From: Opitutia bacterium
GTDB lineage: Bacteria > Verrucomicrobiota > Verrucomicrobiia > Opitutales > Opitutaceae
Length of the DNA stretch: 64,000 nucleotides
Assembly: GCA_947472765.1 (NCBI GenBank)
Contig: CANJCM010000009.1
Span: 1-64,000 of the forward strand
Reading direction: 5' to 3'
Shown here: positions 1 through 64,000 of the stretch, one piece after another
Layout of the letters: the number at the start of each line of letters is the position of its first letter
Position numbering within the stretch: position 1 is the stretch's first letter
The notes under the pieces: model-generated
Seen by the model: only the letters and a program-made list of their open reading frames with translations
Told to the model about the DNA's origin: nothing
Database searches by the model: none
Translations under genes and position numbers: made by a program

Positions 1-2
1 GA

Positions 3-62
3 ACAGGTAAGAAAAGGGCCGTGCGAGGTGGGTTCGTGGTGCTGGTGGAGCGGATTGAATAG
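3..62 (+). CDS. Possible 3' end of a gene entering from the left edge
   Basis: Frame 3 is open from the first base and ends at a TAG at 60-62. It reads about 19 residues ending GGFVVLVERIE, which looks like an ordinary protein terminus. A palindromic element of the type found after genes in this window begins 28 bases later (90-114). The fragment is too short to assign a family, and the reading could be chance. Confidence 0.3.
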   Translation, partial: TGKKRAVRGGFVVLVERIE

Positions 63-516
63 CGACGTCGCCGGCGGGCTGCGGCTTCTGTAGGGGCGCG
101 CCTCGTGCGCGCCCGCAATGTCCAATCGGCTGCCTTCAGTTTAATCTGCTTTAGCGCCTTCGACTCCACCCCGCTGTCAGGAACTGAAAAGGCTGACCTG
201 ACAGGGTCATATTGAGAGGGCGTGTTGCCCAAATCCGCGGGTCCGCGGCTCGTCCCATCGGCCCGAAATCTTCCGTCATCTGCGGATCACGCCGGCTCGG
301 GCCCGGACCGTTTGAACGCAGAGGACGCGGAGGGCTCCAAACTCCCAATCCGCCCCTTGGTTTCTCCTTGGCTCGCCTTCTGTGAGAAAGGTTTGGGCCC
401 GATCCGTCGCACAGAAGGCAAACCAAGGCCGAACCAAGCGCATCTCACGCGGAGGCGCGGAGTCGCGGAGCACACTTGCCAAGGCGTCAGCCGCTCGGCC
501 ACGGCTGCTTGGGTAG
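63..516. other. Non-coding spacer with repeat debris
   Basis: No convincing gene lies here. The sequence includes a REP-like hairpin (90-114) and stretches such as gcagaggacgcggaggg (about 318-335) and acgcggaggcgcgga (about 448-462). These resemble the low-complexity 'cagaggacgcagagg' repeats that I recall from spacers of Verrucomicrobia and similar genomes. Open frames in both strands overlap one another and have no protein-like composition. The spacer abuts the truncated DUF3024 remnant directly. Confidence 0.6.
90..114 (-). repeat. REP-like palindrome, family 1
   Basis: An 8-bp perfect stem, gggcgcgc (94-101) with gcgcgccc (107-114), flanks a five-base loop that reads ACGAG on the minus strand. 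The minus strand continues CCCTAC. The same layout (stem, xCGAG-like loop, stem, CCCTRC) recurs at six other places in the window. Confidence 0.7.
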
Positions 517-702
517 CGGGGCAATATCCTGGATCATCCCATCGCACGCGTTCGCTGGATCGGCACGCGAAAGGAATGGCGCCTCTATTGGATGCGCGCC
601 GACCTCAAGTGGCATTCCTACGATCCTCAGTCAAAAATTCGGTCGATCGCGGATGCCCTGGCCGAGATCGACCGCGACCCTTTTGGCTGCTTTTTCGGTT
701 AG
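517..702 (+). pseudogene. Truncated DUF3024 family gene (C-terminal remnant)
   Basis: Frame 1 is open from 517 to the TAG at 700-702 and encodes about 61 residues with no upstream ATG. Visible motifs are PIARVRW, KEWRLYWMRADLKWHSYDP and DPFGCFFG. These match the C-terminal half of the DUF3024 family (usually about 110 residues, function unknown): the W-RLYW-R-DLKWH-Y-P core and the terminal GCFFG/GCFWG. An in-frame TAG at 514-516 and repeat debris precede it, so the N-terminal half is missing. A CTG or internal ATG (592) start would give an even shorter peptide. I read it as a gene remnant truncated by spacer rearrangement. Confidence 0.75.
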
Positions 703-1083
703 GGTCAGGGACGTCGAAGCCAACCTTCCCGCCCTCCCCGGCCTTCCTGCTTCCAAGGTCCGGCGGCTCAACTCGGCGCGGCCGCGGATTGCCTCCTGTG
801 AAATGAAATGCACCGAGCTCACGGCGCTCTCACTCGGTGTAATCTGTACACTCGGTGGTGAAACCCTCCGGGACTTTGACCACGGAGGCACAGAACGGGC
901 AGAGAGACATCTTCAGTCATCGTTTGATGTTTCTTGAGCGCGCTTACGCAGTCAGCCGGATGCGCACCTCGAAGGCGTGGATTCTTCGCTGCGCTCAGAA
1001 TGACAAACCAAGGAGACGAGCAGAGGGCGTGCACGAGGCCCGCCCCTACGAAACGTTCCATCAATCGGGATGCGCCCGACGCG
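703..1083. other. Non-coding spacer with dispersed repeat
   Basis: No gene is supported. Around 975-1005 the sequence ggattcttcgctgcgctcagaatgacaaa appears in two adjoining parts, cgtggattcttcgctg and cgctcagaatgacaaa. It is a well-known dispersed spacer motif whose reverse translation gives the peptide FVILSAAKNP, which often pollutes gene predictions. A family 1 REP-like element follows at 1025-1049, just past the 3' end of the minus-strand phosphorylase gene. Confidence 0.6.
1025..1049 (+). repeat. REP-like palindrome, family 1
   Basis: The arms are gggcgtgc (1025-1032) and gcccgccc (1038-1045), with one mismatch, around the loop acgag, followed by ctac. The layout and orientation match the other family 1 copies. 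It sits about 35 bp beyond the stop codon of the phosphorylase gene. Confidence 0.6.
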
Positions 1084-1785
1084 CTAGCTCGCCAGAATCT
1101 CAAGCATCCGGACGAAGAGTCGGTTCACGCGACCCTGGTTGTCCTTCACGAGATCCTTGAACTTCACGAAGTCGATTTCCGTCCCTTCGAGGCCGTTCGC
1201 GTAATTGTCGATCAGCGCGAGGCTGTTGTAGCGAAGACCCAGCTCCGTGCAGAGGTCCGCCTCATGGGCGGCGGTCATGCCGATCACGTCGCCCCAATGC
1301 TGGACGATCCGAATCTCGGCCTTGGTCTCGAAGCGCGGGCCGCGCATCTGCACGTAAACCTTGCCGCAGTGGATCCGAAACTCCGGCGCCAGTTCTCCGG
1401 TGAGCTTCGGAATGAGGTTGTTGGCAATGCCCGGGGCGCCACCGCGCAGTTCCGTGTCGAAAAACGTCGCGGGTCCCTGCTGCAGGCCGACGTAGTCCGA
1501 GCAGGACACAAACGTGCCGGGCGGAAGTTCCTTCTTCAGCGAGCCGACGGAGTTGAGCGAGACGATGTCCTCGAAGCCGAGCAGCGAAAGGGCCTGGAGG
1601 TTGGCGCGGTAGTTGATCGAATGCGGCGGCAGCGGCACGCCGTAGCCGTGGCGGTTGAGCAGGGCGAAGTCGCCCTGGGTCTTGTAGGACACTTCGCCGT
1701 ACTTCGTCTCGATGGTCCGCACCGACCATCCGGCGAACAGCGTGGAGTTGACGATGCTGGTGCCACTGATGAACGCGACTTTCAC
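1084..1785 (-). CDS. mtnP: MTAP/PNP-family nucleoside phosphorylase
   Basis: A purine nucleoside phosphorylase of the family 2 type (MTAP or PNP). It would split a purine nucleoside or 5'-methylthioadenosine with phosphate, acting in purine or methionine salvage. Family landmarks are GTSI at the N terminus, NRHGYG, PHSINYRANLQAL, NSVGSL, YVQMRGPRFETKAEIR and GMTAAHEADLCTELGL. The base-recognition loop reads IDNYANGL instead of the TDYD of typical MTAP, so the substrate is uncertain. I chose the GTG at 1785 because the family begins right at VKVAFISGTS and a GAGG lies 8 bases upstream. An ATG at 1818 would add 11 residues encoded by a perfect hairpin. About 233 residues, slightly shorter than usual. 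Confidence 0.85.
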   Translation of the reverse strand: MKVAFISGTSIVNSTLFAGWSVRTIETKYGEVSYKTQGDFALLNRHGYGVPLPPHSINYRANLQALSLLGFEDIVSLNSVGSLKKELPPGTFVSCSDYVGLQQGPATFFDTELRGGAPGIANNLIPKLTGELAPEFRIHCGKVYVQMRGPRFETKAEIRIVQHWGDVIGMTAAHEADLCTELGLRYNSLALIDNYANGLEGTEIDFVKFKDLVKDNQGRVNRLFVRMLEILAS

Positions 1786-1786
1786 G

Positions 1787-1809
1787 GGGCCAGCCTCGGA
1801 GGCTGGCCC
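1787..1809 (-). promoter_or_regulatory. Perfect 10-bp hairpin over the phosphorylase ribosome site
   Basis: Arms 1787-1796 and 1800-1809 pair without mismatch around a CGG loop. On the minus strand the 3' arm contains the GAGG closest to the GTG start at 1785, so folding would hide the likely ribosome-binding site. If translation starts at the ATG at 1818, the hairpin is instead inside the coding region. Confidence 0.45.
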
Positions 1810-1869
1810 GAGAGTCACAATAATTTTTGAGTCTGGTCAGTCGATCCACCCGCGACATGCTGCGGCCGC

Positions 1870-2616
1870 ATGAAACGGGTGGGACTTTCCGCTACCGCGC
1901 TCGCCGCGCTCCTCGGCGCCGCCGGCTGCGCGACGCCGGGTCCCCTGCACGTCTACTCGGTCGGGGCGCCGCAGGCGGCGGAGATTTCCGACTTTGGCGA
2001 CCAACCCGGGAAGACCTCGGTCCCGTCCTTTCTCGAGGGCGAAGACGTGGCGGCTGGCATGGCGTACGATCCATTCACCGATCATTTCTTCGTGCGCCTT
2101 GAACCGGGGAATCGGATCCTCGTCGTGGATCGACCGGCCCGCGCGGTGAAGCGCCGCTTCACCGTCGCGGAAATGCCGGCGACCGGCGGCGGCGACCTGG
2201 CGATCCGCCCGCAGAGCGGACATGTCTTCCTGCTGCGGCCGGGCGAGCCGGCGCTCGACGAGATCACGCGGTACGGAGAATGGATTCGCGTGATCCCGCT
2301 GGAGTCAGCACCGGCGGCCGCGACGAAGGCAATCGCTTACGATTCCATCCGCGATCGGTTACTCGTGCTCTTCGGCGCCGATCAAGTCGTGCCGTATACT
2401 CGCGACGGTAAGAACGAAGGAACGCCCCGAAAGCTCGATCGCGCCGTGGGCCCGTCGCTCGGTTTCGACGCGGAACGGCGCGAGCTTTACGCGCCGCTCG
2501 CCGGACCCGATCAACGGATCGGCATCTTCAATGAGGAAGGACGGCTGCTCCGGACGCTCGAGGCCGTCGCCATCGGCGTGGATGTCGGTCCGCGATCGTT
2601 TCTGCGGATGTTCTGA
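1870..2616 (+). CDS. Putative lipoprotein with propeller-like repeats
   Basis: A 248-residue protein starting MKRVGLSATALAALLGAAGC. The signal peptide ends in a lipobox-like AAGC, so Cys20 is the likely lipidation site and the protein probably faces the periplasm. The rest has repeated strand patterns (GMAYDPFTDHFFVRLEPGNRILVVD, read in parts as DPFTDHFFV and NRILVVD; AYDSIRDRLLVLFG; GFDAERRELYAPLAG), each spaced like blades of a small beta-propeller. No catalytic motif is visible. It is divergent from the phosphorylase gene, with about 85 bp between them. I do not recognise the family. Confidence 0.7.
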   Translation: MKRVGLSATALAALLGAAGCATPGPLHVYSVGAPQAAEISDFGDQPGKTSVPSFLEGEDVAAGMAYDPFTDHFFVRLEPGNRILVVDRPARAVKRRFTVAEMPATGGGDLAIRPQSGHVFLLRPGEPALDEITRYGEWIRVIPLESAPAAATKAIAYDSIRDRLLVLFGADQVVPYTRDGKNEGTPRKLDRAVGPSLGFDAERRELYAPLAGPDQRIGIFNEEGRLLRTLEAVAIGVDVGPRSFLRMF

Positions 2617-2647
2617 GTCGGCGGCGGGCTGTCCCGTGGCCGCCCGA

Positions 2648-2673
2648 TGGAGGGCGGGTGCCCTCACCCGCCA
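2648..2673 (+). repeat. REP-like palindrome, family 2
   Basis: The sequence tggag leads into an 8-bp stem, ggcgggtg (2653-2660) with cacccgcc (2665-2672), around ccct. It is the first of three family 2 elements packed into the 160 bp between the lipoprotein stop and the convergent pterin dehydratase stop. Confidence 0.7.
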
Positions 2674-2691
2674 AAAGGGCGTTCCGAATCG

Positions 2692-2787
2692 CATTGGCCG
2701 GTGGGGGCACCGGCCCTCCAGCGTACGATGCTACTTCAGGCATTGGCCGGTGGGGCACCGGCCCTCCAGGATACGAATGCTACTTCA
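2692..2787. repeat. Tandem ~48-bp duplication carrying two family 2 palindromes
   Basis: Unit 1 (2692-2738) and unit 2 (2741-2787) are near-identical. Each starts cattggccggtggg, contains a GGCCGGTG/CACCGGCC stem (2696-2715 and 2745-2763) and ctcca, and ends gctacttca. In unit 2 this last part is the actual end of the pterin dehydratase gene (stop at 2780-2782). Unit 1 thus carries a second copy of the final codons and stop, followed by its own hairpin. Confidence 0.8.
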
Positions 2788-3073
2788 CCCAGGAGATGTG
2801 TTCGATCTTCCGCGCCAGCTTCACGTCACGGGCAGTGATCCGGCTGCCGGCCTCGTGGGTGTTCAGCCGGATGACCACGCGGTTGTAGACGTTGGTCCAC
2901 TCCGGGTGGTGGTTCATCGCCTCGGCTTCGAAGCCGACCCGCACCATGAAGGCGAACGCCTCGCGAAAAGAGGTAAAGGTGAAGGTCTTTGTCAGCGCAT
3001 TGCGCTTCACTTTCCACCCGGGCAGGGTCGCAGCGGCCGCGAGGATCTTGGCAGGAGTCAGCGGGAGGATCAT
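2780..3073 (-). CDS. phhB: 4a-hydroxytetrahydrobiopterin dehydratase
   Basis: A pterin-4a-carbinolamine dehydratase (PCD/DCoH family), 97 residues, the usual length. It removes water from 4a-hydroxy-tetrahydropterin to regenerate pterin cofactors. The family signature is clear: NHHPEW, then [15 protein letters not shown], then ITARDVKLA, giving the catalytic HH, the later His and the Asp. The N-terminal LPGWKV and [13 protein letters not shown] fit the fold. The ATG at 3071-3073 is the first in-frame start giving a normal N terminus. No phenylalanine hydroxylase gene lies nearby, so its partner pathway cannot be told from this window. Confidence 0.92.
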
Positions 3074-3211
3074 GAAGCATGTTGGTGCGCCCCGCCGCGG
3101 AGGCAAATGCCCTGATTTTTCCGATCTCAGGACGATGGGATTTTCCGGGGCCGCCGAAAAATGGGCGGGCTTGTCAACGCCGCGACCGCTGCCCTTACTC
3201 CGACGCACCGC

Positions 3212-3964
3212 ATGACCCTTCCGGCCGCCACCGTACCCGCCCATGTCGCCATCATCATGGACGGCAACGGACGGTGGGCGAAGAACCGGGGACTGCCCCG
3301 GATCGAGGGTCATCGTCGGGGCGTAGAAACGGTGCGCACCACGACGTTCGCCGCCCGGGATCTGGGCGTGAAGATGCTCACGCTGTACGCCTTCTCGATC
3401 GAAAACTGGAAGCGTCCGCCGGAGGAAGTGAACGCGCTGATGGGCCTGCTGGAGTTCTACCTGAAGCAGGAACTCGCCACCTTCGTGCGCGATCGCGTGC
3501 GACTGCGGACGATTGGCCGGACCGACGAACTGCCCGCGGGCGTGCAGAAGGTTTTGCGGACCACGATCGAGGAGACGAAGCAGTTCACCGACTACACGCT
3601 CGTCCTCGCGCTCAACTATGGATCGCGCACCGAGATCGTCGATGCGGCTCGCGCCTACGCCGCCGCCGTCGCCGCCGGAAAGGAAAAGCTCAACGACGGG
3701 TCGTGGACCACCTTCAGTCGCTATCTGTACACCGCGGACATGCCGGAGCCGGATCTGGTGATTCGCACGTCGGGCGAGACCCGAATCAGCAATTTTCTGC
3801 TGCTCCAGGCGGCGTACGCCGAATTCGTTTTCACGCCGGTGCTCTGGCCGGATTTCACCAAAGCCGATCTGGCGGCGGCCATCGCCGACTACAATCGCCG
3901 CGAGCGCCGTTTCGGCCTCACGAGCGAGCAACTTGTCAATCCGGCCCGGGCCGGCGCGAAGTAG
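3212..3964 (+). CDS. uppS: Undecaprenyl diphosphate synthase
   Basis: A cis-prenyltransferase that extends farnesyl diphosphate with isopentenyl units to make the C55 lipid carrier for peptidoglycan and LPS. Motifs in order are [19 protein letters not shown] (phosphate and substrate site), [26 protein letters not shown] and [19 protein letters not shown]. About 250 residues, normal for the family. I chose the ATG at 3212 because it sits just ahead of the conserved [10 protein letters not shown]. The upstream ATG at 3161 would add 17 poorly conserved residues. It heads a same-strand run with cdsA, dxr, rseP and ispG. Confidence 0.95.
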
Positions 3965-4009
3965 ATCTCGTCCGCCGTTCGCGGCGGCCGGCGCAGCGCA
4001 GTCACTGTC

Positions 4010-4840
4010 ATGGGCAAACGCATCTTCAGCACCTTCCTGCTCTGGGGCATCGTCGGCGGATCCCTCTGGTTCTTCCGCACCACCGGAGCCCTCGTGCTCA
4101 TCGGGTTGATCTCGATGCTCACGCTGGCGGAATTCTACCAACTGTCGCGCGCATCGGGCTACCAGCCGTTCCTCAAGCTCGGCGTGGTGTTCGGCGGGCT
4201 CATCACGCTCGCTCCGGCGCTCACGTCGTGGATCCCCTTCCCGATTCACGCCCTGCTCCCGCTCGCGGGAGTCGTGATGGCGATCCGGTTGCTGGGTGAA
4301 CGCACCCCCGAGAACCGGATGGAGACCCTGGCCGCGACGCTCTTCGGCCTCGTTTACGTCTCGGTCATGCTGCAGTACCTCGTGCGGATCGTCACACCGC
4401 TGCCCGGAGACACGGTCACGGCGAACGGCCGGTTGCTCCTCTGTCTCTGGCTCGTGGCGACGACCAAGTTCTGCGATGTCGGAGCCCTGCTTTCCGGCAT
4501 GGCCTTCGGCCGGCACAAGATGTCCCCTGTCATCAGTCCGAAGAAGACCTGGGAAGGTGCCGTCGGCGGCGTGATCGTCTCGGCGGGCGTGGCCGCCACG
4601 ATTGCCTGGCTCGCGCGGGACAGTTTCCCGCCGCACCTGACGCCCACGATGGCCGCGTTGATGGCGGTCCCGATCGCGGTGGTGGGAATCGTGGCGGACC
4701 TGATCGAGTCCGTCCTGAAGCGCCGGGCCAACCGCAAGGACTCGGGCGCGTGGCTCCCGGGACTTGGTGGATTCTTCGACATGAGCGACAGCCTGCTGCT
4801 CGTGGCGCCGATCGGTTATCTGTTCTTCCGGCTGCCGTAG
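4010..4840 (+). CDS. cdsA: Phosphatidate cytidylyltransferase
   Basis: An integral membrane CDP-diacylglycerol synthase, about 276 residues with roughly eight hydrophobic segments. It uses CTP and phosphatidic acid to make the precursor of all phospholipids. The C-terminal signature is present as [20 protein letters not shown] followed by [11 protein letters not shown]. The usual family form is PGHGGxLDRxDS, so the His and Arg are replaced by Leu and Met here, while the Asp residues that bind metal are kept. It follows uppS by 45 bp and precedes dxr, the common uppS-cdsA-dxr-rseP order of many bacteria. Confidence 0.92.
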
Positions 4841-4888
4841 TCGGTGACCTAATTCGGCAATCGGCACTTGGAAATCTGAAATCTATCA

Positions 4889-4914
4889 GGCCCGGCGAGG
4901 AGCGCCGGCCCTGC
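4889..4914 (+). repeat. REP-like palindrome, family 1
   Basis: The sequence GGC, stem CCGGCG, loop AGGAG, stem CGCCGG, then CCCTGC. It has the same 26-base layout as copies at 12693 and 18676, with stem differences that keep pairing. It lies between cdsA and dxr. Confidence 0.7.
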
Positions 4915-4988
4915 GAAAGCCGGCATCCGACGATCGCAGCATAGTTAGGAACCCGGTGCTTGCCGGGCGCCGGCGTCGTCCCGCATAA

Positions 4989-6188
4989 ATGGCCGCTTTC
5001 GTGCCTGCCTTCTCTCATCTCCCGCGCAAACGCGTCGTCCTCCTCGGGGCGACCGGCTCCATCGGGGAGAACACCTTGCGCGTCATTGCCGCGCATCCCG
5101 ACAAGCTCGAACTCGTGGGGATTGCCGCCCGGTCGAACTGGCGGAAACTCGCGGCCATCGCCCGGCAGTTTGGCGTCGCCCACATCGGGTTGCACGATGA
5201 GGCGGCCTGCGCCGAGGCGCGGGCCCAGCCGCAGGCCTTCCCGCCCGGTGCCCGGCTGGTCGCCGGGTTGCCCGGTCTGACAGAACTCGCGCAACTGCCC
5301 GAAGCCGACATCGTGCTGGTCGCAGTCGTCGGCACGACTGGACTCGAGCCCGCGCTCGCCGCCCTCGCCGCCGGCAAGGATCTCGCGCTGGCCTCGAAGG
5401 AAATCCTCGTGCTCGCCGGCAAGTTCATCATGGCCGCCGCGCAACGGCACGGCGCGCGGTTGCTCCCTGTCGACAGCGAGCACAATGCGGTCTTCCAGTG
5501 CCTCGAGGGCCATCCCGGGGCCGGCGTGAAGCGCATCGTGCTAACGGCGAGCGGCGGGGCGTTTCGCGACTGGCCGACGGAACGCTTCTCGCAAATCACG
5601 CCCGCCGACGCGTTGAAGCATCCCAACTGGGCGATGGGCCCGAAGATCACCGTCGATTCGGCGACGCTCGCGAACAAGGGCCTCGAACTGATCGAGGCCC
5701 AGTGGCTCTTCGGTCTCAACCCGCAGCAGTGCACCGCCGTGCTGCATCCGCAGAGCATCGTGCACTGCCTAGTCGAGTTCACCGACGGCGCGATGCTCGC
5801 GCAACTGAGCCCGCCCTCGATGACCTTTCCGATCCAGCATGCCCTGCTTTATCCGCAGCGCGCCCCGGGCGTGGAGGTCGGACTCGATTTTTCCAAGTTG
5901 ATCGGGCTCGATTTCTCGCCGGTGGACGAGGGCCGCTTCCCCATGCTGCGGCTCGCCCGCGAGACGATGGCCGCCGGGGGCGTCGCGCCCGCTATCTTCA
6001 ACGCCGCCAACGAACTGGCGGTGGAGGCTTTTCTCGCCGGGAGGATTCCCTTTCTTGCGATTCCGCGCGTCGTTGAGCAGACTCTTGCCAGCATCACAAA
6101 CTTTGAACCCGCGGACTTGCCCGCTGTCCTCGCCCTCGACGCCGAGGCCCGCCAGGTGGCCGCCGGACACATCAAGGTTCTGAACTAA
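4989..6188 (+). CDS. dxr: 1-deoxy-D-xylulose 5-phosphate reductoisomerase
   Basis: The second enzyme of the MEP isoprenoid pathway. It converts DXP to MEP with NADPH and a divalent metal. The NADPH-binding GATGSIG is at about residues 20-26. Further hallmarks are LALASKEILVLAGK, PVDSEHNAVFQCLEG (metal ligands Asp and Glu), LTASGGAFRDW, GPKITVDSATLANKGLELIE, HPQSIVHCLVEF and NAANELAVEAFLAG. At 399 residues it has the usual length. The next gene, rseP, starts 15 bp after the stop. Together with ispG downstream it shows that this organism uses the MEP route. Confidence 0.96.
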   Translation: MAAFVPAFSHLPRKRVVLLGATGSIGENTLRVIAAHPDKLELVGIAARSNWRKLAAIARQFGVAHIGLHDEAACAEARAQPQAFPPGARLVAGLPGLTELAQLPEADIVLVAVVGTTGLEPALAALAAGKDLALASKEILVLAGKFIMAAAQRHGARLLPVDSEHNAVFQCLEGHPGAGVKRIVLTASGGAFRDWPTERFSQITPADALKHPNWAMGPKITVDSATLANKGLELIEAQWLFGLNPQQCTAVLHPQSIVHCLVEFTDGAMLAQLSPPSMTFPIQHALLYPQRAPGVEVGLDFSKLIGLDFSPVDEGRFPMLRLARETMAAGGVAPAIFNAANELAVEAFLAGRIPFLAIPRVVEQTLASITNFEPADLPAVLALDAEARQVAAGHIKVLN

Positions 6189-6203
6189 ACTTTCGTCGCC
6201 CTC

Positions 6204-7634
6204 GTGCCTTCCGATCTCCTCAGCACCCTGTTCTCCAACCTTTGGGCGGTTTTCGTCGTCGTCCTGCTCTTCGGAGGGTCGATTTTCGTCCACGAGCTCG
6301 GCCATTTCCTCGCCGCCCGCCGCCGGGGCGTGCACGTGGAGCGGTTTTCCATCGGCTTCGGCCCGGCCATCTGGTCGCACCGCGGACGCGATGGCGTCGA
6401 GTACCGCGTTTCCTGGTTTCCGCTCGGCGGCTACGTCCTGCTCCCGCAGCTCGCCGACCTCGGTCCGGTCGAGGGCGAGAGCACCACGGACGTCGCCAAA
6501 CTTCCCCCGGTCACCTACGGCACCAGGATGCTTGTCTTCGTCGCCGGCGCGACGTTCAACGTCCTCTTCGCCCTCGCCCTCGCCTGCATCGTCTGGGTCA
6601 TCGGCCAGCCCGTCGCGAGCGAGATGTCCTCCACCACCGTGGCGGAAGTCATGCCCACGCTGCCCAACTCCGAGGGCAAGGATGTGCCCAGCCCCGCGAG
6701 CAAGGCCGGCCTCAAGCCGGGCGATGAAATCGTCGCCGTGGACGGACACCCGGTCGTCACCTTCCAGGACATCGTCGAACGCCTCGCGTTGAGCAGCGGT
6801 TGGACGAGCGGCGGCGAGCGCGAGACGGTGTTTCGGATCAAGCGCGGCGGCCAGAACATCGACCTGGCGATTCAGCCCATTCTGAGCAGCAGCGAGAAGG
6901 TCCGCATGATCGGCTTCGTGCCCGTCGGTAAACTCGTGATCGGTGCGGTCACGCCCGAGTCGGTCGCGGCCCACGCCGGCCTGAAGCCGGACGACCAGAT
7001 CGTCGCCGTCGACGACAAGCCGGTGCTCACGCGGCAGCGGCTGAGCGAGGCGGTGCGCCAGATCACGACGCGGCCCGTGGCGATGACGGTGCTCCGCGGC
7101 ACGGAACGGCAGACCTTCACCCTCGCGCTGCCCAAGGACGCCAAGATCACCGCCCTGGGCCTCGCGCTCCGCGACGGCATCATCTACGCGCATCCGACCC
7201 CGTTCGAGCAGGTGGGCCGCAGCCTCGCGACGACCTTCCGCACGCTGGGCGCGCTGATCAATCCCCGCTCCGACATCGGGCTCTCCCACCTCAGTGGACC
7301 GATCGGAATCATCAGCAACTTCGTCGATGTCTCGCGCGCCGGGCTGCCCTTCGCGCTCTGGTTCACGATCCTGGTGAACGTGAACCTCGCGGTGATGAAC
7401 CTGCTGCCGATGCCGGTGCTCGATGGCGGACAGATGCTCTTCGCCACCATCGGCCGCCTGCGCGGCCGGCCCCTGCCGGTGAACTTCATCATGACGGCGC
7501 AGAGCGTGTTCCTCGTGCTGCTGTTCTCGATGATGCTTTACGTGAGTGTCTTTGACGTGCGCCGGATTCGCGATGCCCGCGCCGAGCGCCCCGAGCCAGC
7601 CGCGCCCGCGGCTCCGGCGGCCCCCGGGAAATAA
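6204..7634 (+). CDS. rseP: Site-2 intramembrane metalloprotease RseP
   Basis: A polytopic zinc protease that cuts anti-sigma factors and signal-peptide remnants inside the inner membrane. The zinc motif HELGH is in the first membrane segment (FVHELGHFLAARRRGV, near residue 30). Two PDZ domains follow in the periplasmic region, each marked by KAGLKPGDEIVAVDG or HAGLKPDDQIVAVDD. The C-terminal NLLPMPVLDGGQMLF holds the third zinc ligand. The 476 residues match the longer two-PDZ form. The start is a GTG at 6204, the only one that fits the short gap after dxr. The C terminus is Ala/Pro-rich. Confidence 0.94.
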   Translation: MPSDLLSTLFSNLWAVFVVVLLFGGSIFVHELGHFLAARRRGVHVERFSIGFGPAIWSHRGRDGVEYRVSWFPLGGYVLLPQLADLGPVEGESTTDVAKLPPVTYGTRMLVFVAGATFNVLFALALACIVWVIGQPVASEMSSTTVAEVMPTLPNSEGKDVPSPASKAGLKPGDEIVAVDGHPVVTFQDIVERLALSSGWTSGGERETVFRIKRGGQNIDLAIQPILSSSEKVRMIGFVPVGKLVIGAVTPESVAAHAGLKPDDQIVAVDDKPVLTRQRLSEAVRQITTRPVAMTVLRGTERQTFTLALPKDAKITALGLALRDGIIYAHPTPFEQVGRSLATTFRTLGALINPRSDIGLSHLSGPIGIISNFVDVSRAGLPFALWFTILVNVNLAVMNLLPMPVLDGGQMLFATIGRLRGRPLPVNFIMTAQSVFLVLLFSMMLYVSVFDVRRIRDARAERPEPAAPAAPAAPGK

Positions 7635-7661
7635 TCCGCCCGGCGCGGACCTTCGACGCTC

Positions 7662-9704
7662 ATGTCTTATTGCGCCTCGCGCTTTCGCACCATCCGGCGG
7701 CGCACCCCGGAGGTCATGGTCGGCTCCGTCGGCGTCGGCGGGAGCCACCCGATTCGACTCCAGTCGATGACCACGAGCGACACGCAGGACATCGCCCAGA
7801 CGGTGCGGCAGTCGATCGCCCTGGCCGAGGTCGGTTGCGAGATTGTCCGCATCACCGCCCCAAATGTGACGGCGGCGCGCTGCCTCAAGGACATCCGCGC
7901 GCAGTTCACGGCGGCCGGCTTTGGCGCCATTCCGCTGGTGGCGGACATTCACTTCCTGCCGAGTGCCGCGATGGAAGCGGTCGAGCACGTGGAGAAAATC
8001 CGCGTCAACCCGGGCAATTACGCCGACAAGAAGAAGTTCGCCGTCCGCGAATACTCGGACCTCGACTACGACGTGGAACTGCAGCGCCTGCACGAGTCGT
8101 TCTCGCCGCTGGTGAAGCGGTGCCGCGAACTCGGCCGCGCGATGCGCATCGGGACCAATCACGGCTCGCTCAGCGACCGGATCATGAACCGCTACGGCGA
8201 CACGCCGCTCGGCATGGTCGAGAGCGCGCTCGAATTCCTGCGGATCGCGGAAGCCCACGACTACCGCGCCATCATCCTGTCGATGAAGTCATCGAATCCG
8301 AAGGTGATGATCCAGGCCTACCGCCTGCTGGTGGAGCGCATGGCGGCGGAGAACATGCACTACCCGCTGCACCTCGGCGTGACCGAGGCGGGCGATGGCG
8401 AGGACGGCCGGATCAAGGGTGCGATCGGGATCGGTTCGCTGCTGCTCGACGGTCTTGGCGACACCATCCGTGTCTCGCTCACGGAGGACAGCGTCTACGA
8501 GATTCCCGTGGCCCGGGCGATCGCGGAGAAGGCGATGAGCTTGTGGTCGGCCGAGCCGCCGCCGGCGCCGCCCGAGGGCGACGGCCTCGATCCCTATCAT
8601 TTCACGCGCCGCGCGATCGATAACGTGGCGGTGACGGAGCGGCTGACCATCGGCCCCGAACAACCGCCGGCCGTCATCGTGCGCGTGGAGTCCGCCGCCC
8701 GCCTCCCCGCGGCCGCCGCCCAGCTCGTGGCCGCCCGCCTGAAGGACACGCCAGCGGAAGGGTTGCTCGTGCCGATCGGGAATGCCGGGGACGTCGCCGC
8801 GCTCTGCGAGGCGGTGGCGACGACGCCGATGCCGACCGAATTTCTCGCACTCGAGCTCGCGCCCACCCTCACGCCCGAGTTCCTCGAACCGCTGCTGGCG
8901 ATGAGCCGCGGACGGATCGTGCTGGTCCGCCGCTTCGGCGCGGCCGACACCGCGGTTCTCTCCGCCTGGGCGAAGCTGGTCCGGGCGGGCGGCCACCTGC
9001 TCGCGGTGGAAATCGAAGCCCCGGATTTTCCCGCGCTGGCGGACACGCTGCGCGCCCTCGGGCCGAAGGGCTTGATCTTCACCCTCGCCGATCCTCGGTA
9101 TCCAGTTTCCGGAGCCGCGGGGGCCCACGCCGTGGGGGCGTATCGTCAGCTCGCGGCGCAACTGCGGACGCTGGCGCTGCCGGTGCCGATCTGGATTCGC
9201 AACACCCCGGCGACCGCCGTGCGCCCCGGAGCGGATTTTCTCTCGAAGCTGATCGAGGCGTCGTTCCTCACCGGCTCGCTGCTCTGCGACGGCATCGGCG
9301 ACCTGGTCAGCATCGAGACGGAGAGCGACGTGGTGCGGGCGACGCGCCTGACCTACAACGTGCTGCAGGGCGCCGGGGCGCGGATCTCCAAGACGGAGTT
9401 CGTGGCGTGCCCGAGCTGCGGCCGGACCCTCTTCGATCTCCAGACGACCACGCAGCGCATTCGCGCGCAGACCGGCCACCTCAAGGGCCTGAAGCTCGCC
9501 ATCATGGGCTGCATCGTAAACGGGCCCGGGGAGATGGCGGATGCGGACTTCGGCTACGTCGGCGGCGCCCCGGGCAAGATCAATCTCTACGTCGGGAAAA
9601 CCTGCGTCCAATACAACATCCCCGAGGCCGAGGCGGACGCGCGCCTGATCACGCTGATCAAGGCGCACGGAAAGTGGACGGATCCAGACCTGGTCCCGGC
9701 CTGA
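7662..9704 (+). CDS. ispG: 4-hydroxy-3-methylbut-2-enyl diphosphate synthase, long form
   Basis: A radical-type Fe-S enzyme of the MEP pathway that reduces the cyclic diphosphate MEcPP to HMBPP. The N-terminal TIM-barrel part is clear: GGSHPIRLQSMTTSDTQD, PLVADIHF, KIRVNPGNY and LGVTEAGDGEDGRIKG. The C-terminal cluster domain has CPSCGRT and MGCIVNGPGEMADADFGYVG, supplying the three Cys and the Glu of the [4Fe-4S] site. At 680 residues it is far longer than the ~370-residue E. coli form. The extra ~250 residues (about 310-565) between barrel and cluster domain match the insert known in plants, Chlamydia and Bacteroidetes enzymes. Confidence 0.95.
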   Translation: MSYCASRFRTIRRRTPEVMVGSVGVGGSHPIRLQSMTTSDTQDIAQTVRQSIALAEVGCEIVRITAPNVTAARCLKDIRAQFTAAGFGAIPLVADIHFLPSAAMEAVEHVEKIRVNPGNYADKKKFAVREYSDLDYDVELQRLHESFSPLVKRCRELGRAMRIGTNHGSLSDRIMNRYGDTPLGMVESALEFLRIAEAHDYRAIILSMKSSNPKVMIQAYRLLVERMAAENMHYPLHLGVTEAGDGEDGRIKGAIGIGSLLLDGLGDTIRVSLTEDSVYEIPVARAIAEKAMSLWSAEPPPAPPEGDGLDPYHFTRRAIDNVAVTERLTIGPEQPPAVIVRVESAARLPAAAAQLVAARLKDTPAEGLLVPIGNAGDVAALCEAVATTPMPTEFLALELAPTLTPEFLEPLLAMSRGRIVLVRRFGAADTAVLSAWAKLVRAGGHLLAVEIEAPDFPALADTLRALGPKGLIFTLADPRYPVSGAAGAHAVGAYRQLAAQLRTLALPVPIWIRNTPATAVRPGADFLSKLIEASFLTGSLLCDGIGDLVSIETESDVVRATRLTYNVLQGAGARISKTEFVACPSCGRTLFDLQTTTQRIRAQTGHLKGLKLAIMGCIVNGPGEMADADFGYVGGAPGKINLYVGKTCVQYNIPEAEADARLITLIKAHGKWTDPDLVPA

Positions 9705-10218
9705 GCACCGGGCCGGCGTATTCAAAATCAAACACCACTGGCGCCCCCGAGGGTGCGGCCATCCGGGGCCGGGGGGCTTGGCAAGCCGGGTTCCGGCCGA
9801 TGTAGCAGCGGGAAAACTACGATATTCGCGTCGGGATTTTCGCCACCCAACTTACGAAAAATCTGGCAACGAAAAAATCGGGAAACTTATGCCCACGGAC
9901 GTGTGAACAAGTTGTGGAAAGGTTGGCCTTGAAATGGTTTTTCGGTTCACAGTTACTCCGCTCTCGCCGATTAGTTCGACGAGCTTCGCCGGTTCTTTCC
10001 CATGTCCTTTCCGCTCCGCTTTGCGGCGCCCGCAGTAGTACCCAGTATTATTTGCTGTCCACCAACGTTTTATGTTTCTCCTTTTTTATCCCGATTTTCA
10101 AAGGTGGCAGTAACCCAAATTTCACTACCGCGAGCCGACGCAGATTCGGGTCGATTGGCATGCTGGGAGAAAGGAGCGAGGTGCAATGTGAATAAACCCG
10201 CCCTTCCCTCGATCGTCC
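9705..10218 (+). other. oriC: Candidate replication origin region upstream of dnaA
   Basis: A 514-bp spacer, more AT-rich than its surroundings, with no credible gene. Three sites matching the DnaA box TTWTNCACA at 8 of 9 positions cluster at 9887-9895 (plus), 9902-9910 (minus) and 9913-9921 (minus). They follow a run of A-rich sequence (about 9850-9886). A further 8-of-9 site, TTATCCACG, lies after dnaA at 11695-11703. The cluster may serve as origin, as dnaA autoregulatory site, or both. There is no dnaN, gyrB or rpmH next door, so the origin call rests on the boxes alone. Confidence 0.5.
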
Positions 10219-11604
10219 ATGCCCACTTCGTCCCTCGCACCCAGTCTTTGGGAAACGGTAAAGTGTGACTTCAAGTCACTCTTTCCGGAAGAAGTCTTCC
10301 AAATGTGGTTCGAGCCCGTGGTGTGCATCGAATCCACCGCGGATGCGATGGTGCTGGGGGTCACGAACGATTTCGCGGCGATTTGGATTCAGGACAATTA
10401 CCTCGACTTGATCACGCAGCGGCTGCGCCTCACGGCCGGCCGGACGGTCAATGTCACCCTGCGGGTCCGCTCCGCCACCCCCGCCAACGGCTCGCCCAAG
10501 CCGGCTCCGGACGCCACCCCGGCCCCGCGCCCGCGCACGAATTCGACGGCCCGCCGGCAGACCCGCTACGATGGACCGCCCACGGGAACGCTGAATCCCC
10601 GCAACACCTTCGAGAATTTCGTCGTCGGTTCGAACAACCAGATGGCGCACGCCGCCTCCCTCGCGGTCGCGCAGGCCCCCGCGCAGGCCTACAATCCGCT
10701 TTTCCTCTACGGCGAGACGGGGCTCGGCAAAACGCACCTGATGCATGCCATCGGTCACGCGATCCTCCGCCAGAACCCGGACTCCCGCGTCGCCTACCTC
10801 TCGACCGAGAAGTTCACGAACGAGTTCATCCAGGCCCTGCAGGAAAACAGCCTGACCAAGTTTCGTCAGCGCTACCGGCACGCGGATGTGCTGCTGCTCG
10901 ACGACGTGCAGTTCCTCGCCGGCAAGGAGCGCATCCAGGAGGAGTTTTTCCACACCTTCAACGACCTCTTCGAGTCGGGAAAACAGGTCGTCCTCACCAG
11001 CGATCGCCGGGCGAGCGAAATCCAGAAGCTGGAGGCGCGGCTCGTCTCGCGCTTCGAGTGGGGACTGCCCGCGGACATCCAGGCGCCGGACCTTGAGACC
11101 CGGCTCGCGATCCTGCGGACGAAGTCGCAGACGCTGAACTGCAACCTGCCGGATTCGATCCTCAATTTCATCGCGCAGAACATCACCAAGAACATCCGCC
11201 GCCTCGAGGGCGCGCTGCTCAAGGTGGCCAGCTATTCCGCCCTCACGAGCAAGCCGCTCGAACTCGCGACCGCGGAGCGCCTCCTCCACGACGTGCTGAT
11301 GGAGCAGGCCCAGAATGTCCTGACGATCGAGACGATCCAGAAGCGCGTCGCGGATCACTACCAGATCCGGCATAGCGACATGACGAGCAAGCGCCGGCCA
11401 AACAACATCGCGATCCCCCGCCAGATCGCGATGTACCTCGCACGCACGCTGACGAAGCATTCCCTGCAGGAAATCGGCGACGCCTTCGGCGGTCGCGATC
11501 ACGGCACGGTCATCCACGCCTGCAAGGCCGTGGACAACATGATGGAACAGGACGCCTCCACCCGCGGCAGCGTCGAGTTCCTCAAGGTTCAGCTCTCGAA
11601 GTAG
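10219..11604 (+). CDS. dnaA: Chromosomal replication initiator DnaA
   Basis: The AAA+ ATPase that binds DnaA boxes and opens the origin. Domain I (about 1-80) begins with LWETVKCDFKSLFPEEVFQMWFEP. A Pro/Ala-rich linker follows. Domain III starts near TFENFVVGSNN, with Walker A GETGLGKTH, Walker B LLLDDVQF and sensor residues SDRRASEIQKLEARLVSRF. Domain IV carries the DnaA signature GGRDHGTVIHACKAV, preceded by SKRRPNNIAIPRQIAMYLAR. The 461 residues are normal. A cluster of DnaA-box-like sites lies about 300 bp upstream, suggesting autoregulation. Confidence 0.97.
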   Translation: MPTSSLAPSLWETVKCDFKSLFPEEVFQMWFEPVVCIESTADAMVLGVTNDFAAIWIQDNYLDLITQRLRLTAGRTVNVTLRVRSATPANGSPKPAPDATPAPRPRTNSTARRQTRYDGPPTGTLNPRNTFENFVVGSNNQMAHAASLAVAQAPAQAYNPLFLYGETGLGKTHLMHAIGHAILRQNPDSRVAYLSTEKFTNEFIQALQENSLTKFRQRYRHADVLLLDDVQFLAGKERIQEEFFHTFNDLFESGKQVVLTSDRRASEIQKLEARLVSRFEWGLPADIQAPDLETRLAILRTKSQTLNCNLPDSILNFIAQNITKNIRRLEGALLKVASYSALTSKPLELATAERLLHDVLMEQAQNVLTIETIQKRVADHYQIRHSDMTSKRRPNNIAIPRQIAMYLARTLTKHSLQEIGDAFGGRDHGTVIHACKAVDNMMEQDASTRGSVEFLKVQLSK

Positions 11605-11712
11605 CAGCACCGCCTGCCCCCGGAGGCCCACGCACCGCGCGGGTTCCGGCGTCCCGGAGTTCCGCGGGCGCTTAAGTTGCCAAGGCAGGATTGTTTATCC
11701 ACGTTTTCGCCC

Positions 11713-12291
11713 ATGAGTCTTACGCCTGCGCAGAAGAAGACCGTCGCCTCCTGGGTGGAGGCCGGCGACAATCTTTCGACCGTTCAAAAGAAACTCGCCG
11801 ACGAGTTTAAGCTGTCGATGACGTACCGCGACGTGCGTTTCCTCGTCGACGACCTCAATCTCGACATCAAGGACGCGGCACCGAAGGTCGACACCAGCGA
11901 CGTGACGAAGGCGCAACCCACCCCGGCACCCGCGGCGGCGAAGGCGCCGGAAAAGAAAGGCTTTCTCGAGAAGGCGAAGGAGAAGCTCGGCCTCGGCGAA
12001 AGTCCCGCCCCGGCCGACGAAGGCGCGGAGGACGAGGAGACGTTCGAAGATTTGCCCGAGGAAGCGGGCGCCGGCGTCCGCGTTTCGATCGATGCCGTGA
12101 CCTTGATCCCCAGCGCGCTGGCGAGCGGCAGCGTGGTTTTTTCCGACGGCGTTACCGCGAAGTGGATCGTCGATCAGTACGGCCGGCCCGGTTTCACCGA
12201 AGTAAGCACGCCGGGCTATCGCCCGTCGGCGGCGGACGGTCAGGCCTTTGTCCGTGAGCTGAGCGCGGCGCTGCAGCAACGCGGTCTTTGA
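11713..12291 (+). CDS. Uncharacterised acidic protein downstream of dnaA
   Basis: A 192-residue soluble protein. The N-terminal ~55 residues (starting MSLTPAQKKTVASWVEAGDN) look helical, with VQKKLADEFKLSMTYRDVRF resembling a small helix-turn-helix or coiled hairpin. The middle (about 60-120) is Ala/Pro/Lys/Glu-rich linker. The C-terminal part (VRVSIDAVTLIPSALASGSV and KWIVDQYGRPGF) looks like a compact beta domain. I chose the ATG at 11713; the in-frame ATG at 11677 lies before a DnaA-box-like site and gives an unlikely N terminus. I recall similar proteins only in Verrucomicrobia-type genomes and cannot give a function. Confidence 0.7.
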   Translation: MSLTPAQKKTVASWVEAGDNLSTVQKKLADEFKLSMTYRDVRFLVDDLNLDIKDAAPKVDTSDVTKAQPTPAPAAAKAPEKKGFLEKAKEKLGLGESPAPADEGAEDEETFEDLPEEAGAGVRVSIDAVTLIPSALASGSVVFSDGVTAKWIVDQYGRPGFTEVSTPGYRPSAADGQAFVRELSAALQQRGL

Positions 12292-12438
12292 GTTCGGGCC
12301 GGGCAGGGTGCGGATAAAGTTGAAGTCCTACGCCAGGAGCAGGTGTGACGATTTTCCCGCCATGCCAGGCCAAAGTCCCCCGCTCCGCAGTTGAGGGGGC
12401 ACCCCTCTGGAGCCGGAACGATGCGGTGGAACGAAATC

Positions 12439-12468
12439 GGCGGGTGTGGCCACCCGCCCTCCCCCTCC
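12439..12468 (-). repeat. REP-like palindrome, family 2
   Basis: The stem is ggcgggtg (12439-12446) with cacccgcc (12451-12458) around tggc, then ctccccctcca. On the minus strand it reads tggag-rich leader, stem, loop, stem, like the other family 2 copies. Confidence 0.65.
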
Positions 12469-12522
12469 ATGGTAGGCTGATCGTTCAGACTTCCGTTCGC
12501 TCTCCTCTCAAAGAGCAATCCA

Positions 12523-12548
12523 TGGAGGGACGGTGCCCCCACCGTCCA
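12523..12548 (+). repeat. REP-like palindrome, family 2
   Basis: The sequence tggag leads into the stem ggacggtg (12528-12535) with caccgtcc (12540-12547) around cccc. Compared with the 2648 copy, the changed stem bases are matched on both arms. Confidence 0.7.
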
Positions 12549-12692
12549 AGGATGCTTAACGTGCGACGGAACGTCCACGGATCGGTGTAGGGCCGGCGCC
12601 CTTCGACTGGCTCAGGGCCCGGGATTCCCTCCGCTTGGCCGTGAGCTTGCCGAACCGGCTAGTCGCCGGGCCACGGCTTTCATTCGAGAAAC

Positions 12693-12718
12693 GGCCCGCC
12701 GGCGAGCGGCGGCCCTAC
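12693..12718 (+). repeat. REP-like palindrome, family 1
   Basis: The sequence GGC, stem CCGCCG, loop GCGAG, stem CGGCGG, then CCCTAC. Relative to the copy at 18676 the fourth stem base and its partner are both swapped (C-G versus G-C). Confidence 0.7.
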
Positions 12719-12806
12719 ATTTCACCCGTCCCGCTGCATCATTCCGGCTCGAGAGGATTTTTCGACTGCGCCTATCAACTCCGTGTCCGACCCCAGTCGA
12801 ACCGGC

Positions 12807-15761
12807 TTATCGCCGCGCCTCGGGGGTAACGGTCACTTCAATCCGCTGCCCGTCGCGCGTCACAACCACTTGAATCGGCACGCCGATCTTCACGGCGTCC
12901 AGCGCGTAGGTGTAGTCGTAAATGTTGGCAATCTTCTGGCCAGCGAACTCGACGATGATATCGCCCGCCTTGAGCCCGGACTTGTCGGCGGGACTGCCGC
13001 CGCGGGTACCGGTGAGTTTCACCCCCGTAATGTCTGTCGCGTAATCCGGAATCGTGCCGAGATACGCCCGCACCGATTCCCGGCTGCCCGCGTTGCCCGC
13101 CGCGCGTTCGACCTTCAGGTAGTCGGGACGTTGTGCGTCCTTCACCAGGTCCAGCGTAATCAGCCGCGCGAATCGCGTGATGCGCTCGAGGCCCTCGTAG
13201 TTGAGGGTGTCGGTGTCGTCGGCCGGCCGGTGATAGTTCTCATGGCTGCCCGTGAAGAATGCCAGGACCGGCACGTTCTTCGGATAGAATGGCGTGGTGT
13301 CGGTCGGCAAATAGGGATCGTCCTGCAGCGTGAGATTGAAACCCGCGGCGACATTCCGCCGTTCGATCACGCGCTTCCACACGGAAGAGGATCCGATGCC
13401 TTGGAGCGTGAGCCGGTTGTCCCGCAGCCGGCCGACCATGTCGAAGTTCAGGTAGGCCGCGATCCCCGCCAGCGGCGTGACCGGCTTCTCCGCGAAGTGC
13501 GTCGACCCGACCAAGCCCAGTTCTTCGCCGGACCAGAAACTGAAAATGATGCCGCGGGTAAAATCTCCCGGACGTTCGCGGCGCTCCTTCGCGAGGGCGG
13601 CGGCGAGTTCGAGCGTGGTCGCGACGCCCGAGGCGTTGTCGTCGGCCCCGTTGTGAATCTGGTTCTCCTCGCCCTTGATCCCGAAGCCGCCGGTTTCGCC
13701 GCGACCCAGGTGATCGTAGTGCGCACCCACCATGACGTACTCCGCCGGGCCCGGCCCGGAGGGCGGCAACACGGCGAGAACGTTGCGATCCGTCTTCTTG
13801 ATTCGCTCCACGCGCGTCGCGAGATCGACGGTCACATTCGGCAGCGTGAAGCGCACGTCGGCGGCATGCGGGTTTTCCAGGTCGATTGCGGACTGCAGCG
13901 ACTTCAAGTCCTTGCCGCTGCCCGCGAGCAACGCATCGGCGACGCGGCCGCTGATCCCCGCGGCCACGATGTTCGAACCGGCGAGAATGGAATCCATGGT
14001 CAGCGCCGCGACTTCGCCAGGGTTGGGAGAGTTCGGTCCGCTCACGACGAGCATCGCCTTCGCGCCGTGCGAGCGCGCGATCATCGCCTTGTAGCGCAAC
14101 CCGGCATAGCGGTTCAGCTCCGCGCGGCGCTTGGGCTCGACGCCCTCGGGCACGTAGCGCAGCACGAGGACAATCTTGTCCTTCACGTCGAGGCCTTCGT
14201 AGGAGTCGTACCCCTCCCCGGCCTTGCCCGGCACGGTCAGGCCGTAGCCGGCAAAGACCACCTGGCCGGAAACCTCGGCGTTGTCGGAGAACGAGAGCGG
14301 ACGAAAATCCCGGTCCGCCTCGAAGGCCACGGGGGCTGCCGCGGCACCGGCATTCCCGGCCGGCTGCGTCAACGTCAGCCGGTTCGCACCCGGCACGAGC
14401 CGCACCCCCGAGTTGAACTCGAACGATTGGAAGTAGGTGCCGTTTTCACCAAACGGCTCCAAGCCCGCCTCGTTCAGCCGCGTGGCGATATAGTCCGCCG
14501 CCAGCCGGCTGCCCTCGGATCCGACCAACCGTCCTTCGAGCGCGTCGGAGGCAAGATGACTGACATGGGCGCGCAACTCGCCCGCCGCGATCTCGGGCGT
14601 CAAGCGAGCGGACGTCGCCGCACTCGTGGTTGCCACCGGAGCAGCCGCGGCTGCCGGGGCCGCCCGCAGCGCCGCCAGCGCGGCCTCGTGATTCCAGTCG
14701 GCCAGAAAAAGTTGCGAGGCCTTGTCGGTCGTCCGGTTCGACGTCCAGCAGAGCTTCTTCCCGTCCGGGGAAAATACCGGCAGGCCGTCGAAGCCGTCGG
14801 TGAACGTCACGCGCACCGGCTCGCTCTTGCCCGCCGCGTCGACGAGGTAGAGCTCGAAGTTCGTGAAACCGAGTTTGTTCGAGGCGAAGATGACGTACTC
14901 GCCCGACGGATGAAAATAGGGGGCCCACGACATCGAGCCGAACTGCGTCAGCCGCCGCACATCCGAGCCGTCGAGCTTCATCGTGTAGATGTCGGCCACG
15001 GCGCCCGAATCATCGAACCGGCGCCAGATGATCCGCTGGCCGTCTGCGGAGAAGAACGGACCGCCGTCGTAACCCGGAGTGCTCGTCAGCCGGCGCTGGT
15101 TCGAACCGTCCGCGTTCATCAGGTAGATATCGCCAAACCACGCCGGATCCATCTCGAGCCGTTTCTTTTCCTCGGCGGAGAGCGCGCCCTCCTCGTAGGC
15201 GCTGCGGAGCGAGCAAAAGACGATCAGTTTTCCGTCCGGCGAGTAGGCCCCCTCGGCATCGTAGCCGCGCGCATCCGTCAGCCGCCGGACCTGCGTCCCG
15301 TCGCGCTGCGCGCTGAAGATGTCCATCGTCTCGTCGTAGTCCCACGAGTAACGCCGCTCGCGGCCCGAGGCCCGCATCTCGATCTCGGCCTTCTGCTTCG
15401 CGAGGGCTTCGGGATCGTGATGCGTCGACGCAAACAGCACCTCGTTCGTGCCGGGGCGGACGAATGCGCAGGTCGTCTTGCCGAGCCCGGGAGAAACGCG
15501 GTGGGTGTCACCCGACTCGAGGTCGAGCAGGTAGATTTGATAGAAGGGATTCCCGGCCTCGCGCTCGCTCTGAAAGATAAGCGATTTCCCGTCGGCGGAA
15601 AAGTACCCCTCGCCGCTCCGCCGGCCTTCGTACGTGAGCTGGCGGGCGTTGCCGAGCAGCCGGGCTTCGGCGACCGCGGGTTCCTCGGCGGCACGCAGGG
15701 GCATTGGCCCGACGCCCACGAGAGTGACAACGAAAGCCCAAGCCCGGAGTTTTGCCTTCAT
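12807..15761 (-). CDS. Secreted TolB-propeller / M28 aminopeptidase / PDZ protein
   Basis: A 984-residue exported protein. A signal peptide (MKAKLRAWAFVVTLVGVGP, cleavage near LRAAE) is followed by about six WD40-like PD40/TolB repeats (roughly 30-420: AYSPDGKLIVFCS, FFSADGQRIIW, VFSPDGKKLCW). An Ala/Pro/Thr linker and an M28 peptidase with a PA-like insert come next. Zinc ligands are visible as GAHYDHLG, GADDNASG, SGEELGLVGS, NFDMVGRL and HENYHRPADD. A PDZ domain (KSGLKAGDIIVEFAGQKI) ends the protein. It probably trims peptides in the periplasm or outside the cell. The ATG at 15761 was chosen because it starts the signal peptide. Confidence 0.9.
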   Translation of the reverse strand: MKAKLRAWAFVVTLVGVGPMPLRAAEEPAVAEARLLGNARQLTYEGRRSGEGYFSADGKSLIFQSEREAGNPFYQIYLLDLESGDTHRVSPGLGKTTCAFVRPGTNEVLFASTHHDPEALAKQKAEIEMRASGRERRYSWDYDETMDIFSAQRDGTQVRRLTDARGYDAEGAYSPDGKLIVFCSLRSAYEEGALSAEEKKRLEMDPAWFGDIYLMNADGSNQRRLTSTPGYDGGPFFSADGQRIIWRRFDDSGAVADIYTMKLDGSDVRRLTQFGSMSWAPYFHPSGEYVIFASNKLGFTNFELYLVDAAGKSEPVRVTFTDGFDGLPVFSPDGKKLCWTSNRTTDKASQLFLADWNHEAALAALRAAPAAAAAPVATTSAATSARLTPEIAAGELRAHVSHLASDALEGRLVGSEGSRLAADYIATRLNEAGLEPFGENGTYFQSFEFNSGVRLVPGANRLTLTQPAGNAGAAAAPVAFEADRDFRPLSFSDNAEVSGQVVFAGYGLTVPGKAGEGYDSYEGLDVKDKIVLVLRYVPEGVEPKRRAELNRYAGLRYKAMIARSHGAKAMLVVSGPNSPNPGEVAALTMDSILAGSNIVAAGISGRVADALLAGSGKDLKSLQSAIDLENPHAADVRFTLPNVTVDLATRVERIKKTDRNVLAVLPPSGPGPAEYVMVGAHYDHLGRGETGGFGIKGEENQIHNGADDNASGVATTLELAAALAKERRERPGDFTRGIIFSFWSGEELGLVGSTHFAEKPVTPLAGIAAYLNFDMVGRLRDNRLTLQGIGSSSVWKRVIERRNVAAGFNLTLQDDPYLPTDTTPFYPKNVPVLAFFTGSHENYHRPADDTDTLNYEGLERITRFARLITLDLVKDAQRPDYLKVERAAGNAGSRESVRAYLGTIPDYATDITGVKLTGTRGGSPADKSGLKAGDIIVEFAGQKIANIYDYTYALDAVKIGVPIQVVVTRDGQRIEVTVTPEARR

Positions 15762-16118
15762 AGCGTTGGATCGATTACCCACGTGAATTTCTGGTCGCAC
15801 AAGCCAAACGTTGGGGCAGCGGCCACGTGACGCCAGCGGGACCGTCGTTTTCGCCGCCCGGAAAATCTCCCAAGGATTCCTGCGTCCGACACCAATCACG
15901 CCAACGCCCGACTCCCCATCGCCGCCGTCCTCGGGAGGATGCCAAAGTCGGAGCGCAACTCAGGCGAGTCGGATGCGTCAACCCATCCGCATGCCATTAT
16001 TTGTTGGAAGGCCCACGACGCGGCCGCCACAAGCAATCCCCACCTCCGCCCTCCGGCGGTCGCCTTTCCCGCCCTCGGGCGGCGCAGACTTCGCCCGCTT
16101 CCCCGCTTGTCCGTTGGC
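15762..16118. other. Divergent promoter region, no gene seen
   Basis: A 357-bp spacer between the divergent M28 peptidase and spermidine synthase-like genes. Both promoters must lie here. Open frames run through it but have no protein-like features; the one continuous with the downstream gene is Pro/Arg-rich. Small GC hairpins (for example cgccctcgggcg near 16072) are present. Confidence 0.5.
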
Positions 16119-18542
16119 ATGATCGACTCCGTTTCCGAACTTCCCCCCATCCGCCCGGCCCCGGCCGCCGCCCGCCATCTGCCTTTCCTGCTGATCCTCT
16201 TCGTCGGCAGCGGATGCGCCGCGCTGATCTACGAGATCGTCTGGTTCCAGCTCCTCCAATTGGTGATCGGCTCCTCAGCCGTTTCGATGGCGGTGCTGCT
16301 GGGTACCTTCATGGGCGGCATGTGCCTCGGAAGCCTCGCCCTGCCCCGGTTGATCTCGGCCCGCCACCATCCGTTGCGCGTCTACGCCGTCCTCGAACTC
16401 GGGATCGCCCTCGCCGCGTTGATCGTCCTCCTCGCCGTGCCGGTCGTCGGCCGCTGGTACACCAGCCTGCTCGGCTACGGCATGCCGGGCCTGCTGCTGC
16501 GCGCCGTTCTCTGTGTAATCTGCCTGCTTCCGCCCACCGTGCTCATGGGCGCCACGCTTCCGGCCATCGCGCGCGGAGTCGAAACGACGCCGCGCGGGGT
16601 TTCGTGGTTGGGATATTTCTACGGCGGCAACACGGTCGGCGCCGTCGCGGGGTGCCTGCTCGCCGGATTCTATCTGCTCCGGCTCCACGATGTGGCGACC
16701 GCGACGTATACGGCGGTCGCCATCAATGCGGGCGTCGCACTCCTCGCCTTCGTCATCGCGCCGCGCGCTCCGTACGAGGCGCCCGCTCCCGCGGCACCGG
16801 TGGCGGCGGCGACCCATGGTTCGGGTCCGGTCCTGGTCTCGATCGCGCTCTCCGGCTTCTGCGCCCTCGCCGCCGAGGTGATTTGGGCGCGCAACCTCTC
16901 CCTGCTGCTCGGCGCGACGGTTTACACGTTCTCGATCATCCTCGCGGTTTTCCTCACCGGGCTCGGCCTCGGCAGCAGCATGGGCGCAAGCGTCGCCCGG
17001 CACATGCGGAACCCGCGGCTCGCCCTCGCTCTCTGCCAGATTCTCCAGGTCGCCGCCATCGCGTGGGCGGCTCACGCCATCGCGCTGTCGCTGCCCTTCT
17101 GGTCGATCAACGATCCGAAATACGCGGAAGTCTGGGCGAAGTTCCGGCTCGATTTGCTCCGCTGCCAGTTCGCGATCCTGCCGGCGGCGATCCTGTGGGG
17201 CGCCAGCTTTCCCCTCGCGCTCGCCAGTACGACGTTCGGCGGCAGTGACGCCGCCCGCAACGTCGGACGCGTCTACTCCGCCAATACGCTCGGCGCGATC
17301 GGGGGCGCCGTGCTTGCCAGCATGCTGCTCATCCCCGCCCTCGGCACGCAGCACGCCCAGGTTCTGCTGATTGTCGTTTCACTCGTCAGTGCGCTGCTCG
17401 TCTACCGGCCCCGCGGCCGGTATGGTCCGCTGTGGGCCGGCGGCGTGGTGATCATCACGCTGCTGGTCAGTCTCAAGCTGCCCGCGATCCCCTGGCAACT
17501 CGTCGCCTACGGGCGACAGATCAGCACCACCGACTACGCGGCCAAGGCGCTCTTTTTTGGCGAGGGCCGCAACTCCTCGGTCGCCGTTTCCGAGACGCCG
17601 GAGGGCGCCCGCTTCTTCCACGTCGCCGGCAAGACCGAGGCCTCGAGTCTCGAGAAGGACATGCGACTCCAGCGGATGCTCGGCCACATTCCCGCGCTGA
17701 TGCATCCGAATCCCCGCTCCGTCCTGATTGTCGGTTGCGGCGCCGGCGTTACGGCCGGCACGTTCATCGTCCACCCGTCGATCGAACGAATCGTGATCTG
17801 CGACATCGAGCCGCTGATCCCTCGCGTCGTCGCCGAGTTCTTCAGTCGGGAAAACTACGACGTCCTCCGCAGCCCGCGGGTCGAGGTGGTCTACGACGAC
17901 GCCCGTCACTTCATCGCCACGACGCAGGAGAAATTCGACATCATCACGTCGGATCCCATCCACCCATGGGTCAAGGGCTCGGCCGTCCTCTACTCCCAGG
18001 AGTACTTCGAGCTCTGTCGGTCGCGGCTCAACCCCGGCGGGTTCGTGACCCAGTGGGTGCCCCTCTATGAATCGGACCGGGCCGTGGTGCAGAGCGAGAT
18101 CGCGACGTTCTTCTCGGTGTTTCCCGAGGGCACCATCTGGGGCAACGACGACGAGGGCTACGGCTACGACACCGTCATGCTCGGCCAGGCCGCGCCGCTC
18201 GCGGTCGATCTGGCGGCGCTTCAGGATCGATTGAAGCGTCCCGACCACGCCCGCGTCGTGCAATCGCTCAACCCGCTCGCGCTCGGAAGTCCGCTCCAGT
18301 TGCTCTCCACCTATGCCGGGCGCTACGCCGACCTCCGCGGATGGTTGGCAAAGGCCGAGATCAACCGGGACCGGAATCTGCGGCTCCAATATCTCGCCGG
18401 GCTCCAGCTCGATTCCAACGCCGGTTCGGAATCCTACGACGAGATGCTCCAGTACCGGGTCTTCCCGGCGGACATTTTTAGCGGGCCCGCCAGCCAGCTC
18501 GAAACCCTGCGGCAGCGCATGGACAGTAAGCGGCGGAATTAG
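16119..18542 (+). CDS. Polytopic membrane protein fused to a spermidine synthase-like domain
   Basis: An 807-residue fusion. The N-terminal ~500 residues have about a dozen hydrophobic segments arranged in two similar halves (LIYEIVWFQLLQLVIGSS and LAAEVIWARNLSLLLGAT begin each half). The C-terminal part is a soluble class I methyltransferase fold of the spermidine synthase type: VLIVGCGAGVTAGTFIV, then VICDIEPLI, then DDARHFIATTQEKFDIITSD with PIHPW. The family is widespread but its substrate is unknown; the polyamine name is by fold only. The ATG at 16119 starts just before the first membrane segment. An earlier ATG at 15939 gives a Pro/Arg-rich extension that looks non-coding. Confidence 0.85.
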   Translation: MIDSVSELPPIRPAPAAARHLPFLLILFVGSGCAALIYEIVWFQLLQLVIGSSAVSMAVLLGTFMGGMCLGSLALPRLISARHHPLRVYAVLELGIALAALIVLLAVPVVGRWYTSLLGYGMPGLLLRAVLCVICLLPPTVLMGATLPAIARGVETTPRGVSWLGYFYGGNTVGAVAGCLLAGFYLLRLHDVATATYTAVAINAGVALLAFVIAPRAPYEAPAPAAPVAAATHGSGPVLVSIALSGFCALAAEVIWARNLSLLLGATVYTFSIILAVFLTGLGLGSSMGASVARHMRNPRLALALCQILQVAAIAWAAHAIALSLPFWSINDPKYAEVWAKFRLDLLRCQFAILPAAILWGASFPLALASTTFGGSDAARNVGRVYSANTLGAIGGAVLASMLLIPALGTQHAQVLLIVVSLVSALLVYRPRGRYGPLWAGGVVIITLLVSLKLPAIPWQLVAYGRQISTTDYAAKALFFGEGRNSSVAVSETPEGARFFHVAGKTEASSLEKDMRLQRMLGHIPALMHPNPRSVLIVGCGAGVTAGTFIVHPSIERIVICDIEPLIPRVVAEFFSRENYDVLRSPRVEVVYDDARHFIATTQEKFDIITSDPIHPWVKGSAVLYSQEYFELCRSRLNPGGFVTQWVPLYESDRAVVQSEIATFFSVFPEGTIWGNDDEGYGYDTVMLGQAAPLAVDLAALQDRLKRPDHARVVQSLNPLALGSPLQLLSTYAGRYADLRGWLAKAEINRDRNLRLQYLAGLQLDSNAGSESYDEMLQYRVFPADIFSGPASQLETLRQRMDSKRRN

Positions 18543-18629
18543 GCGGTTGAACCCCGAAGGCTCGACGCCTGAGCCAAAACCACTCAGTCGGCCGGCCATT
18601 CCCGACGGCGAGGACGAACACCCTAAGCT

Positions 18630-18654
18630 GTAGGGCTGCCGCTCGTCGGCAGGC
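18630..18654 (-). repeat. REP-like palindrome, family 1 (inverted copy)
   Basis: On the minus strand it reads GC, stem CTGCCG, loop ACGAG, stem CGGCAG, CCCTAC. It faces the plus-oriented copy at 18676 across 21 bp, giving an inverted pair between two convergent genes. Confidence 0.65.
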
Positions 18655-18675
18655 AGCTTACTTCCATCATACAGC

Positions 18676-18701
18676 GGCCCGGCGGCGAGCGCCGGCCCTA
18701 C
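18676..18701 (+). repeat. REP-like palindrome, family 1
   Basis: The sequence GGC, stem CCGGCG, loop GCGAG, stem CGCCGG, then CCCTAC. It is partner of the inverted copy at 18630-18654, between the convergent spermidine synthase-like and dGTPase genes. Confidence 0.7.
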
Positions 18702-18734
18702 AATCAACTGCATGAATCCGGGCTCACGCCGATC

Positions 18735-20003
18735 TCAGCTCAGATCTCGGATGCTGCCGAACTCGGGATTGAACAGCCGCTGATACGTTCGGACGATCAT
18801 CCCGTCTGTCAGCCCGGCCAGCCAGTCGCAGATCTGGCGCGCCTTGCCGGCTTCCGTCGTCTCCGCCGCAATCAAACGTCCGATCCGCGGAGGCAAAATG
18901 TGGATTACCCGGGTCCCCTTCTCGACGTAGTTGCGCCACGCCGATTCCCACAGATCGAAGAGCACGCGCCGCGCCTTGTGCTCCATCTGCTGCAGTTGCG
19001 GGCTCTCGAAGATGATGTCGTTGGCCATCTGCTTGTAGAAGCTCGCCTCCCGCTCCGCCGCCGGCGCCACCACGAGTTCGAAGCGATAACGATTCGAGCG
19101 CTTCGACATGAAGTTGGACCGTTCCTTCAACCGGCACGCCGTGATGAACGCCCCGATTTTCTGGCTGAACTCGGCCTCGAGCCGATCGCCGCGAATCGCC
19201 GTGAGCAACTGATCGAGCCAGCGCTGCCGCTCGGGATCGATGGGCTGCCCCGCGGCCCACGCCTCAATCCGCTCAATCGTGAGGAAGCCCGCCGTCACGC
19301 CATCGATGATGTCGTTGAGCGAGTAGGCCGCATCGTCGGCCCAATCCATGATCTGGCACTCGACGCTCTTGAAGCCATTCAACTTCTCCCCGGCGTGCCA
19401 CTCGTCGGGAATCGCCGCCTGGCCGAGTACGAACGCCCGGTGGCGCTCCTGCGGATCGTAGAGAAAATGATTCCGCGGCGGCGCCGGGAATTCCCGGAAG
19501 AGCTTCTTGTACTTCAACACGCCATCGAGCAACGCCCGCGTCGGCGCCATCCCGCGCACGCCCTGCTCGCTCTGGTACAGCGTCTCCGTCAACAGGTGCA
19601 GCGTCTGCGCGTTGCCTTCGAATCCGCCCCAGGGCGTCATGAGTTCCTGCAGGGTGCGCTCGCCGGAGTGGCCAAACGGCGGATGTCCGAGATCGTGCGC
19701 GAGACAGACGGCCTCGACGAGATCGGCGTCGAGGTGGAAGTCCTTATCCAGCGGCTCACCGCGCGCCAGCAGGTACACACAGATCGATCGTCCGATCTGG
19801 GCGACCTCCATCGAGTGCGTGAGCCGGGTGCGGTAGAAGTCGTACTCGCCCGAGAGAAAGACCTGGGTCTTCGACTGCAGCTTCCGGAAGGCATGCGCGT
19901 GAATGATCCGATCGCGATCCATCTGGAACGCCGTCCGGTAGTCGCGCTTGCGGCTGCCGCCGAGCGACTCGCTGTCGAAGGCCGTGTAGAACCGGTTGGA
20001 CAT
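18735..20003 (-). CDS. dgt: Deoxyguanosinetriphosphate triphosphohydrolase-like HD protein
   Basis: An HD-domain dNTP triphosphohydrolase, which cleaves dGTP or other dNTPs to nucleoside and tripolyphosphate. The metal site is intact: RTRLTHSMEVAQIGRSI (first His), CLAHDLGHPPFGHSGE (HD pair) and DWADDAAYSLND (last Asp). The N terminus has DYRTAFQMDRDRIIHAHAFR, typical of the family. The ATG at 20003 gives 422 residues and begins SNRFYTAFDSE. A longer reading to 20261 would run into the ogt gene and has no conservation I recognise. The divergent ogt starts 145 bp away. Confidence 0.92.
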   Translation of the reverse strand: MSNRFYTAFDSESLGGSRKRDYRTAFQMDRDRIIHAHAFRKLQSKTQVFLSGEYDFYRTRLTHSMEVAQIGRSICVYLLARGEPLDKDFHLDADLVEAVCLAHDLGHPPFGHSGERTLQELMTPWGGFEGNAQTLHLLTETLYQSEQGVRGMAPTRALLDGVLKYKKLFREFPAPPRNHFLYDPQERHRAFVLGQAAIPDEWHAGEKLNGFKSVECQIMDWADDAAYSLNDIIDGVTAGFLTIERIEAWAAGQPIDPERQRWLDQLLTAIRGDRLEAEFSQKIGAFITACRLKERSNFMSKRSNRYRFELVVAPAAEREASFYKQMANDIIFESPQLQQMEHKARRVLFDLWESAWRNYVEKGTRVIHILPPRIGRLIAAETTEAGKARQICDWLAGLTDGMIVRTYQRLFNPEFGSIRDLS

Positions 20004-20148
20004 GGGCTGGGCCGGCACAGGAAACGTTCGCTGCCGGTGACGCAACTCCGCATTGCCCAAGTCCACGGACCGATTCCTCCGCCCGGCGAGGAATTGCCTC
20101 GTCGGTGTCCGCGCCGGGGGATAAGCACAGGGGCAACGAATCGCTGCG

Positions 20149-20643
20149 ATGCCCCACGCCACGTTTCCCACCTCTCTTGGCACCTGCGCCATTGCCTGGG
20201 CCGATTCCGGTCTGACGCGTTTTCTGCTGCCAGATCCGGAGCGCCGCTCGGGCGGCGACACCGAAGCGGAGCCGCCGGACTGGGTCCGCGCGATCGTGAA
20301 CCGGGTGCAGCGTCACCTCGCCGGCGAATGGCAGGATTTCTCGGACGTGCGTTACGACTTCAAGCGCGTCGGGGAGTTCAACCACTCCGTCCTGCAGGCC
20401 ACGCTCAGCATCAAATGCGGCCAGACGGTCACATACGGCGAAATCGCCACGTCCCTCGGGCTCCCGGCCGCCGCCAGCCGGGCCATCGGGTCCGCCCTCG
20501 GCGCGAATCCGTGGCCGCTGCTCATTCCCTGCCACCGCGTGATCGCCGCCACCGGCAAGATGACCGGCTTCTCCGGACCCGGCGGCGTGTCCACCAAGGT
20601 GCGCCTGCTCGCGATCGAGGGCGCCCAACTCGTCACGGAGTGA
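20149..20643 (+). CDS. ogt: Methylated-DNA-[protein]-cysteine S-methyltransferase
   Basis: A suicide DNA repair protein that moves the alkyl group from O6-alkylguanine to its own Cys. The active site motif IPCHRVI is at about residue 128, followed by GFSGPGGVSTKVRLLAIEG. QTVTYGEIATSLGLPAAASR supplies the helix-turn-helix and arginine-finger region. The 164 residues fit the Ogt class without the Ada regulatory domain. The N-terminal ~50 residues are a reduced RNase H-like domain. Confidence 0.93.
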   Translation: MPHATFPTSLGTCAIAWADSGLTRFLLPDPERRSGGDTEAEPPDWVRAIVNRVQRHLAGEWQDFSDVRYDFKRVGEFNHSVLQATLSIKCGQTVTYGEIATSLGLPAAASRAIGSALGANPWPLLIPCHRVIAATGKMTGFSGPGGVSTKVRLLAIEGAQLVTE

Positions 20644-20717
20644 GCGCGGCGGCCCGCACCATGGGCCGGCCATTCGAAGGTTTGTCTCGCGCCGAATCGT
20701 GAGTACGCTCGCGGCGG

Positions 20718-21758
20718 ATGAAACCTTCGTCGATGCGCGCGATTGCGAAGCTCCGGCCCGGTCCGGGTCTGGATCTCACCGAGGTGCCCGTGCCCACGCC
20801 GGGACCGAATGACGTCCTGATTAAGATCAAGAAGACGTCCATCTGCGGCACCGACGTCCACATCTACAACTGGGACGCGTGGGCGGAGAAGACGATCCAT
20901 ACTCCGATGGTGATCGGCCACGAGTTCGTCGGCGTGATCGCCGAAGTCGGATCCAACGTCCAAGGCTTCCAGCCGGGCGACCTCGTCGATGGCGAGGGCC
21001 ACATCGTCTGCGGTCGCTGCCGCAACTGCCTCGCCGGACGACGTCACCTCTGCAAGGACACCCGCGGGGTGGGCGTGAATCGTGACGGGGCGTTTGCCGA
21101 GTATCTCTGCCTGCCTGCGACGAACGCGGTTCACGTCGATCCGGCAATCTCCCTCGATGTGCTCTCCTGCTTCGATCCGCTCGGCAACGCCGTCCACACC
21201 GCCCTGCAATTCGATCTCGTCGGGGAAGATGTCTTGATCACTGGAGCCGGCCCGATCGGCTGCATGGCCGTCGCGATCGCCCGCCAGGCCGGCGCGCGCA
21301 AAGTCGTCGTGACCGACGTGAACCCCGACCGGCTCGCGCTCGCGAAGCGGATGGGCGCGACCCGCGTCGTCGATGTGACCAGGGAAAAGCTCCCCGACGT
21401 ACAGCAGGAACTCGGGATGAAGGAGGGTTTCGATGTCGGGCTCGAGATGTCCGGGCAGCCCGCCGCGCTCGCGGACATGATCGACAACATGTTTCACGGC
21501 GGCCGGATTGCCCTGCTCGGCATCATGCCGGGCAAGGCCGCCATCGACTGGAACAAGGTCGTCTTCAACATGCTCACGATCCGCGGCGTCTACGGCCGCG
21601 AGATGTACGAGACCTGGTACAAGATGACCGCACTGATCCAGAGCGGCCTCGATATTTCCCCGGTGATCACGCACCGGATGCCGTTCACCGATTTCCAACG
21701 CGGCTTTGATCTCATGCGTTCGGGCAAGAGCGGGAAGATCGTGTTGAATTGGGATTAG
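20718..21758 (+). CDS. tdh: L-threonine 3-dehydrogenase
   Basis: A zinc-dependent medium-chain dehydrogenase that oxidises threonine to 2-amino-3-oxobutyrate with NAD+. The catalytic zinc site has [12 protein letters not shown] and GHEFVGVI. The four-Cys structural zinc loop is [15 protein letters not shown]. The Rossmann motif is [18 protein letters not shown]. The C-terminal [14 protein letters not shown] is characteristic of Tdh. The 346 residues are standard. The kbl gene starts 23 bp after the stop, and its product takes the unstable ketone, so the two act as one glycine-forming route. Confidence 0.96.
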
Positions 21759-21781
21759 CTTCCACGCCGCCGGCCATTCCG

Positions 21782-22981
21782 ATGAACGAGGCCTATCGCC
21801 TTCATCTCACGCGGCGGCTCGGTGAAATCGAGTCCGCGGGACTCTACAAGCGGGAGCATCTCCTCACGACTGCGCAAGGCGCGCACGTCGGCGTCACCGG
21901 CCCGGCGGGCGGGCGGCAGGTGCTCAACTTCTGCGCGAACAACTACCTCGGCCTCGCCGCCGATCCGGAACTAATCCAGGCCGCCCACGCCGCCCTGGAT
22001 CGTTGGGGCTACGGGCTGTCGTCGGTCCGCTTCATCTGTGGCACGCAGGAAATCCACCGCGAACTTGAGGAGCGGCTCAGCGCCTTCCTCGGGACCGAGG
22101 ACACGATCCTCTACTCGTCGTGCTTCGATGCCAACGGCGGCGTGTTCGAGACGCTCCTCGGCCCGGAGGACGCCGTCATCAGCGACGAACTCAACCACGC
22201 CTCGATCATCGACGGGATCCGATTGTGCAAGGCGCAGCGCTATCGCTACCGGAACTGCGACATCGCCGACTTGGAAGCGCAGCTCCGCGCCGCGGACATC
22301 GCGGGAGCGCGGTTCAAACTGATCGTCACTGACGGCGTCTTCTCGATGGACGGCATAATCGCGCCGCTCCGCGAGATCTGCTCCGTCGCCGAGCGGTTTG
22401 GCGCGCTGGTCATGGTCGACGACAGTCACGCCGTCGGTTTCCTCGGTGCCCACGGGCGCGGCACGCCGGAACTTTGCGGCGTCGAAGCGAAGATCGATCT
22501 CTTCAGTGGCACGCTCGGCAAGGCGCTCGGCGGCGCCAGCGGCGGTTACCTGAGCGGACGGCAGCCTTTGATTGACCTGCTCCGGCAGCGGTCACGGCCC
22601 TATCTGTTCTCGAACTCACTGGCACCGGTGATCGCCGCGACGTCACTCGCGGCCCTCGACCTCGTCGAACGGTCCGACGCCCGTCGCACGCGTCTGCGCG
22701 AGAACACGCAGGCTTTCCGCGCGGGACTCGCTGCGGCCGGTCTGAAGTTGAAACCCGGCGAGCATCCGATCGTTCCCGTGATGCTCGGAGAGGCGAAGAT
22801 CGCGCAGCAGTTCGCGGCCCGCATGTTGGAGCGAGGCGTCTACGTCGTCGGATTTTTTCATCCCGTCGTGCCGGTGGGGGCCGCGCGGATTCGCGCGCAG
22901 GTGAGTGCGGCGCATGAGCCGGCGGATTTGAGGTTTGCCATTCAGGCCTTCGCCGACGTCAAACGGGAGCTCGCCCTCTAA
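21782..22981 (+). CDS. kbl: 2-amino-3-ketobutyrate CoA ligase
   Basis: A PLP-dependent alpha-oxoamine synthase that splits 2-amino-3-oxobutyrate with CoA to glycine and acetyl-CoA. The motifs are [45 protein letters not shown] and [18 protein letters not shown], in which the Lys of TLGKALGG binds PLP. The 399 residues are normal. I chose the ATG at 21782 because an upstream in-frame start at 21749 overlaps tdh. It follows tdh directly. Confidence 0.95.
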
Positions 22982-22982
22982 C

Positions 22983-23432
22983 ATGCCCATTCCTCTCCCC
23001 GCCCCCACCGTCCGATTGCTCGAAAAAGTGGCGAAGGAGATTTCGGCCTCCGCCTATGCTCCGTACTCGGGGTTTCGCGTGGGCAGCGCCGTACTCGGGG
23101 CCTCGGGAAAAATTTACGCGGGCTGCAACGTCGAGAACGCCTCGTACAGCCTGTGTCACTGCGCGGAACGGACGGCGATCGTGTCCGCCGTGGCCGCCGG
23201 CGAGCGCAAGTTCCAAGCCGTGGTCGTCTACACGCCCACGCCCGCACCGACCGCGCCATGCGGCGCGTGCCGGCAGGTGATCCACGAGTTTGCGCCCGAT
23301 GCCATTATCCTGAGCGTCTGCGATTCCGCCGCGCGGCTCGAAACCACCCTGCCCGCCCTGCTGACCCACGCCTTCGGGCCGAAGGATCTCAAGGCGCAGC
23401 CGACTGCGAGCAAAGCGCCCGGAAAGCGCTGA
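22983..23432 (+). CDS. cdd: Cytidine deaminase
   Basis: A zinc-dependent deaminase that converts cytidine or deoxycytidine to the uridine form in pyrimidine salvage. Zinc and catalytic motifs are HCAERTAIVSA (Cys and Glu) and PCGACRQVIHEF (two Cys). YAPYSGFRVGSAVL and GCNVENASYSLC are the other family blocks. The 149 residues are close to the homotetrameric class, with a short basic tail. The start codon follows the kbl stop by 1 bp, so it likely shares the tdh-kbl transcript. Confidence 0.95.
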   Translation: MPIPLPAPTVRLLEKVAKEISASAYAPYSGFRVGSAVLGASGKIYAGCNVENASYSLCHCAERTAIVSAVAAGERKFQAVVVYTPTPAPTAPCGACRQVIHEFAPDAIILSVCDSAARLETTLPALLTHAFGPKDLKAQPTASKAPGKR

Positions 23433-23482
23433 GCAGAATCAACCCGCCGACCGATTCCCCGGTGGCGATGAATTCGATCCGT

Positions 23483-23500
23483 CCGCCCGTGGGCGGGCGG
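23483..23500. terminator. Hairpin between convergent cdd and hisS
   Basis: A 7-bp perfect stem, ccgcccg (23483-23489) with cgggcgg (23494-23500) around tggg. It ends 3 bp from the hisS stop and sits between two converging genes. There is no U-run on either side, so a factor-independent role is doubtful. Confidence 0.4.
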
Positions 23501-23503
23501 CGC

Positions 23504-24841
23504 TCAGGCCCCCGTGAGGAAGTCGCGCACGGCCGCGGCAACTTCGTTCCGGGGAACTTCGACTTCTGAACGCGCGGTGAGGTCCCGCAGCTTGACGACC
23601 CCGCGGGCGAGTTCGTCGCTCCCGTAAATGAGGGCGACCTTGGCGCCGGATTCCGCCGCGACCTTGAACTGTTTGCCGAACGCCAGATCCTTCATCGGAT
23701 AATCGACCCGGAAGCCGGCGGCGCGCAGGGCATGAATGTCGCCAAACGCAGCCAGCCGTTCGGCTTCGCCGCCGATGACGCAGTACACCTCGGGACCGGC
23801 CACAAACTTGGGCGTGAGCCCGCGCTGCTCGAGCAGCAGGGCAAAGGTCATGTCGCCGATCGCGAAGCCCACCGCCGGCAGCGCCGGTCCGCCGAGCTTT
23901 TCCACGAGATCATCGTAGCGGCCCCCACCCGCGAGGGCCCGCAGTTCGCCCTTTCGATCAAAGGCCTCGAACACGAAGCCCGTGTAATAGGCCAGGCCGC
24001 GCACCACCCCGAAGTCCACCGTGACGAATTTCGTCAGGCCCATCGCCTCGATCGCGCCGAGCAGCTTGCGCCAGTCCGCGAGCCGCGCGCGCATGCTGCC
24101 GGCCGCCGCCGAACCGTTCGCCCCGCTCTCGACTTCGGCCAGGACGCGCTCGATGGCTTCGAGGCTGTTGATTTTGAGGAACGCGAGAATCCGCGCCTTG
24201 TGGGATTCCTCGAGCGGACCGAATTGCTCGGCGTAGGGCTTGAAGGCCTCGTCTCCATATTTCTCGTACCGATCAACCGCACCCAGCACGCCGCGGATGC
24301 GCGCTTCATCCAGTCCCAGCGCCGCGAGAAAGTAGAACCAGAGATTGCGATCGCTCAGCCGGACGTGGAAGTCCTGCTCCGTCAGGCCGAACGAGGAGAA
24401 ACACTGGATGAGCAGCGCGATGAGTTCGATCTCCGCTTCCGGACCCGGTTCGCCGAAGATGTCGGCGTTGAACTGGTGAAAGCAGCGGCCGCGACCCTTC
24501 TGCATCCGCTCGTAGCGATAAAATTCCCCGATACTGAACCACTTGATCGGCCGCTTCAGTGCGCTGGCTTTCGCGCCGACCAGCCGGCAGACCGTCGGCG
24601 TCATCTCGGGACGCAGCGCCACCTGGCGGCCGCCCTTGTCGGTGAAGCTGAAGAGCTGACCCTCGATCTCCGGCCCGGACTTGGCGGTGTAGAGCTCGAG
24701 CGGCTCAAGCACCGGCGCATCGTACTCCGCGAAACCGAACGTGTTGGCTGACTGCCGCCAGAGTCGGAAAATATGATTACGCCGGACGAGGTCCTCGGGA
24801 TAGAACTCGCGGAAGCCGGGCAGGGTCTGGAACGTGGCCAT
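23504..24841 (-). CDS. hisS: Histidyl-tRNA synthetase
   Basis: A class II aminoacyl-tRNA synthetase charging tRNA-His. Motif 2 is GEFYRYERMQKGRGRCFHQF, read as the FRYE/RxxxFHQ pair. The histidine-specific sequences are LAYYTGFVFEAF and LAGGGRYDDLVE. The C-terminal ~90 residues form the anticodon-binding domain (FGKQFKVAAESGAKVALIYG). The 445 residues are normal. It starts at the ATG at 24841, about 95 bp from the HU-like gene stop, with a strong terminator between them. Confidence 0.95.
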   Translation of the reverse strand: MATFQTLPGFREFYPEDLVRRNHIFRLWRQSANTFGFAEYDAPVLEPLELYTAKSGPEIEGQLFSFTDKGGRQVALRPEMTPTVCRLVGAKASALKRPIKWFSIGEFYRYERMQKGRGRCFHQFNADIFGEPGPEAEIELIALLIQCFSSFGLTEQDFHVRLSDRNLWFYFLAALGLDEARIRGVLGAVDRYEKYGDEAFKPYAEQFGPLEESHKARILAFLKINSLEAIERVLAEVESGANGSAAAGSMRARLADWRKLLGAIEAMGLTKFVTVDFGVVRGLAYYTGFVFEAFDRKGELRALAGGGRYDDLVEKLGGPALPAVGFAIGDMTFALLLEQRGLTPKFVAGPEVYCVIGGEAERLAAFGDIHALRAAGFRVDYPMKDLAFGKQFKVAAESGAKVALIYGSDELARGVVKLRDLTARSEVEVPRNEVAAAVRDFLTGA

Positions 24842-24885
24842 GGAAGGCCCAAATCGTGGGGTTGGGCCCAGCGCCAGCGCGACCC

Positions 24886-24917
24886 AAAAAACTAGGCCTC
24901 GGCCGCTCCCCCGAGGC
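24886..24917 (-). terminator. Rho-independent terminator of the HU-like gene
   Basis: On the minus strand a 7-bp stem, gcctcgg (24911-24917 read back) with ccgaggc (24896-24902), is followed by ctagTTTTTT (24886-24895). It lies 20 bp past the stop of the HU-like gene and before hisS. Confidence 0.8.
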
Positions 24918-24937
24918 AGTGGCCGAGCGCGGGTGCC

Positions 24938-25258
24938 TTACACCGGGGGCGAGATCAGCTTCGCGAGATCGAGCTTCTTGAGCTGCTGCTTGAGAATCTT
25001 GCCCGACTTGAACTTAACGACGGCGCGCTGCGGGATGATGACCTCGGCCTCAGGCTTGTTGGGATTGCGGCCAATGCGTTGCTTGCGCACCTGGACCTCC
25101 AACACGCCGAAGTTTCTGAGTTCCACATTCCTTCCGTTGGCCAACGCCTTCTGGATGATGTCCAACGTTTGTTGCACCGTATCGACGATCTGTTTTTGCG
25201 GGAAGCCGGACTTCCGGTAGATCTCCAGCACGATTTCACGTTTGGTGAGGTTCGACAT
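24938..25258 (-). CDS. HU/IHF-type DNA-binding protein
   Basis: A nucleoid protein of the HU/IHF family, 106 residues, that bends DNA as a dimer. MSNLTKREIVLEIYRKSG and the helix QKQIVDTVQQTLDIIQKAL form the dimer core. VELRNFGVLEVQVRKQRIGR is the saddle strand leading to the RNPNKPE tip, whose Pro intercalates between bases. PQRAVVKFKSGKILKQQLK closes the family pattern. The ELRNFGVLEV form is closer to IHF than to HU. A clear terminator follows the gene. Confidence 0.93.
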   Translation of the reverse strand: MSNLTKREIVLEIYRKSGFPQKQIVDTVQQTLDIIQKALANGRNVELRNFGVLEVQVRKQRIGRNPNKPEAEVIIPQRAVVKFKSGKILKQQLKKLDLAKLISPPV

Positions 25259-25381
25259 GGGGTTCCTTTCGCTGAGTTACGTTGGTTCTAAACCGGCTAA
25301 ATTATTTGCGGCCTTCTAATTGCGTCAACCCTTATGACCATTTTGTGTCTGGGTCGTTCCACTGTCCGTACCATCCGACTT

Positions 25382-26077
25382 ATGCCCGACCCCAATGCGG
25401 TCAATTCCATGTTCGCCCGCATCGCGGGCCGTTACGACTTCGCGAATCGCCTCCTGAGCGGTGGCATGGATGTACGCTGGCGCAAGGCGCTTGTGGAGGC
25501 AGTCGCAGGCCGCGCCCCCAAGGATGTGCTCGATCTCGCGACCGGCAGCGGTGACGTCGCCTTTGCCCTCAGTCGCCGCCTGCCCACCCAGACAAAATTA
25601 ATCGGGATGGATTTTTGCCGTCCCATGCTGGAGGAGGCGGAGAAAAAACAGGCAGCGGGATCGGACGGCAAAAACATCCAGTTTCGCGAGGGTGACGCTC
25701 TGGCCCTGCCGATCGCCAATGCGAGTTGTGATGCCGTGACGATTGCCTTCGGGCTGCGCAACCTGGCCGACCGGCACCGTGGCCTCCAGGAAATGCGCCG
25801 CGTGCTGCGGCCGGGCGGCATCTTGTGCGTGCTCGAATTCTCCCAGCCGCAACGCTGGTTCCGCGGCGTGTACTATTTTTACCTGCGGCGGATGCTCCCG
25901 GCGATCGCGGGCGTGGTGACCGGCGACCGGCCGGCGTACGACTATCTTAACCAGTCCATCGGCGGGTTTCCCACGCGCGAGGAAGTGAGCGCCGAAATAC
26001 GTGCGGCGGGATTTTCCCAAGTCACGGCCCGGCCGATGACCTTCGGGATCGTCGCGCTTCACGTCGCGACGAAATAA
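25382..26077 (+). CDS. ubiE: Quinone biosynthesis C-methyltransferase
   Basis: A SAM-dependent methyltransferase of the UbiE/MenG family, which methylates demethylmenaquinone or a ubiquinone precursor. MFARIAGRYDFANRLLSGGMD, DLATGSGDVAFAL (SAM loop), ITIAFGLRNL-type AFGLRNLADR, LRPGGILCVLEFSQP and YDYLNQSI are typical. I chose the ATG at 25382 (MPDPNAVNSMF); an in-frame ATG at 25334 gives a weak extension. With ACIII respiration in the same window, menaquinone is the likely product, but this is inference. Confidence 0.93.
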   Translation: MPDPNAVNSMFARIAGRYDFANRLLSGGMDVRWRKALVEAVAGRAPKDVLDLATGSGDVAFALSRRLPTQTKLIGMDFCRPMLEEAEKKQAAGSDGKNIQFREGDALALPIANASCDAVTIAFGLRNLADRHRGLQEMRRVLRPGGILCVLEFSQPQRWFRGVYYFYLRRMLPAIAGVVTGDRPAYDYLNQSIGGFPTREEVSAEIRAAGFSQVTARPMTFGIVALHVATK

Positions 26078-26084
26078 CTCCGGC

Positions 26085-26402
26085 TCAGTTGAAGGACTTG
26101 CCGCAACCGCAGGTGCTCTGCGCGTTGGGATTCTTCAGCTCGAAGCCCTTGCCGTGCAGGCCGTCGTCGAAATCGATCAACGTGCCCTGCAGGTAGGCGA
26201 GACTCGTGGGGTCCACCACGAACGCCACACCCTCGCTCACAATTTCGGTATCCTCTGGTTTCGGCTGGTCGAACGACATGCCGTACTGGAAACCCGAACA
26301 GCCGCCCGACTCGACCAGCACGCGGAGACGTTTCTCGGGCGCAGCCAGCTCGACCTGCATCGTGCGGACCTGTTGAGCGGCGCGAGGCGTCAGCGTGATC
26401 AT
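26085..26402 (-). CDS. erpA: A-type iron-sulfur carrier protein
   Basis: A small Fe-S cluster carrier of the IscA/ErpA/SufA family, 105 residues. The three conserved Cys are in ESGGCSGFQYGM and STCGCGKSF. The family pattern runs MITLTPRAAQQVRTM at the start, then VDPTSLAYLQGTLIDF before the C-terminal Cys pair. Such proteins hand [4Fe-4S] or [2Fe-2S] clusters to targets; IspG, ActB and others in this window would need them. Which of the three paralogues it is cannot be settled here. It is convergent with ubiE, 7 bp apart. Confidence 0.9.
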   Translation of the reverse strand: MITLTPRAAQQVRTMQVELAAPEKRLRVLVESGGCSGFQYGMSFDQPKPEDTEIVSEGVAFVVDPTSLAYLQGTLIDFDDGLHGKGFELKNPNAQSTCGCGKSFN

Positions 26403-26516
26403 GCTCCATGCATAGAACGGAGCTTCGACCTGTCAAATGGCTGTACAGCAAATTTCGCGCCGAGTTTTGATCTGCGCTCTTGCCAGCGATGGAGGCCGCA
26501 CCTTTCCTGATGACTC

Positions 26517-27491
26517 GTGGCCGCGATCAAACACATCTTCAACGAGCTGCACTATGAAATGGTGCGGAAGGTGGCGGAGGGCGGCATGGGAGTGGTTTAT
26601 GAGGCGCATCAGCTGGGAGCGGGTAATTTTCGCAAGGTGGTCGCCGTTAAATTGATCCGCGAGGAGTACTCCGCGATCGAGGAGTTCCAGAACAACTTCA
26701 TCGGTGAAGCCCGCCTCGTGGCGGACTTGATCCACACCAACATTGTCCAGACCTACCATTTGGGCCAAGTCGGGGGGCAGTATTTCATGGTGATGGAATA
26801 TGTCCGGGGTATGAACCTCGAGCAGTTCCTTGAGCAGCATCGGAAGCTGGATCGTCAGGTTCCGGTCGATCTCGCCGCCTTCATCATTTCGCGTATCGCC
26901 CGCGGTCTCACCTACGCCCATTCCAAGTGCGATCGGGACGGACGGCACCTGAACATTGTCCATCGGGACATCGGCCCGAAGAACGTGCTCGTGGCGTACG
27001 AAGGCGACGTGAAGCTCACCGACTTCGGCATCGCGAAGGCGCTGGACCTGATGTACAATGAAGAAGGCAAGGTCATCGCGGGCAAGGACGAGTATCTTTC
27101 GCCGGAGCAGGCCAATTACGCGATCACCGACGCCCGCGCCGACTTGTTCCCGCTCGGCATCGTGCTCACCGAGCTCCTCCTTGGGAAAAACCTCTTCCGC
27201 TCGCCGGACCGGGCCCAGTCCCGGCGGAACATCCTGTCGATGGAGATTCCGAAGTTCTCCACGCTTCGTCCGGATATCGAGCCCCGCCTTGAGACCATCA
27301 TCCAGCGCGCGCTGCAACGCGACCGCGAGAAGCGCTACACTGGTGCTTCCGAGATGCTGACGGACCTCGAGATGTACCTTTATAGCGACCGCTACGGCCC
27401 CACGAACGAGAAGCTTGGAGTTTATCTCAAGGACCTGTTCGGCGTACGCGATCCCGTCATCCCTTCGCTTTCTTCGCCCCCCATGAGATGA
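26517..27491 (+). CDS. Serine/threonine protein kinase (soluble)
   Basis: A Hanks-type kinase of 324 residues with no membrane segment or sensor domain. The glycine loop is [13 protein letters not shown] (first Gly of the usual GxGGMG replaced by Ala). The invariant Lys is in [10 protein letters not shown] and the C-helix Glu in FIGEARLV. The catalytic loop is [10 protein letters not shown], where Gly replaces the usual Lys or Arg three residues before Asn (HRDxKPxN form). DFGIAKAL and a shortened PE motif (YLSPEQANY) follow. The start is a GTG at 26517. It sits 21 bp upstream of rpoN, so the two are probably co-transcribed. Confidence 0.88.
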
Positions 27492-27512
27492 ACCCGTTTT
27501 CTCTTCATCCAC

Positions 27513-29036
27513 ATGAGCGGGCCCGGATTTAGTCACGAACTCCGCCAGCGTCAGACACAGTCCCTTGTCCTGGCGCCGCAATTGCGGCATTCGCTGAAGA
27601 TCCTCCAGGTCGCCGCACTGGACCTTCGCTCGGTCATTCAGGAGGAGCTGCAGAACAATCCCACGCTCGAAGAGCTGCCGATGGAAGGTGAGAGCCTCGA
27701 CAAGACGGCTCCCGACGACGCGACCGACCGGGACTCCGATTCGAGCGGGAACAGCGCCGCCGACAACGCGGCCGACGCCAGCGCCCCGGCGGATCACTCC
27801 GACTCGAAGCGCGAGGAACTGGATTTCTCGAAGGACAAGGAGTTTGAAATCCTCGGGAAGCTCGACGAGGACTGGCGCGACCACATGGCCAGCGTGGGTG
27901 GGGCACAGCCCTACACGTCCGAGGATGCCGAGCGTCGGCAGCATTTCTTCGATTCGCTCGTGAACGAGCAGTCGCTGCAGGAGCACCTGATGCAGCAGGC
28001 GGAAATGACCGACCTGCCCAAGCCGGAGCTCGACGCGCTCCGGCATTTCGTCGGTGGTCTGGACGACCGGGGATTCCTGACCCAGACGCCATCGGACGTC
28101 GCGCTGCAAACCGGGCTCCCGCTCGACTCCGTTCAGCGCGCGCTGCAGGTGCTGCGGACGTTCGATCCCGCGGGCATCGGCGCGAAGGATCTCGCGGACT
28201 GCCTCCTCGCCCAGCTCGCTGCCAAGGGCCGCGAAGGGTCGCTCGCGGCGCGGATGATTCGCGACCACTTCGACCTTCTCACCCGCCGCCGAATTCCCGA
28301 ACTCGCCCGCAAGCTCGGCGCGGAGGCCGACGATGTGCAGCTCGCGATCGAGGAGATCGGCAAACTCGATCCTGCCCCGGGCCGCCGCTTTGCCGAGGAC
28401 AACAATCGCGTGGTGGTACCGGACGTCACCGTCGACCGTGACGGCGACGACTGGAAGATTCACCTCAACAGCGACTACATTCCGCGACTCCGGCTCTCGA
28501 GCACCTATCGCGATTTGATCGCCAAGGGCACGCTCTCCAAGGAGGAACGGGATTACCTGCGGGAACGAATGCGCGCCGGCAAATTTCTGATCGACTCCAT
28601 CGATCAGCGGCAGCGGACGATCGAGCGCATCACCCGCGAAATCATCAAGGCACAGAAGGAGTTCTTCGAGCGCGGCGTGTCGCAGCTCAAGCCGCTGACC
28701 ATGACCCAGATTGCCGAGGTCGTCGGCGTCCACGAGACCACGGTCAGCCGCGCCATCGCCAACAAGTACATCCGGACGCCGCATGGAGTCTTCGACTTCA
28801 AATACTTCTTCACTCCCGGCTATCAGGCGGAAAGCGGCTCCTCGGTCTCCAACACGAGCGTGAAGGAGATGATCGCCGACCTGATCAACCTCGAGGACAA
28901 GTCCGGCCCGTTGAGCGATCAGGAGCTGGTCGCGAAGTTGCAGGAAAAGGGCATCACGATCGCCCGCCGAACCGTGGCCAAGTACCGCGAGGAACTCGGA
29001 ATTCTCCCGAGCAACCTGCGGCGCGACTACAAATAG
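27513..29036 (+). CDS. rpoN: RNA polymerase sigma-54 factor
   Basis: Sigma-54, which directs RNA polymerase to -24/-12 promoters and needs an AAA+ activator. Region I is Gln/Leu-rich: RQRQTQSLVLAPQLRHSLKI, then LQNNPTLEELP. An acidic region II follows (about 55-110). The core-binding domain and the HTH (MTQIAEVVGVHETTVSRAIA) lead to the C-terminal RpoN box, ARRTVAKYREELGILPS. The 507 residues are normal. No activator or other sigma-54 partner is in this window. The upstream kinase gene is an unusual neighbour; hpf or lptB are more common in Proteobacteria. Confidence 0.96.
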   Translation: MSGPGFSHELRQRQTQSLVLAPQLRHSLKILQVAALDLRSVIQEELQNNPTLEELPMEGESLDKTAPDDATDRDSDSSGNSAADNAADASAPADHSDSKREELDFSKDKEFEILGKLDEDWRDHMASVGGAQPYTSEDAERRQHFFDSLVNEQSLQEHLMQQAEMTDLPKPELDALRHFVGGLDDRGFLTQTPSDVALQTGLPLDSVQRALQVLRTFDPAGIGAKDLADCLLAQLAAKGREGSLAARMIRDHFDLLTRRRIPELARKLGAEADDVQLAIEEIGKLDPAPGRRFAEDNNRVVVPDVTVDRDGDDWKIHLNSDYIPRLRLSSTYRDLIAKGTLSKEERDYLRERMRAGKFLIDSIDQRQRTIERITREIIKAQKEFFERGVSQLKPLTMTQIAEVVGVHETTVSRAIANKYIRTPHGVFDFKYFFTPGYQAESGSSVSNTSVKEMIADLINLEDKSGPLSDQELVAKLQEKGITIARRTVAKYREELGILPSNLRRDYK

Positions 29037-29110
29037 CCCACTCAGCGGCCGCGGGGCGACGGACGTTCACCTTCGCTCCACGCCCCCCGGGTCGATCCCC
29101 TTTTCACCCC

Positions 29111-29917
29111 ATGAATCGAAAACGCATTCTGCTGACTGGTGCCGCCGGCCGGGTGGGTCGATTGCTGCGTCCGCTGCTGCAGGCGCGCTATGCGCTCCGC
29201 CTCTGTGATGTCGCCCCGCTCTCGGCCGTGGCCCACGACGATGAAATCATCTGCGGCGATCTCGCCGATCCCGCGGTCGCCACCGGAGCCGTGGCCGGCA
29301 CCATCGGCGTGGTGCATCTCGCCGGGTTGGTCGCGCCGGCGGTTTCCTTCGAGGACACCCTGGCCCCCAATTATCGCGCGGTGCTCGCGCTGCTCGAGGC
29401 CTGCAGGCATCAGGGCTGCGACCGCTTCATTTTCGCCAGCAGCCACCACATCGTCGGACTGCACGCACCCGCTCCCCTGCCCGACGATCCCACACTCGCG
29501 CCGGATGGATTCTACGGCCTGAGCAAAGCGTTCGGCGAAGCGGCCACCGCGATGTATGCGCGGCGTTTCGGCATCCGCGGCCTCATCGTCCGCATCGGCA
29601 ACGCGGATCCCGCGGTCGTCGACGGCCGGCGCGAACGGCTTTGGGTCAGCGGACGCGACCTCACGCAGTTGATCGCCATTGGACTCGAGCATCCCGGCCT
29701 CGGATGCGAAATTGTCTACGGCACGTCGAACTGCCCGGACGCGTTTTTTCCAAATTCAGCCGCCCAACGGCTCGGCTATCGGCCGCAGGACTCCGCCGCC
29801 GATCACCACGCGCCGGGTTTTCGTCCGCTCCAAGCGATGACCGCCGCGGACGGCGCGGGTCACGTGGGCGGACTGTTCGCGGCGAGCGTGCTCCCGCCGC
29901 CCTTCGCGCGAACCTGA
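29111..29917 (+). CDS. NAD-dependent epimerase/dehydratase, uronate dehydrogenase-like
   Basis: An extended short-chain dehydrogenase of 268 residues. The NAD-binding GAAGRVG is at about residues 9-15. The Ser/Tyr/Lys catalytic set is FASSHHIVG and FYGLSKAFGEA. RIGNADP and RERLWVSGRDLTQLI, with VYGTSNCPDAFF near the end, follow the pattern I know from uronate dehydrogenases, which oxidise galacturonate or glucuronate with NAD+. The substrate is inferred only. No other uronate genes are adjacent. Confidence 0.82.
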   Translation: MNRKRILLTGAAGRVGRLLRPLLQARYALRLCDVAPLSAVAHDDEIICGDLADPAVATGAVAGTIGVVHLAGLVAPAVSFEDTLAPNYRAVLALLEACRHQGCDRFIFASSHHIVGLHAPAPLPDDPTLAPDGFYGLSKAFGEAATAMYARRFGIRGLIVRIGNADPAVVDGRRERLWVSGRDLTQLIAIGLEHPGLGCEIVYGTSNCPDAFFPNSAAQRLGYRPQDSAADHHAPGFRPLQAMTAADGAGHVGGLFAASVLPPPFART

Positions 29918-29970
29918 ACCATCCGCGGACGCCTCCTGCGCCGCGCTCAGATCCGCCTGCAGTCGCAGGG

Positions 29971-30468
29971 TCAGCCCGCTCCCACCGGCACAGATCGCCG
30001 CGCGGAGGCCGGCTTTGCCCGAGCCGCCGGGGGCCGCTGCCGCGGCACGATCACCACGGGACACGGCGAGTGTCGCAAAATCGCCCCCGCGGTGCTGCCA
30101 ACAATGAGATCGAACAAAGCCGTGTGCCCGTGCGAACCAAGCACGACGTAGTCCGCGGCGAGCTTCTTCGCCTGCTCGAGAATGATCACGACCGGATCGC
30201 CGGTCTGATGGATGATGTCACAGTGGACGTTATCTTCCTCCAACGCGTCTTCCAGGCGCTCGAGTTCCTGAATCGCGGCCTCCGTCGCGGCCTCGCTCAT
30301 CCGAACGACCTCGGCGCCAAATCCGCCAGGCTCGGCCACCACGGGCGGCGGAGGCGTGACATTCAGCAGCACCACGCGCCCGTCGATCGAGCGGGCGAGC
30401 GAAGAGGCAGACGCGACCACCACGGTAGTCGCAGGGGAGAAATCGATGGCGGCGAGGATCGTTTTCAT
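29971..30468 (-). CDS. Universal stress protein UspA family
   Basis: A single-domain UspA protein of 165 residues. It starts MKTILAAIDFSPATTVVVAS and has the ATP-binding C-terminal pattern GSHGHTALFDLIVGSTAGAI followed by LRHSPCPVVIVP, that is G-2x-G-9x-GS. Such proteins bind ATP and accumulate under stress or growth arrest. The last ~25 residues (RPPAARAKPASARRS) are a basic, probably disordered tail. Confidence 0.92.
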   Translation of the reverse strand: MKTILAAIDFSPATTVVVASASSLARSIDGRVVLLNVTPPPPVVAEPGGFGAEVVRMSEAATEAAIQELERLEDALEEDNVHCDIIHQTGDPVVIILEQAKKLAADYVVLGSHGHTALFDLIVGSTAGAILRHSPCPVVIVPRQRPPAARAKPASARRSVPVGAG

Positions 30469-30559
30469 GTCGGTTTGAGGGTGCGGTCACTCTATTCCGC
30501 CGCCGCCAGCCGGGCTCCGCACCCCTTGTGATTTCACCCGCTTTACTTGTCGCGGCCGC

Positions 30560-31726
30560 TCACGATTCCACGCCGCGGAGATGCCGCCGTACCTGCTCCA
30601 CCATTTCAAGGGTCCGGGCGATGCGCCGGGCATCCAAAGGAGCCGCCTGCGACGACACCTTTGCGATCACAATTTCGGCCGTCGGGTCGACGAAGAGATG
30701 TTGCCCGTGGATCCCGAAGCCGAACAGGAGTGGCTCGGGGCCGCGCACGACGTAGCACTTGCTCCGGTAGTGAATGGGAAGCCCCGGGAAGTACGGCACG
30801 AATGGCCCCTGCTTCCAGGCCTCGGGATCGCCCGCCGAGAAAATATCATCGATCCAGTCCTTCGGCACCACCTGCACACCCCGGTGCCGCCCACCTTCGA
30901 CGATGAGCTGGCCGACCCGCGCCAAGTCACGCGTGGTGACGCAGATCCCGCCGGCGCAGCGCGGTGCCCCGAGGCGATCCACCGTGATGTAGGCGGCGTG
31001 CTCGGCGCCCATGGGACGCCACAGCAGCTCGCTCATCAGGTCGGCGTAACGCAGGCCGGACGCGCGTTCGAGCACCCAGCCGAGAAGATCGGTGTTGGGC
31101 GAGACATAGTGAAAACGTCCGCCGTGGGGTCCGTCGGGTTTCGTGAGATGCTGGAAGAACGAGCGCAAGTCCGACGGCGATTCGCCGGGGGCGAGCGGAT
31201 TCCAGCCCGTGGATTTCCGGTACTCGATAATCGGACCGGACGTCGCGAGATAGTTCTCGTCGAAGGCGACGCCCACCCGCATATCGAGCAACTGGCGGAT
31301 GGTGGCACCTCGATACGCGGTGCCGGCAAGCTCGGGAATCAGCGCCGTGACGGGCTCCTCGGGATCCAGTTGCCCGCGGCCCACGAGGACGCCGGCGAGC
31401 AGTCCGAGCAGCGACTTGGAAACGGACATCAGGATGTGCGGCGTTTCGGCGGCAAGTCCGTGGGCGTAGGTTTCCCGCACCAGCCGGCCCCGGTGCAGGA
31501 TCACCAAGCCATCCGTATCGGTGGCCGCAAGATCACCGACGGGCAGGTCGCGGTCGGCGCGCGTCCACGGTTCATGCCCCGCGCGCGGGGCGGCAATCTC
31601 GGCGGACGGAACCAGTTCCCGCACGTGGTGAAATGCCCAGCGGTTGAAGGGCGCTGTCCGCCAGTTGGCGAGCGTAACCTGGCCGGTGAGCGCGGGCGGA
31701 AAACCATGCATCAGGGATGACTTCAC
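30560..31726 (-). CDS. Serine hydrolase of the beta-lactamase / NylB type
   Basis: A class C beta-lactamase-fold hydrolase of about 388 residues with no clear signal peptide. The nucleophile motif SxxK is in LMSVSKSLLGLLAG. The second motif is HYVSPNTDLLGWVLERASG, in which Tyr takes the general base position, as in 6-aminohexanoate-dimer hydrolase (NylB). LRQLLDMRVG-type IRQLLDMRVGV and GGICVTTRDLARVGQLIVEG are shared with that group. A role in peptide or ester hydrolysis is more likely than antibiotic resistance. The GTG at 31726 and ATG at 31711 are both possible starts and neither has a good ribosome site. Confidence 0.85.
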   Translation of the reverse strand: MKSSLMHGFPPALTGQVTLANWRTAPFNRWAFHHVRELVPSAEIAAPRAGHEPWTRADRDLPVGDLAATDTDGLVILHRGRLVRETYAHGLAAETPHILMSVSKSLLGLLAGVLVGRGQLDPEEPVTALIPELAGTAYRGATIRQLLDMRVGVAFDENYLATSGPIIEYRKSTGWNPLAPGESPSDLRSFFQHLTKPDGPHGGRFHYVSPNTDLLGWVLERASGLRYADLMSELLWRPMGAEHAAYITVDRLGAPRCAGGICVTTRDLARVGQLIVEGGRHRGVQVVPKDWIDDIFSAGDPEAWKQGPFVPYFPGLPIHYRSKCYVVRGPEPLLFGFGIHGQHLFVDPTAEIVIAKVSSQAAPLDARRIARTLEMVEQVRRHLRGVES

Positions 31727-31826
31727 GGGAGGAGTGAAGGAGGCCGGGCATCAGTGAGACAATGCAATCCGGCCTCGAACCACTGTACCTCGAGCTACCG
31801 ATCGCGGATGCACCCTGACCGCCGAA

Positions 31827-32906
31827 TCATCCGACGGGGGAAAGCTGACCGGCCGGACGCCGGGACTGACTCCATCGCCAGGTGTCGATCGTGGTCCAAC
31901 GTTCCACCGTGAGCCGCGCGTCAATCTGATCGCCCGCGGCGAAGTCCATTCGCTCGGCGCGCAGGATCCGGAAGCCCCAGTGCGGGGCGCGTCCGCGGTC
32001 GAGCGGACTCGAACTCAGCGACAGATCGCCATCCACCTTCGCCCGGAAGAAAACCGCATAGCCATCCATGCGACCGGGATTCACCACGGTGCGGGTGAAC
32101 GCAATCTCGGTCGGCAGTTTCGACTCCTGCAAGGTGTTCAGATCGATCGTCAGGAGCGGCTCGGGCTGCCCGAGGAAGTGTTCCACCAGATTGAGGTCGC
32201 TGCTGACGAGGTGGTAGTAGCCGGGATTTTGCGGGCGGTGCCGTTCGAGGCTCGCGTAGTCATAGCCGAGCACCTCGAGTTCCCAAATGAAGGGGACCAG
32301 CCGCGCGTCGTTGATCTTGATCGGTTCGCAATAGAGTTCGAACACGCTCGGGACGATGAGCCCGCCGGGCTTCAACAGGCGGTCGCGCAGGTCGGTGACG
32401 TTCGCCACCATCGACTCGTCGAAGAGACAGTCGCCCATCTGCTCATGCACGATCACATCGACCGGCTCCGGCAGGTTGAACTCTGTGCTGTGTGTGGCGA
32501 CGAACTCGACGTTCTCGATCCGGTTGGCTCGCGCGAGGCTGCGGGCGTGCTCGAGAATTTCGGAGTGATCGATCGCGTAGACTTGCGCGGCCCCGCGCCG
32601 GGCGGCGAGCGCCGCAAGGATGCCAGTACCGGTGCCGAGATCGATTACCCGGTCACCCGGCTGGACGTGCCGCGCGATGGCGGCGTTGTAGAACGCCATC
32701 CGGGGACGGTCGGCCAGCATGCGCTCCTGCTCATGAAAATTGGCGAACATCCGGCCATTGTGCGCGCGATAGTCGTGCTGCCCCGCGGGATAAATCCACT
32801 CTGCAACCGCCGGACGATCGTCGAGCCAGTCGCGAAACGCGTCCAAACCGCGGCGCAAGGCGGAGAAAAGACGCAGGCTGAGACGCTGAGGGAGTGAGAG
32901 TGCCAT
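31827..32906 (-). CDS. PRMT-like SAM-dependent methyltransferase
   Basis: A 359-residue protein with the layout of a protein arginine methyltransferase. The N-terminal part resembles the alpha-X region (FHEQERMLADRPRMAFYNAA). SAM motif I is RVIDLGTGTGILAALAARRG, the acidic ribose-binding residue is in YAIDHSEI, and the double-Glu loop is VHEQMGDCLFDESM (compare SExMGxxLxxESM in PRMTs). A beta-barrel-like C-terminal half follows (LLKPGGLIVPSVFELYC onward). It ends with WRWSQSRRP where PRMTs have the THW loop. Arginine methylation is plausible but unproven. Confidence 0.8.
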   Translation of the reverse strand: MALSLPQRLSLRLFSALRRGLDAFRDWLDDRPAVAEWIYPAGQHDYRAHNGRMFANFHEQERMLADRPRMAFYNAAIARHVQPGDRVIDLGTGTGILAALAARRGAAQVYAIDHSEILEHARSLARANRIENVEFVATHSTEFNLPEPVDVIVHEQMGDCLFDESMVANVTDLRDRLLKPGGLIVPSVFELYCEPIKINDARLVPFIWELEVLGYDYASLERHRPQNPGYYHLVSSDLNLVEHFLGQPEPLLTIDLNTLQESKLPTEIAFTRTVVNPGRMDGYAVFFRAKVDGDLSLSSSPLDRGRAPHWGFRILRAERMDFAAGDQIDARLTVERWTTIDTWRWSQSRRPAGQLSPVG

Positions 32907-33072
32907 CGAATCCCGGCGCGATCAGAGTGCCGAGTGGTCAAACGTACGCCCTCCACCTCGCATGTGCAATGTCCGTCGCGGTCCGGCACAAATTAGCGCC
33001 TTAGTCTCCAGCCCCGGCGTGGGATGCGATTCGCCTGACGCGCCGGCGCTCGCGCAGCGCGGAGCTGCGCTT

Positions 33073-33612
33073 TCAAGCCGCCGGCTGCGGCACGGGGACA
33101 ATCTTTCCGCGCTCATAGCCCTGAGCTTCGATCAGGCGGAGGATCCGCTCGTAATCGGCCGGGGTCAGCGCCCGATCACGGGCAAGAATCCAGAGCAAGT
33201 CGCGACCCGGCGTGCCTACCACCGCCCACCGATAATCCGGGTCCAGTTCCAGCACCAGATAGGTCGTCGAAAGCGGCCAGATGAACCGAACCTTCCACTC
33301 GGCGTTGGTCGCCGGGTTCGTGACCCAGGCCGTGCCGTGCCAGCTGGTTTCCGGCGCATCGAATCCGCCTTTGCGGAAGGTAAAGATGTTGTCGAGTTTG
33401 CCGTCGGGTCGCTTCGCGTAGGTGTCGTAGCTGGCGACTTTTCCCTTCTCCAGAAAGTAAGGGATGTTCGCGATCACGTACCACCGTCCAAGATAACGGT
33501 CGAGGTCGACATGCGAAACAGTGCGGAGCGGCGGAGTGGACATGGTGGAGCAACCGGAGAGCACCAACATGGCCAGCACACTCCAAAGCGCGAATCGAAG
33601 GGGGATAAACAT
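33073..33612 (-). CDS. blc: Bacterial lipocalin (outer membrane lipoprotein)
   Basis: A 179-residue Blc-type lipocalin. The signal peptide MFIPLRFALWSVLAMLVLSGC ends at a perfect lipobox LSGC (Cys21). The lipocalin signature DLDRYLGRWYVIANIPYFLE is at about 37-56. The second conserved region is TTYLVLELDPDYRWAVVG, followed by GRDLLWILARDRAL. These proteins bind fatty acids or lysophospholipids in the envelope and help under membrane stress. It is monocistronic as far as I can see. Confidence 0.93.
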   Translation of the reverse strand: MFIPLRFALWSVLAMLVLSGCSTMSTPPLRTVSHVDLDRYLGRWYVIANIPYFLEKGKVASYDTYAKRPDGKLDNIFTFRKGGFDAPETSWHGTAWVTNPATNAEWKVRFIWPLSTTYLVLELDPDYRWAVVGTPGRDLLWILARDRALTPADYERILRLIEAQGYERGKIVPVPQPAA

Positions 33613-33681
33613 GTGGCACCGTACCGGTCATGGCTTCTGGCGCAAACGGCAGGTTCTCCGGCGGCCTCGACAAGAACTGCC

Positions 33682-33706
33682 GGGCGCGCACGACGCACGC
33701 CCCTGC
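33682..33706 (+). repeat. REP-like palindrome, family 1
   Basis: The stem gggcgcgc (33682-33689) with gcacgccc (33695-33702), one imperfect pair, flanks the loop acgac. Then ctgc. It lies in the spacer upstream of the lipocalin gene; a degenerate second copy (gtaggggcaggg, about 33716) may follow. Confidence 0.55.
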
Positions 33707-33881
33707 GAGTGGGGTGTAGGGGCAGGGCTCGGGCACTCCGAATGCCGCTGCGGCTCTTCGCGATCCGCGCTAGTTTTTTTCCGAGCGCGATCCCATCTGG
33801 ATCGGATTGCGCGTGGGCGGACATCTCCGCGCTAACCGCCTTCAACCCGCTCCCTCATCCTGCGAATCCTGCCATCCCGTC

Positions 33882-34925
33882 TCAGGCCGGGGCCAGCGCG
33901 GCGCTCGGCTCAATGCGCAGTGCGAATCCCGCGTCCCGGTTCGTTCCCGCTGCATCGGCCCACGCGGCGAATGCAATCATGCCGGCGTTGTCCCCGGTAT
34001 GCCGCGGCTCCGCGGCGAACAGCGGGATCCGCTGGCCGCGCGCAACCTGCTCGAGCGCGGCCCGGAGCGCCCGATTGTTCGCGACGCCGCCAGAAAGCCC
34101 GACGCTCCGGAATTCCCCCTCGCCCATCCGGAGCGCGGCGGCGGTCTTGCGCGCGAGTGCGTCGATGACGGCCTGCTGGTAGCTGGCACAGAGATCGGCC
34201 ATGCGGACCTGGACCTCGTCGGCCGGCATTTTTTCGATTAGATAACGCAAGCTCGTCTTCAAACCCGAGAAGCTGAAATCGAGATCATCACGCCGGCCGA
34301 TACCGCGCGGAAAATCGTAGGCATCCGGACGCCCGCCAGTCGCCTGCTTTTCGATCAACGGGCCGCCCGGATAACCGAGGCCGAGCAACTTCGCGCCCTT
34401 GTCCAAGGCTTCGCCGGCCGCGTCGTCGCGCGTCGACGAGAGCACCCGCACGGCCCGCGCGGCATCGATCGCAAACAACAGGGTGTTTCCGCCCGAAACG
34501 ATTAATCCCAGATGCGGCAGCAGCGCTGCCAGTCGCGTCTCAAACTCCAGGGGAGCCGCCGCATGCAGCGGGATGAACGGCGACCACACATGACCCCGCA
34601 GGTGATTCACGCCGAGCACCGGCACGTGCCACGCCAGTGCGAGTGACTTGGCAGCGGCGACGCCGATCGCGAGGCATGCGGCGAGGCCCGGGCCGTTCGT
34701 CACGGCCACCGCGCTGACCTGACCGAAACCCACCTCGCTCCGCGCCCGCTCCAGCAGCGGACCAAACGCGCGCAAATGCTCCCGGGTCGCGAGATCGGGG
34801 ACGACCCCGCCGTACTTCCCGTGCAGCGCGATCTGGCTGTGAATCCACTCTCCGACCATGCCCCGGCCCGGATCGAAGAGGGCCGCCGCCGTTTCGTCGC
34901 AGGAACTCTCGAGCGCGAGAATCAT
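33882..34925 (-). CDS. tsaD: tRNA N6-threonylcarbamoyladenosine transferase TsaD
   Basis: The ASKHA-fold enzyme that transfers the threonylcarbamoyl group to A37 of ANN-decoding tRNAs, working with TsaB and TsaE. ALESSCDETAAAL starts the protein. The metal site is NHLRGHVWSPF, where both His are kept but the usual Glu of HLEGH is Arg. ILIVSGGNT-type LIVSGGNTLLFAID, DFSFSGLKTSLRYLIEK and GLSGGVANNRALR complete the family set, ending HTGDNAGMIAFAA. The 347 residues are normal. Its ATG overlaps the ctpA stop (ATGA), indicating coupled translation. Confidence 0.95.
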   Translation of the reverse strand: MILALESSCDETAAALFDPGRGMVGEWIHSQIALHGKYGGVVPDLATREHLRAFGPLLERARSEVGFGQVSAVAVTNGPGLAACLAIGVAAAKSLALAWHVPVLGVNHLRGHVWSPFIPLHAAAPLEFETRLAALLPHLGLIVSGGNTLLFAIDAARAVRVLSSTRDDAAGEALDKGAKLLGLGYPGGPLIEKQATGGRPDAYDFPRGIGRRDDLDFSFSGLKTSLRYLIEKMPADEVQVRMADLCASYQQAVIDALARKTAAALRMGEGEFRSVGLSGGVANNRALRAALEQVARGQRIPLFAAEPRHTGDNAGMIAFAAWADAAGTNRDAGFALRIEPSAALAPA

Positions 34926-36235
34926 CTCGCAGCCGTCATCGCCGAAGCGTTCACCGGGGCGGTGAACCGGCGTGCCCCGCGCAAGACCGCGAGGGCGGTT
35001 TCGAGCTGCCGATCGACCACCGGCTCGAAGCCAAAGCGTTCCTTGAATTCCGCCGGATCACGCAAGTCCGACCGCGAGCGTTGCCAGGCCAGTTTGGTGT
35101 CCTCTTCCGGAGACATCACCACTTCGACATGTGGCGTGATTCCCTTCTCGTGAATGCTCACCCCACCCGGCGTGTAGTAACGCGCCGTCGTGAGTCGCAT
35201 GCCCTCGCCGTTCTCGAGCCGGAAAACCGATTGGACCGACCCCTTGCCAAAGGACCGCTCACCCACGATCACCGCGCGGCCGGTGTCCTTCAGCGCGCCC
35301 GTGACCACCTCGGCCGCGCTGGCACTGCCGGCATTGATGAGGACGGCGAGCGGCAGCGAAAGGCGTTCGCCGCGGTTCTTCGCCCGGTACTCTTCCCGCT
35401 CACTTTCCTTGCGGCCACGCGTGTAGACGATGAGTTCGCCCGGTGAAAAAAACGGCTCGGCCACGGCGACCGCCGCATCGAGCAACCCGCCCGGATTGTT
35501 CCGCATGTCGATAATCAGACCCTGGGCGCCCTGGTCCTGCAATTGCGCCAGCGCCTGCAAAAACTGCTCCGAGGTATGATCGGAAAACTCCGTCAGCTGC
35601 ACATAGCCGATGCCGTCATCGAGCAGCGCCACGTTGCGCACGCTCTCGATCCGGATGATTTCGCGCACGAGTGAAAGACTGAGGGTTTCCTTCGTGCCGG
35701 GACGGAAGACGCCCATCTGCACGCTGGTTCGCGGTTTGCCGCGCAGGCGGTTCGCGATCGCCTCGACGTTGGCACTGCCCTCGAGCGGCTTGCCATCAAT
35801 GCTGACAATCTCGTCGCCGCGCCGCACGCCGGCGCGTTCACTCGGCGTTCCGGCCAGCGCCGCAATCACGACGATTCGATTCTGCCGCGTCTCCACCTGG
35901 AGACCGACTCCGCCAAATTCTCCGGTCAACTCGGCTTCGAACTCCTCGTTGTCCTTGGCTTCGAGAAACTCGGAATGGGCGTCGAGCGATTCGAGCATGC
36001 CGTGCAGGGCGGAACGGGCGAGTTCGTCATACGCCACGGACTTTTCGTCGACGTAGTTCTCGTTCACCAGCCGCATCACTTCGCGGAGATAGCTGGAGTT
36101 CCGCGACAAATCGCGACTCGGCCAAAGGTTCCACGCGGTGGCTACGCGCGCGGCACTGAAGGTCAGGGCGACCCCGAGTACGGCGCCGGCGGAGACGCTC
36201 AGAATCCGTTTGAACACGCCGCGCAGTGTGGCCAT
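34922..36235 (-). CDS. ctpA: C-terminal processing peptidase (S41 family)
   Basis: A periplasmic serine protease of the CtpA/Prc family. The N-terminal hydrophobic segment (ILSVSAGAVLGVALTFSAA) is an uncleaved anchor or signal. A PDZ domain is at about 90-180 (FGGVGLQVETRQNRIVVIAA, then AGVRRGDEIVSIDG). The catalytic domain has the Ser in NAGSASAAEVVTGAL and the Lys in GERSFGKGSVQSVF, the S-K dyad of the family. The ATG at 36235 gives 437 residues and starts before the anchor; an earlier in-frame start at 36355 would overlap the divergent midA-like gene. It is translationally coupled to tsaD. Confidence 0.93.
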   Translation of the reverse strand: MATLRGVFKRILSVSAGAVLGVALTFSAARVATAWNLWPSRDLSRNSSYLREVMRLVNENYVDEKSVAYDELARSALHGMLESLDAHSEFLEAKDNEEFEAELTGEFGGVGLQVETRQNRIVVIAALAGTPSERAGVRRGDEIVSIDGKPLEGSANVEAIANRLRGKPRTSVQMGVFRPGTKETLSLSLVREIIRIESVRNVALLDDGIGYVQLTEFSDHTSEQFLQALAQLQDQGAQGLIIDMRNNPGGLLDAAVAVAEPFFSPGELIVYTRGRKESEREEYRAKNRGERLSLPLAVLINAGSASAAEVVTGALKDTGRAVIVGERSFGKGSVQSVFRLENGEGMRLTTARYYTPGGVSIHEKGITPHVEVVMSPEEDTKLAWQRSRSDLRDPAEFKERFGFEPVVDRQLETALAVLRGARRFTAPVNASAMTAAR

Positions 36236-36251
36236 CCGGTTCGGTTTGTAA

Positions 36252-37265
36252 ATGGGTTCGTTTATTTCAGCGTCCGCGGGCGCCTCGGCCGGGTTCCTCG
36301 GGGTGTTTCGCCAGCACGCGGATGCCTCCGGCACGATGCCATTCGCCGATTTCATGCGGCTGGCCCTCTACGATCCCATCGTGGGCTACTACCGCCAGCC
36401 GCGCCGGCGCGTCGGCTACGGCGCAGGCACGGATTTCTTCACCGCGAGCACCAGTGGCCCCGTCTTCGGCGAACTCGTGGTGGCGGCGTGCGTCGCCCTC
36501 CTGGCCGGACGCTCCGCCGCGGACTTCACGTTCGTGGAAATTGGGGCCGAACCCGCGGCAGAGTCGCAATCGGGCGGCATCCTCGCCGGAGTGGCCCATC
36601 CATTTCGCGCCGTGCGGACAGTCGGGCTCGGCACCGAGCCGGAATTGCAGGGACGCTGCGTCGTGTTTTCGAACGAGTTGTTCGATGCGCAGCCGTTTCG
36701 GCGCTTCGTCTTTCGCGGGCAAAGTTGGCGCGAACTCGGCGTGCAGCTTTCTGGGGAGACGCTCACCAACGTCGAGTTGCCCGCGCAGCTACTGCCCGGA
36801 CTGCCGGCCACCGCGCCGGAGGGCTATTTCATTGATGCCCCCCTCGCCGCCCGCGAACTCGCCAGCCAACTCGCCGCGCAGCCGTGGACCGGATTGTTCG
36901 TCGCGGCCGATTACGGGAAGTCTTGGCGCGAACTCACGGAAGCGACGCCGGAGGGAACGGCCCGGGCCTATTTCCGGCACACCCAGTCGAACGACCTGCT
37001 GGCACGGCCCGGCGAACAGGACCTCACCTGCCACGTCTGCTGGGACTGGCTCGAGGAGGCGCTCGCCCGGCAGGGCTTTGCGCAGCCCCAACTCGAGACC
37101 CAGGAAGCGTTTTTCCTGCATCATGCGGTGGCGGCGATTGCCGCCATCAGCACGGCCGAGGCCGCGCGCTTCAGCCAGAAAAAGCTCAGTCTACTCCAGT
37201 TGCTGCATCCCGGGCAGTTGGGCCAAAAATTCCAAGTCCTCCATGCCTTCCGCGATCAGGCTTGA
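36252..37265 (+). CDS. MidA-type SAM-dependent methyltransferase
   Basis: A class I methyltransferase of the MidA/NDUFAF7 family, 337 residues. The N-terminal signature is PFADFMRLALYDPIVGYYRQ, then VGYGAGTDFFTAS and PVFGELVVA. A degraded SAM loop VEIGAEPAAES (usual VExGxGxG) is followed by VVFSNELFDAQPFRRFVF, the NELxDAxPV hallmark. FVAADYGKSWREL and TCHVCWDWLEEA (compare ADVDF) follow. The mitochondrial homologue methylates a complex I arginine; no complex I genes are in this window. The glycine-rich loop is weak, so activity is uncertain. It is divergent from ctpA with 16 bp between starts. Confidence 0.85.
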   Translation: MGSFISASAGASAGFLGVFRQHADASGTMPFADFMRLALYDPIVGYYRQPRRRVGYGAGTDFFTASTSGPVFGELVVAACVALLAGRSAADFTFVEIGAEPAAESQSGGILAGVAHPFRAVRTVGLGTEPELQGRCVVFSNELFDAQPFRRFVFRGQSWRELGVQLSGETLTNVELPAQLLPGLPATAPEGYFIDAPLAARELASQLAAQPWTGLFVAADYGKSWRELTEATPEGTARAYFRHTQSNDLLARPGEQDLTCHVCWDWLEEALARQGFAQPQLETQEAFFLHHAVAAIAAISTAEAARFSQKKLSLLQLLHPGQLGQKFQVLHAFRDQA

Positions 37266-37364
37266 AGGCACGTTTGGGCGATCCTGAACTCGACCGGGAA
37301 AAACCTCTTGCTTCGCTTCGCGGCGGGCCTTTACTCCCGACCCTTTAACCAACTCGAAACCATC

Positions 37365-37595
37365 ATGGCCAGAATCTGTGCAATCACCGGTCGCCGTCCC
37401 GTCAAGGGCTCGATTATCAACCGCAAGGGTCAGTCCAAGAAGAGCGGTGGCATCGGCACGCACGTAACGAGCATCACCAAGCGCAAGTTCCGCCCCAATC
37501 TCCAGCGCATCCGCGTCAAGATGCCGAATGGCGGCGCGAAGCGGATCTGGGTGTCCGTCAAGGCAATCAAGGCTGGTTTGGTCGAGAAGGTATAA
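37365..37595 (+). CDS. rpmB: 50S ribosomal protein L28
   Basis: A small basic large-subunit protein of 76 residues. MARICAITGRRPVKGSIINR matches the L28 N terminus, without the zinc Cys pair. GTHVTSITKRKFRPNLQRIR and RIWVSVKAIKAGLVEKV complete the family. The ATG at 37365 gives normal L28 length; an upstream in-frame start at 37308 adds 19 residues not found in L28. A strong terminator follows. Confidence 0.96.
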   Translation: MARICAITGRRPVKGSIINRKGQSKKSGGIGTHVTSITKRKFRPNLQRIRVKMPNGGAKRIWVSVKAIKAGLVEKV

Positions 37596-37625
37596 CCTCA
37601 GCGCCAATCCGCATCGTCGTTTTTC

Positions 37626-37656
37626 GCCCGCGCCCCTTCCGGTCGCGGGCTTTTTG
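37626..37656 (+). terminator. Rho-independent terminator of rpmB
   Basis: The stem gcccgcg (37626-37632) with cgcgggc (37644-37650) encloses an 11-base loop and is followed by TTTTTG. It lies 30 bp after the rpmB stop. Confidence 0.85.
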
Positions 37657-37673
37657 TTGCCAAACGTAACTAG

Positions 37674-39536
37674 TTGCCGCCAAGAACTTACATTGTGACC
37701 CGGCTCCCTAGTGCCCGTGTAAGTCCTCCTCGGGCCGGACCGCTCCTGCTGGCCACGGAGCCGACCCCGCAGATCACGGAAAAGGTCGAGGCGGAGATGA
37801 CCCGCCTGCTGTACCGGTCAGCGGGATTCGGTTTGTTTTCCAACTTTGTGCTCGGGCTGGTTTTGGTGGCGGGAAGCTACCCATTCCACCCTTTGCGGCG
37901 CCACGTCCTCTGGCTCGGAGCGCTTTTCCTCGTTTCTGCCGGCCGTTTCGGGATCAACCTGGCCTTCGAACGTTCGCAGCCTACCGTTGAACAACTCGGC
38001 CGCTGGCGCGCGCTCTTCCTCGTCGGCGTCTTCATGGCGGGTATCATCTGGGGCTGCGCCGGCTGGATCTACTTCGAGACTGAGGAACTGCTCCCGCTGA
38101 TGCTCATCGTGATGATTATCGCGGGCATGAACGCAGGCGCCGCGCGGTCGCTCGCACCCGTGCCGGCGAGCTATCGAATCTACGTTACGGCCAGCATGAC
38201 GCCGCTGTTTTTCCGGTTCATCCTGCAACCGGATGCCACCGGCTGGACGCTGGGGCTCGCTTTCGTGACCTATGCGCTCTTCCTGCTGAAGACCGCCAAG
38301 CTGCACCAAGCCGATCTGCGCCAGCTCTGGCGGCTGATCTTCGAGCATGAGGCGCTGGCGATCAGCCTGAGCGAGGCGAAAGAGCAGGCGGAAGCCGCCA
38401 GTCAGGCCAAGAGCGAGTTCCTCGCGACGATGAGTCACGAAATCCGCACGCCCATGAACGGCATCATGGGCATGCTGCAGGTGCTCGAAAGTTCCCCGCT
38501 CAATCCCGATCAAAAGGCGCAGGTCGACACCGCGGCCGGCTCGGCGGACACGCTCATGCGGCTGCTCAACGACATTCTCGATTTTTCGAAAATCGAGAGC
38601 GGCAAGCTGGACTTCGAGTCGATCTCATTCCCCCTCGGCTCAACGGTCACTCAGGTCGTCGCCCTGCTGCGGGCGCGGGCGGTACAGAAGCGGCTCGAGC
38701 TGACCCTCGACCTTTCGCCCGATCTGCCGACTCACCTCGTCGGCGACGCCGTGCGCCTCAAGCAGGTGCTGCTCAATCTCGCGGGCAACGCGATTAAGTT
38801 CACCGAACGCGGCCGGGTCGAAATTGCCGTGCGGACGGTACGGCGGGAGGACGCGGTCGCGACGCTGCGCTTCAGCGTGCGCGACACCGGCATTGGCATG
38901 GACGCAGCCACGCAGACAAAACTTTTCCAGATCTTTTCCCAGGGAGACAGCTCCACGACCCGCCGCTTCGGAGGCACGGGGCTCGGCCTCGCCATTTCGC
39001 AGAAGCTCGTCAACCGCATGGGCGGCCACATCGTCGTCCAGAGCGTGCCGGGCGCCGGCTCCGAGTTCAGCTTCGAACTCACCCTGCCGCTGAGCGTCGC
39101 TCCGAATCGCAATTCGCGGGCCCCATTCCCCGTGGTTCCCGCCCAGCTCCTGGCCGGACGGGTCCTCGTCGTGGAGGACGATCGGGGCAACCAGCGCGTG
39201 ATCGAACTCCTCCTCGAGAAACTGGGACTCAGCAGCTAGATCGTTGCCGACGGAGTCGCCGCCGTCGAAGTCGCGACCTTGGAAAAATGGGACGCCATCC
39301 TGATGGATTGTCAGATGCCGGGCATGGACGGCTTCGAGGCCACCCGCCAGATCCGCACCCGCCTGCAGGGCCGCCCGCTGCCCATCATTGCCATCACCGC
39401 CAATGCGATGCCGGAGGATCGGGAGGCGTGTCTCGCCGCGGGCATGGATGACTTCATCGCCAAGCCGATTCGCCAGGAAGAGCTGCGCACGTGCCTGAAG
39501 CGCTGGATCCGGATTCCCGCCCCCGTTCGGGGCTGA
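37674..39536 (+). pseudogene. Hybrid sensor histidine kinase split by an in-frame amber codon
   Basis: Residues ~45-235 hold about six hydrophobic segments. A coiled linker leads to the HisKA H-box ([20 protein letters not shown]). The ATPase domain has the N-box [14 protein letters not shown]1 DTGIGMD, F-box [10 protein letters not shown] and G2 [11 protein letters not shown] receiver domain begins [20 protein letters not shown] and is cut by TAG at 39237-39239. The same frame continues to 39536 as IVADGVAAVEVA, ILMDCQMPGMDGFEATRQIR and the conserved Lys in FIAKPI. The phosphoacceptor Asp is thus after the stop. The start is uncertain: TTG 37674, GTG 37695 or ATG 37797. Confidence 0.85.
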
Positions 39537-39676
39537 GGCCGCATGCGGCGCCCACCGGGGCCTTTCGTCCAAGGGCGATCCGGGCGGCGACACCGAACAA
39601 AGACTTCCCCCATACCCGTGTTTCAGAACACCCGCCCGCGGCGACCGCCGGGGAAGTGAACCAGCGGGAGGCCGGA

Positions 39677-40927
39677 TCAGAGAGTCCGGAAAATCACCGC
39701 CGCATTCTGTCCGCCAAAGCCGAGGTTGTTGCTCAGGACCGCGCGGACCTTCGCCGCGCGCGCGACGTTCGGCACGTAGTCGAGATCGCACTCCGGATCG
39801 GGATCCTCGAGGTTGATGGTCGGCGCGATCGTTTGGGACTGCAGCGTCTTCACCGCGATCACCGATTCGACTCCGCCCGCGGCACCGAGCAGGTGGCCGG
39901 TCATCGACTTCGTCGAACTGATCGCGACCTTCCGGGCGTGGTCGCCAAAGACCTTCTTGATCGCGAGCGTCTCGAACTTGTCGTTATACGGCGTCGAGGT
40001 CCCGTGCGCGTTGATGTAGTCGATTTGTTCGGGGGCCATCGCCGCGCTCGCCAGGGCACGTCGCATCGCCAGCGATAGTCCGCGCCCTTCGGGATCCGGT
40101 TGCGTGATGTGATACGCGTCCGAGGTTGCGGCATAACCGGCCAGTTCGCAGTAGATGCGGGCCCCGCGGGCCTGGGCATGTTCGAGGGACTCCAGCACGA
40201 GCACGCCGGAACCCTCGGCCATGATGAAGCCGTCACGCTGGCGATCAAACGGCCGGCTGGCCTTCTCGGGCGCATCATTGCGCGTGCTCATCGCCTTCAT
40301 CGCGCAGAAGCTCGCGTAGGCAAACGGTGTGATCGCGGCCTCACTGCCACCCGCAATCATGACGTCGGCGTCGCCGCGGCGAATCGCATGGGCGGCCTCA
40401 CCGATCGCGTGCGTGCCCGTGGCACAGGCGGAAACGACCCCGAAACTCGGACCGCGGGCGCCGTATTCGATCGAGACCAGGCCGGCACAAATATTGCCGA
40501 TCAGCGACGGGATCGTGAAGGGCGAGACCTTGCGCGGCCCCCGCTCCGTCAGCACCTTGAGTTGCGACTCGTAAGTGTACATGCCGCCAATCCCCGAGCC
40601 GATGATGACGCCAACGCGATCGCCGTCCTCCTTCTCCATGTCGAGGCCTGAGTCCGTCACGGCCTGCCGGGCGGCTACAAAACCGAAATGCGTGTAGCGA
40701 TCGTTTCGCCGCGCTTCCTTGGGGTCCATGTGCTGGGCGGCATCCCAGTCGCGCACCTCTCCGCCAATCTGGCTGGCGAACGGCGAAGGATCGAAAAGCG
40801 TGACGCGACTGACCCCCGAGCGGCCCGCCACCAATGAGGCCCAGAACGCCTCCACGTTGTGGCCAAGGGCGGCAACCGCCCCCAGACCAGTCACTACGAC
40901 CCGCCGCGAGGAAGATGGATATTCCAT
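39677..40927 (-). CDS. fabF: 3-oxoacyl-[acyl-carrier-protein] synthase II
   Basis: A condensing enzyme that elongates acyl-ACP with malonyl-ACP. The nucleophile Cys is in [19 protein letters not shown]. The two catalytic His are in [12 protein letters not shown] and [36 protein letters not shown] and the C-terminal [13 protein letters not shown] are family marks. The ATG at 40927 gives 416 residues, as expected for FabF. It is the last gene of fabG-acpP-fabF on the minus strand. Confidence 0.96.
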
Positions 40928-41026
40928 AGTCGCCAAAGACGCCGACGAATTCCGCCAACAAAAAGGCGTTCTGCCGAAAATTTCCGCGAGGGAAACGGGC
41001 AGAACGCCAAAAAAACGGGAGCCAAC

Positions 41027-41290
41027 TCAGCTCGGACCAGCCTTGGCCTTGATGTAGTCGATCACCTGTCCGACGGTCTGAAGCTTCTCGGCGTCGGATT
41101 CGGGAATTTCGCCCTTAATCTCGTCCTTGAACTCTTCTTCGAAGGCCATGATCAGCTCGACGGTGTCGAGTGAGTCCGCTCCGAGATCGTCGAGAAAAGA
41201 GGCCGTCGGCGTAATCTGCTCCTCGTTAACATTGAGCTGATTAACGATGATCTCTTTGACGCGTTGTTCGATGGTTTTTGATTCAGCCAT
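41027..41290 (-). CDS. acpP: Acyl carrier protein
   Basis: An acidic 87-residue carrier of growing fatty acyl chains. The phosphopantetheine Ser is in [20 protein letters not shown]. The start [20 protein letters not shown] and [16 protein letters not shown] are typical. It is placed between fabG and fabF, the standard order. Confidence 0.97.
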
Positions 41291-41329
41291 TTGGACGGAA
41301 TTAGGGGGCAGAAACGATGTGCGGAGGGT

Positions 41330-42079
41330 TCACATCGCCATTCCACCGTCAACGTTAAAAACTTGTCCAGTGATGTAGCCGGCCTCTTCCGAACAGAGGT
41401 AGGTCACCAGATTCGCGATGTCAGCGGCCTCGCCAAAACGTTTGAGCGGGACGGCCTCGAGAATCTTCACCGAGGCTTCGGGGTTGTTGACGAACTCGGT
41501 CGTCATATCGGTCTTGATGAAACCCGGCGCCACCGCGTTCACGGTCACGCTGCGGCTCGCGAATTCACGCGCGAGCGTTTTGGTCAGGCCGATCATGCCT
41601 GCCTTCGCCGCGGAATAATTCGCCTGGCCGGCGTTGCCCATCACGCCACTGACCGAGGTGATATTAACGATGCGTCCCCACCGCGCGCGCGTCATCGGCC
41701 GGCCGACAAGCTTGGTCCAATGGAAGCAGCTCGTGAGGTTGGTGGTCAGGACGTCATTCCAGTCCGACTCGCTCATGCGGAACAGCAGGCCGTCGCGGGT
41801 GATGCCGGCGTTGTTCACGAGGATATCGATCGTGGGAAATTCCTTGAGCAAGGCTTCCGACGCCGCGGCAATCGCCGCGCCATCGGCCACGTCCACGGCG
41901 AGCGCCCTGGCCTTGCCCCCACTCGCCACGATTGCGGCCGCGACCGCGCCACAGGAGTCGGCGGATTTCGAAACGCAAATCACCGTGACGCCGTGACGGG
42001 CGAGCGTCTCGGCAATGGCCTTGCCAATTCCGCGACCGGCGCCGGTCACGAGGGCGGTACGATTGGTAAACGTCAGCAT
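41330..42079 (-). CDS. fabG: 3-oxoacyl-[acyl-carrier-protein] reductase
   Basis: A short-chain dehydrogenase that reduces 3-oxoacyl-ACP with NADPH. The cofactor loop is TGAGRGIGKAIAETL. LVNNAGITRDGLLFRMS and the catalytic ITSVSGVMGNAGQANYSAAK (Ser-Tyr-Lys) are exactly FabG-like. VNAVAPGFIKTDMT and ITGQVFNVDGGMAM follow. The ATG at 42079 gives 249 residues. acpP starts 39 bp downstream. Confidence 0.96.
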   Translation of the reverse strand: MLTFTNRTALVTGAGRGIGKAIAETLARHGVTVICVSKSADSCGAVAAAIVASGGKARALAVDVADGAAIAAASEALLKEFPTIDILVNNAGITRDGLLFRMSESDWNDVLTTNLTSCFHWTKLVGRPMTRARWGRIVNITSVSGVMGNAGQANYSAAKAGMIGLTKTLAREFASRSVTVNAVAPGFIKTDMTTEFVNNPEASVKILEAVPLKRFGEAADIANLVTYLCSEEAGYITGQVFNVDGGMAM

Positions 42080-42163
42080 GCGGTCGAAAAGTAGCGGGCA
42101 GCCGGGAGAAGCTAGCGAGGAGAAAATTTGCCTCGCCTTGGCCCCGAAAATCCCGGGCACCGC

Positions 42164-43333
42164 TCAGTACACGTCGCGCTGATACCGACGATCCTTCTTC
42201 ATCTGCTTCACATACACCTCGGCCTCCGCCGGCGTAAGGCTCCCCTGCTCCGCGATGATCGCATGGAGGGCCACGTCGACGTCCTTGGCCATCCGCTTGC
42301 CGTCACCGCAGACATAGAAACAGGCGCCGCCCTTGATCCAGGTCCACAATTCCGCCGCCTGCTCGCGCATCCGATCCTGGACGTACACTTTGACCGATTG
42401 ATCCCGCGAAAACGCCGTATCAATTCGGGCGAGCTGGCCCCGGCTTTGGAATTCCTGCCACTCGTCCTCGTAAAGAAAATCCGTCGCCCGCCGCTGGTCG
42501 CCGAAGAAGAGCCAGTTGCGTCCCGAGGCCCCCGTGGCCGCCCGCTCCTGCAGAAACGCCCGGAAGGGCGCGATGCCCGTCCCCGGCCCAACCATGATGC
42601 AATCCTTCGCCGGATCCGCCGGCAGCCGGAAATGCGAAGGCGCGACAAACACCGGCACCCGCGTCGTTCCGACCGAAACGCGATCGGCGAGAAACGTGGA
42701 GCAAACCCCGTCCCGTTGACGGCCGTTCGTCGAGTAGCGGACGACCGCCACGGTCAGGTGCGGCGTCGTCGGGTGTACCATTGGCGACGACGCAATTGAA
42801 TACAGCCGCGGCATCAACCGCCGGAGATGGGAAACGAACTCGCCCGGCGACAAGCTTGCGCTCGGAAATTCCTCAAGCAAATCAACGAATTCGCGGGCCT
42901 CGAGAAATGCAGCGAGGACCTCCGGCGACTCGGGAGCGAGCAACCCAGAGAGACGCGCCCGTTCATCCGGTGCCGTTGCCCGTGTAACGAGAAACTCGAG
43001 GAAGGAGCGCGCGGGCTTGGCCAGCGCGAGTCGGTTGAATAATGCGTCCCGCAGGGGCAGCGGTGCCGGGAGACGGAGCACGGGAGGCGAAACCAGCTCC
43101 GCACCGGTCGCGCCCAACCGCCGCAGGATCGCATCGACGTCGACCGAGCGATTCTCGGGAAAAATCCCCAGCGAATCGCCCGCGGTGTAGTGCAGGCCGC
43201 TGCCAGCGAGATCCACCACGAAGTGCCTGGTCTCCTTGGCGGAGCCGGTCTTGGTCAGGAGCCGGCTCTCAACGAGGCGCGCATAAAACGGTTGATCTTT
43301 GGAATAGCCTGGGGCGGCGGCAGATCCGGACAT
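42164..43333 (-). CDS. CysJ-like FAD/NADPH reductase without flavodoxin domain
   Basis: A diflavin-type reductase core of 389 residues. The FAD-binding part has LHYTAGDSLGIFPEN, RLYSIASSP (RxYS) and GVCSTFLADR. The NADPH part has MVGPGTGIAPFRAFLQERAA, FFGDQRRATDFLYEDEW and YVCGDGKRMAKDVD, and ends RYQRDVY (C-terminal aromatic over FAD). Sulfite reductase CysJ and cytochrome P450 reductase add an N-terminal FMN flavodoxin domain, which is absent here. The electron acceptor may be a separate flavodoxin or a sulfite reductase subunit. The ATG at 43333 was chosen; a longer frame upstream is Cys/Arg-rich and unlikely. Confidence 0.85.
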   Translation of the reverse strand: MSGSAAAPGYSKDQPFYARLVESRLLTKTGSAKETRHFVVDLAGSGLHYTAGDSLGIFPENRSVDVDAILRRLGATGAELVSPPVLRLPAPLPLRDALFNRLALAKPARSFLEFLVTRATAPDERARLSGLLAPESPEVLAAFLEAREFVDLLEEFPSASLSPGEFVSHLRRLMPRLYSIASSPMVHPTTPHLTVAVVRYSTNGRQRDGVCSTFLADRVSVGTTRVPVFVAPSHFRLPADPAKDCIMVGPGTGIAPFRAFLQERAATGASGRNWLFFGDQRRATDFLYEDEWQEFQSRGQLARIDTAFSRDQSVKVYVQDRMREQAAELWTWIKGGACFYVCGDGKRMAKDVDVALHAIIAEQGSLTPAEAEVYVKQMKKDRRYQRDVY

Positions 43334-43436
43334 AACGAGGTTGGCGGGATGAAGGGCGGGGAGCCTTCGCCAAGCAAGCGTTTCGTGGCGGCCAAGCTTG
43401 CAGCACCCGGCGATTTGCCGCCCATTGTGGTGATCC

Positions 43437-44237
43437 ATGGCCCACGCCGAACCCGTCCGATTGCAAAAATTCCTCGCCGACGCGGGCGTCTGCTCGCGGC
43501 GCGCGGCGGAAGCCATGATCGCACAGGGCGAGGTCCGCGTGAACGCGGCCGCCGCCACGCTCGGGCAGAAGATTGTGCCGGGCGTCGATCACGTCACCGT
43601 CAACGGCAAGGCCGTGCGCACAACAGCGCAGCCGCGCATCACCGTCGCGGTGCACAAGCCGCGCGGCCTCCTTTGCTCCAACGACGATCCGCACCACGCG
43701 GAAACGGTGTTTGCCCTGCTCCCGCGGGAGTTCGCCAAGTTCCGTTTCTTCTGCGCCGGGCGGCTCGACCTCGATAGCGAGGGCCTCGTGATTCTCACCA
43801 CAGATGGCGATCTTGCCCATCGGTTGATGCATCCCTCGAACGTGGTGGTGAAACGCTACCACGTCGTGCTCAAGCGGCCGTTTCCCGCGGGACGCCTGAT
43901 CCAACTCGTGCGCGGAGTCGTGCTCGAAGGCGAAAAGCTGCGCGTCGAACGTGCGGCGCTGATCAACGCGAACGTCGAGCAGGCCTCCACCGATCTCGAT
44001 GTGCACATGCATCACGGAAAAAAGCGGGAGATCCGGCAGTTGTTCACCGCCTTGGGCTTCGATGTGAAACGTCTGCGCCGGTATCAAATTGGCGCGCTGC
44101 AGTTGAAGGGAATCCCGTTGCGCGCCGGAAAAGTTCTTTCTACGAAGGACATCGACTCGCTCTTCCGCAATCCTCGCACGCCGCACGCGCCTTTCGAGGC
44201 GGCCGCCCGGCCCGCCCCATCCGCCGATGAAACGTAA
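43437..44237 (+). CDS. Pseudouridine synthase of the RsuA/RluB family
   Basis: An rRNA pseudouridine synthase with an N-terminal S4 domain (VRLQKFLADAGVCSRRAAEA, then MIAQGEVRVNAA) and a catalytic domain. The catalytic Asp is in CAGRLDLDSEGLVILTTDGD. VHKPRGLLCSNDD and HHGKKREIRQLFTALGFDV are further family blocks. The 266 residues suit RluB (23S) or RsuA (16S); the target is not decided. Its stop overlaps the next gene start by 11 bp. Confidence 0.93.
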   Translation: MAHAEPVRLQKFLADAGVCSRRAAEAMIAQGEVRVNAAAATLGQKIVPGVDHVTVNGKAVRTTAQPRITVAVHKPRGLLCSNDDPHHAETVFALLPREFAKFRFFCAGRLDLDSEGLVILTTDGDLAHRLMHPSNVVVKRYHVVLKRPFPAGRLIQLVRGVVLEGEKLRVERAALINANVEQASTDLDVHMHHGKKREIRQLFTALGFDVKRLRRYQIGALQLKGIPLRAGKVLSTKDIDSLFRNPRTPHAPFEAAARPAPSADET

Positions 44238-45036
44238 TTTCATTTCCGCCCTGCTCTTCGCCACCGCCAGCCAGCTCGCAGCCGCGCCGCTCGCCGAGAC
44301 GAAGGCCGTGCATACGCGTCCCGATCCGGCGTCGCCCGCCATCACTTACCTCAAGGCCGGCACCGAGCCGAAGCCGCTCGCGAGCGCGACCGCCGACACC
44401 CCCGCGGGGTGGATGGCCGTCGAACTCCCCGGACCGTTTGAAGGCTACGTGGAGAACAAGGATCTGACGAAGGGCCTCGACGTAAAACCCGGTGCCCCAA
44501 TCCGCCTCGAGCCGAAGGTGGACGCCGGCATTCTCGTCACGTCCCAAAAGGATGATAAAACCACCATCACCGGCCTGCGGGGAAAATGGACCCAGGTCAG
44601 CCTCGAGAAGAGTTTGACCGGCTACATCAACGTGGGCGCCGCACCGGGCTACGTGCCCCCGATCGCGACCACACCCGCGGCTGCAGCAGCACCGATGTCC
44701 CCCGCCCCGGTCGCACCCACGGCCTACGGCTCCGCCATCGGCGGACAGGCCGCCCCGATGGTTGATCTCGGTGACGGCGGCAGCGCCACTCTTCCGCGGC
44801 AGTTTGCGGGTCGGTTCGTCTCGACGCGCCGGCCACTGACGCCGCGCCGGCCGTACGATTACGCCCTCAATGACGACGCGGGCCGGCGGTACGCTTATCT
44901 CGATACGTCGAAGCTGCTCCTGACCGATCAAATCGAAAAGTACGTCAATCACTCGATCGTCGTCTTTGGCACCGCCAAGACCACCGTTGGCGGCAAGGAC
45001 CTCGTGATCGAGGTCGAGTCGCTCCAGCTCCGGTAA
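44227..45036 (+). CDS. Secreted SH3-like domain protein, function unknown
   Basis: A 269-residue exported protein. The signal peptide [20 protein letters not shown] is followed by a bacterial SH3-like region ([38 protein letters not shown]) and a second similar one ([20 protein letters not shown]). A Pro/Ala linker (about 145-175) leads to a C-terminal beta domain ([36 protein letters not shown]) that resembles an OB-type fold. It probably sits in the periplasm near the cell wall. The start overlaps the pseudouridine synthase stop and folD begins 16 bp after it. Confidence 0.75.
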
Positions 45037-45052
45037 CCGCGCGCAATCCCTC

Positions 45053-45931
45053 ATGGAACTCATCGACGGAAATGCGATCGCCGCCGCCATCGTCGCCGAA
45101 CTGAAGCAGGAAGTTGCCGCCCGTCCGGGCCGCAAACCCTGCATCGCACTCGTCCGCGTGGGCGAAGATCCGGCGTCCGTCTCCTACGTTCGAAAAAAGG
45201 AGAAAACTGCGGCGGAGATTGGCGTCACCAGCCGCGTGATTCTCCCGCCCGAAACAATCTCGCAGGCGGAACTTTTCACGTTGCTCGATGAGCTGAATAC
45301 CGATCCCACGGTCGATGGCATCCTCGTGCAGTCTCCGCTGCCGAAGCATATCGACGAACTCGCGGTGTTCCGGCGGGTGTCACCCGAGAAGGACGTCGAT
45401 GGCTTCAACACGCTGAATCTCGGCAAGGTCGCGCAGGAGGATGAGACGGGCTTTGTCGCCTGCACGCCGGCAGGCATCATGGAGTTGCTCGCCCGCAGCG
45501 GCGTCGATCTGAAAGGCCGCCACGTCGTCGTCCTCGGCCGCTCCCTCATCGTGGGCAAGCCCGTCGCGCTGCTTGCCCTGCAAAAGAAGGCGGGAGCGAA
45601 CGGCACGGTTACCATCTGCCACTCCGCCACGAGCAATCTGTCCGCGCTCACCCGTCAGGCGGACGTGCTCATCGCGGCGATCGGCCGGGCGGAGTTTGTC
45701 ACCGCTGACATGGTCAAGCCCGGTGCGGTCGTGATCGACGTCGGCGTCAACCGCGTGCCGGATCCCACGAAGAAGACCGGTTACCGGCTCACCGGCGACG
45801 TTCACTTTCCCACCGTCGCGCCCCTCTGCTCCCGCATCACACCGGTTCCGGGAGGCGTGGGACCGATGACGGTGGCGATGCTGATGAAGAACACGGTGAA
45901 GGCGCACCGACTTCGCACTGAGGCGGGCTGA
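45053..45931 (+). CDS. folD: Bifunctional methylene-THF dehydrogenase/cyclohydrolase
   Basis: Interconverts 5,10-methylene-, methenyl- and 10-formyl-tetrahydrofolate with NADP+. The catalytic Lys is in [54 protein letters not shown] and [19 protein letters not shown] are all standard. The 292 residues are normal. It lies in a same-strand run with the SH3-like protein upstream and the REC-kinase gene downstream. Confidence 0.96.
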
Positions 45932-45992
45932 CGGAATTCGGCCCGACACCAAATCTTGCGCCCGTCGCGGCCAGTCGCTCTTCTGAAGTGAC

Positions 45993-47123
45993 ATGGCAGC
46001 CCCGTTCATCCTGGTCGTCGATGACCAACCCATCAACGTCCAGCTCCTGAAGCGGAAGCTCGAGCGCGAGGGAATTCGGATCGCGGCGGCCTATAATGGC
46101 ATTGAGGCCCTGGATCTCGTTAAGAAGGAGAAGCCCGATCTGATCCTGCTCGACGTCATGATGCCCGACATGGACGGCATCGAAGTATGTGAGCGTCTGC
46201 AGGCCAGCGATGACACGCGCGGCATTCCGGTGATTTTCATCACGGCCCGGACCACGAAGGCGAGCAAGCTCGAGGGCCTCGGTGTGGGAGCGGTCGACTA
46301 CATCACCAAGCCCATCGACCTCGATGAAACGCTGGCCCGGGTGCAGACGCAGTTGCGCTTCGTCACCATCAACCGGCAGATGGTGGATCTGCAGCGGCGG
46401 CTGGAGGAGTCACGCAAGGCGGCGACCATCGGTGCGGTCACGCAGGGCATCGCGCACAATCTCAATAATCTGCTCGGGGTCGTCATCGGTTACCTCGATC
46501 TCGTCAAGGCCTACTACGACAAGCCCGAGCAGGTGCGGAAGAACGCCCAGCACGTCGAGGACGCCGTGCAGCGCATCGTTTCGATCATCAAGCAGCTCAG
46601 CACCCTGGTCGTGAAATCGCGGCCTCCGCTGATCAAGGCCAGCGTCCAGCGCCTCCTCGAGGGCGGGATCAAGCGCTTCCACGAGGACTACCGGCTGACG
46701 GCGCCGGTCACGATCGACAATCCGCTCGGCGATCTGCTGATCGACACGAATTACGAGATCGCCGAGGAAGTCCTGGCCAAGTCGCTGATCAACGCCTGGG
46801 AAGCGTACGATAACAAGCCCACCGATCCGCGGCCGATTTCGCTGCACACGCGGACCGTCGACAAACCGGACGAGGGACGGTTTGTCGAAATTCGCGTCAC
46901 CGATCACGGTCATGGCATCGACCACGACATCCGCGACAAGATGTTCGAGCCCTTCGTCAGCTCGAAGAATACCGTTGGCGTCGGCATGGGTCTGACCGTG
47001 GCGCGTCATGCCCTGCGAAATTTGGGTGGCGAGGTCACGATGACGGACACGCCCGGAGGCGGGGCAACGGCGATTCTCATGCATCCGGTCGAGAAGCGCG
47101 CGAAGCGCACGATCGAGGAATAG
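45993..47123 (+). CDS. Soluble receiver-histidine kinase protein
   Basis: A 376-residue cytosolic protein with a receiver domain first and a kinase second. The receiver (about 1-125) has VVDDQPINVQLL, the phosphoacceptor Asp in LILLDVMMPDMDG, and the Lys in ITKPIDLDE. The H-box is TQGIAHNLNNLLGVVIGYLD, with Asn after His as in the NtrB-like HisKA group. The ATPase has an unusual N-box, LINAWEAYDNKP, then DHGHGID (G1) and GVGMGLTVARHALRNLGG (G2). It may itself be controlled by phosphotransfer from another kinase. No cognate regulator gene is adjacent. Confidence 0.88.
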   Translation: MAAPFILVVDDQPINVQLLKRKLEREGIRIAAAYNGIEALDLVKKEKPDLILLDVMMPDMDGIEVCERLQASDDTRGIPVIFITARTTKASKLEGLGVGAVDYITKPIDLDETLARVQTQLRFVTINRQMVDLQRRLEESRKAATIGAVTQGIAHNLNNLLGVVIGYLDLVKAYYDKPEQVRKNAQHVEDAVQRIVSIIKQLSTLVVKSRPPLIKASVQRLLEGGIKRFHEDYRLTAPVTIDNPLGDLLIDTNYEIAEEVLAKSLINAWEAYDNKPTDPRPISLHTRTVDKPDEGRFVEIRVTDHGHGIDHDIRDKMFEPFVSSKNTVGVGMGLTVARHALRNLGGEVTMTDTPGGGATAILMHPVEKRAKRTIEE

Positions 47124-47185
47124 ACGTCCGCGCGCGGCGTTTTTCCATTTGCGCCGCTGACATCGTCTCCCCCCTACTCTTCGCG

Positions 47186-47992
47186 ATGCCCAGAATCGCA
47201 TTCCTTGGTGCCGGTCGCATGGCTTCCGCGATCGTCGATGGACTCCTCGCCCAAAAAATCTGCACGCCGGGCGAGCTGACCTGTATCGACGGCGGCGACC
47301 AGACCGCCCGCACGCTGGCCCAGCGCACCGGAGTCGAGGCCGCCCCTGATCTCGCCGGCTTGCTTGCCGGAGCTGACACGCTGGTGCTCGCCTGCAAGCC
47401 CCAGCAACTCGCGGGTCTTGATCCGCGTCTTGCGCAGCTCGCCAGCGGTAAGCTCATTCTCTCGATCCTCGCTGGCAAGAAGCTGGCAAGTCTGTCGGCT
47501 GTGTTCCCGCAAGCCCGCAACATCATCCGGTCGATGCCGAACACGCCGGGCCAGATTGGGGCCGGAATCACCGCGTGGAGCGCACTGCGGCCGCTCGCCG
47601 ATACCGATCGGCGAATAACCGACTCGATTCTCGGCGCACTCGGCCAGGGGCTCGAAGTGGAAGAAGGCCAGCTCGACGCCGTCACTGGCCTCAGTGGCAG
47701 CGGTCCCGCTTACGTGTTCGAATTCGCGGCTGGGCTGCGTGACGCCGGCGAGGCGGCCGGCCTGCCGCGTGCCATCGCGTGGAAGCTCGCACTCGAGACA
47801 ATTCTGGGATCCGCGCGGTTGATGGCCCGGACCGGCACCGAGCCTGAAATATTGCGCGACCAGGTGACCTCGCCCAACGGGACCACCTTCGCAGGCTTGC
47901 AGCGGATGGCCGCGCGCGACTTCCGCGGCCTACTCCGCGAGACCGTGGTCGCCGCGACCGAGCGCTCGAAGGAGCTTTCTCAGGATCGCTGA
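47186..47992 (+). CDS. proC: Pyrroline-5-carboxylate reductase
   Basis: The last step of proline synthesis: NAD(P)H reduction of 1-pyrroline-5-carboxylate. The cofactor loop is IAFLGAGRMASAIVDGLL. SMPNTPGQIGAGITAW and the family signature LSGSGPAYVFEFAAGLRDAG, with QVTSPNGTTFAGLQ, are clear. The 268 residues are standard. hldD starts 12 bp after the stop. Confidence 0.95.
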   Translation: MPRIAFLGAGRMASAIVDGLLAQKICTPGELTCIDGGDQTARTLAQRTGVEAAPDLAGLLAGADTLVLACKPQQLAGLDPRLAQLASGKLILSILAGKKLASLSAVFPQARNIIRSMPNTPGQIGAGITAWSALRPLADTDRRITDSILGALGQGLEVEEGQLDAVTGLSGSGPAYVFEFAAGLRDAGEAAGLPRAIAWKLALETILGSARLMARTGTEPEILRDQVTSPNGTTFAGLQRMAARDFRGLLRETVVAATERSKELSQDR

Positions 47993-48004
47993 TCCCGGCG
48001 GCCG

Positions 48005-49066
48005 ATGAGTTCGCTCGAAGGACGCATTCTCGTCACCGGCGGAGCCGGTTTTATCGGCAGCGCACTTATCTGGGCGCTGAACCAGCGCGGCCACCGGGAT
48101 ATCGTGGTCACCGATTTCCTCGCCCCGGCCAAAGCGTGGCAGGGCGTGGTGCCGCTCAGCGCGAATCGCGAAGAAAAGCGCCGCAACCTGGAGCCACTGG
48201 CGTTTGCCGATTTCGTCGAGGCCGACGAATTCCGGACCCGAATCGCCCGCGAGCCCGGCGCCTACGGCCGCTTCTCCGCCGTGTTTCATCTCGGGGCCTG
48301 CTCCTCCACGACCGAGGCGAACGCCGCCTACCTCGCCGACAACAATTTCGCCTACACGCGGGAAATGGCTTCCTGGACCCTCCAGCAGGGCGGGCGTTTC
48401 ATCTATGCGTCGTCCGCAGCCACCTACGGCGACGGTACGGCCGGAATGTCGGATCAGGAGGAGGATCTGGCGCGGTTGCACCCGCTGAACCTCTACGGGC
48501 AATCGAAGCAGGACTTCGACGTGTTTGCCCAGCAGCACGGTTGGCTGAAGCGAATCGTCGGCTTGAAGTACTTCAATGTCTTCGGACCAAATGAGGACCA
48601 CAAGGGCGACATGCGCTCGCTCGTGAACAAGGCCTACCAGCAGATCCTCACCACCGGCCGCGTGCAGCTTTTCAAAAGCCATCGGCCGGACTACCGTGAC
48701 GGCGAACAAAAGCGCGACTTTCTCTACGTAAAGGACGCGGTCGAAATGACCCTGCACTTCGCGACCACGGCGCCGAACGCCGGCGGACTATTCAATCTCG
48801 GTAGCGGCGAAGCCAATACCTGGCTGACTCTGACCCGGGCGATTTTTGCTGCCTTGGGTCGCCCGCCGGAAATTGACTTTATCGCCATGCCCGAGCTCCT
48901 CCAGGGCAAGTACCAGTACTTCACACAGGCCGACATTTCGAAACTGCGCGCTTCGGGATACGACAAACCGATGACGCCGCTCGCCGAGTCCGTGAAGGAC
49001 TACGTGCAGAATTATCTGGTGCCTCGCCGGAAACTTGGAGCCACCGCGGCCGCCGGATCCGTCTAA
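48005..49066 (+). CDS. hldD: ADP-L-glycero-D-manno-heptose 6-epimerase
   Basis: An extended SDR epimerase that makes the ADP-L-heptose used in the LPS inner core. The NADP loop is ILVTGGAGFIGSALIWAL. The Ser and Tyr/Lys are in YASSAATYGDG and NLYGQSKQDFD. HLGACSSTTE, LKYFNVFGPNE and KRDFLYVKDAVEM are typical of HldD. The 353 residues are slightly longer than the ~310 of E. coli. Its presence supports a Gram-negative organism with heptose-containing LPS. Confidence 0.93.
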   Translation: MSSLEGRILVTGGAGFIGSALIWALNQRGHRDIVVTDFLAPAKAWQGVVPLSANREEKRRNLEPLAFADFVEADEFRTRIAREPGAYGRFSAVFHLGACSSTTEANAAYLADNNFAYTREMASWTLQQGGRFIYASSAATYGDGTAGMSDQEEDLARLHPLNLYGQSKQDFDVFAQQHGWLKRIVGLKYFNVFGPNEDHKGDMRSLVNKAYQQILTTGRVQLFKSHRPDYRDGEQKRDFLYVKDAVEMTLHFATTAPNAGGLFNLGSGEANTWLTLTRAIFAALGRPPEIDFIAMPELLQGKYQYFTQADISKLRASGYDKPMTPLAESVKDYVQNYLVPRRKLGATAAAGSV

Positions 49067-49093
49067 AGCGGCTCTGTCCGGCGTAAGGAAACG

Positions 49094-49108
49094 GGCGGAT
49101 TACCCGCC
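49094..49108. terminator. Small hairpin between convergent hldD and the cytochrome operon
   Basis: The stem ggcgg (49094-49098) with ccgcc (49104-49108) lies in the 55-bp gap between the two converging stops. It has no U-run; weak support. Confidence 0.3.
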
Positions 49109-49121
49109 AACGAGAGAACCC

Positions 49122-49790
49122 TTACGGGATCTTCTGCAGTTCATCCACTGTCCAAGGCTTCCGATCACCTTCCTTGGTACGAATCTCAGTCACCTTGGCG
49201 GTGGTCACCGGCGGGGCCTGATTACCCCATTCCTGACGGACATAGGTCAGGACCGAAGCGACTTTATCGTCACTCCAGTTGAAACCCGACCCCGCCACGC
49301 GACCGAAAGGCGGCATGGCAGAATTGTAATTCGCCCCGTTGACCGTAATCGGTCCCTGCAGGCCGTGCAGCACGATGCGAATTGCGCGTTCCTCGGAACC
49401 CGTGACCCATTCGGAACCAACGAGCGGCGGAATCGCACCCGGCTGCCCAACGCCGTTGGCCATGTGACAGGTGTTGCAGGCTGCGTTGTTGAATAGCTTC
49501 TTGCCTGCGACCACAGGATCGACGGCGACGGCGGCCACCGCGCCACCTTTTACCGGGTGGGCATTCTCGTCGTAGATGTGCGGATCAAAATGCCCGGAAT
49601 AGCGATTCAGGTAAGTGCCCGCGAAGAAGATCAAGCCGCTGAAGAGAAAGAGCAGATTAAGCGGGAGGAGTTTGTACCGCGCCTTCTCGTCAGGCTGCTT
49701 TCCGAGCATGGCCTCATGGACCGAGAGGAGACTCTCGTCGGTGACGGCGGCCTGGTCGATACGGGGATCTGAATTCAACGGCGCGCTCAT
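49122..49790 (-). CDS. Membrane-anchored monohaem cytochrome c (CcoP-like position)
   Basis: A 222-residue protein with one membrane helix (LLPLNLLFLFSGLIFFAGTY, about 41-60) and a periplasmic class I cytochrome c domain. The single haem site is ACNTCHMANGVGQP and the axial Met is in SAMPPFGRVAGSG. Canonical CcoP of cbb3 oxidases has two haems, so this is a reduced or different subunit in the same gene position. It is the last gene of the ACIII operon; its ATG overlaps the CcoO-like stop by 4 bp. Confidence 0.85.
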   Translation of the reverse strand: MSAPLNSDPRIDQAAVTDESLLSVHEAMLGKQPDEKARYKLLPLNLLFLFSGLIFFAGTYLNRYSGHFDPHIYDENAHPVKGGAVAAVAVDPVVAGKKLFNNAACNTCHMANGVGQPGAIPPLVGSEWVTGSEERAIRIVLHGLQGPITVNGANYNSAMPPFGRVAGSGFNWSDDKVASVLTYVRQEWGNQAPPVTTAKVTEIRTKEGDRKPWTVDELQKIP

Positions 49791-50491
49791 TTCTTGGCCT
49801 CCTGCTTCATCTCACTCTTTGCGGCGGGCGCAGCATGGGTTTCAGCATGCCCGGCAGCCGGCGCAGCTTTGGCCGGCGGCGGCAGGGGACGTGATTCCGG
49901 ATAATCGTAGGCCGTATTCAGGCTGAGGAGATAAGCCACGAGGGTCTGGGCACGTTCCGAAGGTACAATTTCGTGTCCTGCCGCGACCGCACCAGCTCCC
50001 GAAACGCGCAGCGCCCGGGCCGAAGACTCGCCGACGATCTGCTTCTCCACAAAAAGGAACTTGTAGGAAGGATGAGTCCCACTGCCCACGTAGAGTAACT
50101 TCATCAGGTCCTCGGAATCCATCGCCGACGGCTTGCGTCCGGCAAGGTTGGTGAGATCCGGACCAATCCGCGAAGCGCCGAGCTGCGGACGGGCTTGATG
50201 AATATAATCACGCGCCACGCTCTGGCGGTCACCCCAACCGCGAGCCTGATCGGAACCGTAATCCGGCCGGCGAACCTGCTGGGTGTGACAGGCGGCGCAA
50301 CCGAGATCCGCGTAAACCAACTGCCCGCGAGCCGCGAGGCCCGTGGTGCGCTCCGGAAAGGACTTACCCTCGGTATCGTCGTAGTACGGCGTCAAGGACC
50401 CGAGTTGGGCATGGGTTCCGAGGACAATGCCACCCCAGGACATGGCGATGGCGGCAAAAAGCCCGACGAGGAAGATGAAACCGTTCTTCAT
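49787..50491 (-). CDS. CcoO-like cytochrome c with altered axial ligand
   Basis: A 234-residue protein related to CcoO/FixO, the monohaem subunit of cbb3 oxidases. A membrane helix (FIFLVGLFAAIAMSWGGIVL) is followed by ADLGCAACHTQQVRRPDYG (haem site, Cys65, Cys68, His69), WGDRQSVARDYIHQARPQLG and SRIGPDLTNLAGR, all close to CcoO. Where CcoO has the axial Met in NMPxYPWL, this protein reads THPSYKFLF, so His140 occupies the Met position. Bis-His ligation and a lower potential are likely. The C terminus is Ala/Pro/Lys-rich. Translation is coupled on both sides by 4-bp overlaps. Confidence 0.85.
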   Translation of the reverse strand: MKNGFIFLVGLFAAIAMSWGGIVLGTHAQLGSLTPYYDDTEGKSFPERTTGLAARGQLVYADLGCAACHTQQVRRPDYGSDQARGWGDRQSVARDYIHQARPQLGASRIGPDLTNLAGRKPSAMDSEDLMKLLYVGSGTHPSYKFLFVEKQIVGESSARALRVSGAGAVAAGHEIVPSERAQTLVAYLLSLNTAYDYPESRPLPPPAKAAPAAGHAETHAAPAAKSEMKQEAKK

Positions 50492-51915
50492 GACGCGTGC
50501 GCCTCCAGCGCGGCAGGCTGACGGAAAGCAGACTCGGCCGCAGCGGATGTGCCACAGCAGACAACGGCGCTCCGGATAAAGTTAACCAGGAGGAAAAGAT
50601 TGGCGGCCAGAAGCGCGACGTTGGCCGCGGTGCCGATCATCAGCGACAGTTTCAGCTGGGTGTAAATCGTCCCCACGCCGAGCTTCGGATTCAAGAGTTC
50701 ATCCCCCTGGGTCCATCCACCGACAGCGAGCGTGACGATGAGCAGGACAACGCCGAGTGACACCAACACGCGATGTCCGGAGGTCAGAGCACCGGAGGCC
50801 CAAGGACGTCCCGTGAGGCGCGGCACCATGTAGTAGATGCCACCAAAGATCATCATCGAGATACCACCATAAAGACCCAGCTGTTCGAGTGCCGTTGCGA
50901 GCAAAGTGAACTGCCATTCGACGGCGACTCCGCGGAAGGAGCTCAACGCGTCGAGCAAACCGGTGAGGGAATAGGCGACGAGGCCAAAACGAATGAAGCG
51001 AATCGCGGTGCCACTACCGTGGCTGGCAATTCTCAGGTTAAGCGCCACGACGATATAGTGGAAAAGCATCATCGAGCAGGCGACCACCGCCATGGTCGCA
51101 ATCCACGCCGGAACCGGGCCGCCGACTAGGTGACGGCCACCCGTCCAGCCGCCGATAACAACCAAGGTCCAGAATCCGAGGGACGAGAAATCATAGCTCG
51201 GCATCGACCGACCCGCGACCTTGGGAACAATATAGTAGGCACCGGTCAAAGCGAGCGGAGCCAGCCAGAGCGACCAGAGGCTCTGCGTGTACCACCCGGC
51301 CGCCACGGCCTGGAGTGTCCCGCGAAGCGGGGCCCACAAGAGGACGATCTGCGCCGCAGAGAACAACCACGGGAAAAGAAAAAGAGCTGCAACACCGTAC
51401 CACTGCGAGGCGTAAAGCCCACTCGTCCGACGTCCACTCCAAGCCAATACTCCGGGGAGTGCGATGGCGCCGTAGGCGATTAACATCAAGGGCTGCACAT
51501 AGCGCGGAAGCTGGAAGAAACCGAACGAAGTCATGTCGCCCGTCCCGATGCCGATCAGACCGATTGTCAGGCCGAGATTCCAGAAAAGCGCACCGGCAAC
51601 CGCCCAGTTAAGAACACGCAAAGGGGAACCGCCGAGGCGTCCCAACACCCAAAGGGCGACCGCCAAACCGGAGTTCGCGATCCAGCCGTACAAAAAAGAC
51701 GTCTCCCGAAGCGCCTGCGCGCGACCGAAGGTCAGAAAAGAGCAATCGGCCAGAAACCCGGGCGTGTGCAGCTGAATCGACGTAATCACGCCCAGCACCC
51801 CGCTGATCACGAGCCAAGCGAGACCCGACGCGAGCAGGACGCAAAGCGGCCCGCGCGCCTGGGAGTCGATGGCAGTGACTTCGGCCGAAGTGGCGTGAGT
51901 CGAATCGTTGGTCAT
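50488..51915 (-). CDS. CcoN-like membrane subunit lacking haem/copper ligands
   Basis: A 475-residue polytopic protein with about 12 helices, recognisable as a cbb3 oxidase subunit I relative by TFGRAQAL, YYIVPKVAGR and IYYMVPRLTGR. Aligned by eye to CcoN, the low-spin haem His of RPLHTN is Arg70. The CuB His of WYGHN is Gln211. The GPHH pair is Arg261-His262, and the cross-linked Tyr is Gly255. The HVH haem-ligand pair is Leu343-Glu344-Gln345. Only His262 remains. It cannot carry the usual binuclear centre. It probably anchors the two adjoining cytochromes c next to ACIII. Confidence 0.82.
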   Translation of the reverse strand: MTNDSTHATSAEVTAIDSQARGPLCVLLASGLAWLVISGVLGVITSIQLHTPGFLADCSFLTFGRAQALRETSFLYGWIANSGLAVALWVLGRLGGSPLRVLNWAVAGALFWNLGLTIGLIGIGTGDMTSFGFFQLPRYVQPLMLIAYGAIALPGVLAWSGRRTSGLYASQWYGVAALFLFPWLFSAAQIVLLWAPLRGTLQAVAAGWYTQSLWSLWLAPLALTGAYYIVPKVAGRSMPSYDFSSLGFWTLVVIGGWTGGRHLVGGPVPAWIATMAVVACSMMLFHYIVVALNLRIASHGSGTAIRFIRFGLVAYSLTGLLDALSSFRGVAVEWQFTLLATALEQLGLYGGISMMIFGGIYYMVPRLTGRPWASGALTSGHRVLVSLGVVLLIVTLAVGGWTQGDELLNPKLGVGTIYTQLKLSLMIGTAANVALLAANLFLLVNFIRSAVVCCGTSAAAESAFRQPAALEAHAS

Positions 51916-51944
51916 CTCGAAAGGGAGTTTTGAAACGCGGACGT

Positions 51945-52277
51945 TTACTTCTTGGCGCCGTACTTGGCCGCAGTGAGTTCCATCGCCCGGTCAATCGGGA
52001 GGCGCACGATTCCGGCTTTCTGGTCAACCCAGCCATACGAATTAGTCTGCTTGGCTTCGTTGGCGCGCAGGTCCTGCAGAGTGGCCCGACGAGCGGCATT
52101 GGTCGCCTTCCACTCGAGTTCCTTGGAGAGGTTTTCCGCAGCCGCGTTTTGAGGCGAGGTCGAGGTCGGGACGTAGAAGTGCCGCACCACGAAGACGAAC
52201 GCCACAAACAGCGCCAGAATGAACACGGTCGTGATCAACGAAACCGGGCGTGCCGGCGTGTCGGATGAATCACTCAT
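51945..52277 (-). CDS. Small single-helix protein of ACIII operons
   Basis: A 110-residue protein with one N-terminal membrane helix (VSLITTVFILALFVAFVFVV) and a charged periplasmic part ending NSYGWVDQKAGIVRLPIDRA. I recall this C-terminal pattern (YGWVD-x-GVVRxPI-x-AM) from small proteins in respiratory operons of Planctomycetes, Verrucomicrobia and Acidobacteria; no function is known to me. The start overlaps the actF stop by 8 bp, and the CcoN-like gene follows after 29 bp. Confidence 0.8.
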   Translation of the reverse strand: MSDSSDTPARPVSLITTVFILALFVAFVFVVRHFYVPTSTSPQNAAAENLSKELEWKATNAARRATLQDLRANEAKQTNSYGWVDQKAGIVRLPIDRAMELTAAKYGAKK

Positions 52278-53541
52278 GATGGGTCAGGCTTTCCGCTATG
52301 CGCGGGTCGCGAATGGGGATCAACTTGGTGGTCGGGAAACTGCGGAGGTAAGCCCAAACGCAGACGCCACCGACGCCGGCCACGGAAGTGAGCACCCAGA
52401 GCAGGTTGATGGAAAGGAATGGGAGCGAGTCGCCGTGCGAATCCTTGAGCGCCGGAAGGACGTTGTAGCAGATGTCGATCAGGATGCTCGTCAGTATCGC
52501 GAGGGCGATGCGCCGGATGATGTGCGGTGTAACCTTGAAGCGATACGACAACAGGGCGAAGAACGGCAGGAAGAAGTGGCCGAAGAGAATAACCAGTCCG
52601 ACGTACCACCATTGGTTGGTCGTACCGTCGTGATTCAATTCACGCAGGTTATACCAGAAGGTTTCCTCGGGCACGTTCGCATTCCAGATGAGGAAATACT
52701 GCGAGAAGGTCACGTAGGCCCAGAACACCGTGAAGGCGAGCATGAGCTGGCCGATGCTGTGAAAGTGATTCGAGTTCAGCACGCCCTTGTAATTTCCCCG
52801 GCCGAGCAGCCAGACCATGATCAGCACGCCGCAGCAAAGTGCACCACGGATGCAATTCGCAAAGAACCAGACACCGTACATCGTCGAGAACCAGTGGTAC
52901 TCCAGGCTCTTCACCCAGTAGATGATGGCCGCCGTGAGGGTGAGGGCCACGATCGGCAGGCCAAACGCCGCCGTCTTCCGGTTCATGAAGGTCCAGCGGG
53001 TGTCGCCGTCCGCATCCTGCGAGAACGACGCTTTCCGCAGGCGGGCGGAGATCCAAATCCAGAGGAGAAAAAATGCGGCCGTACCGATGACGAAGGCCCG
53101 AACATTAAGAAAACCTTCCTTCTTTAGGTAAAGCGGGTCGTGGCCGACAGTGTGGCCGCCATGCAATTCACGGGCCGTGTTCATCCACGGCCAAACCAGA
53201 TCCGATTGGTAGAAGAGCGAGACGAGGATCAGCGGCAGGAAAAGCACGCCGAGCCACCGAAAGGCCATCAAGCCGTGTTCCCACTGCCGGCGAATCACCA
53301 CCGACCACGAAGCATCGACGATATGGTGAATCAGGATGAGCAGCAGCATGCCGAGGGCAATGGCTGTCCAGTAGGTGAGCCCCACCAGGTAGGAGAGTGC
53401 CACCGCCGAAGCAGGTGAAACCAGCAGCCCGAGCGCGGTGGCAGCGAGGCCGATCAGCCCAATGACGAGTGCCCGGCTCGCCTCAGGGGCGGCGGAGGAC
53501 TCGGCCGGCATGGCCGTGGCGGTGACAGCGTGAGAGCTCAT
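52270..53541 (-). CDS. actF: Alternative complex III membrane subunit ActF
   Basis: A 423-residue membrane protein with about ten helices, half-related to the NrfD-type ActC. It is part of the quinol:electron carrier oxidoreductase that replaces the bc1 complex. Visible marks are YWTAIALGMLLLILIHHIVD near the start, LNSNHFHSIGQLMLAFTVFW and YVTFSQYFLIWNANVPEETF, which are typical of ActF. Its ATG overlaps the actE stop (4 bp). Confidence 0.92.
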   Translation of the reverse strand: MSSHAVTATAMPAESSAAPEASRALVIGLIGLAATALGLLVSPASAVALSYLVGLTYWTAIALGMLLLILIHHIVDASWSVVIRRQWEHGLMAFRWLGVLFLPLILVSLFYQSDLVWPWMNTARELHGGHTVGHDPLYLKKEGFLNVRAFVIGTAAFFLLWIWISARLRKASFSQDADGDTRWTFMNRKTAAFGLPIVALTLTAAIIYWVKSLEYHWFSTMYGVWFFANCIRGALCCGVLIMVWLLGRGNYKGVLNSNHFHSIGQLMLAFTVFWAYVTFSQYFLIWNANVPEETFWYNLRELNHDGTTNQWWYVGLVILFGHFFLPFFALLSYRFKVTPHIIRRIALAILTSILIDICYNVLPALKDSHGDSLPFLSINLLWVLTSVAGVGGVCVWAYLRSFPTTKLIPIRDPRIAESLTHHE

Positions 53542-54191
53542 TGAATCCCGAGAGTTTGCCGCGCCGCGGCATCTGTAACATCAGCAGCAGTGCCTTGATG
53601 GGCCCGCTGCAGGGCGCGGATGTAAGCGACCACCGCCCACCGGTCGGCCGGCTCAAGCTTGTCGGCGTAGGGCAGCATGACCTTGCTGACCGAGCCGTTG
53701 GTAATCGTGTTGAAAAGCTCGCCCTCGGTCATGTTGCGAAGACGATCCGTGTGATAGTTGCCATTGGTGGTCAGCGACCCCATCCCGTAACGCAAGGTGA
53801 TGCCATTGCCGTCGCCGGCCGCCCCGTGGCAAACCTGGCAATAGATCGTATACCGATCGCGGCCGCGCTCCAGCAATTGACGGTCGACGGCGATGGCGGC
53901 CGGGAAAGTCTTCACCCAGGCGCCCGCAGCGTCCTTGCCACGAAACAGGTGATCGTCTTCCGCGAGCATTCCGCGCATGACGGTATTGGCCGGCGGCATC
54001 CGGTCGGCGCGGCCATCCGCGAAAAATTCGCTGGAGGACTGCGGGCGGAACTTCGGCTGATACTTCATGCCCGGGAATGCCCACTCCGGGAACACATCAA
54101 GTGGCGGAGAGGTGAATGCGACGCCCCGCAGTCCAAGGATGGACACGAGCAACGCGGCAACGAAGAGAGTGACGAGGTAGACGTGGCGCAT
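53538..54191 (-). CDS. actE: Alternative complex III monohaem cytochrome ActE
   Basis: A 217-residue membrane-anchored or lipid-bound cytochrome c. The N-terminal helix (YLVTLFVAALLVSILGLRG) precedes MKYQPKFRPQSSSEFFADGR, a region typical of ActE. The single haem motif is IYCQVCHGAAGDGNG, with the likely axial Met in SKVMLPYADKL. It would pass electrons from ActA/ActB towards soluble or operon-encoded cytochromes. It lies 2 bp downstream of actD. Confidence 0.92.
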   Translation of the reverse strand: MRHVYLVTLFVAALLVSILGLRGVAFTSPPLDVFPEWAFPGMKYQPKFRPQSSSEFFADGRADRMPPANTVMRGMLAEDDHLFRGKDAAGAWVKTFPAAIAVDRQLLERGRDRYTIYCQVCHGAAGDGNGITLRYGMGSLTTNGNYHTDRLRNMTEGELFNTITNGSVSKVMLPYADKLEPADRWAVVAYIRALQRAHQGTAADVTDAAARQTLGIQ

Positions 54192-54193
54192 GG

Positions 54194-54727
54194 TCAGGCC
54201 TCCAGCTCCGAAATCGCACGTCCCCCGGCCTGCTCCAGCAGCGCCTTGGTATTCGCGAGGTTGAACCGGGGATCCCGGGCTTCGATTACAATGAAGAAGG
54301 TATCGTCCATCCCGCGCCGGATCTGATCGTACTTCAGGACCGGGTGGTAATGCATCGGCAGTCCGTTAACCACGAACATGCCAATGATGGTCGCGAAGGC
54401 AGTAAACAGAATCGTGAGCTCGTAGCTCACCGGGAAAGCGAACATCGGACTGAACAACGGTTTTCCGCCCACCACCAACTGGTAGTCAACGGCGCCCGTC
54501 CACCAGATCATCGTCATACCGGTAAAGAAACCGGTGATGCCGCCGGCGAGTGAAATGCGGGGGACAATGGAACGCTTCAGGCCCATGGCTTTGTCCAAGC
54601 CGTGCACCGGCATCGGCGTAATGCAGTCCCAGTGCCGGAAACCGGCATCACGAACCTTCTCCGCCGCGTGATAAACGTCACGGGCGGTGTCGAAGCTGGC
54701 AATCAGGCCGTAAAGTGGTGCAGCCAT
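54194..54727 (-). CDS. actD: Alternative complex III subunit ActD (DUF3341)
   Basis: A two-helix membrane subunit of about 177 residues. YGLIASFDTARDVYHAAEKV, RHWDCITPMPVHGLDKAMGL and ELTILFTAFATIIGMFVVNG are conserved ActD features. HYHPVLKYDQIRRGMDDTFF and then FIVIEARDP follow the second helix. I chose the ATG at 54727, just after the actC stop, because conservation starts there. An ATG at 54775 adds 16 residues and overlaps actC by 41 bp. Confidence 0.9.
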   Translation of the reverse strand: MAAPLYGLIASFDTARDVYHAAEKVRDAGFRHWDCITPMPVHGLDKAMGLKRSIVPRISLAGGITGFFTGMTMIWWTGAVDYQLVVGGKPLFSPMFAFPVSYELTILFTAFATIIGMFVVNGLPMHYHPVLKYDQIRRGMDDTFFIVIEARDPRFNLANTKALLEQAGGRAISELEA

Positions 54728-54734
54728 GGTGGAA

Positions 54735-56177
54735 TCAGTGGGCTTGGCCCGAGGAGCCTTCGTGGGCGTGGACATCGGCCTGCGGAGTCACGGCCTTGAG
54801 TTCCGCCATCGGCATGACCGGCAGGAACCGGATGAAGAGCAGAAAGAGCACGGAGAATACGCCGAAGGTCCCAAAGAAGGTGAAGATTTCCACGATGCTG
54901 GGCGAGTAATAGCCCCAGCTCGACGGCAGGAAGTCGCGGGCGAGCGAGGTCACGATGATGACGAAGCGCTCGAACCACATTCCGACGTTTACGAAAATCG
55001 AGAGCACCCAGACCATCGTGGTGTTCTGACGCACCTTCTTGAACCAGAAGAACTGCGGCGTGATCACGTTGCACGAGATCATGATCCAGTAGGCCCACGC
55101 GTAGTGACCGAAGGCGCGATTGATGAAGGCGAACCCTTCGTACGGGTTCGTACTGTACCACGCGATGAAGAACTCCATCCCGTAGGCGTACCCGACGATC
55201 GTTCCGGTCGCCAAAGTGATCTTACACATGCAGTCGATGTGGTACTGCGTGATCAGATCCTCGAGTCCGTAGATGGCGCGCAACGGCAGCATCAGCGTGA
55301 GTACCATCCCGAAACCGGAGAAAATGGCGCCAGCGACGAAGTAAGGCGGGAAAATCGTCGTGTGCCAGCCCGGCAGCAATGAGACGGCGAAGTCGAACGA
55401 AACGATCGTGTGCACCGACAGCACCAGCGGCGTCGAGATGCCGGCGAGGATCAGGTACGCCATCTCGTAGTTGCTCCAATGACGGTTCGACCCACGCCAG
55501 CCCATCGCGAAGAGGCCGTAGAGGAAGGAGCGGAATTTGTTTCCGGCGGCGTAGAAGCGATCGCGCAGCACCGCGAGGTCAGGTAGAAGTCCGATGTACC
55601 AGAACAGGACCGAAACCGTACCGTACGTCGAAACCGCAAACACGTCCCACTCGAGGGGCGAACGGAAGTTCTGCCAGATGATGTTCGAGTTCGGAATCGG
55701 GAAGAGGTACCAGGCGTACCAAACGCGACCGACGTGGAAGACTGGGAAAATCGCCGCACAGACGACGGCGAAAATCGTCATCGCCTCGGCCGCACGATTG
55801 ATCGAGGTGCGCCATTTTTGCCGCAGGAGACAGAGAATGGCCGAGATCAGGGTGCCGGCGTGGCCGATGCCGATCCAGAAGACGAAATTGACGATGTCCC
55901 ACGCCCAGTTGACCGGATTGGCGTGACCCCAGACGCCGACGCCCGTGGCGACGAGGTAGGTGATACCCCCGACGGTGAAGCAGGCGATAAACGCGGCGAC
56001 CGCGAAACACACCCACCACCAAGTCGGAGTCTCGTCCTCAATGATCCCGCAAATCTTGTTCGTGATCCAGGAGAAGCTGCGGTTGTTCTCAACGAGCACC
56101 GCACGCGGGAGTACCGCGGGGTTCACTTCCCGAAGGATGGCCGGAGTGACGGCGGAGGAATCGGCGACGTGAGCCAT
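54735..56177 (-). CDS. actC: Alternative complex III NrfD-like subunit ActC
   Basis: A 480-residue polytopic protein of the NrfD family with about ten helices, the main quinol-interacting membrane subunit of ACIII. Blocks include [60 protein letters not shown] and [20 protein letters not shown]. The final helix region is followed by a His/Ala tail. It lies 51 bp downstream of actB and just ahead of actD. Confidence 0.95.
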
Positions 56178-56228
56178 TAGGAAAGTCCTCCCGGGCGGAG
56201 CGCCATGGTTGATTCAGCGGTATGCATC

Positions 56229-59200
56229 TCAGTGCCCACCCTTCTTGACTTCGGTGTCATGGCCGCCGGCATGCGGAGCCGCCGCCTCGTGCGCGCCACC
56301 GTGGGTGTCCGGCACGTTTTTCTTGTTATACTCCACCCGGCTAAGCGGGAGGCTGCCATAATCCGGCATCTTGGGATTGGGATTCCTCAGCTTGCCCGAA
56401 TAAGTGGTCCGCGGGCGGGTGTTGAGATAACCCAGTACCGCATAATCCTGCTCCCGGGCCTTCGCCTTCGAGACCGCGCTATTGGGATCGAGAATGTTGC
56501 CGAAGACGATCGCGTCGACCGGGCAGGTCTGCGCGCAAGCCGGCTTGACCGCACCATCGGGGACGACGACGTCACCCGGGCGGCCGGCTTGGGTCATCTT
56601 CACCTTGTGCTGAATCTTGGCGTTCTGGATGCGCTGCACGCAGTAGGTGCACTTTTCCATCACGCCGCGCATCCGGACCGATACCTCGGGATTCTTCGCC
56701 ATCTTCACGAGTTCCGGCATGCCGAAAGGAGCAAGCTGGCCCATGTAGAGCTGGTCGAGGGAGCGCTGATTCCAGTCGAAGAAGTTAAAGCGCCGGACCT
56801 TGTACGGACAATTGTTCGCGCAATAGCGGGTACCGATGCAGCGATTGTAGGCCATGACGTTCAGGCCTTCGTCGTCGTGCACGGTCGCATTGACAGGGCA
56901 CACCGTTTCACACGGCGCCAACTCGCAATGCACACAGGTCATTGGCTGCAGCGAAATCTGCGGATCCTCCGGCAACTCGCGATTGCCTTCGCCGCCGAAT
57001 GCCCCGGCGTCTGCCGTCCCGCTGGAATAATAGCGGTCCAAGCGGATCCAGTGCATCTCGCGACCCCGCATGACCTGCTCCTTGCCCACGATCGGAATGT
57101 TATTTTCCGCCTGGCAGGCCACCACGCAGGCGTTACAGCCGATGCAGGTGTTGAGGTCGATCGACATGCCCCACTGATGGTGACCGTCGAGCTTGGGCGT
57201 CTGATAAAGGGAATTGCCGCGCGGAATCTGCGTCGCCCGCTCCGCCGGCGTCATCTTTTCGCCGTATTCGCCCAGAATTGTCGGGGAGTGTGACTCCATG
57301 CCGATCTTCGTCACGAAAGCCGGATCGTCCTGGTAGCTGTTCGCGCCTTCGTAATTGGCTTCGCGAACGATATCACGGCCTTCCATCGACCAGTGCTCCT
57401 GGGTGTTCGCAAGCAGCATGCGGTCACCGGTAGCCGTGAGCTTCCCACCTGTCGCGACGTTCATCGCGCCCGAGGTCCGCAGCGCGTAGCCGTTAAAGCC
57501 GGCACCCTTGCCAACGTGACCCGCCACCGTCCGGCCGTAGCCGAGCGGAACGACAATCGTGTAATTCGAGAGACCCGGTTGGATGTGCACCGGGCCGCGA
57601 ATCTTGCGGCCACCCACCGTCAATTCGAAGACGTGCGCGTTTTCTTTACCGATGCTGAAATCGTTTTCTTCCTTCCGGACGACTTGGATCAGGGATCCCT
57701 TCGGATCGATGCCGAGATCCTTGCCGAGGCGGGGACTCACCAGGATCGCGTTGTCCCAGGAAATTTTCGTGATCGGATCCGGACACTCCTGCAGCCAGCC
57801 GTTGTTGGCAAAGCGGCCATCATCCATCTTGTGGTCGGCCACAAAACGGACCTCGAGATTGTCCTTGCCCAAGGCCACCGGCGTGGAGGACCGGAGGAGC
57901 GCCGTGACGCCCTGACGGTTGAAATTCACCGTAGCCTTCTCGTAGGCGGAACCCGCGATCAAGCCGTCGTGCAGGAACCGGCGAACGGCCTTTTCGGCAT
58001 TCGCCCCCGCCGTGGCGGAAATCGTCTCAACGACCAACGCGTAGGCATCGGCGGTAGCGTTGCCAGCAATCCGCGCCAGCACTTCGATCTGCGTCAGCCC
58101 GCCAAAAAGCGGGAGAATCATCGGCTGAATCGCCACGATCGTACCGTCCGCCGTGCGGGCATCGCCCCACGACTCGAGGTAGTGCGCGGCCGCGAGATGC
58201 GTCACGTTCGCCGCCGAGGAGGTTTCGTCCAGGGAGTAGCCGAGACGGACGACTTCGCCGACGCTCTTCTGCAGCGCAGCCCACTCGAGGTCCGCCGGCG
58301 CATTGTAGGCCGGATTGCCACCGAGGATGACGAGCGTGCGGATGGACCCGCCCTTGATGGCAGCGGCGAGTTCAGAGATGGACGCCGCGGAAGTAGCGGG
58401 AACGCGCACCAGCTCCAACGTCTGGCCCACATTACCGAGGGCTGCGTTGATCGCGTAAGCCAGAGCGTGCACTTCGGCCGGGAGATGCGCGCCGGCGACC
58501 ACGAGGGACTCACCGCGATGCGCCAGCAAATCCGCGGCACATTCGGCGACCCACTGCGGCTTGACGTCGAGGCCGGCGCCCAGCGCCTGCACCGAACTGC
58601 GGAGATTGGAATCCACGGCGCCGGCCAGCTGCGCCGCCAGAGCGAGCATGTGGCTGGTGGCAAGCCGCAGGCGGTGATCCGCCATGCTGCCGGTGAGCGT
58701 CAGCGCGCTCTCCGCCACATACAGGCGGTTCATGGGATCGTCCTTCTTCGCCACCCGGCGGCCCTGGGAGAATGCCCGGGCGTAGGCGAGGCTGCCGGCT
58801 TCGGCATGCAGGAAATCGCAATCGAGCGAAACAATGCGCTTCGCCTTGGCGAAACGGTAGACCGGCTTCACGCCGGCACCAAAGGCAGCCTGCGTCGCCG
58901 CGACGGGCGCCTCGTCGGAAATCGGCTCGTATTCCGACCAGATCGCACGGGGAAACTTGCTGCGCAATGCGGCCACGAGGCGGGCGCGGGTCGGCGACGA
59001 CGATTCGTCCGCCAGAAAAGCGAGACCGGTGCCCTGGTTCGAGGCGTAGTTCTGGCCAATGCCGGCGAGAAGCGCGTTGACTGCATCCGCCTTGATGATC
59101 GCTCCACCCTTGGTGTGGGCGGTCGAGCGATCCGGATCGTAAAGATCCAGCAGGGATGCCTGGGCAGCAAGCGAAGCCGCGCCACCATGCGGCTCGTAGG

Positions 59201-59585
59201 TGGGATTGCCTTCGACCTTCGTCGGACGGCCTTGATGGGTTTCCGCGAGCAGCGGGATGGCCCATTTGCGCACCGGAAAAGCGGTCGCGTAATATTGGGG
59301 AAGACCGGGAATGACCCCCTCGACCGACTTGCCGAATGGCAGGATATTGCGTTCCGGGCGGCGGCAGCCCGCCACGCCCACTCCACCGAGCGCAAAAGAC
59401 GCCGCCATCAACTTCATGAACTGCCGGCGATCAACGCCCGTCAGCTCCGAAGCACCTTCGGGAAATTCGCGCTGCAACTGCGCCTTGAAACCGGGCGTTT
59501 CGGCCAGTTCGTCGAGGCTGCGCCAGTACTTGGGCCCGGTCAGCTCGCGTTCAGAAGGCGCCGGATGTTCAAATTTGCGTTTCAT
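56229..59585 (-). CDS. actB: Alternative complex III ActB (molybdopterin-like/Fe-S fusion)
   Basis: A 1118-residue periplasmic subunit. A twin-arginine signal is at residues 53-74 ([18 protein letters not shown], ending VAGC, which could be lipidated). The first two-thirds resemble a molybdopterin oxidoreductase (ActB1) without evident cofactor motifs, as known for ACIII. The C-terminal third is a ferredoxin-like ActB2 with Cys motifs [41 protein letters not shown] and CAQTCP, enough for three [4Fe-4S] and one [3Fe-4S] cluster. The His/Gly-rich C terminus is unusual. It overlaps actA by 4 bp. Confidence 0.95.
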
Positions 59586-60235
59586 CGATGACAGCCGGAA
59601 CAGCTTTCCGGGGCCTTGACCTTCCAGTTGTGCAAGAATTCCTGCGCGTCCTTTTGACGCCCCTGTTCCGCCAGCGTCTTCGAATCCAGATTGAAGACAT
59701 CCTTCGGGTCGCGAATCCGGTTTTCCGGATTACGATGGCACTCGATACAAAACGCCATGCTCAGCGGCTGCGCGTGGCGGACCGTATCCATTTCGTTGAC
59801 CTTGCCATGGCACTCAACGCACGAAACGCCGCGGTTTACGTGGATCGAGTGATTGAAGTAGGCGTAATCCGGCGTCGTGTGAATCCAGACCCACGGAACC
59901 GGTGTGCCCTTTTCGTAGCTCTCGCGCACCGGGGCCAGCAGCGGGCTGGTGGCCTTTACGACGCTATGGCAGTTCATGCACGTCTGCGCGGTGGGAACGT
60001 TGGAATGGCCGGACTTGTCGACGTTCGAGTGACAATAACGGCAATCCAAGCCGACTTCCTGGACGTGCTTGGCGTGGCTGAAGGGCACGGGCTGGACCGG
60101 CGCATAGCCGACCCGCGTGTACTTCGGCGTCATGTAGTAGGTCACGCCGGCGGTGGCGATCCCGACGAGCACGCCCAGATAAACGATAATCTGGAGCGGC
60201 AGCTTGTTGACCGACTTCGGGAAAAGTTTCGACAT
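59582..60235 (-). CDS. actA: Alternative complex III pentahaem cytochrome ActA
   Basis: A 217-residue membrane-anchored cytochrome with five CxxCH motifs: CRYCH, CMNCH, CVECH, CIECH and CSGCH. The N-terminal helix (LQIIVYLGVLVGIATAGVTY) is followed by PVPFSHAKHVQEVGLDCRYC and NRGVSCVECHGKVNEM, closely matching ActA. It takes electrons from ActB. The 4-bp overlap with actB points to coupled translation. Confidence 0.95.
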   Translation of the reverse strand: MSKLFPKSVNKLPLQIIVYLGVLVGIATAGVTYYMTPKYTRVGYAPVQPVPFSHAKHVQEVGLDCRYCHSNVDKSGHSNVPTAQTCMNCHSVVKATSPLLAPVRESYEKGTPVPWVWIHTTPDYAYFNHSIHVNRGVSCVECHGKVNEMDTVRHAQPLSMAFCIECHRNPENRIRDPKDVFNLDSKTLAEQGRQKDAQEFLHNWKVKAPESCSGCHR

Positions 60236-60262
60236 GAGCGGAGAATGTCGGAGGCCGGTCCG

Positions 60263-60466
60263 TTAGACGGAGTCTGAGCGACGGGCGACCGCCCGCGAAT
60301 CCGGGCGCACCGCGAAGGGGAGCGCCGGGGTCCCGGTGGAGTCGGCGGCAGGTGAATCGACCGTTGCCACGGCCGAGCGGGCGAACAGACGCGGAAAGAA
60401 ACTGGAAATGGCGACCACTCCGAGCAGCTTGGCGAAGAATTCTTTCCGCGATGAGTTGTGTGTCAC
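60263..60466 (-). CDS. Possible small Tat-exported protein heading the ACIII operon
   Basis: A 67-residue frame starting at the GTG at 60466. SSRKEFFAKLLGVVAISSFF resembles a signal peptide with a weak twin-arginine-like RK, followed by PRLFARSAVATVDSPAADST and a C-terminal RPDSRAVARRSDSV. I recall short SRR-x-FF-containing peptides at this position in related operons, but the memory is not firm. The stop lies 27 bp before actA. If not translated, this is the actA leader. Confidence 0.5.
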   Translation of the reverse strand: MTHNSSRKEFFAKLLGVVAISSFFPRLFARSAVATVDSPAADSTGTPALPFAVRPDSRAVARRSDSV

Positions 60467-60719
60467 GGGACGGGTGAGTGAGGAGGAAAAATCGCTGGCG
60501 AAACAAGGGAGCGGCGTTTCGCTTGTAAACCAAAATTTCGGCGCCGGGTTTTTCGCGACCATTAATTAGGCGGTGCGGCCACTCCAAATGCTGTCGCTAA
60601 TCTTGATAAAATTTCCCGGCCTTCACTCGCAACCCGCCGGGGATCGGCTGCGCGCCGGGTCCGTGGAACTACCGGCAGATCTTTTTTCGGCTCGGGGCCG
60701 AAATCGCGCACGTTGGAAA
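60467..60719 (-). promoter_or_regulatory. Likely promoter region of the ACIII operon
   Basis: A 253-bp spacer between the ABC ATPase stop and the small gene, AT-rich around 60540-60620 (for example aattaat near 60563 and gataaaatttccc near 60605). A hairpin, ttcggctcggggccgaa (about 60688-60704), sits after the ABC gene; its T-run is on the wrong side for a minus-strand terminator. I see no confident -35/-10 or -24/-12 pair. Confidence 0.4.
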
Positions 60720-61433
60720 TTAAACAAACACCCCGTCCCGCATCGGACGGGTCAAATCGCAGCGTTGCGCGATCTCGGGATTGTGGGTGACCAGTACCAC
60801 CGCCTGGTTGTTTTCCTTGGCAAGCTGGGTCAGCAGGTCGAAGACCATCGCCGAGTTCTTGACGTCGAGGTTTCCGGTCGGTTCATCGGCGAGAATCAGG
60901 GCGGGTTCGTTCGCCAGCGCCCGCGCGATGGCCACCCGCTGTTGCTCGCCGCCGGAGAGTTGCGTGCCCAAGCGGTGGGTTTTCGCACCGAGTCCGACCG
61001 AACCGAGCAAGGCGTGCGCCCGTGCCTCCATTTCCGCCGGCTGCAACTTCGCGAGCTTGCGCATTGGCATGAGGACGTTTTCCAGCGCGGTGAACTCGAG
61101 CATCAAAAAGTGAAACTGAAACACGAATCCGATGTGGGCTCCCCGCGCGGCGGTGCGAGCGACGTCGTCGTGATTGGAAACAGTCTGTCCGTTCAACTCG
61201 ATTTGACCGTCATCCGGCCGGTCCAGCAGGCCCATGAGGTAGAGCAGGGTGCTCTTGCCGCAACCTGACGGCCCAACAATGGCGCAAACCTTGCCCCGCT
61301 CCCCTTCGAACGAAACCCCTCGCAGGACGTGCACTCTCCCCTCCCCCTCTCCCAGATAACGGTGCAGGCCAGTGCAACGCAGCACGACGTCGCCTCGGTT
61401 GGCCAAAGCTGACTGGGGGCGGGTCTGGCTCAT
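60720..61433 (-). CDS. ABC transporter ATP-binding protein (LolD/MacB type)
   Basis: A 237-residue ATPase. Walker A is GPSGCGKST (about 53-61), the signature is LSGGEQQR, Walker B is LILADEPTGNLD, and the H-loop is VTHNPE. The Q-loop region reads FVFQFHFLMLEFTALENVLM, the form found in LolD and MacB ATPases that drive lipoprotein or efflux permeases. It overlaps the permease stop by 4 bp (ATGA). With the permease, HlyD and a TolC-like gene it forms one export system. Confidence 0.93.
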   Translation of the reverse strand: MSQTRPQSALANRGDVVLRCTGLHRYLGEGEGRVHVLRGVSFEGERGKVCAIVGPSGCGKSTLLYLMGLLDRPDDGQIELNGQTVSNHDDVARTAARGAHIGFVFQFHFLMLEFTALENVLMPMRKLAKLQPAEMEARAHALLGSVGLGAKTHRLGTQLSGGEQQRVAIARALANEPALILADEPTGNLDVKNSAMVFDLLTQLAKENNQAVVLVTHNPEIAQRCDLTRPMRDGVFV

Positions 61434-62671
61434 TGGGCGGTGCCGCGGACGATGTCGCCCGGCTCCAGCCGCGCAGCGCGCCGGGCGGGAATGATGCTCG
61501 CGACCATGACCATCACCACGGCGGTCGCCACCGCCTCGAAATAGTGCATCGGGTCCCACGCCACTTGGAACGTGCTCGTCGTAAAGATGCCCGTAATCGA
61601 CAGCGGCAGTTGCGAAACGGCAAAGGTCACGGCCGCGCCAAACAGCGCTCCCAACGCGGATCCGATGCCCAGCACAATACCGGCCTGCCAGAGGAAAATC
61701 TGCGTAATATCGCGCCGCTCGTAACCCATCGACCGCAGGATCGCGATGTCCTTGGTCTTCTCGATCACGATCATTGCCAGCGTGTTGAACATGGCGAGGC
61801 TCGCGATGAGGGTGAACACGGTCACCGTGATCCCGCTGGAAATCTGCAGCGCGTCGAAGACCCCCAACCACACTTCCTCGCGCTTTTGCCAGGGCGTGAC
61901 GCTGTGCGACAGCACCTCCGTCATCCGCAGCGCATCGGCCGGCGCCTGATTCGGGTCGAACAGGCTGACCTGGATGAACGAGGCACCGGACGGGCGTTTC
62001 AGCAGCGAACGCGCCTCGCTCAGGTCAACGTAGAGGCGGGCCCGGTCGATGTCGCGCACGCCGGTTTCGAAAACGGCTGCCACGCGGTAACGCCGGGATT
62101 CGCCCCGGGCGGTGACGGTGAACCAGTCGTTGATCGCGAGCTGGAGGCGATCCGCGATCACGCGGCCCACAATCACATCCGAGGGCGACCGCCGAAAGTT
62201 ATCCAGGTTGCCCGCGGCAATTTGCTGCGCGAGGTCCGAGACCTGCAGGTGATCCTCGATCTGGACCCCATAAGCCTGCGCATCGGTCGAGCGAAACGAG
62301 CTCGTCAGCTGGACGTTGCCGTGCAGCACCGCCGAGGCCCCACGCACATTGGTGAACTCGCGCACCGCGGCAATCACCCGCCTCGGCTCCTCGACCCCCT
62401 CGATGTATTGCACGCCTTCCTTCTGCAAAATCTGAAAGTCCGAACCCCCGGGCGCACTCATGCTGCGCATGGTGTCCTGAATTCGATCCTCCACCCGAAT
62501 CGCGCCATTGGTGCCGAGGAGCGTGCGCAGGAAGACAACTTTGAAGCCGCTGGTCGTGGCCTGCGTAACGACGAACAAGCCCACGCCCAGAATCGTGCAG
62601 GCCAGGCTCATCAACATCGCCCGTTTCTTCGCCGTCAGAAAACGGAAGCCGATGCGCAGGTTGTTCGACAT
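61430..62671 (-). CDS. ABC transporter permease (LolC/E-MacB/FtsX type)
   Basis: A 413-residue permease with four membrane helices. The first is at about 17-37 (AMLMSLACTILGVGLFVVTQ); then a large periplasmic domain (about 50-270); then three helices (VFTLIASLAMFNTLAMIVIE, the Gly/Ala-rich IVLGIGSALGALFGAAVTFA, and VATAVVMVMVASIIPARRAA). KTKDIAILRSMGYERRDI is the coupling loop shared by the LolCE/MacB family. The HlyD neighbour makes a MacAB-like exporter more likely than lipoprotein sorting. Confidence 0.92.
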   Translation of the reverse strand: MSNNLRIGFRFLTAKKRAMLMSLACTILGVGLFVVTQATTSGFKVVFLRTLLGTNGAIRVEDRIQDTMRSMSAPGGSDFQILQKEGVQYIEGVEEPRRVIAAVREFTNVRGASAVLHGNVQLTSSFRSTDAQAYGVQIEDHLQVSDLAQQIAAGNLDNFRRSPSDVIVGRVIADRLQLAINDWFTVTARGESRRYRVAAVFETGVRDIDRARLYVDLSEARSLLKRPSGASFIQVSLFDPNQAPADALRMTEVLSHSVTPWQKREEVWLGVFDALQISSGITVTVFTLIASLAMFNTLAMIVIEKTKDIAILRSMGYERRDITQIFLWQAGIVLGIGSALGALFGAAVTFAVSQLPLSITGIFTTSTFQVAWDPMHYFEAVATAVVMVMVASIIPARRAARLEPGDIVRGTAQ

Positions 62672-62698
62672 CGCCGGAAACGGGGCGCCCAGACGGCG

Positions 62699-63838
62699 TC
62701 AGCGTAGAGCCTGAACCCGGACGTTCTGTCCGTCGCGAAATTGATCCGGATTCTCGACAACCACCTGCTCGCCGGGCGCCAGGCCTTTGACGACTTCCGC
62801 GGTATTGAGCGCCCGGTAGCCAATCTCGACCTGCCGGCGTTCGACCCGTCCGCTTTTGACCACGGCGACCGTGACGCCACCGACGCCGTTGAAGATCGCC
62901 CGGCGCGGCACCAGCGCCACCCGGTCCCGGCTGCCCACCGTGATCGTCACTTCGCCGGTGCTGTTCGGCCGCAAATCCGCCAAGTCTGCCTTGATCTCCA
63001 AGTAGACGGTGTAACGCCGGGTTTCCGGATCGGCGAAGGGCAGGATCTTGCTCACCCGCGCCTCAAAGTCCCGCCCGGGAAGACTCAGCAGATTCACCTT
63101 CGCCGGGTCGCCAATCTTAACCTTCGCGATGTCTTCCTCGCTGATCCTCGCCGCGACGATTCGCTCGTTGGCGTAGAACGCCCCGACGGTAGCTCCCGCG
63201 TTGACCAACGCACCGACGCTGACGCGGGCGCTCTCAATCATCCCGTCAACCGGGGCCACGACCATCATCCGTTTCAGCTCCAATTTGTGCGCCTCTTCGG
63301 CCCGGGCCAGGTTCTCGGCTTCAATCCGCGCCTGGAAGGCCGCCTCCGTCTGGGCCGTGAGGACCGCATCGAGCGCACGCTGGGCCGCATTCACATTCTC
63401 GGTCGAGGCATTGCCGAGCTCATGGAGACGCCGCACATTTTCGAGATTCTGACGCGCCTGCCCGAGGTCCGTGTTCTTCTCGGTCCGGATGCGCAGCAGC
63501 TCGCGATCGATTTCGTAACGCCGCCTGGCATCGGCTTGGGCGCGTTCCAGTTCTGTGGTGTCGAGTTTCACCAGCAGGTCGCCAGCACGCACCGCGACGC
63601 CCGGCTCCAGCCGGGCGCAGTCCACGACGCGGCCGGCGCCTTCGATCCGCAATTCCTGGAGATCTTTATCCGCGTAAACGACCACGCTCCCCGCCACCCC
63701 ATCGACCGCGCGGCCTTGCTGCACGGTGGTGACCAGCGCCTCTCGCCGCGTTCCAACCAAGGTGGCGTACGCGCCCGCGCCGAGCACGGCGAGCACGAGC
63801 AGGATCTTGGTGGCGGCGTTACCGCGAAGAGGGCGCAT
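62699..63838 (-). CDS. HlyD/MacA-family periplasmic adaptor
   Basis: A 379-residue membrane-fusion protein that bridges an inner membrane transporter and an outer membrane channel. An N-terminal helix (ILLVLAVLGAGAYATLVG) anchors it. Lipoyl halves are LEPGVAVRAGDLLVKLD and MVVAPVDGMIESARVSVGAL, flanking a coiled-coil hairpin (about 95-185, ELERAQADARRRYEIDRELL). Beta-barrel and membrane-proximal domains follow, ending LAPGEQVVVENPDQFRDGQN. The permease starts 27 bp after its stop. Confidence 0.92.
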   Translation of the reverse strand: MRPLRGNAATKILLVLAVLGAGAYATLVGTRREALVTTVQQGRAVDGVAGSVVVYADKDLQELRIEGAGRVVDCARLEPGVAVRAGDLLVKLDTTELERAQADARRRYEIDRELLRIRTEKNTDLGQARQNLENVRRLHELGNASTENVNAAQRALDAVLTAQTEAAFQARIEAENLARAEEAHKLELKRMMVVAPVDGMIESARVSVGALVNAGATVGAFYANERIVAARISEEDIAKVKIGDPAKVNLLSLPGRDFEARVSKILPFADPETRRYTVYLEIKADLADLRPNSTGEVTITVGSRDRVALVPRRAIFNGVGGVTVAVVKSGRVERRQVEIGYRALNTAEVVKGLAPGEQVVVENPDQFRDGQNVRVQALR

Positions 63839-64000
63839 GGTGGGAAACCGCGACGTTATTCAGGACCGGATCCAATCCGGCGAGCGAAACCAGTTCCGCC
63901 CAACGTGAGAGATACGCCGCCCGCGCGCCGGCACTCGCGGCCTCGCTCGACGACACCCTGTTTTCAGCGCCGGTCACGGCACTGCGGGCGACCCTTCCCA
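63819..64000 (-). CDS. C-terminal end of an upstream export gene, probably TolC-like
   Basis: One minus-strand frame is open from the window edge to a TAA at 63819-63821, overlapping the HlyD start by 20 bp. It encodes 59 residues including ASAGARAAYLSRWAELVSLA and GLDPVLNN, helical and Ala-rich like the last helix of outer membrane efflux proteins. The family is inferred mainly from position ahead of hlyD. The gene continues beyond the window. Confidence 0.5.
   Translation of the reverse strand, partial: GRVARSAVTGAENRVSSSEAASAGARAAYLSRWAELVSLAGLDPVLNNVAVSHHAPSSR

Follow-up and report, generated by a model that had tools for sequence, protein, structure and literature searches.

The act operon of an Opitutia bacterium carries a cbb3-type oxidase subunit I homologue, ccoN*, that has lost nearly all of the residues that would hold haem and copper, and on balance we favor the reading that it is a membrane scaffold free of cofactors, which keeps c-type cytochromes in place where electrons leave alternative complex III (ACIII). 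Haem-copper oxidase subunit I is commonly taken as a mark of O2 or NO reduction; judging by the alignment and the predicted structure, ccoN* very probably can reduce neither. A sequence-only reading of the window, the whole stretch of 64,000 nucleotides analysed, had held that the protein cannot reduce O2 in the known way, and this is supported by the alignment, the predicted structure, 123 ligandless sequences, their conserved replacements, and dN/dS. The genes concerned are the following.

59582..60235, minus strand: actA, multihaem cytochrome c of ACIII (five CxxCH motifs in each of 36 homologues counted)
56229..59585, minus strand: actB, with Pfam 4Fe-4S domains, named by its place
54735..56177, minus strand: actC, matching Pfam NrfD
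54194..54775, minus strand: actD, matching Pfam ActD
53538..54191, minus strand: actE, monohaem cytochrome c of ACIII, by domain and place
52270..53541, minus strand: actF, ACIII membrane subunit, with no Pfam match, named by its place
51945..52277, minus strand: orf110, located between actF and ccoN*, for a small protein that has a single hydrophobic stretch
50488..51915, minus strand: ccoN*, cbb3-type subunit I homologue, 475 amino acids, 12 long transmembrane helices, ligands lost
49787..50491, minus strand: fixO-like, for a monohaem c-type cytochrome that keeps CxxCH and has a hydrophobic stretch at its N terminus
49122..49790, minus strand: cytP, CcoP-like monohaem cytochrome c with one haem, the Met of AMPPFG kept

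All six act genes, A to F, are present and contiguous, and the order actABCDEF-orf110-ccoN*-fixO-cytP is kept across relatives, with a BLAST match to orf110 in most related loci. We propose a family of ACIII-linked ligandless CcoN proteins, and ccoN* has its features: it lies shortly downstream of actF, precedes fixO, and has an incomplete ligand set. In all 144 loci with an ActF match, the actF homologue is found shortly before the ccoN-like gene and on its strand; among the remaining 7 of the 151 family loci, six end at a contig edge, and one (L090) has other act genes.

The ccoN* reading frame is uninterrupted from 51915 to 50488. Its product matches Pfam COX1 (95 bits, E value of 4e-27) and the CcoN model TIGR00780 (79 bits, far under the equivalog cut-off of 583 bits), and phmmer aligned residues ~32 to 405 with five PDB CcoN sequences. 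Its sequence is only about 20% identical to canonical CcoN; the YYxVPK motif is common to both. The AlphaFold model (pLDDT of 89.8, pTM of 0.90) has the 12-helix transmembrane fold of haem-copper oxidases and, superposed on the cbb3 oxidase 3mk7, matches it over the complete fold (Foldseek TM of 0.86; VIA Z of 50.2; root mean square deviation of 1.8 A over 438 residues). Kinship with cbb3 subunit I, which had been read from the sequence, is borne out by these matches, as is the retention of the fold at the level of the predicted model.

Ligand columns were read from the phmmer alignment with PDB CcoN and from a second one, made by MAFFT, with the genome's own CcoN; both returned the columns previously assigned by eye. 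Arg70 stands in the column of the low-spin haem b His, Gln211 in that of the first CuB His, Arg261-His262 in those of the CuB HH pair, and Leu343 and Gln345 in the b3 and b positions of HxH. Gly255 occupies the column of the cross-link Tyr in helix VII, and the Tyr is absent. Five of the six haem and CuB histidines are gone, and the sixth, His262, is the second of the HH pair. His262 and His286 had been named as residues that might sit at canonical places; this proved true of His262 but not of His286, since the 28 ligand-complete act-linked relatives carry Pro in that column. The conserved C-family Glu, which we take to be the one numbered E323, is Leu in ccoN*; all four canonical CcoN sequences have E there, and not one of the 28 act-linked sequences with complete ligands does. 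The superfamily ligand columns judged here to be empty are those of CcoN rather than NorB.

Ligand loss is recurrent and widespread in Verrucomicrobiota, and ligand-complete act-linked relatives exist. Whole-genome searches within this phylum yielded an act-linked family of 151 distinct sequences (what is left of 161 aligned after removal of 4 canonical CcoN and of 6 that lack act genes), 28 of them ligand complete and 123, including the window's, ligandless; this ratio is no estimate of frequency in nature, since the fetched set is not random, the named-species genome scan having been cut to the best 80 of 513 as ranked by their similarity to the window. In 117 of the 123 ligandless sequences, none or one of the six His places is kept; some lineages outside the window's clade have partial sets, and in L158 and L159 both ligands of low-spin haem b are still present. 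The Cephaloticoccus loci L095 and L097 belong to the ligandless group. The clade of the window, for whose first definition its residues at 255 and 261 (Gly/Ser/Ala-Arg) had served in part, was redefined by at least 45% identity alone and again comprised 78 sequences with the same residue counts; no sequence lies between 39% and 45% identity to the window protein. The loss is universal in this clade (0/78 ligand complete) but not in the act-linked family as a whole. The ligand-complete version is the only detected terminal oxidase in two genomes, while another PF00115 protein is present in all 57 ligandless genomes checked.

The emptied sites could still hold a redox cofactor through new ligands, so that a redox role in the membrane is kept; examples would be one haem on His262, Gln, or Glu and a metal at a cluster formed by E71, R261, Q211, and Q345. 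The residues of the window clade are well fixed (Arg261 in 78 of 78, His286 in 77, Gln211 in 73, the retained His262 in 72, and Gln345 and Glu71 in 71 each), and the partial sets of other lineages, including the two haem b ligands of L158 and L159, also speak for this idea. However, the replacements differ by lineage (among them QGRH..Q, AHSSR.RW, FEAAD.VQ, and HSAQK.FI) and have no new ligand pair in common, and 117 of the 123 sequences retain at most one His place. A search of the window clade for gained conserved His, Met, or Cys residues found His286 and Cys58; His286 has no further new conserved His or Met as a partner, and Cys58 (70 of 78) falls in a predicted loop. With His286 the only newly conserved His and no new ligand-like pair evident, we regard the suggestion that the protein carries a different cofactor as unlikely.

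A second possibility is that the emptied cavity has become a charged and polar network of E71, Q211, R261, H262, Q345, and H286 that conducts or gates protons, perhaps coupled to electron flow through ACIII and the c-type haems. Glu71 (71/78) and Arg261 (78/78) replace the Leu and His of the 28 complete relatives, and the low dN/dS fits a working network. Other ligandless lineages do not have it, though, and the proximity of these residues in a buried position is read from the CcoN alignment; the changes could be mere repacking. Retention over the ligandless lineages is just 0.23 at column 244, a Ser conserved in the complete family, and 0.05 at the catalytic Tyr. We think this reading improbable, and equally doubtful is its extension, in which the act-linked module was repeatedly turned from an O2 reductase into a cofactor-free device whose cavity network ties the movement or gating of protons to the departure of electrons from ACIII. 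If true, it would put the haem-copper oxidase fold to work without haem b or copper.

A third reading makes ccoN* a relic, kept only as an assembly partner of FixO and CytP in the membrane and heading for loss. The protein does evolve faster after ligand loss: the median ratio of CcoN-like to ActBCDF distances is 2.22 over 778 ligandless pairs, versus 0.97 over 228 complete pairs. Yet dN/dS stays low (median of 0.155 over 120 ligandless pairs), the replacement residues are fixed or nearly so in the 78 sequences (Gly255, for one, in 75), no internal stop occurs among the within-class matches listed, and actF stands just upstream wherever the contig allows, L090 excepted. The view that the gene is not simply decaying, and is under purifying selection, is upheld by the fixed replacements, the dN/dS, the kept operon, and the number of ligandless sequences, and we give a relic little probability. 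The erosion is uneven. Among 158 columns conserved in the 28 complete sequences, those in periplasmic loops are kept at 0.75 in ligandless lineages and those in the periplasmic helix halves, where the cofactor sites lie, at 0.49 (P = 0.003), with 0.00 to 0.16 for the seven catalytic columns; sidedness here assumes a cytoplasmic N terminus, as we take it to be. Retention in the periplasmic loops was not significantly better than on the cytoplasmic side (P = 0.06), so these figures do not prove that selection acts on cytochrome docking.

Misalignment, sequencing error, or a pseudogene, for which the low identity to canonical CcoN might speak, has a negligible chance given the whole-length structure match, the intact reading frames, the dN/dS, genes 80% and 72% identical in other assemblies with identical residues at all ligand places, and the lack of any HH within 12 residues of the CuB column in the 123 ligandless sequences (ligand-complete ones have HH by definition). 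HxH occurs near the b3 column in 3/123 ligandless sequences, and a His lies within 6 residues of the H60 column in 21/123 and of the H207 column in 21/123.

Related bacteria seem to have made the same ligand loss several times. A single ancient loss was rejected by approximately unbiased (AU) tests against a single ligandless clade, both for the ccoN-like gene (P = 0.000346; thinned set, 83 of 105 rows) and for FixO plus CytP (4.8e-46; 96 rows). The gene's own tree (105 rows, with the 74 window-clade rows picked by thinning reduced to a few and rows of 380 residues or fewer dropped) requires 3 changes, 2 of them forced by starred branches; it groups most ligandless sequences together, several with long branches. 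The FixO plus CytP tree gives 11 changes (5 forced), a quick ActC tree of 83 rows gives 14 (5 forced), and an ActBCDF tree of 83 rows under LG+G4, a simpler model, gives 15 (12 forced); L172, L176, L090, and L161 were removed before the last was built, and rows with fewer than 3 act genes were excluded. Because the trees conflict on L101, L103, L104, and L106, some changes may be transfers of a ccoN-fixO-cytP module, and no exact number of losses is given.

The partner cytochromes have kept their haem motifs. CxxCH is present in the best FixO match of all 123 ligandless loci and in the best CytP match of 120 of 121, these being best BLAST matches whose genomic place was verified for FixO only. 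The window FixO scores 38 bits against Pfam FixO (cut-off of 29.6) and has the CxxCH of CcoO/FixO proteins but not the axial Met, the column of which reads His (GTHPSYKFLF). Met fills this column in 34 of 34 ligand-complete loci (28 act linked, 6 not) and in just 67 of 123 ligandless ones, the rest having His (36, including the window), Cys (8), Lys (4), Arg (3), Ser (1), Ala (1), or a gap (3); FixO might therefore not serve as a high-potential wire in all lineages. Downstream of cytP, the operon of the window contains no oxidase gene. Of the 82 ligandless loci with at least 4.5 kb of downstream sequence, 15 have an A-type coxA within 5 kb and on the same strand, and 67 show none there. In verrucomicrobial methanotrophs, aa3 genes come after cytP.

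The kept fold, the incomplete ligand sets, the synteny and CxxCH motifs, the uneven erosion, the low dN/dS, the 15 loci with coxA, and the further PF00115 protein in each ligandless genome checked speak for a scaffold; the altered FixO column, the window operon and the 67 loci without coxA, the comparison of loops with the cytoplasmic side, and the faster evolution after ligand loss speak against it. The ancestor would have been the C-type (cbb3-like) subunit I of an ACIII-linked oxidase module, ccoN-fixO-cytP, within the act operon; low-spin haem b, haem b3, and CuB would have been lost from the protein, with fold and partners kept. The 12-helix ccoN* would then anchor the FixO-like and CcoP-like cytochromes to ACIII, and menaquinol electrons, rather than entering the membrane as before, would leave the complex over periplasmic haems, bound for a soluble cytochrome c or an aa3 oxidase. 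An anchor linking ACIII to cytochromes c had been suggested from the sequence; synteny, the CxxCH motifs, and the downstream aa3 gene of some lineages make it the best-supported function, although the absence of haem b and copper from the protein, its assembly with ACIII, and the electron route are inferred.

Many members of a bacterial class carry well-conserved subunit I copies that very probably cannot reduce O2 or NO. Since ligands seem to have been lost several times from a well-formed subunit I, some genes annotated as oxidases probably encode scaffolds that carry no cofactor and support electron-carrying proteins. The family forms a natural series, from complete ligand sets through the haem b ligands alone to one ligand or none, in which one can ask what parts of the fold serve assembly, electron transfer, and proton transfer, and it offers a testable case of an oxidase absorbed into ACIII.

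Canonical CcoN (3mk7, 8smr, 6xkw, 9g6b, 9g83) shares with ccoN* the 12-helix fold and the FixO/CcoO-like and CcoP-like cytochromes that follow it, but differs in having the five His, the cross-link Tyr, and the C-family Glu that ccoN* is without, and in lacking the act context. CytP has one haem, whereas the CcoP of cbb3 oxidases has two. The NorB of cytochrome c nitric oxide reductase, which keeps its His ligands, has the same superfamily fold and is less similar to ccoN* than is CcoN (structural Z of 41.8 to 43.5 for 4xyd and 3o0r versus 47.8 to 50.2); NO reductase ancestry was rejected on these scores and on the Tyr of the ligand-complete relatives. In the CC-licensed literature, searched by title and abstract, we found no description of a ligandless act-linked CcoN. 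An "unknown group" of oxidases (Muntyan et al. 2015, via PMC5492636) might include the act-linked family.

Five of six pmo-bearing genomes carry an act-linked ccoN-like gene; in every one of these copies a single His of the six is left and the Tyr is missing (SESSHGFV or ADAAHLQT), and canonical CcoN was found in none of the six. A cbb3-type cytochrome c oxidase adjoining ACIII is mentioned for Opitutaceae and verrucomicrobial methanotrophs in the available part of PMC8498564 (citing Refojo et al. 2010). This ACIII-linked "C-type oxidase" very probably belongs to the gene family of ccoN* and, by its act genes as given there, occupies the same place. What has been reported in the methanotrophs as a cbb3 oxidase beside ACIII thus appears to lack the ligands, and published methanotroph energy schemes seem to count it as a cbb3 oxidase.

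Rhodothermus marinus is reported to have an ACIII-oxidase supercomplex. In that of Flavobacterium johnsoniae, the partner of ACIII is an active cytochrome c oxidase, and the portion of PMC8361435 available mentions no cofactor-free oxidase subunit, such as ccoN* is proposed to be. NrfD-like membrane subunits are described, in the accessible part of PMC8076601, as interacting with quinones and having no redox cofactors. They are of another family, to which the ActC of the ccoN* operon belongs, and on that description they are cofactor-free anchors for peripheral redox subunits, as ccoN* seems to be.

To place the ligand residues of ccoN*, the cbb3 subunit I (CcoN) homologue, we aligned its product both with CcoN sequences of PDB structures and with the CcoN of the same genome. 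The gene forms part of an operon whose members all lie on the minus strand with small gaps or none:

60235..52270, minus strand, actA, B, C, D, E and F (alternative complex III, ACIII)
52277..51945, minus strand, 110-aa ORF between actF and ccoN*
51915..50488, minus strand, ccoN*, 475 aa, uninterrupted
50491..49787, minus strand, FixO-like c-type cytochrome
49790..49122, minus strand, CcoP-like monohaem cytochrome

Most related loci, with and without the full ligand set, give a BLAST match to the 110-aa protein (51945-52277). In the alignments, R70, Q211, G255, R261, H262, L343 and Q345 of ccoN* occupy the ligand columns, which we take to be, in that order, H60, H207, Y251, H257, H258, H345 and H347 in Pseudomonas numbering; one of six ligand His is retained. 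Every entry of the ligand table drawn up by eye in the sequence-only reading was reproduced, and its view that the fold is kept was borne out by the AlphaFold model (76 sequences; pLDDT 89.8, pTM 0.90, 12 long helices). Foldseek and VIA-align ranked cbb3 subunits I first and cNOR next, the best match having TM 0.86, Z 50.2 and an rmsd of 1.8 A over 438 residues. Sequence profiles matched at 95 bits (Pfam COX1) and at 79 bits where the cut-off is 583 (CcoN TIGR00780).

A genome search gave matches in 48 of 57 genomes, the window's own included, with canonical CcoN fusions among the weaker matches (about 86 bits or below). Genomes of named species held at least 513 relatives; the best 80 of these were kept, and their record titles all bear Verrucomicrobiota names. 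Across the phylum, 122 of 387 genomes matched at 1e-30; 93 of these belong to the window's class, where the best matches (above about 250 bits) represent the act-linked family, and outside the class the three fetched loci (L181-L183) have no act genes. L181-L186 are ligand-complete C-type-like oxidases with no act genes, Gln at the cbb3 Glu column and a FixO match nearby. With 80 further stretches fetched for the family set, actF was found directly 5' of the ccoN-like gene, on the same strand, in all 144 loci with an ActF match; seven family loci gave no such match, six of them being cut off by a contig end while L090 has other act genes. FixO follows directly 3' in 150/159 loci, the nine exceptions being overlapping same-strand stop-to-stop ORFs (seven) and canonical fusions (two). 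Within its fetched stretch L165 matched ActE and ActF and none of ActB, C or D, and a search for CytP in L148 gave no match.

Among 161 distinct sequences (window included), 38 carry the full set of six His and cross-link Tyr, and 123, all act-linked, are incomplete, or ligandless (in L028 and L092 the sequence is cut off ahead of the first ligand, and L172 is gapped at one). Since the fetched set is biased to the window's kin, the ratio of these 123 to the 28 complete act-linked sequences is no frequency in nature. The 38 comprise four canonical CcoN with the C-family Glu, six sequences whose loci have no act genes and which carry Gln there, and the 28, which lack the Glu; I, Q, T, L, A or M replaces it (for example in L029, L103, L109, L144, L170 and L174). 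These 28 may form a distinct C-like oxidase subfamily. The ligandless sequences keep none (23), one (94) or two (6) of the six His. L158 and L159 (family f25) retain exactly both low-spin haem b ligands, all CuB/b3 ligands being gone, and so represent an apparent intermediate, possibly haem-b-only. Universality of the loss, raised in the sequence-only reading, held within the window's clade (78 sequences sharing at least 45% identity with the window protein), where replacements are near-fixed (R261 in 78, G255 in 75, Q211 in 73, Q345 in 71), but not among act-linked relatives, 28 of which keep the full set. In that clade H262 is retained in 72/78, newly conserved residues include H286 (77/78) and E71 (71/78), and positions 70 (Q 33, R 21, A 18) and 343 (Q 50, L 13) vary.

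The tree of ccoN-like genes (105 rows) required three state changes, and a single ligandless group was rejected (AU p = 0.000346; 83 of the 105 rows). Trees of partner proteins gave 14 changes for ActC (5 forced by starred branches), 15 for ActB+C+D+F (12 forced) and 11 for FixO+CytP (5 forced). We read the direction as loss because the outgroups are ligand-complete and regain of seven residues is implausible. The gene's own tree thus implies three losses, and the partner trees, read literally, as many as about fifteen; lineage-specific replacement signatures fit separate losses. The trees disagree for a few rows, which suggests that whole ccoN-fixO-cytP modules also moved.

The ligandless copies proved to be under purifying selection, with a median dN/dS (NG86) of 0.155 (120 of 122 pairs 70-98.5% identical; dS < 2; pairs not independent); the median for ligand-complete copies, canonical ones included, was 0.17 (70/81 pairs, not independent). 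The ratio of CcoN-like to ActBCDF distance was 2.22 for 778 ligandless pairs, 0.97 for 228 complete and 2.01 for 863 mixed pairs, and this faster evolution after loss indicates that constraint was altered rather than absent. To measure erosion, we took the 158 columns with at least 90% conservation among the 28 complete sequences and averaged their retention across 19 ligandless lineages. Retention was 0.00-0.16 at the seven catalytic columns, 0.49 in periplasmic helix halves, 0.53 in cytoplasmic loops, 0.67 in cytoplasmic helix halves and 0.75 in periplasmic loops. Periplasmic loops differed from periplasmic helix halves (p = 0.003) and showed no clear difference from the cytoplasmic side (p = 0.06). 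The cofactor pocket is the centre of erosion.

The best FixO match carries CxxCH in 123/123 ligandless loci, and the best CytP match in 120/121 (two loci had no match); the one lacking it, in the ligandless cluster L107, is a candidate gene assignment. The CytP Met column holds Met in 112/120. At the FixO axial Met column all 34 complete loci have Met, and ligandless loci have 67 Met, 36 His, 8 Cys, 4 Lys, 3 Arg, 1 Ser, 1 Ala and 3 gaps; the window's FixO (49787-50491) is among the His cases, and the 8 Cys loci belong to another lineage. The FixO haem is therefore kept but was probably retuned in many ligandless loci, which counts against a single, uniform wire model. Among loci with enough DNA, 15/82 ligandless and 2/29 complete ones (6 of these 29 being without act genes) have an A-type coxA downstream within 5 kb. 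In the seven coxA loci viewed, it directly follows the cytochrome gene in L160, L161, L164, L167 and L109, and a 314-aa ORF intervenes in L170 and L176; this placement suggests a module able to lie between ACIII and aa3. L160, L161, L164 and L167, where act genes lie upstream and ccoN*-fixO-cytochrome genes run straight into coxA, are candidate ACIII-aa3 supercomplex operons.

The window's genome encodes two further PF00115 proteins, so ccoN* is not its sole oxidase-like gene: an A-type subunit I (L001; caa3-like by eye), whose neighbour is a subunit II-like ORF with CxxCH, and a canonical CcoNO fusion (L002). A search there for cydA found none. In G046 and G194 the ligand-complete act-linked gene is the only PF00115 protein (E 1e-8) and a search for cydA (PF01654) gave no match; the complete form therefore probably works as an oxidase. 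These genomes (L226, L224) are small (1.3-1.7 Mb), and the act-linked C-like oxidase is the only terminal oxidase detected. Among 80 chosen genomes, no other PF00115 protein was present in 2/23 with a complete gene (G046, G194) versus 0/57 with a ligandless one, a contrast that is suggestive only.

We propose that the cofactors were lost from an ACIII-linked cbb3-like oxidase in lineages that possessed another oxidase, and that the remaining 12-helix scaffold would hold c-type cytochromes at the ACIII exit. We computed the ligand loss, fold, recurrence, constraint and synteny, and infer the absence of haem b and Cu, the assembly and the electron route. Alternatively, the protein may bind a new cofactor, or the old cavity may serve as a proton path via an E71/R261 network. 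It could also be a mere assembly relic. In searches of CC-licensed literature we found no description of a ligandless act-linked CcoN; Muntyan et al. 2015, with their "unknown group", and Pei et al. 2014, on oxidase-related families, might touch on this family.

Six of eight searched genomes of family f24 carry pmo genes and were taken as verrucomicrobial methanotrophs; five of the six have the act-linked gene, and a search of all six for canonical CcoN found none. All five copies are ligandless with one of six His kept, the signature being SESSHGFV in four (L160/L223, L221, L222, L227) and ADAAHLQT in one (L161/L220); the copy of another genome, G029 (L027), is also ligandless. L160 and L161 share the gene order ccoN*-fixO-cytP-coxA, then coxC-like and, further on, coxB-like ORFs (by eye). 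PMC8498564 and PMC11102522 name a cbb3-type oxidase adjoining ACIII in verrucomicrobial methanotrophs, and PMC10205796 names such an oxidase in these organisms. The reported methanotroph cbb3 gene, which we equate with the act-linked gene by description rather than by locus tag, probably encodes no oxidase.
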